Shown here piece after piece: positions 1 through 30,856 of a stretch of 30,856 bases of DNA; the stretch's first letter is position 1, and each line of letters begins with the position of its first letter. The translations under genes and the position numbers were made by a program. Under the pieces are notes generated by a model, which was not told the origin of the DNA, ran no database searches, and was given only the letters and a program-made list of their open reading frames with translations. The stretch is taken from positions 1 through 30,856 of the IMG/VR virus record IMGVR_UViG_3300032299_000970; one strand, written 5' to 3'. Source of the stretch: a virus.

Positions 1-3000
1 CCAGGTCTCATACATTGTTGTAAGAATGTTAATCTAGAATTTAAACCTTCAGGTGTGATTGAGTGAAATGCAGGATTAAAAAATTTGAATTTTTGTTTTA
101 TTCCGTTATAAATCATTTCATCAGAATCTTTAATCATATCAAAGTAATTACACTCAGTTAATAATTTTCTACCTAATTTTTTTGTTAGTTCTTTTTTTCT
201 TTGTGATGTTAATTGTGTTGTTCTTTCAGTTCTTGTTCTTGTTACTGTCTCGGGTGTTTGATTTTGTGAGCCCCCATTTGGTGTCTGACTGACAAAAGTA
301 TTATTAGTTTCTACTGGTTGTGGATTAGTCTGAGTATTAGATTCCAATTCAACATCATCGTTCACTTCAGATGTTAAATAACTTGTATTAGTATTATTAG
401 TTTCTTGTGATGCGTTAAAATCCGCATCTACAGAAGTACTTCCATCTCCATTTGCTCCACTATTTTCTACGTTATTTACATTAGAGTTGTCATTACCCGT
501 ATTGTTTAATGTGTTATCAACAGAGTCAAGTATTTCAACATCAACAATTCTAACTCTTCTACACGCCATTGCGTTTACTGAGGACACACCTTCACTACTA
601 TTATTTTTAAATGATTTAGAACAATCAATATATTTGTATGGGTCTTGGTCTAACTTGCCCCCCTCACCTTGATAAGTTTGAACTTTTACTACAATGCTTC
701 CGTCTTGAGCATAATCCCCAATTTTTTTAGAACCTGCTGGTTGAGCATATAACCACTGTCTAACACTATCCCCCCTTCTTGTTGATAGTTTTATATTATA
801 GTCAGGATTGTGTACCGATGATGCAGTACCTGACAAACTAAATTTAACTTTTTTTCCTTGTGATAAAGCGTCCCCAATTACAACGGCCAATTTTTTTGCG
901 TCATTAAATTCACTATCAATATAATTAAAAAACTCACTAACTTTATCTTTTCTTGCATCTATAAATGAAGATAGATATTGAGTTTGTGCTGCGGGGCTTA
1001 AATTCTGAATTTGTGCTTGTGTAAATTGTGCATAGGTAGCGTCATTATATTTAAAAATAAAATTTCTAGCCTTAGTAAAAGTCTTACCAAATAAGTCTGT
1101 TCCTCCTGTTTCTAAATAACCTTGTTTAAGTGCTAAATAATCCTGATAAACTTCATCAAAAGGTTTATTGGCTTGTAATGGGTCAAATACACCATTTACG
1201 GTTTTTTGTCCAGGATAATCATTATGGAAATAAAATCCAATATCTTGTAAATTAGGTTGTATAATTGTCGGAGTAAATGTAGGTGCCGGAGTTGCGGTAG
1301 GTGTTGGTGATGGAGTTGGTGGTGGCGTAGTAGTAGGTGTTGGTGATGGTGTTGGTGATGGTGGTGGTGTTGTAGTGGGTGTTGGTGATGGTGTTGGCGT
1401 TGGTGATGGTTGATTACACGGTTTTCCAGTTAGTGTGACTGTCCCGTCACTTGCGTTTGTAAAATAAGGTACGGTATTTTTTTCAACGCAAACAGTACCA
1501 GTCGCACCACTTAATAATGGTGTTGAAGTCAGTGTTGTTTGCCCGCAACCTGTATAATTTATAGTTGTGGCACTATTTCCTACAGCATAATCGTATTGTA
1601 AACAAGGGTCCGGTGGTAATGGTGGTATTGGTGGTGGAATTTTTGTAATAAATTCAGTTTCTGTTATTTCTCTAACTAAAACTTGAGTTTCAAAAATTTC
1701 TTGAGGTGTGAATGTTACCCATTTTTTAATTAAGTCATATATATCATACTTTGTACATCCCGCAATAAATGAATCTATTACTTGAGTAATTGAACCTTCA
1801 CCTTCTCTTTCTAATTCCCTATCAACCAAAACATTCATTACTGATGGGTGGTCAACTAAAATCTTAAAACTAATGTTTCCCTTTCTTGAAGTATTTGTGT
1901 AAGTATATATTGGCTCAGGCCTTCCTAAAAATGTATTGTCTTGCCATCCTGTTTGTATATTTTCGTCGAATGATAAATCATAAGGAGGGAACCACATAAT
2001 TCTACCCCCATTCGGTCCTTTTTCACAAGTTGGTAAATCCTCATATGTAAATCCAGGAGTATTTGATGTTCTCCAAGCCAAATTTTCTAAAGAAAACATA
2101 TATTTTTTTACCTTATCTTTTCCAAAGTCTAAACTACTTGAACTTGCATCACTATAAGGTACAATATTTAAGTTATATGTATTTGTTAATACCGAGTCAG
2201 GATATTTTCTAATGTTACCATCTGTTTTTTGTAATTCTCTATATGTGTAATAGGGCCTATCCTTTGTAAACACTCTACAATATTCATATCCAACTGGATT
2301 TTCTGATTGTTCACCAACTGAAGTTTTTGTTGAATATCTTACAACTCTTGAACCTTTAGTTAATTCTTGATAACCATCATTAAAAATTTTAGAAACTTGA
2401 TTGATTGCGTTTCCTACGTGTTCAGTTTTGTACTGAGATTTGTTACCTGCATCAACTAATTTTTGAGTTGTGTCTAATAATGAGCCAGGTGTAAAATTGT
2501 ATGAACTTGAGTCGTCTTCTCTATAACTTGGTGGTGTTCCCCATTGTGTTAAATCGGCACCTCCTCTTTGTGGTAGTTTTCCAGGTTTAGTATAGTTATC
2601 GCTGCTTGTCCATGTAAATCCTCCAAAAACTGTAGAATTTACTAATGTGGTTCCCTCTTTATCTGCACCTGCACTATAGTAGTTTCGACTATTGATTCCA
2701 AATTTGGTTTCATTTAATTGATTTGTTTCATAATCCTTTCCTAAGTTTGAGTAGGACAAAACAGGACCATAAGAAGATGCATTCTTATTGTACTTTGAAA
2801 GTGGTAACTCTGAAGCGTCAGGTGTTACTAATTTTGTAATAGAGCTTTTATTATCGCCTATGTAAAATTTTGGCTGTGGTGCAAGTAAACTAAGTCCTTT
2901 ACCGTAGTCAGGTCTAAAATAGTTATATGATAATTGTTGAAATATTAAACTTCTTGTTGGAATTGATGTATAAGTCATCAACAATTCAGACGAATTATTA

Positions 3001-5006
3001 TTTGCAGGTTCTTTGTAGTTAAAAATGGGACCACCTTGACCTCCTAACGCAGAAAGTGTGTTTTGTAAAAAAGTGTTTTGATTATTAATTCTTGTAGGAT
3101 AATCAAATAACTCACCAATAATATATGAATATGGACTATATAGTCCGGCCAATCTACCTGCAAAATCTACAACATCCAATGCTGTTGGTACACCCGCAAC
3201 ATCAGGTGGTGATGTAATCTTATAGTTCATAGCGATTACAGGAATGTTTCCTGTCGCCATACCTAAAACATCAAATGGGTCTAAATTTGGTTTTGCAGAA
3301 ATTCCTCCTGTTTGTGGGTCAATTGATGAACTAACAGCATTTACTCTACCAACTGTTTGTTGTAGTAATTCTAACGCAATTCTAGATTTAAACTCCTTTT
3401 GTAAATTTGTTGCACTTATTTTAGCTAAGTTTGAATCTTGAGATAACGGCCCATCAGACCCTGTTGGATTATTTTGCAACAAAATACTATATGGTGTATA
3501 TGTTGAAGGTAGAAAAATAAACGTATTATCTGAATTGGCGTAAGGTAGTTGTAATACTTGAATTACTTCATTGTCAAAATCAATATCAGAATATGAACCA
3601 GTTCCTGTTGAATATGTATTTGATAGATATGCCTGTGTTTCACTTTGACCGGCTTGTATTTCTAAAGTACTACCAATAGTGTCATCGATACCATATGGAC
3701 CAACATTATCTGCCGGTAATAAATCATCATTTATAACGACAGAATCACCATATGATGTAGTACTACCTAAAGCAGGACTTGGTCCATATTTGTTATTTAT
3801 ATAAGTTCTATTTTCAACAACCTGTCCTATATTTTCTAATTCACTATTTACAGTATCAGGAAAACCATATTCGCCTTCATTTGATTTTGTTTGAAAATTA
3901 AGATTTATATCAGATTGTCTTCTTTCGGTTTCAGAACCGTATTGATTTATTGTAAATAAGATTGGTCTTTGTTCTTGTGATACTCTTTCTAGACGATTAG
4001 AAACTGTGTCTTCGATTGTATAATTTCCTTGTGATAAAAATAATATTCTTAAAGTTCTATACATTTCGACCTCAAACTCACTTTGTCCATTTTCAGGTCT
4101 ATATAAATTTAATTTAAATAATTGTGGTCTCTCATCTACACCTTCTAATTCTAATCCACTTTGAATTGTATCTGTAAAGTCATATTCGCCAGTTCCAATA
4201 CTAGAACTTATTCTATATTGTTGTAGGTCATTATTTATTGACCACAAAGTTGTTCCATAAATTTCATCACCTTGCGATGTGGGAAAATATTGATTACTTG
4301 CATATAATATCCCTTCTTGAGTATTACCAACAAACTCCAATTCATTTCCAATTGTATATGAAATAGAATATGGTGATTGCGTTCTAAATGATGAAAGTGT
4401 TAATACATCATTAATATTATAAACAGTTTGTCCAAAATCTTCACTCGCAAAAACACCCCATTTATTTAATATTTTTAAATCTATTTCTTTTTGATTTCCT
4501 ATTCTTTCCAAATAGTTGTTAAATGTATCAACAATTGTATATTCTCCTTCACCAATTGTTAAAATATTTTTGTCGTCATTAATAAAATAAACCGAACTTC
4601 CAAACCCTGCAATATTATTTTGAGGTTTGTAAACATTTTTTACTATGTGATATAATTCTGAATTATCACCAATCGTTTCTAAATCACTTAAGATGGTATC
4701 TGTTAAGTCATATTGACCTTCGTTTGATTTGTAGTTCAGATTTTTATTAATTTGAACCATGTCTCCGTATTCTTCACTATCTTCGGGACCATACTGATTT
4801 ATTGGAAATAATATTCTTTCTTGTCTGTCTCCAATTATTTCGATTGGTGTTGAATCAACGGGAGTTAGGTCTGTGTAAGTAAATTCACCTTGAGCGGGTT
4901 TATCGTCTGTTCCAAAAAAATTAACAACACGATATGATGGCAGATTTCTTGCCAACAATTTTTTTCTAAAGTTTTCTGTAGAATTGAATGAAAGTGGACT
5001 TTCCAT
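1..5006 (-). CDS. Giant virion/baseplate-associated protein with OmpA-like domain (C-terminus beyond window)
   Basis: An open frame runs leftward from ATG at 5006 off the window edge, giving 1,668 codons without a stop. Order of parts: residues about 40-480 hold eight degenerate repeats (GxYxxxDTIxxxLExIG); about 1020-1060 read FLGRPEPIYTYTNTSRKG and then a DHPS motif, which resembles baseplate/tube-initiator proteins; about 1146-1193 is a Cys-containing module shared with two other genes here; about 1196-1247 is a Pro/Thr/Ser linker; about 1370-1485 is an OmpA-like domain with GTAS, then N..LSTRRGDSVRQWL, then CRRVRI; then an Asn/Thr/Gln-rich low-complexity stretch. The visible end reads PEGLNSRLTFLQQCMRP. 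It follows the tape-measure candidate in the same direction, so a baseplate or tail-tip role is likely. The OmpA domain could hold peptidoglycan during entry (inference). No signal peptide is seen. Confidence 0.75.
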   Translation of the reverse strand, partial: MESPLSFNSTENFRKKLLARNLPSYRVVNFFGTDDKPAQGEFTYTDLTPVDSTPIEIIGDRQERILFPINQYGPEDSEEYGDMVQINKNLNYKSNEGQYDLTDTILSDLETIGDNSELYHIVKNVYKPQNNIAGFGSSVYFINDDKNILTIGEGEYTIVDTFNNYLERIGNQKEIDLKILNKWGVFASEDFGQTVYNINDVLTLSSFRTQSPYSISYTIGNELEFVGNTQEGILYASNQYFPTSQGDEIYGTTLWSINNDLQQYRISSSIGTGEYDFTDTIQSGLELEGVDERPQLFKLNLYRPENGQSEFEVEMYRTLRILFLSQGNYTIEDTVSNRLERVSQEQRPILFTINQYGSETERRQSDINLNFQTKSNEGEYGFPDTVNSELENIGQVVENRTYINNKYGPSPALGSTTSYGDSVVINDDLLPADNVGPYGIDDTIGSTLEIQAGQSETQAYLSNTYSTGTGSYSDIDFDNEVIQVLQLPYANSDNTFIFLPSTYTPYSILLQNNPTGSDGPLSQDSNLAKISATNLQKEFKSRIALELLQQTVGRVNAVSSSIDPQTGGISAKPNLDPFDVLGMATGNIPVIAMNYKITSPPDVAGVPTALDVVDFAGRLAGLYSPYSYIIGELFDYPTRINNQNTFLQNTLSALGGQGGPIFNYKEPANNNSSELLMTYTSIPTRSLIFQQLSYNYFRPDYGKGLSLLAPQPKFYIGDNKSSITKLVTPDASELPLSKYNKNASSYGPVLSYSNLGKDYETNQLNETKFGINSRNYYSAGADKEGTTLVNSTVFGGFTWTSSDNYTKPGKLPQRGGADLTQWGTPPSYREDDSSSYNFTPGSLLDTTQKLVDAGNKSQYKTEHVGNAINQVSKIFNDGYQELTKGSRVVRYSTKTSVGEQSENPVGYEYCRVFTKDRPYYTYRELQKTDGNIRKYPDSVLTNTYNLNIVPYSDASSSSLDFGKDKVKKYMFSLENLAWRTSNTPGFTYEDLPTCEKGPNGGRIMWFPPYDLSFDENIQTGWQDNTFLGRPEPIYTYTNTSRKGNISFKILVDHPSVMNVLVDRELEREGEGSITQVIDSFIAGCTKYDIYDLIKKWVTFTPQEIFETQVLVREITETEFITKIPPPIPPLPPDPCLQYDYAVGNSATTINYTGCGQTTLTSTPLLSGATGTVCVEKNTVPYFTNASDGTVTLTGKPCNQPSPTPTPSPTPTTTPPPSPTPSPTPTTTPPPTPSPTPTATPAPTFTPTIIQPNLQDIGFYFHNDYPGQKTVNGVFDPLQANKPFDEVYQDYLALKQGYLETGGTDLFGKTFTKARNFIFKYNDATYAQFTQAQIQNLSPAAQTQYLSSFIDARKDKVSEFFNYIDSEFNDAKKLAVVIGDALSQGKKVKFSLSGTASSVHNPDYNIKLSTRRGDSVRQWLYAQPAGSKKIGDYAQDGSIVVKVQTYQGEGGKLDQDPYKYIDCSKSFKNNSSEGVSSVNAMACRRVRIVDVEILDSVDNTLNNTGNDNSNVNNVENSGANGDGSTSVDADFNASQETNNTNTSYLTSEVNDDVELESNTQTNPQPVETNNTFVSQTPNGGSQNQTPETVTRTRTERTTQLTSQRKKELTKKLGRKLLTECNYFDMIKDSDEMIYNGIKQKFKFFNPAFHSITPEGLNSRLTFLQQCMRP
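1265..1420 (-). repeat. Pro/Thr/Ser-rich linker tract (low-complexity DNA)
   Basis: The plus strand is a run of GGTGTTGGTGATGG-like units. In the leftward gene it encodes alternating Pro and Thr/Ser for about 50 residues. It separates the shared Cys module from the C-terminal OmpA-like part and probably acts as a stiff extended spacer. A similar tract lies at 23914-23992 in another virion gene. Confidence 0.8.
3650..4890 (-). repeat. Eight degenerate tandem protein repeats in the giant virion protein
   Basis: Within the gene starting at 5006, a unit of about 52-60 residues recurs with the pattern small-G-x-Y-x-x-x-D-T-I-x-x-x-L-E-x-I-G, then about 15 residues ending in N-x-Y-G-P. Copies begin near residues 41, 94, 154, 212, 270, 322, 374 and 434. 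Clear examples are GEGEYTIVDTFNNYLERIG, GTGEYDFTDTIQSGLELEG and NEGEYGFPDTVNSELENIG. Copies 1 and 4 are the most diverged. The repeats show at protein level and are poorly kept at DNA level, so they are old. Confidence 0.75.
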
Positions 5007-5019
5007 TAAACTTTATTTG

Positions 5020-5026
5020 ATAAATA
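5020..5026 (-). promoter_or_regulatory. TATTTAT box upstream of giant virion gene
   Basis: The coding strand reads TATTTATCAAATAAAG, ending a few bases before ATG at 5006. It matches the TATTTAT plus AAATAAA signature seen upstream of several other genes in this window, in coding orientation. The box may be promoter-like and the A-rich part may be the ribosome site; both roles are inferred. Confidence 0.4.
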
Positions 5027-5045
5027 GATTATAGTTCAATTTTTT

Positions 5046-6959
5046 CTAAAGAACACCCTGTTGTTTTTGATAATCTTTCATTTTGTATAGGACCATATCC
5101 ATCAATTGTTTTTGAAATTGTGGACTTGAAAATATTTTACTCATGTCTGCATTTTTATCACCATCAACTCTTCCTCCAACATTTATATCTATTTTTAAAT
5201 TTCCATCAATATTTTGTGAAGTCGCACCTTTACTCTTCGCGGAAATTAAATCTTGTATTGTAGATACTTTGTTAAAAGCCTCTGATAAATTTGTTCCCAT
5301 AGCAACTTCATCTCCAACAATGCCTTGATAAATTTTTCCTTCTGATAAAACTTTGGGTCTACCTCCTTCTGGTAAAAATAAATCATTTACCTTTAAAGCA
5401 AAACCATTCTCAAAAAGATTACCTATTGTTTCCATTCCTTTTTGGACTTTATCTATTATCACATTTTGTCTATCTTTGTCCCCTGGGTCTCCATATCCTG
5501 TTTGTTTGGTAAATTCATTCGTAGCTTGAGTTTGAACGCCTGTTATTACACCAGATGCACCTTTACCAATTTCGGCTCCTACTGCTTTACCCATGTCTTT
5601 AACTCCCGCATTATATGTAGCTTGATTATCAGCCATAGATTTCAAAATTTCTTCTCTTTTTTTCGCATCATTACCAGTCAATGAATATAACACGGCGTTT
5701 TTGATTATCTCTACATCTTTTGCATTATTTTCAGTCGTGGTTAATTGTTTAATTGCAATTTGTTTTTCATCTAATGCTGCATTTTTTTGATATTCTTCTA
5801 AAGCTTTATCCGCGTCACCCCTCTTAATCATTGATTCGGTCACCTTACCAAATCCAGGTATATCTATACTCACCTCACCACCTTTACCAACTTGAGCCAA
5901 ACCGGCTAAAAGTTCTCTATTTTCAGGTTTGATTCCATCCAAATTAAATTTATCTTTAATATAATCTAATTTTGCGGCCTCTCTTCCTGTTTTAACTAAA
6001 TCTTCAAACTTAACCCCCGTAATTGAAGCCTGCTCTCTTAATCTGTATAAGTCTTGTGTAGACGCTTTAAACTCACCGGTTTCCGAATTAAATTGGAAGG
6101 CAGCCTGTGTTGATTTTACCAATTCTTTTTGTAATCCTTCCATGTCGTTTTGAGCCATATACATCAACTGAAACGGGTCTGCTAGTTTACCAACTGCACC
6201 ACCAAGCATTTGAAATTTGGCTGCGGCGTTAATAGCACCTTCAGGGTCAAGTACCGTTTCTTGTAATGTTCCAACTATACCTCCAAAAGTTGTTTTTAAC
6301 ATTTGGGCTTGTTTTGTCATTCGTTCTAAACTTTTCACACCATCTTTAAAACCAAATCCACCAACTTTGTCTATGTTTGTAGACATTTCTTTTACAAATT
6401 TTGAAGCATCAAGACCAACTCTTCTTGCTACTACCGCCATTTCATGTATTTTATCTGTTGCCTCTTCTTGTGTACCACCAAAAGAAGTAACTTTTTCCAC
6501 CATTGAAGCGATTTCTTTGTTTGTCAGCCCTGTAGTTTTTGATAACGCAACCATATTTTCCATCGCAGTTTGAGATGGAAATACAACTCTACCCATAGCA
6601 TCTGCCAATCCTTCAGTAACTTCTGTTACGTCCTTAAACGAACCTCCAAAATCTTGTATTCCTTTAGCTGCGCCTAAAAGTCTTTCTTGAAACTGACCTA
6701 TAGTGTCATTTACTCTTTCGGCTGGGTCATTGCTTCTTTTCATCAAATTGAAAACTCCACCCATAGAACGTAAAAGTCCTACAGATGAATTTTCCATAGA
6801 TGTTAGTTTCTCTGTAAGTTTTTCAAATACATTATCTTTACCTTCGAAAGTTAAATAGGTCTCTTTAATGGCTGTGTTTATATCACCTAGTAGACTAATA
6901 AAACCTTTTCCTTTATTTAAGACATCTGAAGCATCGACTTTTTCTCCATCATTGAACAT
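5046..6959 (-). CDS. Putative tail tape measure protein (637 aa)
   Basis: Candidate tape measure, the protein that sets tail length and is threaded inside the tube. The sequence is largely helical, rich in Lys, Glu, Ala and Gly, with few Cys or Trp. It has tape-measure-like stretches such as FGGTQEEATDKIHEMAVVAR and a Gly-rich segment around the middle. There is no clear transmembrane segment and no obvious lytic domain. The strongest support is position: directly downstream of a tail-assembly chaperone with a frameshift extension, an arrangement conserved next to tape measures. At about 0.15 nm per residue, the accepted rule for tape measures, 637 residues predict a tail of about 95 nm, close to T4 (gp29 is about 590 aa). 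The start ATG at 6959 has TATTTATTAAATAAA just upstream. Another inner tail or hub protein is possible. Confidence 0.55.
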   Translation of the reverse strand: MFNDGEKVDASDVLNKGKGFISLLGDINTAIKETYLTFEGKDNVFEKLTEKLTSMENSSVGLLRSMGGVFNLMKRSNDPAERVNDTIGQFQERLLGAAKGIQDFGGSFKDVTEVTEGLADAMGRVVFPSQTAMENMVALSKTTGLTNKEIASMVEKVTSFGGTQEEATDKIHEMAVVARRVGLDASKFVKEMSTNIDKVGGFGFKDGVKSLERMTKQAQMLKTTFGGIVGTLQETVLDPEGAINAAAKFQMLGGAVGKLADPFQLMYMAQNDMEGLQKELVKSTQAAFQFNSETGEFKASTQDLYRLREQASITGVKFEDLVKTGREAAKLDYIKDKFNLDGIKPENRELLAGLAQVGKGGEVSIDIPGFGKVTESMIKRGDADKALEEYQKNAALDEKQIAIKQLTTTENNAKDVEIIKNAVLYSLTGNDAKKREEILKSMADNQATYNAGVKDMGKAVGAEIGKGASGVITGVQTQATNEFTKQTGYGDPGDKDRQNVIIDKVQKGMETIGNLFENGFALKVNDLFLPEGGRPKVLSEGKIYQGIVGDEVAMGTNLSEAFNKVSTIQDLISAKSKGATSQNIDGNLKIDINVGGRVDGDKNADMSKIFSSPQFQKQLMDMVLYKMKDYQKQQGVL

Positions 6960-6971
6960 TTTTTTTATTTA

Positions 6972-6978
6972 ATAAATA
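6972..6978 (-). promoter_or_regulatory. TATTTAT box upstream of tape measure gene
   Basis: The coding strand reads TATTTATTAAATAAA, 12 bases before ATG at 6959. It is one of the best matches to the recurrent start-site signature of this window. It sits just past the stop of the chaperone extension (6986). Confidence 0.4.
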
Positions 6979-6985
6979 TTTAGTT

Positions 6986-7135
6986 TTATGTTTTATACTC
7001 ACTAATTAATTTGTCTATAAAAAATCTTCTTTCAAAAATTGGCATATTAACGCAGTCGTTGTAAGAAAAATTTCCGTATTTTACCAAATAATAAATTTCT
7101 TCTAATTGGTTTTTTTTATAGTGAGAAGAAAGGAC
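6986..7135 (-). CDS. Frameshift extension of the tail assembly chaperone (+1 frame)
   Basis: A second leftward frame overlaps the 3' end of the 252-aa chaperone gene and continues to TAA at 6986-6988. It has no ATG at its upstream end; the only ATG lies deep inside, at the MPIFERRFFI segment. It has been free of stops since about position 7208, so it overlaps the upstream frame by roughly 30 codons. It encodes a compact hydrophilic tail with LEEIYYLVKYGNFSYND and then MPIFERRFFIDKL, a style typical of small chaperone extensions just upstream of tape measures (from memory of such phages). If ribosomes slip +1 at 7136-7142, the product would be about 295 aa (246 + 49), ending LISEYKT. Independent initiation at a TTG is the alternative. 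Confidence 0.6.
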   Translation of the reverse strand, partial: VLSSHYKKNQLEEIYYLVKYGNFSYNDCVNMPIFERRFFIDKLISEYKT

Positions 7136-7874
7136 GAAAAAACTCAGCCCCAAAAGATAGTTTGAAACTAACTTTTTCTCCTGAAGGGGCTGTAATTGTT
7201 CTATTTAGGTCTAATTTGGGTTCACAATCTTGTATAAATTTTTGTATTTCTTTTGAATCTTTTATTGGTAAATTATTAACAAATTTTGATATTTCTATTT
7301 TACTTGTCTCCCCATCAAGTTCTACAATATGTTTTTCTAGTTTCTTTGTAACTATCGGTGCGGTTAGATTTTTAGGGTATTGGTCTTGTAGTTTTTCTAA
7401 TTCTCTTTGGTCTCCTAAATTTAATAATTTTAATTTTAGATTTTTGTTTGATATTTTTGTTGTAAAAGTATATAATCCGTTTTCGTTTGGATTATGTATC
7501 GGTTCTTCGTAAGTTAATGAATCAAAATTGTACTCAATTGTAAATTTTTGCCCATTAAATGGGTCTACAAGTTCAACATTATATTCAGAACCAAAAGCAG
7601 AATTTCTAAGAAATATTAAAATTGCTTGTACATCTACATCCAATAACTGATTAACGTCAAAATTTGGTTCGTAAATTTTATTTTTTAATAGATTATATAT
7701 TAACCCATCTTTTATAATGTTTGGTGACATCATAATGTTTTCATCCGATGCGGTTAAATAACCGACTTTTATACTTTCTTTTTTTGGTTTGTAAAACACC
7801 CCTTTACTAGGTAGTTTTATTACATCATGCGGTAAATTAAAATCCATTTGTCCGTAAATTTGTGATTGCTCCAT
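7116..7874 (-). CDS. Tail assembly chaperone / T4 gp26-like baseplate protein
   Basis: A 252-aa soluble protein. Its N-terminal half carries features I associate with the T4 base plate protein family (gp26-like): VIKLPSKGVFY at about 19-28, YLTASDEN at about 39-46, and DVQAILIFLRNSAFGSEY at about 81-98. In T4, gp26 helps assemble the baseplate hub; in many phages the gene in this position is a chaperone coating the tape measure. Here it lies between the tube gene and the tape-measure candidate and has a +1-frame extension (6986-7135), matching the lambda G/GT-type arrangement. The C-terminal 100 residues are charged and helical. It starts at ATG 7874 in an AT-rich leader, after a terminator that closes the tube transcript, so it probably has its own promoter. 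Confidence 0.6.
   Translation of the reverse strand: MEQSQIYGQMDFNLPHDVIKLPSKGVFYKPKKESIKVGYLTASDENIMMSPNIIKDGLIYNLLKNKIYEPNFDVNQLLDVDVQAILIFLRNSAFGSEYNVELVDPFNGQKFTIEYNFDSLTYEEPIHNPNENGLYTFTTKISNKNLKLKLLNLGDQRELEKLQDQYPKNLTAPIVTKKLEKHIVELDGETSKIEISKFVNNLPIKDSKEIQKFIQDCEPKLDLNRTITAPSGEKVSFKLSFGAEFFRPFFSL
7136..7142 (-). other. Candidate +1 ribosomal slippery site TTTTTTC
   Basis: The zero-frame codons are GAG TTT TTT CGT CCT. A tRNA-Phe on the second TTT can slip one base forward and pair with TTC, its preferred codon, placing the ribosome in the frame of the extension. The next zero-frame codon, CGT, is uncommon here, where Arg is mostly AGA, which could cause the pause. The zero-frame stop follows six codons later (7116-7118). 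The site is inferred from sequence only; another slip point in the overlap cannot be excluded. Confidence 0.45.
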
Positions 7875-7915
7875 AGTTTTTTATTTTAAAAATAGTTTTA
7901 CAATAGTTAATGTAA

Positions 7916-7945
7916 ATAAAAAATCCCACCTGAAAAGATGGGATT
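7916..7945 (-). terminator. Intrinsic terminator after the tail tube gene
   Basis: Read leftward, a 7-bp perfect stem (AATCCCA at 7939-7945 with TGGGATT at 7922-7928) encloses a 10-base loop and runs directly into a T tract (TTTTTTATTT). It starts 21 bases past the tube stop codon. It would end or attenuate the high-level tube transcript before the chaperone gene. Confidence 0.8.
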
Positions 7946-7966
7946 GTAATATATTTTATTTTTATT

Positions 7967-8455
7967 TTAGTATACTAAAATACATCTGTCAGGTCTTAAT
8001 GTTGCTTTTACTGTGATAAGTCCGTCTTCACTATAACCTAACGAGTCAAAATCAACACTTGTTAAAAATACTCCTTGTAATATCCATTTTTCAACCGCCA
8101 CACCTGTTGGGTCTAACATTTCTAAATCAATATCTTTTTTGTATCCTGCCGCATAACCCATACGTCCTGTAACTGACTCAGCGTGTAAACGAACCCACTC
8201 CATTAGTGCTTGTGATGCTGATGGTCCAATAGGGTCACGGAACGTAACATCAATTGAACCCCAAGTAAATCTACCTGCAACATATGTTGATGTGTTTAAA
8301 AATGGAATTTCCACTTCTTTGATTTCAACTTTTGGTCTTGACGTGGATTCAACATACCAAGAGTTAATCCCCAAAGAAGAAGGGAAAGTAATGATAAACC
8401 TATTTTTTCTTTTAGGTTCATACTGAAAGGGCATTTTCATTAATAAATCAGCCAT
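7967..8455 (-). CDS. Tail tube protein (gp19-like)
   Basis: A 162-aa protein of the T4 gp19 size class, forming the inner tube of the contractile tail. Recognisable features are an N-terminal FQYEPKRKNRFIITFP, then VESTSRPKVEIKEVEIPFLN, then ITVTFRDP-like text (SIDVTFRDPIGPSASQALMEW) and a C-terminal run ending ATLRPDRCILVY. The order of beta strands and the polar FRDP turn fit T4-like tubes. It lies downstream of the sheath in the same direction, with the HAD-like gene between them, and is closed by a strong terminator, as expected for a highly expressed virion gene. It starts at ATG 8455 with MADLLMKMPF. Confidence 0.85.
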   Translation of the reverse strand: MADLLMKMPFQYEPKRKNRFIITFPSSLGINSWYVESTSRPKVEIKEVEIPFLNTSTYVAGRFTWGSIDVTFRDPIGPSASQALMEWVRLHAESVTGRMGYAAGYKKDIDLEMLDPTGVAVEKWILQGVFLTSVDFDSLGYSEDGLITVKATLRPDRCILVY

Positions 8456-8487
8456 ATCTTTTGTTTTAAGTTTGTTTTATTTATTTT

Positions 8488-8494
8488 ATAAATA
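8488..8494 (-). promoter_or_regulatory. TATTTAT box upstream of tail tube gene
   Basis: The coding strand reads GATATTTATAAAATAAATAAAAC, about 32 bases before ATG at 8455. This is farther than in most other cases, but with the same A-rich continuation. It is consistent with a separate late promoter for the tube gene. Confidence 0.4.
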
Positions 8495-8554
8495 TCTAAA
8501 AATAATTTTTTTTATTTACTTTTTATTTTTTTTAAAATATTCTATAACTAGAAC

Positions 8555-9445
8555 CTAGTATTTAACTTTTTCTCCTCCTTTAGTTAAATATAAGTTTACT
8601 GGATTTTCTTCATATTCTTGATTTAATAATTCAGATATTTTCTCAATATTTCTTAAGTCATCATCTGAAAAACCAATTAATGGTTCCCATATAGGATTTG
8701 CATTAACATCATTTTTAAACATCGGTGTCCCCTTTAATTCCATATTTTTTGACAATTCTTTTGCCAAATCTTTGCAATACGAAATAAAGTTTTTAAGTGC
8801 ATTAAATTTTTCTATTTCAGGGTTTGATGCACTTCCTTTATTAAAGGATACCGGTTCAAAAACACACATGTCTAAATATTCATTTAGTTCTGATGGTGAT
8901 AATGCTTCAATTTTTGTATCATTTGACACTTTGTTTCCTATTTTTCTGTACTCATTTAAATTTTTCGCTAACTCTCGAGTGTTAATTCCTTCTTTATTAC
9001 TCATTATAAGGTTGTATGTCGCATCTTTAAGTGTTTCAGGACTATGACCTCTTGCAGTGATGATTGCAAATATTGAACCTCCATTAATACACTCCACAAA
9101 ATCTTTCCAAGCAGGACCTGTTTTAGCCATCATGGAATCTAATATGAATCTTTTATTTCCTGGTTCTCTAAAATTTCTAAAAGCCCCCAAAGCGTACCCT
9201 ATGATTTTTTTTCCTCTATAATTAAAAGGTTCGAAACCAATTTTTTCTCGGTACTCCGCAAAGTCTTCAGTTGACATTGGGACTTCATTTTCATCTTCAT
9301 CCACAACCATAATAGATGTCGGCATAAACATGATGTTGTCGTCCCAATCAAACGCATAATATTTCAAGTCAGGTCGTCCTACCTCATCAAAACCTTCTTT
9401 TATGAATTTTTTAATTCCCCTTTTAACCAAACCTTTTAAATTCAT
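8555..9445 (-). CDS. HAD-superfamily hydrolase-like protein between tube and sheath
   Basis: A 296-aa protein with the HAD phosphatase signature. Motif I is FDWDDNI at 32-38, with D33 as likely nucleophile and D35 as acid/base; motif II is IITARGHS at 128-135; an acidic motif IV is GFSDDDLRN at 258-266. Lys203 (FNKGS) could be motif III. The fold is shared with polynucleotide 3'-phosphatases, sugar phosphatases and nucleotidases, so the substrate cannot be read from sequence. It starts inside the stop of the 45-aa gene upstream (TAATG overlap), so the two are translationally coupled, within the tail gene block. Whether it is a virion component or an enzyme working on nucleic acid or nucleotides is unknown. 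The N-terminal KGLVKRGIKKFIKEGF helix is basic and amphipathic and might anchor it to a partner. Confidence 0.65.
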   Translation of the reverse strand: MNLKGLVKRGIKKFIKEGFDEVGRPDLKYYAFDWDDNIMFMPTSIMVVDEDENEVPMSTEDFAEYREKIGFEPFNYRGKKIIGYALGAFRNFREPGNKRFILDSMMAKTGPAWKDFVECINGGSIFAIITARGHSPETLKDATYNLIMSNKEGINTRELAKNLNEYRKIGNKVSNDTKIEALSPSELNEYLDMCVFEPVSFNKGSASNPEIEKFNALKNFISYCKDLAKELSKNMELKGTPMFKNDVNANPIWEPLIGFSDDDLRNIEKISELLNQEYEENPVNLYLTKGGEKVKY

Positions 9446-9582
9446 TACTTTTTAAGTATTTCTAATAGTTTTTCAAGTTGAATCTCAGTTAAAACAATAT
9501 TTTGTTTTTTATTAGAAAATGTTTTTTTTCCTGTGTTTGTATAACCAAGAGATTCTTTTATTATTTTTTTTTCTATTTTCAT
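9445..9582 (-). CDS. Small 45-aa protein, coupled to HAD-like gene
   Basis: A short leftward gene from ATG 9582 to TAA at 9445-9447, whose stop overlaps the start of the HAD-like gene (TAATG). The product is very basic: it opens MKIEKKIIKESLGYT, has a Lys/Asn-rich middle, and ends in a helix, LTEIQLEKLLEILKK. The A-rich stretch before the ATG fits the local ribosome-site style. The coupling, coding bias and clean fit between neighbours support it as a real gene. Function is not recognised; an adaptor or regulator of the downstream product is possible. Confidence 0.6.
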   Translation of the reverse strand: MKIEKKIIKESLGYTNTGKKTFSNKKQNIVLTEIQLEKLLEILKK

Positions 9583-9600
9583 TTTTTTATATTGTTATTT

Positions 9601-12600
9601 TTATAGGTCATCAAATGAAGCTCCTGCCGGTGTAATTACAAATTCGATGTCAATATATTCTAACGCTCTTGTAGGTTTTATAAATATTTTACCTGTTAAA
9701 GTGTTAGAGTCTAAGTCTTCAGGCGTGTTAGATACTTGAACTCTAAAGTCAATAAGACCACGGTCTCTTCTAATTTGGTCTAATATTGGGTTTACTGAAT
9801 CCAAGAAATCTTGTCTAACTTTTGCATCGTTTTGTTCAAACAATAGTCTAACCGCTACGGCCGAAATTAACTTACGTGCTTGTAATAATAGTCTTCTAAC
9901 ATTAATTCTATCTAGTGCAGATTCTCTTACTTGTAAAGTTTTATTACCCCATATTACTGTACCAACATCATTAAAAGTGGCGATTGGGTTAATTCTTCCT
10001 TTATATAATGTATCTCTATCATCTTGAGTAAGATTTCTTCTTGCTCTAATTGCGTTTACCAAACCTCTTGTGTAACCAGCCGATGCGAACCATGGGAATG
10101 CAATATTATCAGTTAATGCGAAGTTTCTAACTACCTCTGATGTTGCTGGTATGTAAAGTTGTGTGTTTGATACACTATCTAATGTTAAAATCCAAGGATA
10201 ATAAGTAGCCGTGTAGTTTGAATCGATTCCTGTTTGTTCCAAATTATCTACCGCCTCAGTTGGGAATATTAATCCTTCAGAAATATCATCGTAGGATGGT
10301 AAAAATAAGTTAAAGTCTGGTGTTGTACAAACATAAAGTGAATCAGCTCTATCTATTTGTACCATTTCTATTGCATCTTCAACTAAATTTGAATTGTTAA
10401 CATAATCAATACCCGGTGTTGCAAATACATTTATATTCGTTCTTTCAGGGTTAGCGAATGTATCTTGACCCCATCGATATGCGTAGTAGTCAGTATTTGC
10501 CCAATTTTCTTGATTAGGTCCTGAAATAGATTTGAAAGCTCCCCATCCAGTTGCGGTTGGGTAAGTAACCGAACTTGCAGCTCCATTTATGAAACCAGTT
10601 TGACCAAGTGCAAACGTATCTCCGTTTGTTCTATATTCTCTATAAATGTCCCATCCATCAAAACCACCATAAGGTAAAACTGTGAACTTTCTTGTATTTA
10701 GTTTATAGTATGGGTTTGTAATATCAGTAGGTTCTGAGTCAAATGAACCAACACCTACATAAAATGCACTTTCTCCTGACGTTGCGTAGGCTGATGATAT
10801 AGTAACGATAGTTGCTCCACTATCTAAGTGGAAACCTTTTGTTTTATATCCCCACTCATCACCAGTTGTTGCAGTTGCCAAATTATTAGGAATTTGTTTT
10901 CCTTTATATTGGAAAAAGTCATAATCAAATCCAATCCCATTACTTATTCCTAAGTAAGCTAAACGTGGATTTTCACCCGAAGATATTACTTGATTATTTC
11001 CTCCACTCGTGTTACCAAACGGTGGGTCATAAACAACTTCACCAGGTGTAAAATATTTAGTTTTGTAAGGGACAAATGGTGGAGTAGCGTTAGCGTATTC
11101 TCTTGAAATATAACCTTCAAAACCACAAGGTAGTGCGTCTATCGGAGCATCGTTGTTCATTTCTAACATAACATATTTAGACCTAACTTGATACTCACCA
11201 TTAGATGTACCAATCTTTTTAGCTATAAAACTATTTTGACTTGGGTTCATAGAACAACCACGGAAACTTTCTAAAACAACAACGTTTGAGTCTGTATCGT
11301 AGAAATCACGAACTAATACGTCAAACGTTAAGTTATTGAATGAGATATTTGCGATTGATAATTTTACCAACGTGTTAGCCGCGTTACCATCAGATATTAA
11401 AACAAATCTAAATAGGTTAAATACTCTACTACCACGTAATTCAGAAACTAAATAAGGGGTTTTAGGTGTTTGATATTGTTCCAAGTAGAAGGCGATACTA
11501 TCTGAATAGTTCAAATTATTAGAGTCTGTAACTCCAGGTAATTCAACTAAATCACAATATAGTCCTCTAATTTTTCCTTCGTTATATCCGTAATTAAGTA
11601 GTGAACTATAAGTTTCTTCAACAAAAATTGGAACATCTGTTCTACTTTTTCCAAAATTACTACCTCCAAAAACTTTTCTCAAAAAGTTTGGACTTAGACT
11701 GTTCATTGATGTTTCAAACGAGAAGTTTGTATTTTGATAAGTTGTTCCTGTAATAAGGAAAGTCGATTTAGGGTTTTTAGTAACTCCCGAATAATTACCT
11801 GAGCAAACCATTGTAACACCTGTAGTTGCTGAAACTTGAAATAAAGGTCCGTGTTGAGTAGAACTAAATGTTGAAATACCTCTTGACCTCAAAGTTGCAA
11901 CAACAACTTCATCATATTCACTGTATGGTGAACCTGAATAATTTGTGGTATAAACTGCAACAGTACCTGAGTAAACACCTGAAGCTGGTGTTGATGAAAT
12001 ACCTGACATTGCAACCCCAAAACCAACACCATAGTAACTGTTGTTTGGTGGATTATGAGTATAATCAAATAATGCGTAGTACCAAGGGTCGTTTGTTGTT
12101 TGTGCAGACAAAGAACTAGCAGTTGCCCCTGTTAAATTACCAACACCAAATGTTTCTGAGTATAATGTAATTGTTCCTGTACCATTTGTACTAACACCTG
12201 TTACTGAATTGAAAGTAGAAGAACTTACACTACCCCAAAATAGTGCGGTATTTCCAGATGTTGCCGCAGAAGTTGCAAAAGAACTAATTCTGTTTGTAAC
12301 GTATGTTTGTAAGTCTTGATTTACTGAGGAAGTTCCACCATCAAATTGTGTGTACGTGTTGTAAAAACTACCATTTACGTTAATTGCTCCTGGTATAGAG
12401 GAAGTGAAAGTAATAGTACCTCCAGTTGTTCCTGTGAATGTTATACCCAAAGGACCTGTTGTACCTGTCGCCCTCATTGTTGCTGGGTTAGGGTTTGCTA
12501 TTGTAGTAATAGACCAAGATGGTCCCGCATCATAACCAGATAATCCAAGTACTCTTGTTACAAATAATTGATTTGATTGTGTTAAATATGACTTAGCAAT

Positions 12601-12834
12601 ATAACCTAATTCATATTTTGGAATTTGTGTGTTTACAAATTTTTCAGGACTAGTACCTCCAAAATAAGCGGTAAACTCATCAAAATTTGTTATGAAAATT
12701 GGTTCAAATGCAGGACCACGAAGAGTCTCTCCCGCTAAACCTAATGTAGTAACCCCAACACTTTGAGCTACAAATGTTAAATCTCTTTCTGAAGTATAAA
12801 CTCCTGGCGAAACGAATATTTTATTAGATGCCAT
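9601..12834 (-). CDS. Contractile tail sheath protein (gp18-like), oversized
   Basis: A 1,077-aa tail sheath that contracts around the tube during injection. The start is typical of sheaths: FVSPGVYTSERDLTF at about 7-21, then a GLAGETLRGPAFEPI segment. The C-terminal 230 residues carry the conserved sheath core: TYYPWILTLDS-like text, the VPATSEVVRNFALTDN-type loop, PWFASAGYTRG, then INPIATFNDVGTVIWGNKT and a final FRVQVSN plus IFIKPTRALEYIDIEFVI. T4 gp18 is about 659 aa; the surplus of about 400 residues lies mainly between residues 100 and 390 and is rich in Gly, Ser, Thr and Asn, probably beta-sandwich decoration exposed on the sheath surface. The upstream region has a TATTTATA box flanked by a perfect inverted repeat. 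The next leftward genes are the 45-aa gene, the HAD-like gene and the tube. Confidence 0.9.
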   Translation of the reverse strand: MASNKIFVSPGVYTSERDLTFVAQSVGVTTLGLAGETLRGPAFEPIFITNFDEFTAYFGGTSPEKFVNTQIPKYELGYIAKSYLTQSNQLFVTRVLGLSGYDAGPSWSITTIANPNPATMRATGTTGPLGITFTGTTGGTITFTSSIPGAINVNGSFYNTYTQFDGGTSSVNQDLQTYVTNRISSFATSAATSGNTALFWGSVSSSTFNSVTGVSTNGTGTITLYSETFGVGNLTGATASSLSAQTTNDPWYYALFDYTHNPPNNSYYGVGFGVAMSGISSTPASGVYSGTVAVYTTNYSGSPYSEYDEVVVATLRSRGISTFSSTQHGPLFQVSATTGVTMVCSGNYSGVTKNPKSTFLITGTTYQNTNFSFETSMNSLSPNFLRKVFGGSNFGKSRTDVPIFVEETYSSLLNYGYNEGKIRGLYCDLVELPGVTDSNNLNYSDSIAFYLEQYQTPKTPYLVSELRGSRVFNLFRFVLISDGNAANTLVKLSIANISFNNLTFDVLVRDFYDTDSNVVVLESFRGCSMNPSQNSFIAKKIGTSNGEYQVRSKYVMLEMNNDAPIDALPCGFEGYISREYANATPPFVPYKTKYFTPGEVVYDPPFGNTSGGNNQVISSGENPRLAYLGISNGIGFDYDFFQYKGKQIPNNLATATTGDEWGYKTKGFHLDSGATIVTISSAYATSGESAFYVGVGSFDSEPTDITNPYYKLNTRKFTVLPYGGFDGWDIYREYRTNGDTFALGQTGFINGAASSVTYPTATGWGAFKSISGPNQENWANTDYYAYRWGQDTFANPERTNINVFATPGIDYVNNSNLVEDAIEMVQIDRADSLYVCTTPDFNLFLPSYDDISEGLIFPTEAVDNLEQTGIDSNYTATYYPWILTLDSVSNTQLYIPATSEVVRNFALTDNIAFPWFASAGYTRGLVNAIRARRNLTQDDRDTLYKGRINPIATFNDVGTVIWGNKTLQVRESALDRINVRRLLLQARKLISAVAVRLLFEQNDAKVRQDFLDSVNPILDQIRRDRGLIDFRVQVSNTPEDLDSNTLTGKIFIKPTRALEYIDIEFVITPAGASFDDL

Positions 12835-12841
12835 GTTAAAT

Positions 12842-12900
12842 GTAAAGTTTTTTCTTTTATTTTATATATAAATACAATAATAAATTGTAAAAAACTTTAC
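12842..12900. promoter_or_regulatory. Perfect 12-bp inverted repeat straddling the sheath promoter region
   Basis: GTAAAGTTTTTT at 12842-12853 is the exact reverse complement of AAAAAACTTTAC at 12889-12900, with a 35-base spacer. The spacer contains TATTTATA on the sheath strand (12867-12874). The layout is that of an operator with half-sites on both sides of a promoter. The divergent small gene starting near 12970 encodes a ribbon-helix-helix-like protein, an obvious candidate ligand (inference). A long-loop RNA hairpin is less likely, since only one arm lies downstream of the box. Confidence 0.5.
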
Positions 12901-12969
12901 CACAAACCAATATTTATTTCTAAGTAAGAAAAAATTCTACCTTTTTTCTGCCTAATGAAAATTAACATA

Positions 12970-13119
12970 ATGAAAAAAATTAAAAACTTAAAAATTTCAG
13001 AGGAAACCCATCAAATCCTGAAAAAATATTGCGAAGTGAATGGATTAAAGATGTATAAATTTTTGGAAAGTTTGATTAAAAAAAATTGTGAAAAGAAAAA
13101 AGACTTGTATGGCGAATAA
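12970..13119 (+). CDS. Small ribbon-helix-helix-like DNA-binding protein (49 aa)
   Basis: A short rightward gene between two leftward virion genes. The sequence fits a ribbon-helix-helix fold: a short basic strand MKKIKNLKIS, helix 1 EETHQILKKYCEVNG, a turn, then helix 2 MYKFLESLIKKNC. RHH proteins dimerise through the strand and usually repress by binding inverted or direct repeats. An in-frame ATG at 12955 would add five residues; 12970 is chosen because A-rich sequence precedes it and it places the strand at the N-terminus. The TAA at 13117-13119 directly abuts the stop of the convergent gene (13120). A TATTTAT box lies on this strand at 12911-12917. It may control the adjacent sheath operon. 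Confidence 0.6.
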   Translation: MKKIKNLKISEETHQILKKYCEVNGLKMYKFLESLIKKNCEKKKDLYGE

Positions 13120-14355
13120 TTAAACCAAATACGCAACCGTTTTTATTACAGAAGTTTGCGTAATAAGTTTTTTAAAAGCATTAACAACCAAAGTATCACC
13201 ATCATTTATTTGGATGACTGATAAATTATCACCTACGTAGTTACCATTTATAAAAACCGAAAACGAGTCGTTACAAACCGAACTTGTTGTTGATATGGTT
13301 ACTCCCGTTGGGTTAGAAAAAGATGGTATTGTTCCTCCTTGAACACAATATGTCGATGATGTCCCTGATGTAATACCTGAAATCGATATTGGAATACCAT
13401 TACAACCCGTAAAGTTTAAATTGTTTGATGTATTAGATGTAAATGAAAAATTGTAACAACTTACCAAATTTTCAACTCCCGAAACTTTTAAATCAACCGT
13501 ATATCTAAAAACTTCAGACAGGGTGGTAACACCAGGAAGAAAAGTCAAATCCAAATCAAAAAAATCGGGTCTTGGTGGTTGTTGTTGAACTCTTCTTGAT
13601 TTGTTGATAGTGTCCACTTCAAACATCGAAAGTTGTCTAGTAATTGCTGGTGAAACTTCAAACTCATCTTCATCAATCAACAAACCTTTCATGATAAAAG
13701 TATAACTTATAATATAGTATTTTCTTTTTCCTATGTCTTTTGCGGACTCATCAGCAACACTTTCCATTATTAATGGAATATAATGTCCCTTTATTTGTCT
13801 ATAAGCTTGCTTTGATGTAAATTTTTCCATAACAATTTTATTGAACTCGTTAAGTTCTCTCATTCTGTTACAAAATATTTTCACATTATATGTAATGTCA
13901 ACAGGAATTGGTTGTGGTATTTTATAAACGTCAGCACCTTTTCTTTGACCATCCCATGTTGGAACCGAATAGTAAAAAAATTGTCTTCTGTTTGGAATAT
14001 TTGCAGCACCTCCCTGAAATGTTCCATATTTAACTTCAGGAGTTCTTACTGTCGCAATAAATGGTAAGGATATATTTTTGTCTAAATCTTGAAAGTCCCA
14101 TGTTTCAGTAAACTGAGACCAGTTTTGATTTGTAATTATTCTATCTACGGTTGGTACGACCTTTTCTTCCATTACAAGTTTCAGGTCTTCTTTTACAAAA
14201 TCCAACATACCTCTATCTAAATCTGCATGTAAAACGCCTTTAGGTAAATAAGTACCATAGTCAGTAATATCATCAAGCATTTCTTGACGCCTTTCTCGAC
14301 CTACCTTTTCAGGTATTAATGGTAATGAATTTTTAACTTTTTTTGGTAATGCCAT
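13120..14355 (-). CDS. Putative tail terminator / neck protein with added C-terminal module
   Basis: A 411-aa protein. The N-terminal 260 residues look like a T4-like tail completion protein: PEKVGRERRQEMLDDITDYG at about 15-34, then VDITYNVKIFCNRMRELNEF at about 152-171 and KRKYYIISYTFIMKGLLIDE at about 211-230. That strand pattern (Y-x-V-x-I then a long helix then Y-x-x-x-Y-x-x-x) resembles gp15/gp3-type terminators (moderate certainty). The last 130 residues are different: beta-rich, with Cys, and include a module also found in the genes at 1-5006 and 23370-26060, here LNFTGCNGIPISISGITSG followed by GTIPSFSNP. The gene lies 2 bases after its upstream partner, so the two are co-transcribed. 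Its stop abuts the stop of the small rightward gene. Confidence 0.5.
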   Translation of the reverse strand: MALPKKVKNSLPLIPEKVGRERRQEMLDDITDYGTYLPKGVLHADLDRGMLDFVKEDLKLVMEEKVVPTVDRIITNQNWSQFTETWDFQDLDKNISLPFIATVRTPEVKYGTFQGGAANIPNRRQFFYYSVPTWDGQRKGADVYKIPQPIPVDITYNVKIFCNRMRELNEFNKIVMEKFTSKQAYRQIKGHYIPLIMESVADESAKDIGKRKYYIISYTFIMKGLLIDEDEFEVSPAITRQLSMFEVDTINKSRRVQQQPPRPDFFDLDLTFLPGVTTLSEVFRYTVDLKVSGVENLVSCYNFSFTSNTSNNLNFTGCNGIPISISGITSGTSSTYCVQGGTIPSFSNPTGVTISTTSSVCNDSFSVFINGNYVGDNLSVIQINDGDTLVVNAFKKLITQTSVIKTVAYLV

Positions 14356-14357
14356 TT

Positions 14358-14873
14358 TTAAATTCCTTTAAATTCGTCATCAACAACAGGTGCAGCAACA
14401 ATTGACCGATAAAATGGTCTATAACCACCGTATGTGTGTTTATTGTCTGACACTACACGACCATCGTCAACAACACTAAAATATCTCACTTTTGATTCTG
14501 TTTCGTAATAACCAATATAGTCCCCATAAGAAATATCAATTTCTAAATTGTCCAATTCTTTTTGATAAACACCAATTTTTAAATTACCTGGTTCGCTTTG
14601 TGTTAATTTAGAATTTCCATAATCAGTATTAGTTGGCGCCTCTATTTGTACGTAACCTTTAAATTCAATTGGAGCTAAAAACTGTATTCCATCTGATAAA
14701 GTTTCACCGTAAACATCGTCGTTGTTTGTTTTCTGCTTATCCACCCTATATAAGACCAAAGTAAAATTCATATCACCACCTAACCATTCTTCACCCATGG
14801 AAATATCTAAATCAAAATCTTCTTCAGAAAAAAATTTGTTTAGTCTTGTTATAGGAACTCTTGGTTGTGTCAT
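14358..14873 (-). CDS. Putative head-tail completion (neck) protein, 171 aa
   Basis: A 171-aa protein, first gene of a two-gene leftward unit with the terminator candidate 2 bases downstream. It has TRLNKFFSEEDFDLDISMGE at about 9-28 and a conserved-looking C-terminal half: IDISYGDYIGYYETES, then RYFSVVDDGRVVSDNKH and YRPFYRSIVAAP. The beta-rich pattern with a GDYIGY motif fits small virion joining proteins such as T4 gp14-like neck proteins, but the match is weak and rests partly on position. The ATG at 14873 has TATTTATAAGT only 4 bases upstream, so an mRNA started from that box would be leaderless; a downstream start is possible but none is better placed. Confidence 0.4.
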   Translation of the reverse strand: MTQPRVPITRLNKFFSEEDFDLDISMGEEWLGGDMNFTLVLYRVDKQKTNNDDVYGETLSDGIQFLAPIEFKGYVQIEAPTNTDYGNSKLTQSEPGNLKIGVYQKELDNLEIDISYGDYIGYYETESKVRYFSVVDDGRVVSDNKHTYGGYRPFYRSIVAAPVVDDEFKGI

Positions 14874-14928
14874 ACTTATAAATACTTTGATTGATTTTTT
14901 CTTGAATTTTATTATATTTTAATATACT
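14874..14928. promoter_or_regulatory. Divergent promoter region between neck and helicase genes
   Basis: A 55-base AT-rich spacer separates divergent starts at 14873 (leftward) and 14929 (rightward). Leftward, TATTTATA at 14877-14884 abuts the start. Rightward, TTTTATTATATTTTAATATACT directly precedes the ATG and gives an AT-rich -10-like area. No Shine-Dalgarno is seen on either side. Confidence 0.4.
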
Positions 14929-17823
14929 ATGGAAGATTTTGTGCCCAAAACACCCGAATCAAAAGCCCTTTTAATATTAGACAATTATGAAGGGTCAAAT
15001 AACTATATCCTTAATTTAAAACACAAAAAAGAAAATAGTAAGTCTTTCGTACCCACAAGACCTCAGGCGGATTATATCAATAATTATAACACAACACAAC
15101 CAAAAGTTGCAAAAAAATGGGTCAAGTTAGATTCATATTTTGGTAAAAAACTTATGGAAGATAAAATGTATACCAAAGAACCTTCTGAAATATATGTTGA
15201 AAAGTTGTTAGTTGAAAAGGATAAGGCGTATCATATTTGGGGTAAAATATTTTCGGGAGAAACTTTACACGACTTTTGGATGCCAAAATCAGCATTACTA
15301 AAAGATAATGAAGTTAAAAATATTTCAATTGATTATAGTAAGTATGACGTTAGACCACCAATGGAACATCAAAAGGTAGCTATTGAAAAATTGGTTGGTA
15401 ATAAAAAGTTTATTTTGGCGGATGATATGGGTTTGGGTAAGTTTTTACCGGTCAATACGCCTGTTTATACACCTAAAGGTACTAAAAAAATTGGTGATAT
15501 AAAAATTGGTGATAAGGTTATTGGTAGTGATGGTAAATCCCATAATGTAATAGGTGTATTTCCACAAGGGTTTAAGGAAACATATAAAATTACATTTAAT
15601 GACGGGTTTTCAATTTTATCAGGAGATGAACATTTATGGTCTGTTTCATCCCCTAATTACGGTAAAAATAGAAAAAACGAAAGATTAAAAAAATCTTTAG
15701 TTTTATCAACAAAACAAATGTATGAGGGAGGTAAAATTAAAGTTAAAGGCATTAACCATAATAAAAATAAGGAATATGAAATTGAAACTTATTATAAATC
15801 ACCAAACGGAAATAATAAATGGCAAATCCCAATAGTGAAACCAATACAATTTGAACGAAATGATAATCTTATGATTGACCCTTATTTGTTAGGACTTACA
15901 TTAGGTGATGGTGGTATAACACAAAAAAATATTAATTTTACAACAAAAGACGATGAAATTGTGGGTTATATTGAAACCGCATTACCAAAAAATTCACAAA
16001 TAGTTAAACAAAAAAATTCAAGATACAGTTATAGAATAACTAAAATCGATGGTTACACAAATGAAGTTATACAAATTTTAAAAAATTTAAACTTGATGGG
16101 ATGTGGGTCAGACACTAAATTTATTCCCGACATATACAAGTTTTCATCAGTTGAAAATAGATTATCAATTTTACAAGGGTTAATGGATACTGACGGGCAT
16201 TGTATGTATAATGGTAATAGTTTTATTGGGACTGATTATTGTACAACATCAAAACAACTTTGTAATGATGTTGTTGAAGTAGTACAAACATTAGGAGGAG
16301 TTGCAAGAGTCAAAACTTGTATCCCAACATATACTTATAAGGGTGAAAAAAAGAAAGGTAAGTTAGCTTATAGAGTTAATATTAAATTACCAAAGGGTAT
16401 GAATCCGTTCAGATTAAAACGAAAGGCTAACAAATACATTGAACCAAAAAAATACCCCACCGGAAGATATATTAAAAATATTGAAAAAGTTGGTTTTGAA
16501 GAAAGTGTTTGTATATCGGTTGATGCTCCTGATAAACTATATGTTACAGAACATTGTATTGTAACACATAACACCACTTCTACAATTATCGCTTCTTTAG
16601 AAACAGGTGCAAAAAAAATATTAATAATTTGTCCCGCATCTTTAAAAATAAATTGGCAAAGAGAGATTGCAAATTATTCAGATAGGTCTGTTTATATCGC
16701 AGAAGGTAAGAAATTTTCAGATAAACATGATTTTGTTATTGTGAACTACGACATTCTAAAAAATTTCCATGACGCCAAAGAAAAGGATAAGTCAGAAATT
16801 ATGAAAATTAATTTTGATTTAGTAATCATGGATGAAGCACATATGATTTCTAATCCACAGGCTCAAAGAACAAAAATTGCAAACGACATTGCAAGTAAAT
16901 CAAATAGAGTTTGGTTATTATCAGGAACACCAATGACCTCTCGACCTATGAATTATTATAATTTATTAAACCTTGTTGATAGTCCTGTGGCAATGAATTG
17001 GATGGCTTATGCTAAAAGGTATTGTAATGGATTCCAATTTAGTGTTGGAAAAAGAAAGGTATGGAACGTTACAGGAGCATCTAATCTCGATGAATTAAGA
17101 GAAAGAACCTCAACACACATTCTAAGAAGATTAAAAGAAGAGGTTTTAGATTTACCTGAAAAAATTATAACCCCTGTTTATTTGAGATTAAAATCAAAAG
17201 ACTACGAAGAATTAATGGGTGAATATTTTGATTGGTATGACAAAAATCCTGAAGAGTCATCGTCACTTACAATTCAGTTTGGTAAACTAATGAAAGTAAG
17301 AAAAGTAATCGCACAAGAAAAAATTAATAACACAATCGAGTTAGCAGAGAACATTATAGAACAAGGTAAAAAGATTATTATATTTACAAACTTTACCGAC
17401 ACATTAAATCAAATCTATAACCACTTTGGTAAAACTGCGGTTTATTTAGATGGTAGTTGTTCTAAGTTTCACAGACAAAATGCGGTTGATGAATTTCAAA
17501 CAAACGATAAAATCAAAGTATTTGTTGGAAACTTGAAGGCTGCTGGTGTTGGTATTACTTTAACATCTGCTGAGGCTGTTATTATGAATGATTTATCTTT
17601 TGTTCCTGCTGAACATTCACAAGCAGAAGACAGGTCACACCGCATCGGTCAAAAAAATTCAACATCAGTTTATTACCCTCTTTTTGAAAACACAATTGAA
17701 GGTGCAATTTACGACATATTAAATAGAAAGAAAAAAATCATATCAACCGTTATGGGTGATAGTATGATGGATGACGCATCCACAATAGAAGAAATGTTAA
17801 ACATGATTTCTGTCAACCGATGA
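14929..17823 (+). CDS. SNF2-family DNA helicase/translocase interrupted by an intein
   Basis: A 964-aa precursor; without the intein the mature protein would be 587 aa. The SNF2 (superfamily 2) motifs are complete: motif I ADDMGLGK at 164-171 continuing as TT after the intein; Ia ILIICPASL; II MDEAH at about 633-637; III WLLSGTPM; IV KIIIFTNFTDTL; V GNLKAAGVGITLTSAEAV; VI AEDRSHRIGQ at about 899-908. The residues before motif I (1-150) are not recognised. Such ATPases move on duplex DNA. In T4-like phages helicases of this broad class (UvsW) remodel forks and recombination intermediates, and this one probably fills a similar role, although its motif VI is SNF2/HARP-like rather than UvsW-like. 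It lies between divergent neck genes and the superoxide dismutase gene. Splicing is needed to rejoin the ATP-binding loop. Confidence 0.85.
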   Translation: MEDFVPKTPESKALLILDNYEGSNNYILNLKHKKENSKSFVPTRPQADYINNYNTTQPKVAKKWVKLDSYFGKKLMEDKMYTKEPSEIYVEKLLVEKDKAYHIWGKIFSGETLHDFWMPKSALLKDNEVKNISIDYSKYDVRPPMEHQKVAIEKLVGNKKFILADDMGLGKFLPVNTPVYTPKGTKKIGDIKIGDKVIGSDGKSHNVIGVFPQGFKETYKITFNDGFSILSGDEHLWSVSSPNYGKNRKNERLKKSLVLSTKQMYEGGKIKVKGINHNKNKEYEIETYYKSPNGNNKWQIPIVKPIQFERNDNLMIDPYLLGLTLGDGGITQKNINFTTKDDEIVGYIETALPKNSQIVKQKNSRYSYRITKIDGYTNEVIQILKNLNLMGCGSDTKFIPDIYKFSSVENRLSILQGLMDTDGHCMYNGNSFIGTDYCTTSKQLCNDVVEVVQTLGGVARVKTCIPTYTYKGEKKKGKLAYRVNIKLPKGMNPFRLKRKANKYIEPKKYPTGRYIKNIEKVGFEESVCISVDAPDKLYVTEHCIVTHNTTSTIIASLETGAKKILIICPASLKINWQREIANYSDRSVYIAEGKKFSDKHDFVIVNYDILKNFHDAKEKDKSEIMKINFDLVIMDEAHMISNPQAQRTKIANDIASKSNRVWLLSGTPMTSRPMNYYNLLNLVDSPVAMNWMAYAKRYCNGFQFSVGKRKVWNVTGASNLDELRERTSTHILRRLKEEVLDLPEKIITPVYLRLKSKDYEELMGEYFDWYDKNPEESSSLTIQFGKLMKVRKVIAQEKINNTIELAENIIEQGKKIIIFTNFTDTLNQIYNHFGKTAVYLDGSCSKFHRQNAVDEFQTNDKIKVFVGNLKAAGVGITLTSAEAVIMNDLSFVPAEHSQAEDRSHRIGQKNSTSVYYPLFENTIEGAIYDILNRKKKIISTVMGDSMMDDASTIEEMLNMISVNR
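15442..16572 (+). other. Class 3-like intein with LAGLIDADG endonuclease, inserted in Walker A
   Basis: Residues 172-548 (377 aa) of the helicase precursor, between Lys171 and Thr549 of the GK-T motif. Block A is FLPVNTPVYTPKG: position 1 is Phe (TTT), not Cys, Ser or Ala. Block B is SGDEHLWSV, with Trp237. A two-motif LAGLIDADG nuclease follows, LLGLTLGDGG at 320-329 and LQGLMDTDG at 415-423, each keeping its acidic residue. Block F is VCISVDAPDKLYVT, with Cys528, and block G is CIVTHN, with Thr546, His547 and Asn548, followed by extein Thr. Trp, Cys and Thr in blocks B, F and G form the triad that defines class 3 inteins, which start splicing at the block F Cys and do not need a residue 1 nucleophile. 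It is therefore probably active in splicing and possibly mobile. Confidence 0.85.
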
Positions 17824-17830
17824 TATTTAT
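17824..17830 (+). promoter_or_regulatory. TATTTAT box upstream of superoxide dismutase gene
   Basis: TATTTATATATCAACAAG lies 20 bases before ATG at 17851, right after the stop of the helicase gene. It would give the dismutase its own transcript start. The box is also part of a short GATAT-ATATC palindrome. Confidence 0.4.
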
Positions 17831-17850
17831 ATATCAACAAGTTGCACTTT

Positions 17851-18564
17851 ATGAAAAAATCAATATATGACATATTTTCAAGAAAAATAGATATTATAGA
17901 ATCTCATCTGAAAGTAGAGTCCAGTAAAAAACAAAAAATTATTTCTGAAATAAAAAAAATTAGTGTAGATAAACTACCATATAGTTATGATTCATTGGGC
18001 GGGTTTATTGATGATGTCACTATGAAAACACACTACAACAAACACTACAAAGGTTATGTTGAAAAGTTGAATGTTGAGTTAGAAAAAATTAAAGGAAAAG
18101 ATTTAGAACTCGAGGAAATAATTTTAAAAATTTCAAAGTTTAATACAACAGTAAAAAATAATGGTGGAGGGGCTTTCAATCACGCACTTTTTTGGAAAAT
18201 GTTATCCCCAAAAAAAACAACATTAAAAAACCCACTAAAAGGTAAAATCGAAAGTTCATTTGGTACATTCGAAAAGTTCAAAGAAAAATTCGAAGAAGAA
18301 GCAAAAACAAGATTTGGTTCGGGTTGGGTTTGGTTAATTCTAACAAAACAGAACAAATTAAAAATTGTCACAACGGCAAATCAAGATAATCCTTTAATGA
18401 ATACAGAAAAAGAAAATGGTTACCCCATTCTTGGGTTAGATTTGTGGGAACACGCTTATTATCTTAAATACAAAAATAAAAGAGACGAATATATTTCTAA
18501 TTTTTGGAAAGTTGTTAATTGGGATTTTTGTAATGAACTTTTCGAATCCCAAACAAAAAAGTAA
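17851..18564 (+). CDS. Manganese-type superoxide dismutase
   Basis: An Fe/Mn superoxide dismutase, which converts superoxide to oxygen and hydrogen peroxide. Numbered from ATG 17851 (237 aa), all four metal ligands are present: His61 (KTHYNKHYKGYV), His111 (AFNHALFW), Asp197 and His201 (LDLWEHAYYLKYKN). Gly107 stands where iron enzymes have Gln, and Gln178 (TANQDNPLM) is the Mn-type active-site Gln, so manganese or cambialistic use is expected. LPYSYDSLGGFID at 42-54 is the usual N-terminal start, preceded here by about 40 extra, mostly helical charged residues. There is no signal peptide, so it should act in the cytoplasm or as a packaged protein. A TTG three codons upstream (17842) is a possible but weaker start. 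It lies between the helicase and a neck gene, so it is not part of a host-like operon. Confidence 0.9.
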   Translation: MKKSIYDIFSRKIDIIESHLKVESSKKQKIISEIKKISVDKLPYSYDSLGGFIDDVTMKTHYNKHYKGYVEKLNVELEKIKGKDLELEEIILKISKFNTTVKNNGGGAFNHALFWKMLSPKKTTLKNPLKGKIESSFGTFEKFKEKFEEEAKTRFGSGWVWLILTKQNKLKIVTTANQDNPLMNTEKENGYPILGLDLWEHAYYLKYKNKRDEYISNFWKVVNWDFCNELFESQTKK

Positions 18565-18584
18565 AATAATATTATTTGAAAAGA

Positions 18585-18591
18585 TATTTAT
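18585..18591 (+). promoter_or_regulatory. TATTTAT box upstream of gp13-like gene
   Basis: The sequence GATATTTATATAATAAAAC ends just before ATG at 18605 (13 bases from the box). It is a good match to the recurrent signature and lies in the 40-base gap after the dismutase stop. Confidence 0.45.
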
Positions 18592-18604
18592 ATAATAAAA
18601 CATT

Positions 18605-19726
18605 ATGTCAACAACAGTAATTATTAACGAACCTGAAAGAAGTAAACTTTATAAAAGAATAAGAAATCTTTTAGGTGCCCCTTTGAGAGGTGTTGAGTTG
18701 GATGATGAAATGATGGATTCATTACTTGAACTCTCTATTGAAGACTATGAACAACACATTCAAGATTGGTTAATTGAGTCTCAGTGGACGAGTGTTTATG
18801 GATTAAATTTAGATGAACAATCCGTAACAAGAGCGCTTACTGTTCGAGATATGAAATGGGAAGACTCTTACACTTACGCATATTCTAAAATTGTAGGTTT
18901 ACAAGCAGGAGGTGATTGGGTACTTAAAAAAGATTATATTGACTTAGTACCAAACCAACAAATATATGAAATACCCGCAGGTCGTGAACTTAACGAGTTA
19001 TTGTGGTTTGCAAGACCTGAATTGGACGCTGCGTACTTTGACCCGTTTATGGGTGGATTTGGAGGTTTTGGTGGTATCGGTTTAGGTGGTGGGGCTGGTT
19101 TTTCACAAATGGGAACAACAGGTAACTATTTTATTACACCCGCATTTGATATTCTTTTGAGAATGGCGGACATCCAATTGAAAAGAAGAATTATTACTGG
19201 TGATTTAACATACAGAGTTACCGCACTACCTGAAGGTAAAAAGGCGATTCACTTGATGAATGTACCTGGTGGTAAGTTTGATTTTGGAAACATGAGAAGA
19301 AACGAATATCGAGTTTGGTATTGGTACTACGATACTTACGATAGAGAAGATTGTTTAGAGGCAAACCCTGATGTTGTTAGACTTCCTTCAGACATACCTT
19401 TAGAAAAACTAAGATGGGACAAAATTAACGCACCTGCAAAAACTTGGGTGAGAAGATGGTTTACAGCTTATTGTAAAGAAACTTTAGCAAGAGTAAGAGG
19501 AAAATTTAGTGGGAACTTAAAAACACCCGATTCTGAATTAACTTTAGAATATCAGTCTTTACAAACTGAAGCGAAAGACGAAAAAACGATGTTATGGGAA
19601 GAACTCAAATCTAGATTAGAAAGGTTAAGACCTGAAAAAATGATGGAACAAAAAGCTTTACAGGCTGAAAATCTAAACAAGTTATTAAAATTCAGAGCAT
19701 TTACTAGTCCGTACAATGTGATATAA
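18605..19726 (+). CDS. Neck protein, gp13-like head-tail connector
   Basis: A 373-aa protein resembling T4 gp13-type neck proteins (about 309 aa), which close the filled head and receive the tail. The N-terminus has the usual helical layout: YKRIRNLLGAPLRGVELDDE at about 16-35, then MMDSLLELSIEDYEQHIQDW, in which an acidic helix follows an LGAP turn. Aromatic-rich YRVWYWYYDTYD lies at about 230-241, and a basic helix WVRRWFTAYCKETLARVRGK precedes a long charged C-terminal coiled coil. A Gly-rich loop, GGFGGFGGIGLGGGAGF at 150-166, interrupts the middle and is probably a flexible, exposed loop. It lies apart from the other neck genes (13120-14873), across the helicase and dismutase genes. Confidence 0.6.
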   Translation: MSTTVIINEPERSKLYKRIRNLLGAPLRGVELDDEMMDSLLELSIEDYEQHIQDWLIESQWTSVYGLNLDEQSVTRALTVRDMKWEDSYTYAYSKIVGLQAGGDWVLKKDYIDLVPNQQIYEIPAGRELNELLWFARPELDAAYFDPFMGGFGGFGGIGLGGGAGFSQMGTTGNYFITPAFDILLRMADIQLKRRIITGDLTYRVTALPEGKKAIHLMNVPGGKFDFGNMRRNEYRVWYWYYDTYDREDCLEANPDVVRLPSDIPLEKLRWDKINAPAKTWVRRWFTAYCKETLARVRGKFSGNLKTPDSELTLEYQSLQTEAKDEKTMLWEELKSRLERLRPEKMMEQKALQAENLNKLLKFRAFTSPYNVI

Positions 19727-19736
19727 TTTTTATATT

Positions 19737-20078
19737 ATGTCCATATATAAATCAATACCGACAAAGTTAATCAAAAAAACAAAACCACAAGAAATAAAAA
19801 TGTTGGAGGATTATGTAATTGTAACTGAAGAAAACTACGAAACTCAAGGAGAAAAATATGTCTTAGTTAAAGAAGTCGAATTTTGTAATTTAAAACTTAA
19901 TGAAGAAAAAAATTCATATGTCGTTATTAAGTCTATGACTAATTTAAATGTTTACTCAGATTTGCAAATTGACGAAGAATTTGATGTGGTGGAAATGCAA
20001 AGAGGAGCTTGTGTAGAATTTAAAAAAATTGGTGATTATTGGTACATACTTTCCTCTGATGGGTTAAAAAACTCTTAG
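19737..20078 (+). CDS. Unknown 113-aa protein
   Basis: Not recognised. It is a small protein with a basic N-terminus (KSIPTKLIKKTKPQEIK) followed by an acidic, beta-rich body (YVIVTEENYET, VLVKEVEFCNLKL, YWYILSSDGL). The ATG at 19737 lies 10 bases after the gp13-like stop, so the two are probably co-transcribed. An internal ATG at 19801 would remove 21 residues, giving a product without the basic tail. Its stop overlaps the stop of the convergent DNA polymerase gene. It may be a small virion or host-interaction protein. Confidence 0.6.
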   Translation: MSIYKSIPTKLIKKTKPQEIKMLEDYVIVTEENYETQGEKYVLVKEVEFCNLKLNEEKNSYVVIKSMTNLNVYSDLQIDEEFDVVEMQRGACVEFKKIGDYWYILSSDGLKNS

Positions 20079-22903
20079 TCGAAACTAAGAGCCATTAAAT
20101 CACCATCTACATCAAATTCAAAGTAATCATCAATATCTATTTTCTTCTGTTGTATAACAAATTCTTCCATTAACTTTTTATTATTTTCAACCCAATCAAC
20201 ATCCACTAAATCTACAGTACCATCTAAATACATATAGTAAGGGTCAATACCTACGTTTTTCCAAAAAGTTAATTCCATGTCAGATAAGGTTAATACTTCT
20301 TCTAACGTATCTTGATGAGCCTCTTTCATTGGGTAACCACGTACTAATTCAGTTTGAGACTTAGTAAATATAGGTCTATCTTTTGGGTCTTCAATTAAAA
20401 TGTCTTCTCTGATTTCAGGTCTATAAACAACAAGTAATGGTTCGATTCTTTTGTTAAACGCGGCTAAATATCTTGGAACATTATACTCACCCAATAAATC
20501 AGGATTCATTTCTATATCACGTTCATCAATCAAATAACAATTTAAAACCAATTCATCTTTTTTCTTTTGAACGTCTCCATGTGATTTTTTCTCACCATTA
20601 TTAACATAGAAGATAGTATCACCAAGACCTGGATTTTTACCTTCTTTAATCAAAAGTTCCATATGCGCTTGACGGGACATCATATTTCCTGCCTTTGTAG
20701 TTTTAGTAATGTGAACTTTGTAATCGTCTATTGATTGTTTTACACGAGCTTTGTTTGCAATTTTTGCCAAAGGAATTTCTCTATTATAAAGTTTGTCCAC
20801 ATATTCATAGTAAAAATCTAAAAACTCACCACCCTTACCGTCTAACAACATTCTAAGACCCTTATCCAAAAATTCAGCAACATATGTTTGAAGTTTTTTA
20901 GATTTAATACTATTTCCTGTAAGTTTTACTTTACCCTTATCTGTAAGAAGTGCGTAGTTTTTACGAGCCACATTAATTGTTGATGGCCAAACACCGTCAA
21001 TATCCAATCCCATTTCACCTCGTAAAAATAAATCATTGTATTCAGCAACATCAGCCTCAGCTCCAACATATTCCTTACCTTCTTTAACCAATCCATTCAA
21101 TCCCTTTCCAATATACTTATACTCTTCTCTATCTTGTGGGGTTTCAAAGTTTACACCATCCGTGTCCATTACAAGTGGAACATAACCTCTTTTCATAAAG
21201 AACATAATCATCTGTCTTAGATATTGTCTACCCGTACAAGTAATCTGTTCACCCATGTCAATATCACCCCACGGAAATACTTGTGGAGCCGATAATGAAC
21301 CAAAGAATGCATTGATAAAGATTTTAATTGGTAATTGTTTTCTGTCGTAAGAAATTGCAAGTTTTGGGTCAATAGACTTATATTCACTCGCTAAGTTCTT
21401 GTATTTAATACGAGTATCGCGAAAATACTTTAACATACTTTTCATTGCTCCTGTCACATCACATTTAGGGAATACGTCGTGAACCAACTGAATAGATGGG
21501 TATAGTGAAGAGTAGTCAAGTTTCAATACGTTTTTAGAGAACCCAACCTGAACCAAACGAGAAAGACCTCCTGTAAATTTTCTTTTTTCTAATTTTCTTG
21601 GTAATGCCAAGTTATGTTTATATGACCATGCAGCCATAATCATTTTCCATAATGTTGCGGTTCCCATAGTTGAAAGTCTTTCATATGTTGTTGGTACAAG
21701 TTTAGACAACAAGAAGTTTGCTTGATTAAACTGCTCATCAACTATCATCGTTTCATAAAGGTCATCGTCCAAGTAGTCCTCAATAATTTTTGAACCTGTA
21801 ACTAATTTATAAACATCATCTCTTCTTTTACATATTTCATCTATTTTTGAATCAAATCCAACTTTCTTATATGCTCCATTTTCCTTGTTCATCCAATATT
21901 CAAGATTATCAAAATAAATTTTACCAATCTTATCCCCTTCAACGTAAACACGATTTGGTTTTTCTGCTTCAATAAATTTGGTAATATACTTCAAAGACCA
22001 ACTCTTAATATCTGAGTTGATTGCTTGTGCTCTACGAACTGCATGTGCAATATCCACAATATTATATCCCCACATCTGAGTCTGAACGTATGGTTCCATT
22101 TCGTTTGCTAACTTTAGGATACCATCTTTTTGTTTCAGTGTATAATCAGGATGTAAGGTTTTTGATATTTTTTTGATGTTTAATTTCAAAATTTCTGCCC
22201 GTTTCAAAATAAACGGGAAGTCAAAGAATGCTGAGTTGTATCCCCCAATCAAAGATGGTTTTAACTCATCAATAGTCTTAAAGAAGTCGACAATCATTTG
22301 TCGTTCTTCATCTTCATTTTGTGCTGATAATAATTTTAGAAAACCACGATTGTCTTTCATCCCTATCAAGAATATCTTACTTGTTTTGGGGTCAAGACCT
22401 GTGGTCTCGATATCGAATACAAACCTGTGGATTTCATCGTATTCATCAAAACCTTTGAATAGTCTTTTACTTTTTTGAATTAAGTATTGCTCAACTGGTG
22501 ATAATATTTGAATTGAGTCTGTATTATCTCTACCCCACGGGTCTAATCCTCCACCTTTAAAGAAGTTTACAAGATTGGAGTATGACTTTGTTGTTTTAAC
22601 CAAATACCTCAATCCGTTCTCTAAACGTTCATCATCATGAGTATCAAGTTTTTCTATGATAATACCATTTTCACTCATCGCACGTTTTTGTGCGTGTTTG
22701 TCGTTCTTGTAAAAGTTTTTACCTTTCAAGTCTCCAACCCAAGCAAATGGAATAAATGTATCGGGACGTAATAATTTACCCTTAACAGGGTCTTGGATTA
22801 CTTTATAAATTTTAGATGTTTTGTAATCGTATTCGAGTGATACGATATATTTTTCGTCGTCTTCGCCTAATAAAAAGCGTTCAATTTCTTCTTGTGGAAC
22901 CAT
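20075..22903 (-). CDS. Family B DNA polymerase (gp43-like)
   Basis: A 942-aa replicative polymerase with a proofreading domain. Exonuclease motif I is FDIETTGLD at about 163-171 (Asp164, Glu166), and motif II is GGYNSAFFDFPF at about 220-231. Polymerase motif A is LDYSSLYPSI at about 461-470, motif B is KIFINAFFGSLS at about 525-536, and motif C is VMDTDGVNF at about 576-584. All catalytic acidic residues are present. Only about 55 residues separate motifs A and B. The length is close to T4 gp43 (898 aa), and no intein is present. It lies leftward among structural genes, not in a replication cluster. The start ATG 22903 has a weak AT-rich leader; its 3' end overlaps the convergent 113-aa gene by 4 bases. 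Confidence 0.93.
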   Translation of the reverse strand: MVPQEEIERFLLGEDDEKYIVSLEYDYKTSKIYKVIQDPVKGKLLRPDTFIPFAWVGDLKGKNFYKNDKHAQKRAMSENGIIIEKLDTHDDERLENGLRYLVKTTKSYSNLVNFFKGGGLDPWGRDNTDSIQILSPVEQYLIQKSKRLFKGFDEYDEIHRFVFDIETTGLDPKTSKIFLIGMKDNRGFLKLLSAQNEDEERQMIVDFFKTIDELKPSLIGGYNSAFFDFPFILKRAEILKLNIKKISKTLHPDYTLKQKDGILKLANEMEPYVQTQMWGYNIVDIAHAVRRAQAINSDIKSWSLKYITKFIEAEKPNRVYVEGDKIGKIYFDNLEYWMNKENGAYKKVGFDSKIDEICKRRDDVYKLVTGSKIIEDYLDDDLYETMIVDEQFNQANFLLSKLVPTTYERLSTMGTATLWKMIMAAWSYKHNLALPRKLEKRKFTGGLSRLVQVGFSKNVLKLDYSSLYPSIQLVHDVFPKCDVTGAMKSMLKYFRDTRIKYKNLASEYKSIDPKLAISYDRKQLPIKIFINAFFGSLSAPQVFPWGDIDMGEQITCTGRQYLRQMIMFFMKRGYVPLVMDTDGVNFETPQDREEYKYIGKGLNGLVKEGKEYVGAEADVAEYNDLFLRGEMGLDIDGVWPSTINVARKNYALLTDKGKVKLTGNSIKSKKLQTYVAEFLDKGLRMLLDGKGGEFLDFYYEYVDKLYNREIPLAKIANKARVKQSIDDYKVHITKTTKAGNMMSRQAHMELLIKEGKNPGLGDTIFYVNNGEKKSHGDVQKKKDELVLNCYLIDERDIEMNPDLLGEYNVPRYLAAFNKRIEPLLVVYRPEIREDILIEDPKDRPIFTKSQTELVRGYPMKEAHQDTLEEVLTLSDMELTFWKNVGIDPYYMYLDGTVDLVDVDWVENNKKLMEEFVIQQKKIDIDDYFEFDVDGDLMALSFD

Positions 22904-22991
22904 AATATACTATTTAATTTTGGTGTATTTGCTGTCACATGAGCGTAACATTTACCTTTCTTTAAAAGTATAAGAGTAAGATTTATCCTTG

Positions 22992-23345
22992 TCAAATAAT
23001 ATTAATATATAATTCTTCTCTGATTGGAGAAATTAATTCACCATTTTCTAAAACAACCAAAAATTCTCCAATAAATCTACCTTTGGTATTTGTATCTCTA
23101 CCTCCCCATTTATAATAAATGTAAAATTCCCACGGAGAGTCAGGGTTTCTTTTGTCTTTGGTTGTTAAATAAGCATCTTTCATGAAAATTTTGTACAAAC
23201 CGGTGTCTTCATTAACCATAGAGAATCTAAGTGTTGCGTTATCTAAAATACTATTCATTTCATCATAAGCATCAGTTCTACCGTCCATGACAACATCCAT
23301 TTTAATTATTGGTAAATTGGTGTTTTGTTTTATATAAAATTCCAT
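22992..23345 (-). CDS. Small baseplate-like protein (117 aa)
   Basis: A 117-aa beta-rich protein. It begins MEFYIKQNTNLPIIKMDVVM, which resembles the IK-x-x-T-x-L-P start of N-terminal domains of phage baseplate upper proteins (BppU-like); this match is weak. The middle has LDNATLRFSMVNEDTGLYKI, and the end FIGEFLVVLENGEL, then YINII. There are no Cys. It lies 24 bases downstream of the 896-aa lectin-like virion gene in the same direction, so it may be a partner that docks that protein. AAAATAAAAG directly before the ATG at 23345 fits the local A-rich ribosome-site style. Confidence 0.5.
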   Translation of the reverse strand: MEFYIKQNTNLPIIKMDVVMDGRTDAYDEMNSILDNATLRFSMVNEDTGLYKIFMKDAYLTTKDKRNPDSPWEFYIYYKWGGRDTNTKGRFIGEFLVVLENGELISPIREELYINII

Positions 23346-23369
23346 CTTTTATTTTATAATCATTTTTTA

Positions 23370-26060
23370 TTAACAACTAGTAATTATTTGTACAACTACG
23401 CCATTTTGAACGTTCAATATTACATAGTTTGAAGACACTATTGCGATATAATAACCGGTAAAGACATAATAATTACAAGTTGTTGTATTGCCATAGAAAA
23501 CAGTACCGACTTGTATTTGTGATGTGTCCATATACATTAATCCAATACCACCATTCAATGTACATGCCGAAGTTTGTAAACATGAAAGAGTTGAACACGC
23601 TGAAGAATAATTTGCGGTAAAATTTCCGTATAATGTTGAACTCAGATACAATGTTGGTGAAACAAAATTATGTGTTGCCGAACATGGTATTGGTGTTGGG
23701 TATGGAGGGCATTCCAAACATGAACCTTGACCGTAGACTAATCCATTCCATGTAACTGTCGATGGCCCTGTAGTTGGCCCTGTTATTAAGTAACATTCAC
23801 CATTCGTACCACCAAGAACATAATAGTTGTCTAAATTTTGGTATTGAGATGGTACTGACATTACCTCAGCATTAAATTCACCCGAACACGGTATTGCTTG
23901 TGCAAAAATGTATGAAGGTGTCGGTGAAGGTGTAGGTGTTGGAGTAGGTGTTGGAGTAGGAGTCGAAGTCGGAGTAGGCGTCGGAGTTGGTACGATGTCA
24001 GGAGCCAAACAATTAGGACACCAGTAATTAAATAAGTTAAATTTTTCTTTTAAAATTCTAAAATTATGTTGAACCATTGGGCTGCTCATAGGTTCAGTGT
24101 ACATTCTAAACTGAGAAAGACCCCCCATAAATGTTCCCCCAAAAGTTTGTTCCATCAAAATCTCTGTTGTGAGCCCACTATAGGTTGTTGCCGATAAAAT
24201 TTCATCAGGAAATAATTCTGGGTCTTGTCGGTATGGTCCTTCAGTTGGAATATAGTTACTCGCGTAGGTTAAAGTACTTGCGGTTGAGGCGGTAGTAAAA
24301 TAAGGTATAGTGTTAAATTTAGTATTTATTGTTCCCGACTGACCAGTTATTCCACTTAAAGTAATCACAGTACCACTACAGGCGGTATAAACTAAATTTG
24401 TATTTATATTTCCAACCGACCAATTCCAAGTTGAGCATTCATCAAAAATTAAACTATCATGAAGTCCCTGAGTTCCACCGCCCCATGAAATATTAAAAGG
24501 TACTCCAAGTTGTTTTTCTTTTTCTGTGTTTAGTTCTCGAGGGATTATTTCTTCAAAATTTTCTATTACCATAAACAAGTAACCATTAACATAAATTTTT
24601 AATCTCCCCATTCTATACCATTCATCATCAAACCATTTTTTATCAAAAACTACTCTGTAAACTTTATTTTCTTTTGTTCCTCCTGAATGGGTTTCAGGTG
24701 GCATTATTAAATTGTATGAAGTTCCATTAAGGATAGACTGATACGTAACTTGCCTTATATCCCCTAAACCACCTAAGTTCAACAAATCACAATCTTCTAT
24801 TGTTGTATACCTTTCAAATACGGCAGTTACCATAACCCATCTATCGGTTAGAATATTTTGACAAACGTAGTCACATATGTCATATATTGGTGGGCTACAA
24901 ACTTCAGTAATAGTATAACCCGATTGGAAAGTAATACCTGTTGTTGAACAAGTACCGGTGGTTACACAGTCTCCTGTAATTCTTAAAACTTTTACACAAA
25001 TACGAGGGTCCGCAGGACAACCGCTAAACCTAATAGATAGGGCATTTGAAAGTGTATCTAATTTAGGGTCTAATGGAGGTACAGGAATTTGTTCAGTACA
25101 CGCACCACAACCACAACCAATATTATGGTGGGCGGTTGTTGCACTTTGTGGGTATAACAACACACAATTAGCATTAGTAAATGCTGTTTGAGCACATGTA
25201 CAACTATTAAGACTTGTTAATCCAGAGGTTACTCTTGTGTACCCACTGTCAGATGCAGGTGAACCAGCAGCAAAATGATAATATTTATTCTCTGCTCTTG
25301 TACCAAAAAAGAAAAAAGTACCAGCGTTATACGGATATCTCGTGTTAAGATATTCTTCCGTGTTAGTATCTATAGAAAATTCATCAATAATTCTAGGTTT
25401 TATTACGGTTTCCATAGACCACCCTTTGTTTAGTCTTTCTGGAAAAACTTCATAATCGTATCCAAATAATTTGTAGAACCCTTGATAAAAACCACCATAA
25501 AGTTCTTGATAATAGTTTACGGTTGGACCTGTTTTAGATACGATATTATAAATAACATTTTTTGGTCGTCCTGAAAATACAGTATTTGGCGGTAAGGTGT
25601 ATCCTGTAACCATGTGCATTTTCATTCTTCTGTCATAATAGTGAGGATGAAATTTATAATCATCTCTAACTCCCATGGTATAATATAAAGTTTGACCAGT
25701 CATACCTGTATATAGCCCATTATCTGTGGCAGTTAAACCGATATCACAACTACCTGTGAACGCAGATATACAAGTTAAATCTACACTATTTGGGTTATAA
25801 TAATTTTTTGACACTAAAGTTGCTCCCGTGTAAAAATTATCAAAACTCATTATTAACTGTGGTGTTGTTAACGTATTGTCCAAATCATAAAAAATTGGTA
25901 ATCTATTTCCATCATCTTTGGCAATAACATAAGGAGAAAAAACTACTTCTTCATCATAGTCCCTTTCATCGGCAGCCAAAGTTAAATCAAAATATCTACT
26001 TGAATTTAACAAAGACTTATATCTTGGGTAATAATAGGTATTTAAATTTTGAGTTGGCAT
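23370..26060 (-). CDS. Large virion protein with lectin-like domain and Pro-Thr linker (possible tail fibre or head decoration)
   Basis: An 896-aa protein. Residues 1-300 are Tyr/Phe-rich (LNTYYYPRYKSLL) without a recognised family. A Cys-rich insert lies at about 290-320 (CTCAQ, then GCGCGAC) and could bind metal or form disulphides. Residues about 410-560 look like a concanavalin A/LamG-type fold: DRWVMVTAVFERY, LKIYVNGYLFMVIENF, then FNISWGGGTQGL. Residues about 550-600 carry the shared module (LVYTACSGTVITLSGITG, then TIPYFTTAS). A Pro-Thr-Ser linker spans about 690-716. The last 180 residues have repeated Cys and Tyr-rich beta segments such as NGECYLITGPT and TTTCNYYVFTGYY. It is probably a surface-exposed carbohydrate-binding virion protein; the exact location is unknown. 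Confidence 0.6.
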   Translation of the reverse strand: MPTQNLNTYYYPRYKSLLNSSRYFDLTLAADERDYDEEVVFSPYVIAKDDGNRLPIFYDLDNTLTTPQLIMSFDNFYTGATLVSKNYYNPNSVDLTCISAFTGSCDIGLTATDNGLYTGMTGQTLYYTMGVRDDYKFHPHYYDRRMKMHMVTGYTLPPNTVFSGRPKNVIYNIVSKTGPTVNYYQELYGGFYQGFYKLFGYDYEVFPERLNKGWSMETVIKPRIIDEFSIDTNTEEYLNTRYPYNAGTFFFFGTRAENKYYHFAAGSPASDSGYTRVTSGLTSLNSCTCAQTAFTNANCVLLYPQSATTAHHNIGCGCGACTEQIPVPPLDPKLDTLSNALSIRFSGCPADPRICVKVLRITGDCVTTGTCSTTGITFQSGYTITEVCSPPIYDICDYVCQNILTDRWVMVTAVFERYTTIEDCDLLNLGGLGDIRQVTYQSILNGTSYNLIMPPETHSGGTKENKVYRVVFDKKWFDDEWYRMGRLKIYVNGYLFMVIENFEEIIPRELNTEKEKQLGVPFNISWGGGTQGLHDSLIFDECSTWNWSVGNINTNLVYTACSGTVITLSGITGQSGTINTKFNTIPYFTTASTASTLTYASNYIPTEGPYRQDPELFPDEILSATTYSGLTTEILMEQTFGGTFMGGLSQFRMYTEPMSSPMVQHNFRILKEKFNLFNYWCPNCLAPDIVPTPTPTPTSTPTPTPTPTPTPSPTPSYIFAQAIPCSGEFNAEVMSVPSQYQNLDNYYVLGGTNGECYLITGPTTGPSTVTWNGLVYGQGSCLECPPYPTPIPCSATHNFVSPTLYLSSTLYGNFTANYSSACSTLSCLQTSACTLNGGIGLMYMDTSQIQVGTVFYGNTTTCNYYVFTGYYIAIVSSNYVILNVQNGVVVQIITSC
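23914..23992 (-). repeat. Pro-Thr linker tract (low-complexity DNA)
   Basis: The plus strand is GGTGTTGGAGTAGG-like and encodes about 26 residues of alternating Pro and Thr/Ser in the leftward 896-aa gene. It resembles the tract at 1265-1420 in codon pattern as well as protein, so the two genes may have exchanged or copied this segment. Confidence 0.75.
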
Positions 26061-26071
26061 CGTTTTTTATG

Positions 26072-26097
26072 ATAAATACTTTGTATCGAGTATTTAT
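26072..26097. promoter_or_regulatory. Divergent pair of TATTTAT boxes
   Basis: The 51-base spacer between divergent starts at 26060 and 26112 holds two boxes. Leftward, TATTTATCATAAAAAACG (26072-26078) lies 11 bases from ATG 26060. Rightward, TATTTATAGGTAAACG (26091-26097) lies 14 bases from ATG 26112. Each is oriented toward its own gene. This symmetric arrangement is the strongest single hint that the box marks transcription or translation starts. Confidence 0.5.
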
Positions 26098-26111
26098 AGG
26101 TAAACGATAGA

Positions 26112-26867
26112 ATGAAAACATTTAAGTATTCAACTAAAGAAAGGGCAGAAAGAGTTGCCAAAAGTTTAGGATGTGTCGGCTCTCATTATCATAATGAAAA
26201 TGGTGAAAGAAAATATATGCCTTGTAAGTCGCATGATATTTTTTTGAAAAAAAATAAAGAAGACAAAAAAGGTGAAGAAAAAGAAGTGACAGAATTGGTT
26301 GATACTGATGGTACATGGCTTTCATCTAAGGTTCCAATATTGTCACCAGCAAACAACGGAATCGGAACTAAAACGACTGACCAAATAGTTCCAGCCGCGA
26401 GAAACCCAAGAGACCCGTTGTTAAGAGGGTGGTATGGATATTATGGTGAAGGTCACGTAAAAGAAATAGATATGTCTAAAGCGTATGGGTATGAGGATAC
26501 AAAAAATATGGACGCAAAAAGAACTTTAAAATATTTCAAAAAAAAATTAAAAATGGACCCTGAAGATGCCGAAGAAAGAGTCGACGACCAATTCGGTAAA
26601 AATGAAAAAAGAGATAAAATGTCAAAGTTTAGAAATAAAAAGGGTTTTGTTGGTCGACCTATTTTAAAAGAAAAAGAAATTGACGAAAGTGATATTGCGG
26701 AAGATATTTTATTTGATAGGCCGTCTGATTATGAGTTTGAAAAAAATGAAGATAAAGAAGTTATCCACCCATTATTAGTAAGAAATATTAAATCCTTAAA
26801 AAAATTAGCAAAAGAATATAACATTTCAGTGGCTGAACTTATTCAGATGATTAAAAATGAACAGTAA
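26112..26867 (+). CDS. Unknown 251-aa protein with Cys/His N-terminal motif
   Basis: Function not recognised. Residues 1-45 have KERAERVAKSLGCVGSHYH, then YMPCKSHDIF, so two Cys and several His in a short span could bind zinc; I recall similar LGC-x-G-x-H...MPC-x-x-H starts in other phage proteins of unknown role. A basic-acidic linker follows, then a Gly/Tyr-rich GWYGYYGEGHVKEID at about 114-128, a charged helical middle with KRTLKYFKKKLKMDPEDAEE, and a C-terminal helical hairpin NIKSLKKLAKEYNISVAELIQ, which looks like a small helix-turn-helix-like end. It is the first gene of an overlapping rightward set of five. A structural or assembly role is plausible from position only. Confidence 0.6.
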   Translation: MKTFKYSTKERAERVAKSLGCVGSHYHNENGERKYMPCKSHDIFLKKNKEDKKGEEKEVTELVDTDGTWLSSKVPILSPANNGIGTKTTDQIVPAARNPRDPLLRGWYGYYGEGHVKEIDMSKAYGYEDTKNMDAKRTLKYFKKKLKMDPEDAEERVDDQFGKNEKRDKMSKFRNKKGFVGRPILKEKEIDESDIAEDILFDRPSDYEFEKNEDKEVIHPLLVRNIKSLKKLAKEYNISVAELIQMIKNEQ

Positions 26868-27321
26868 CCTATATAACAGAATTGTAATAATTCCTGATTC
26901 ACTAGTTAAACATCTTGGTGATTGTTTTGGTGGCGTAGAGGGCAACCAAAATGTTGAGGGTTATAATAGGAACCAAGAATTAAGAAAGTCTAAGCAGGCA
27001 ACATATCAACAAGTTAAAAGAATTAAAAGTTGGTTTGATAATTATAATGGAAATAAAGAGGACGCCCCGTTCATTCTTAATGGTGGAGATAGAATGAGAA
27101 ATTGGTGTGATGAGGTTTTAAGAGTTTGGAGAGAAAATGATAAAGGTGGTAAAAAAACTAAAATGAATGCAGGTATGCAAAATCAATTTATAGACTCTCA
27201 CACAAAAGACAATTTAATTAAAAACCCTTTGGATTCACATTCTACAACTTTAAGTAGTATTGACCCAAGAGTTAATGAAGAAGTAAAAATAATTAATAAA
27301 CTTATAAAAAAAATATTATAA
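26857..27321 (+). CDS. Unknown 154-aa protein
   Basis: Not recognised. The ATG overlaps the end of the previous gene by 11 bases, so translation is coupled. The centre has a conserved-looking helical stretch, YQQVKRIKSWFDNYNGNKED, followed by NGGDRMRNWCDEVLRVWRE, a style seen in small phage proteins that sit near head genes. The C-terminal third is Asn/Ser/Lys-rich and ends in IINKLIKKIL. There is no membrane segment or signal peptide. Confidence 0.65.
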   Translation: MNSNLYNRIVIIPDSLVKHLGDCFGGVEGNQNVEGYNRNQELRKSKQATYQQVKRIKSWFDNYNGNKEDAPFILNGGDRMRNWCDEVLRVWRENDKGGKKTKMNAGMQNQFIDSHTKDNLIKNPLDSHSTTLSSIDPRVNEEVKIINKLIKKIL

Positions 27322-27614
27322 TGGCAACACAATCAGATAAATTAGATTTTTCACAACCTGACAATGGGTTGTCAAGAATTGCTGAAGAACAAAGAAAAAG
27401 ACTTTTTGCTAGAAACGATTTTAAAGATTCCAATCCATACTCGTCTATACATCCCGATGCAATTGCAGATGGTGATAAAATTGGTAGAGGAACTGGTGGT
27501 GATTTAGATGTTTACAACCAAAACGCAGGAACTTCTACCGATATAATAGAAAGAAAAGACGATTTAAAAATAAACAAATTTTCATCTAACAATCCATATT
27601 ATACCGTAACGTGA
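27321..27614 (+). CDS. Unknown 97-aa protein
   Basis: Not recognised. Its start shares one base with the previous stop (TAATG). The sequence is hydrophilic and low in predicted helix after residue 35, with NPYSSIHPDAIADGDKIGRG and then STDIIERKDDLKINKF and a final NNPYYTV. The repeated Tyr and Asn-Pro pieces suggest an extended strand that could wrap around a partner, as in small virion cement or linker proteins (inference). Confidence 0.6.
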   Translation: MATQSDKLDFSQPDNGLSRIAEEQRKRLFARNDFKDSNPYSSIHPDAIADGDKIGRGTGGDLDVYNQNAGTSTDIIERKDDLKINKFSSNNPYYTVT

Positions 27615-28012
27615 GACTACTAAAAACACTTACAAATTTAATTACCGAAGCGGCACCTCCTGATGAGGTTCAGGATAGTATTCGCAAAAAAAAGGTAATT
27701 ACTATAAATTACGATGGTGAAGAATATGGAAGAGGATATCGTGATATAGAACCTGTTTGCTTTGGTTTTACAAAAAACAACGAACCTGTATTGAGAGCTT
27801 GGGAAAGACAAGGTGTGTCACACTCTAAAGTTACAAGAAACAACCCAATCCCTGGTTGGAGATTTTTCAAATTAGCTAAAATATTGACTTATCAACCACA
27901 AGGTGATACGTTTACTGAAGTGAGACCAGGGTATAATCCAAATGGCGATAAACTTATGTCAAGAGTTATATTAAATGCAGTTTTTGACAATAACGAAGAA
28001 AATATAGAGTAA
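27611..28012 (+). CDS. WYL-domain-like small protein (133 aa)
   Basis: Starts at GTG 27611, overlapping the previous stop by 4 bases (GTGA). After a short leader (RLLKTLTNLITEAAPPDE), residues about 27-95 resemble the core of a WYL domain: ITINYDGEEYGRGYRDIEP at about 30-48, then FGFTKNNEPVLRAWERQG, then NPIPGWRFFKLAKI. WYL domains are SH3-like ligand or nucleic-acid sensors, usually fused to a helix-turn-helix; here no DNA-binding domain is attached. The similarity is by eye and moderate. The gene sits in a run of small coupled genes, which suggests a phage-specific role, perhaps modulation of a host WYL regulator or binding of ssDNA. Confidence 0.55.
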   Translation: MRLLKTLTNLITEAAPPDEVQDSIRKKKVITINYDGEEYGRGYRDIEPVCFGFTKNNEPVLRAWERQGVSHSKVTRNNPIPGWRFFKLAKILTYQPQGDTFTEVRPGYNPNGDKLMSRVILNAVFDNNEENIE

Positions 28013-28013
28013 A

Positions 28014-28634
28014 ATGAACACAACAAACGATTTAATGCAGAGACTAGCAGTCTCAAAAAAAATAATGGATAAACACACAGAAATCAAAAGGGGTACTGCT
28101 CAATTTCCAACTAATACTAATTTACAAGAGTTTGAAACACCTCAAGCAAGTTATAATATTCCACAAGAATTTTTATCAGAGACAACAACTTCCACTACTA
28201 AAAATTTTGACCCAACTAAACCGTTGGATGAGAGTAGAATTATGAACTCTAAACTTCCTGATGAAATCAAAAAATTAATGATAGAACAGCCAATAGTACA
28301 ACCAAATATGACCGCAAATACAGCGATACCTGATGAAATTATCGAGGGGGCTCAAAGATTAATGAATATGAATCAAAATAAAGAATCGGTCAAAAAAGAA
28401 ACTCAACAACAACCTAAATCACAACAAACAAACCAATCTCAAATCAACGTTAATGAAATGAAAACTATGATTAGAAACATAGTAAGAGATACTGTAAGGG
28501 ATGTTATTAGAGAAGAATTGGAAAGTGCAGGTCTAATCGCTGAGTCCACAGATAGTACTAATGAAACAATACAATTCAAAGTTGGTAAACACGTATTTGT
28601 CGGTAGAGTTACAAAAGTTCAAAAATTAAAGTAA
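28014..28634 (+). CDS. Unknown 206-aa protein with C-terminal helix and strand domain
   Basis: Not recognised. The first 150 residues are polar, rich in Gln, Asn, Thr and Pro, and probably disordered, with short helices (MQRLAVSKKIMDKH, LPDEIKKLMIEQP). The C-terminal 65 residues are structured: a strong amphipathic helix MKTMIRNIVRDTVRDVIREE followed by a beta hairpin, FKVGKHVFVGRVTKVQKLK. The helix is a good oligomerisation candidate, as in trimeric or tetrameric scaffolding or cap proteins. One base separates it from the previous stop, so it closes the coupled gene set that starts at 26112. Confidence 0.6.
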   Translation: MNTTNDLMQRLAVSKKIMDKHTEIKRGTAQFPTNTNLQEFETPQASYNIPQEFLSETTTSTTKNFDPTKPLDESRIMNSKLPDEIKKLMIEQPIVQPNMTANTAIPDEIIEGAQRLMNMNQNKESVKKETQQQPKSQQTNQSQINVNEMKTMIRNIVRDTVRDVIREELESAGLIAESTDSTNETIQFKVGKHVFVGRVTKVQKLK

Positions 28635-28695
28635 AATTCATAATTGATTTAATTAAAAAAAGGGATTATATTTTTATAAAAAATTAATCCTAAAT

Positions 28696-29910
28696 ATGAA
28701 AAAAATTAAAGTTCTTGTTCTACCTAGTGACAAAACAGGAGTCGGAAAGTTCCGTTCTATTGACCCTCACGTTTGTCTTCAAAATAACTACCCCGAAGAA
28801 TTTCATGTTGATATCGACTACGAACCTAAAGTAAATGATTATAATTATTGGAGGGAGTATGATATAGTACATTTTCACAGAACAATCGGTCATGAATATG
28901 ATAACTCAGCAAATTTAATCCAAAGACTAAATTCTATAGGTATTATAACTATAATGGATTTAGATGATTATTGGCTCCCAACTAAAGAGCACCCTGTCCA
29001 CCATATGGTAGTAGCTGCAGAAATTCATAAAAAAATTATTAACAATTTAAAAGTCGCGTCTTACATTACAACCACTACAACAATTTTTGCAGATGAAATA
29101 AAAAAGTTTAACAAAAACGTATATATTTTACCTAATGCCATTAATCCAAAAGAACAACAGTTTCAAGCTAAAACAGAACCATCGGATATTCTAAGATTTG
29201 GTTGGTTAGGTGGTTCATCTCACTTACATGATTTAAAATTATTACACGGTACGTTTAATAGACTTTCATCTTTGAAAGACAAGTATAGTTTGTATTTATG
29301 TGGGTTTGATATAAGAGGAACTGTTACTGAAATTAATCAGCAAACAAAGGAACAAAAACAAAGAGACATTAGACCTGAAGAAACTGTTTGGGCTCGGTAC
29401 GAAGAAATATTTACAGACAATTATAAATTTGTAGATGAAAATTACAAAAAGTTTTTGATGAAGTTTACAGAAGAAGAATATAAAACAAACGAACATTTAT
29501 TTTATAATCGTGTTTGGACTAAACCTGTTACATCATATGCTACAAATTATAGATTATTTGATGTATCAATTGCACCAATCAAAAATCACATTTTTAACCG
29601 AGTAAAATCACAATTAAAAGTGATTGAAGCAGGATTTTATAAAAAAGCGTTAATTGCATCAAACTTAGGCCCATACACCGTAGATTTAAAACATGCGTTA
29701 AAAAATGGTGAATTTACAGATGGTAATGCTCTTTTAGTTGATGAACCAAAAAATCATAGTGATTGGGCCAAAAACATGAAAAAGTTAATTGAAAATCCTA
29801 ATTTTGCTTACGATTTAGGTCAAAGACTTTATGAAACCGTTAAAGACACATATGACCTTAACGTAGTCACAAAAAATAGAGCCGAGTTTTATAAATCCTT
29901 AATTAAGTAA
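28696..29910 (+). CDS. GT-B fold glycosyltransferase (GT4-like)
   Basis: A 404-aa cytoplasmic enzyme expected to move a sugar from a nucleotide sugar to an acceptor. The N-terminal half has the Rossmann start KKIKVLVLPSDKTGVGKFR, then YDIVHFHRTIG and IITIMDLDDYWLP. A linker strand NVYILPNAINP is followed by the second half: LRFGWLGGSSHLHDL at about 173-187, a VSIAPI strand, then KSQLKVIEAGFYKKALIASN at about 314-333. The E-A-G-x-x-x-K-x-x-I pattern matches the donor-binding E-x7-E region of GT4-type enzymes. An insert of about 60 charged residues at about 210-270 is unusual. The acceptor is unknown: phage DNA, a virion protein, or host glycans are all possible. It forms a likely transcript with the exonuclease gene 2 bases downstream. 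Confidence 0.8.
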   Translation: MKKIKVLVLPSDKTGVGKFRSIDPHVCLQNNYPEEFHVDIDYEPKVNDYNYWREYDIVHFHRTIGHEYDNSANLIQRLNSIGIITIMDLDDYWLPTKEHPVHHMVVAAEIHKKIINNLKVASYITTTTTIFADEIKKFNKNVYILPNAINPKEQQFQAKTEPSDILRFGWLGGSSHLHDLKLLHGTFNRLSSLKDKYSLYLCGFDIRGTVTEINQQTKEQKQRDIRPEETVWARYEEIFTDNYKFVDENYKKFLMKFTEEEYKTNEHLFYNRVWTKPVTSYATNYRLFDVSIAPIKNHIFNRVKSQLKVIEAGFYKKALIASNLGPYTVDLKHALKNGEFTDGNALLVDEPKNHSDWAKNMKKLIENPNFAYDLGQRLYETVKDTYDLNVVTKNRAEFYKSLIK

Positions 29911-29912
29911 TA

Positions 29913-30641
29913 ATGATTAATATTCCTATAACAAAAATTTTATTTATTGACATTGAAACTGTTGGTATATGTAAAGATTGGAAGACTTGTCAAGAAAACC
30001 ATCCTAAAATTGCAGAACAATTTGTAAAATACTTTGATTGGTTTTTAAAACGATTTCCTGAAGATGACATTGAGACAAATGGTCTTGAAGAAGAACTTCA
30101 AAAAATGAATGACGTTTATTCTTCAAGAGCGGCACTTGTTCCAGAGTTTGCTAAAATTGTTTGTATATCGATGGCATTTGTTTTAGAAAACGGTGAAGTA
30201 AAAAAACAAACTTTTAAAAATGACAACGAAGAAGATTTATTGTTGGAAGTTAGAAATTTATTAGACCGATGTCACAAATTAGATTTTTATTTGTGTGGAC
30301 ATAATTTAAAAAACTTTGACATTCCTATGTTGGCAAAACGTATGATTATTAATAATATTATGCCATCAAAAATACTTCCTTCATACGACACTAAACCATG
30401 GGAAGTAAAAGCAATCGACACCAAAGAAATATGGCAATATGGTTCGTATAGTTCAATTGGTTCTTTAGATTTAATGTGTTCTTGTTTAGATATTCCAACA
30501 CCAAAAGATGGTGAAATAAATGGAGGTATGGTTCATCAGGCGTATTGGAATCATAATAGACTGGATGAAATTGCAACTTATTGTGAAAAAGACGTTGAGG
30601 TATTAGTATCAACTATAAAAAAATTTAAAACTTTAAAATAA
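29913..30641 (+). CDS. DnaQ-like 3'-5' exonuclease (PolB exonuclease domain type)
   Basis: A 242-aa stand-alone exonuclease with three catalytic motifs: ExoI ILFIDIETVG at 9-18 (Asp13, Glu15), ExoII CGHNLKNFDIPML near residue 130, and ExoIII ATYCEKDVEVL near the C-terminus. This set resembles the predicted 3'-5' exonuclease family related to the PolB proofreading domain. The DNA polymerase in this window already has its own exonuclease domain, so this enzyme probably serves repair, recombination or nucleotide salvage. It is co-transcribed with the glycosyltransferase and shares one base (TAATG) with the next gene. Confidence 0.8.
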   Translation: MINIPITKILFIDIETVGICKDWKTCQENHPKIAEQFVKYFDWFLKRFPEDDIETNGLEEELQKMNDVYSSRAALVPEFAKIVCISMAFVLENGEVKKQTFKNDNEEDLLLEVRNLLDRCHKLDFYLCGHNLKNFDIPMLAKRMIINNIMPSKILPSYDTKPWEVKAIDTKEIWQYGSYSSIGSLDLMCSCLDIPTPKDGEINGGMVHQAYWNHNRLDEIATYCEKDVEVLVSTIKKFKTLK

Positions 30642-30856
30642 TGTTTGAAAAATTTAAAGATTTCAAAAATAATATAAAAACAATCAAAGACCTACAATCT
30701 AAAATGGGTGATATTGATATGTCTAATCCTGAAAGTATGTTAAAATCTATGGGAATTGATATTGATGACATTAATAATCATTTTGAACAAACTCAATTTA
30801 TTGATAGAAAAGTTCCTTTGGAGTTTATTAATAACAGTAACAATCAAAATCCTGAG
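30641..30856 (+). CDS. Partial unknown gene at right edge
   Basis: The start ATG overlaps the exonuclease stop by one base. The visible 72 codons read MFEKFKDFKNNIKTIKDLQS, then SKMGDIDMSNPESMLKSMGIDIDDINNHF, and remain open at the window end. The N-terminus is helical, amphipathic and Lys-rich. Function not recognised. Confidence 0.55.
   Translation, partial: MFEKFKDFKNNIKTIKDLQSKMGDIDMSNPESMLKSMGIDIDDINNHFEQTQFIDRKVPLEFINNSNNQNPE

Follow-up and report, generated by a model that had tools for sequence, protein, structure and literature searches.

A Phage SNF2-Family Helicase Interrupted in Its Walker A Loop by a Putatively Mobile Class 3 Intein with Phenylalanine at Position 1

The stretch of DNA that we analyzed in its full length (positions 1-30856, hereafter called the window) is a fragment of a contractile-tail phage, with genes for a tail sheath, a baseplate hub and a head-tail adaptor, as well as a family B DNA polymerase, a glycosyltransferase and an ORF of more than 1668 aa that runs off the left end; three of its large ORFs (5046-6959, 13120-14355 and 23370-26060) have no family match. 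An ORF of 964 aa (14929-17823), lying on the plus strand like all the window features described below, encodes a SNF2-family helicase with an intein: The flanking parts match the Pfam families SNF2-rel_dom (1e-28) and Helicase_C (3e-17), and LAGLIDADG_3 matches within the insert. Directly behind this ORF is a gene for a Fe/Mn superoxide dismutase (17842-18564; Pfam Sod_Fe_C 5e-41, Sod_Fe_N 2e-21). The intein comprises 377 aa (15442-16572, residues 172-548 of the precursor), begins with Phe, ends with Thr-His-Asn and is located between K171 and T549, in the Walker A motif DDMGLGK/T (the slash marks the point of insertion). The N-extein (14929-15441, 171 aa) terminates in the first part of this motif, DDMGLGK, and the C-extein (16573-17823) has 416 aa plus the stop codon, the two adding up to a SNF2-type helicase of 587 aa.

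Position 1 of the intein is F172 (TTT, 15442-15444). Block B carries HLW (15631-15639), namely His B:10, Leu and Trp B:12, the last corresponding to W237 (TGG), while position 4 of block F is occupied by C528 (TGT, 16510-16512), the predicted first nucleophile. Block G closes the element with T546 (ACA), H547 and N548 (16564-16572), and is followed by T549 (ACC, 16573-16575), which is at once the +1 residue and the Thr of Walker A. In the numbering of the intein, which we use from here on, these residues become Phe1, Trp66 (B:12), Cys357 (F:4), Thr375 (G:5), His376 and Asn377, then Thr+1. The coordinates and residues of the preliminary description, from the ORF and the span of the intein to F172, W237, C528, T546, H547, N548 and T549, were all reproduced.

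Searching viral contigs with the C-extein returned 80 loci. At 70 of these the N- and C-exteins are joined with zero residues between them (ADDMGLGK/TTSTIIA), forming an exact empty site, whereas seven have an intein of 367-377 aa at exactly the same position; the other three are broken or partial. The nearest empty alleles are 95-98% identical to the window in both exteins. Because empty alleles join at the exact site, the boundaries of the intein are set by allele comparison, beyond the reading of motifs. The insert is also far beyond chance, since 70 of the 80 loci encode the same helicase without it, in alleles up to 98% identical. The proposal that it splits the Walker A motif of a phage SNF2 helicase agrees with the Pfam matches, the boundaries at K171 and T549 and the empty alleles alike.

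This anatomy raises a question: To which class does an intein beginning with Phe belong? In class 3 inteins it is Cys F:4 that makes the initial attack, residue 1 having no nucleophilic role (PMC5222942, PMC7664689, PMC4031507; for the mechanism also PMC6195587), with Ser or Thr at +1 (PMC5222942). The window intein combines Trp B:12, Cys F:4 and Thr G:5 with the lack of Cys1, the signature of class 3, and its Thr+1 fits the requirement for that position. With the intein as query we obtained 150 viral relatives, 80 of which were fetched; the comparison set consisted of 56 distinct full-length related inteins, from which two degenerate free-standing ORFs had been excluded. His B:10, Cys F:4, Thr G:5, His G:6, Asn G:7 and Thr+1 are invariant in all 56; 50 of them have Trp at B:12 and the other 6 have Phe. 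Conversely, position 1 varies widely (Ala 18, Cys 14, Gly 13, Phe 7, Met 2, Leu 2): On the tree of the relatives, which was built without their first seven residues and contained no class 1 inteins, it undergoes at least 14 parsimony changes, as many as or more than 79% of the columns. A fixed Cys F:4 together with a drifting position 1 is the pattern that the class 3 mechanism predicts, given that Cys F:4 attacks first and residue 1 is no nucleophile. On its residues, the intein is therefore of class 3, as had been proposed from the complete W-C-T triad, His547-Asn548 and the +1 Thr, and the tolerance of Phe at position 1 is borne out by the same drift and by the several alleles that carry it. 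Trp B:12 does not seem to be absolutely required in the family, because six relatives have Phe there; the natural change of Trp to Phe with Cys F:4 and Thr G:5 kept is seen in L043-L045, L047, L048, L052 and L054. Another Cys near the end of the intein, Cys543 of the precursor (EHC), was considered as the class 3 nucleophile and ruled out, since its position varies among C, G, A, F and Y with 12 changes, whereas Cys528 never changes. Class 3 relatives are common also in bacterial genomes, where they mostly have Ala1.

Could Phe1 instead be a misread Cys1 codon of an ordinary class 1 intein, which carries Cys, Ser or Thr at position 1? TGT and TTT are indeed one base apart and close siblings, 72-76% identical, do carry Cys1, yet every window-type allele has Phe1. 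It recurs in separate contigs with inteins 97-100% identical to that of the window (L002-L005), in L007 (78%), in L136/L137 and, on another branch of the tree, in L024-L028 and L070 (62-64%), and its codon is TTC in L003/L089 and TTT in the others. Moreover, TGC is the Cys1 codon of the siblings in the window's clade, so that two changes would be needed to reach TTT. Since the residue recurs in separate contigs and alleles under both codons, we regard Phe1 as real and a sequencing error as excluded by these sequences; the alternative of class 1 with an error at codon 172, which had been set against the original proposal, is refuted by Phe1 alleles that are 62-100% identical, and a misread codon has a negligible probability. 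Two Phe-first rows of the bacterial set (L208 and L212) were left out of the Phe1 count, as their boundaries are apparently misplaced (GSF/ALAQP). A different escape from class 3 chemistry would be direct attack of Thr+1 on the N-terminal junction, without Cys F:4, as in class 2 inteins, which likewise have no nucleophile at position 1. However, the signature of class 2 (KlbA type) is Ala1, Ser G:6, Asp F:4 and Cys+1, and splicing of this kind needs the last two (PMC4031507), whereas the intein has Phe1, His G:6, an invariant Cys F:4 and Thr+1; we consider such a route extremely improbable.

The Cys1 alleles are of interest in their own right. Fourteen distinct inteins, at two places of the tree, have Cys1 together with Cys F:4, and most of them retain full WCT, the exceptions being L052 and L054 with Phe at B:12. 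At the level of individual loci, Cys1 with the block F Cys is found in L006, L008-L017, L051, L052, L054, L059-L061, L063, L064 and L149. Some inteins with Cys1 or Ser1 and WCT are said to have been treated as class 3 already by Tori and Perler in 2011, and Cys1 alleles keeping the full triad are probably known already. The class 3 definition in the largest census, with 1701 sequences, excludes Cys1 (PMC7891396). Within the window's clade, the Cys1 alleles form a single group nested within Phe1 lineages on the free tree, but constraining the Phe1 alleles to one clade is not rejected (AU p = 0.36), and we have consequently set aside any direction of the Phe/Cys change read from the free tree.

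The distribution of near-identical inteins among dissimilar phages points to recent movement. The window intein is identical over 1131/1131 nt to that of L004/L094 and over 1129/1131 nt to that of L002/L114, while beyond about 1 kb the identity of these contigs to the window is 70-75% on the upstream side and 77-79% on the downstream side; directly after the intein, however, both match the window at 100% over 60 nt. The reverse case is provided by the empty loci L145 and L082, which share 96-99% identity with the window at distances beyond 240-480 nt but drop to 70-80% in parts of the 120 nt around the site. In L114 the upstream DNA is of recipient type (as in the empty L083/L085) until about 12 nt before the insertion, from where it becomes donor type, GGTTTGGGTAAG, followed by the intein and the donor downstream flank. 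Such a switch in the flank is co-conversion, the mark of double-strand-break homing, and these comparisons indicate that the element has recently homed between different phages together with co-converted flanks. The LAGLIDADG-like motifs, LLGLTLGDG (15886-15912) and LQGLMDTDG (16171-16197), contain the acidic residues D156 and D251 of the intein, respectively, which are invariant in 46 aligned inteins, as the preliminary description had anticipated in noting that the motifs keep their acids. In view of co-conversion and of these invariant acids, the endonuclease has very likely been active recently. The suggestion that the element may still be mobile gains from the near-identical inteins in backgrounds of 70-79% identity, the co-converted flanks and the empty alleles.

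The reading that we favor, with a probability of about 0.93, is that the phage SNF2 helicase carries in its Walker A loop a class 3 intein that is full-length and mobile. By analogy with known class 3 inteins, we infer the following chemistry. After translation, the block F Cys357, rather than residue 1, would attack the K171-F172 peptide bond to form a branched thioester at block F; the N-extein would then be transferred to Thr+1 and cyclization of Asn377 would release the intein, leaving a 587-aa helicase with an intact DDMGLGKT loop, while Phe1 would have no covalent role. At the DNA level, the LAGLIDADG domain would cleave the empty site and carry the element to alleles of this helicase gene that lack it.

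What, then, of an intein that no longer splices, Phe1 having arisen by mutation in a helicase that is a pseudogene or dispensable? There is a precedent in Arth_1007, a class 3 intein known to be dead, which lacks Cys F:4 and His B:10 (PMC3196547), while the window intein keeps all catalytic residues. In comparisons of the window with its clade relatives, the splicing domain has dN/dS values of 0.03-0.12 at dS 0.3-0.8, a divergence over which Phe1 is retained, so that the domain is under strong purifying selection; the C-extein shows 0.03-0.07 in pairs with the window's intein-bearing allele, not far from the 0.006-0.05 of intein-free pairs. Were the insert in Walker A dead, constraint on both parts should relax, and their low values speak against this. 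The helicase part is conserved as in intein-free alleles, an argument that is weak alone for recipients because transfer is recent, and it is the Phe1 form that has recently spread. We therefore find a splicing-dead element very unlikely; with the complete set of residues for class 3 chemistry and near-identical copies recently moved between phages, the intein is real and almost certainly working. It was further suggested that splicing acts as a switch, since the precursor with its split Walker A is presumably inactive until the intein leaves. Retention of the intein for regulating the helicase, for instance by redox state, beyond its role as a homing element, would find a parallel in the class 3 intein DnaBi1 of M. 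smegmatis, the splicing of which is reversibly stopped by oxidation of the block F Cys (PMC6195587) and which has a redox partner Cys, and the superoxide dismutase gene adjoining the helicase might seem to fit. However, 70 of the 80 alleles of the same phage group have no intein and evidently manage without a switch, and homing suffices to explain the distribution. A dismutase relative is present in 95 of the 160 fetched viral loci, intein present or absent, and thus a link between intein and dismutase is ruled out by its adjoining empty helicases as well. Nothing in these analyses supports the notion of a switch, nor is one needed, and we give it very little chance. Dismutase matches in the phage collection amount to only 27 records, including several small contigs that are unannotated or look bacterial.

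Returning to the class 3 intein, its predicted structure (pLDDT 91, pTM 0.90) consists of a Hint domain and a LAGLIDADG nuclease, and in fold-level scores matches PI-SceI across the whole length. By the same scores the leading mini-inteins are gp41-1 and the DnaB inteins of class 3; alignments to the DnaB inteins span 69-72 columns at 1.1-2.2 A. We know of no solved class 3 intein with Phe1. By sequence, too, the PDB entries that match best are those of gp41-1 and of the mycobacterial DnaB inteins of class 3, and the nearest solved structures thus include a class 1 member, a class that was absent from the tree of relatives. The DnaB inteins (MchDnaB1, 6rix/6riy; MsmDnaB1, 6bs8) resemble the window intein in sequence, mini-intein fold, WCT triad and insertion in a P-loop (PMC6195587), but they are mini-inteins without endonuclease, reside in another host protein and have Ser at +1 (PMC5222942) instead of Thr. 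Although gp41-1 (6qaz, 6riz) shares Thr at G:5, it belongs to class 1, with Cys1, Phe B:12 and Asp F:4, and grafting WCT onto it did not produce a working class 3 intein (PMC7664689). Closer in location is the helicase intein of Brevundimonas phage vB_BpoS-Papperlapapp (ON529860), which has the same GLGK/T site, W, C and THN, but Met1 in place of Phe1 and about 35% identity over the intein. The intein of mycobacteriophage Alice gp175 has the class 3 signature, LAGLIDADG motifs and a GSGK/ Walker A site, but it is only 33% identical and differs in Ala1, Ser+1 and the helicase in which it resides. The class 3 intein that the preliminary description mentions from a Deinococcus Snf2 protein does exist, in D. 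radiodurans, according to papers citing its report (Brace et al. 2010, as cited in PMC5222942, PMC4031507, PMC3196547); known here from these citations alone, it is similar in being a class 3 intein of a SNF2-type helicase. A full-text literature search, weak in that most journals are not covered, found no prior report of this phage intein. In Pseudomonas phage PA1C (MK599315; L164:2416-5570) the annotation divides the SNF2 helicase into two overlapping genes and the change of frame falls inside the endonuclease part of its intein, which may reflect a frameshift, a sequencing error or a split intein.

Phage P-loop helicases are already known to harbor class 3 inteins that vary in their first residue; the window element adds one member to this kind, a limited surprise given that such variation is expected of the class. 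More useful is the series of alleles: one site with dozens of natural alleles, six different first residues, an invariant block F Cys and near-isogenic empty phages. The series shows cleanly, on natural proteins, that class 3 inteins are unconstrained at position 1 and that a Phe1 form is spreading now, and it bears on the origin of class 3, be it by divergence from class 1 (PMC3196547) or otherwise (PMC7664689). A bolder idea, which we advance with low confidence, is that these alleles make up a natural mutational series (Phe, Cys, Ala, Gly, Met or Leu at position 1 with Cys F:4 fixed) in which those with Cys1 and WCT may use the chemistry of class 1 or that of class 3 for splicing, and the transition between the two classes could be tested stepwise.

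The endonuclease has a history of its own. Its segment at 15904-16101 (intein aa ~155-220) is shared only with the inteins of L003/L089 type (95-100%) and with identical copies; same-site siblings are about 10-50% identical to it while being mostly 75-100% identical elsewhere in the intein, and next closest are inteins from other sites (L071, 47%; Hymenobacter L167, 42%). These values indicate that one or the other lineage exchanged its DNA-recognition part. A further derivative is a free-standing ORF of ~375-385 aa, 47% identical to the window intein, which follows an empty SNF2 helicase at a distance of about 200-225 bp (ORF L068:5971-7125, helicase L068:3913-5775), with the same arrangement in L067 and L069. 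It has lost Trp B:12, Cys F:4 and the final Asn (to C, G and D) and kept the endonuclease motifs, and so looks like a former intein turned endonuclease beside its own target gene.
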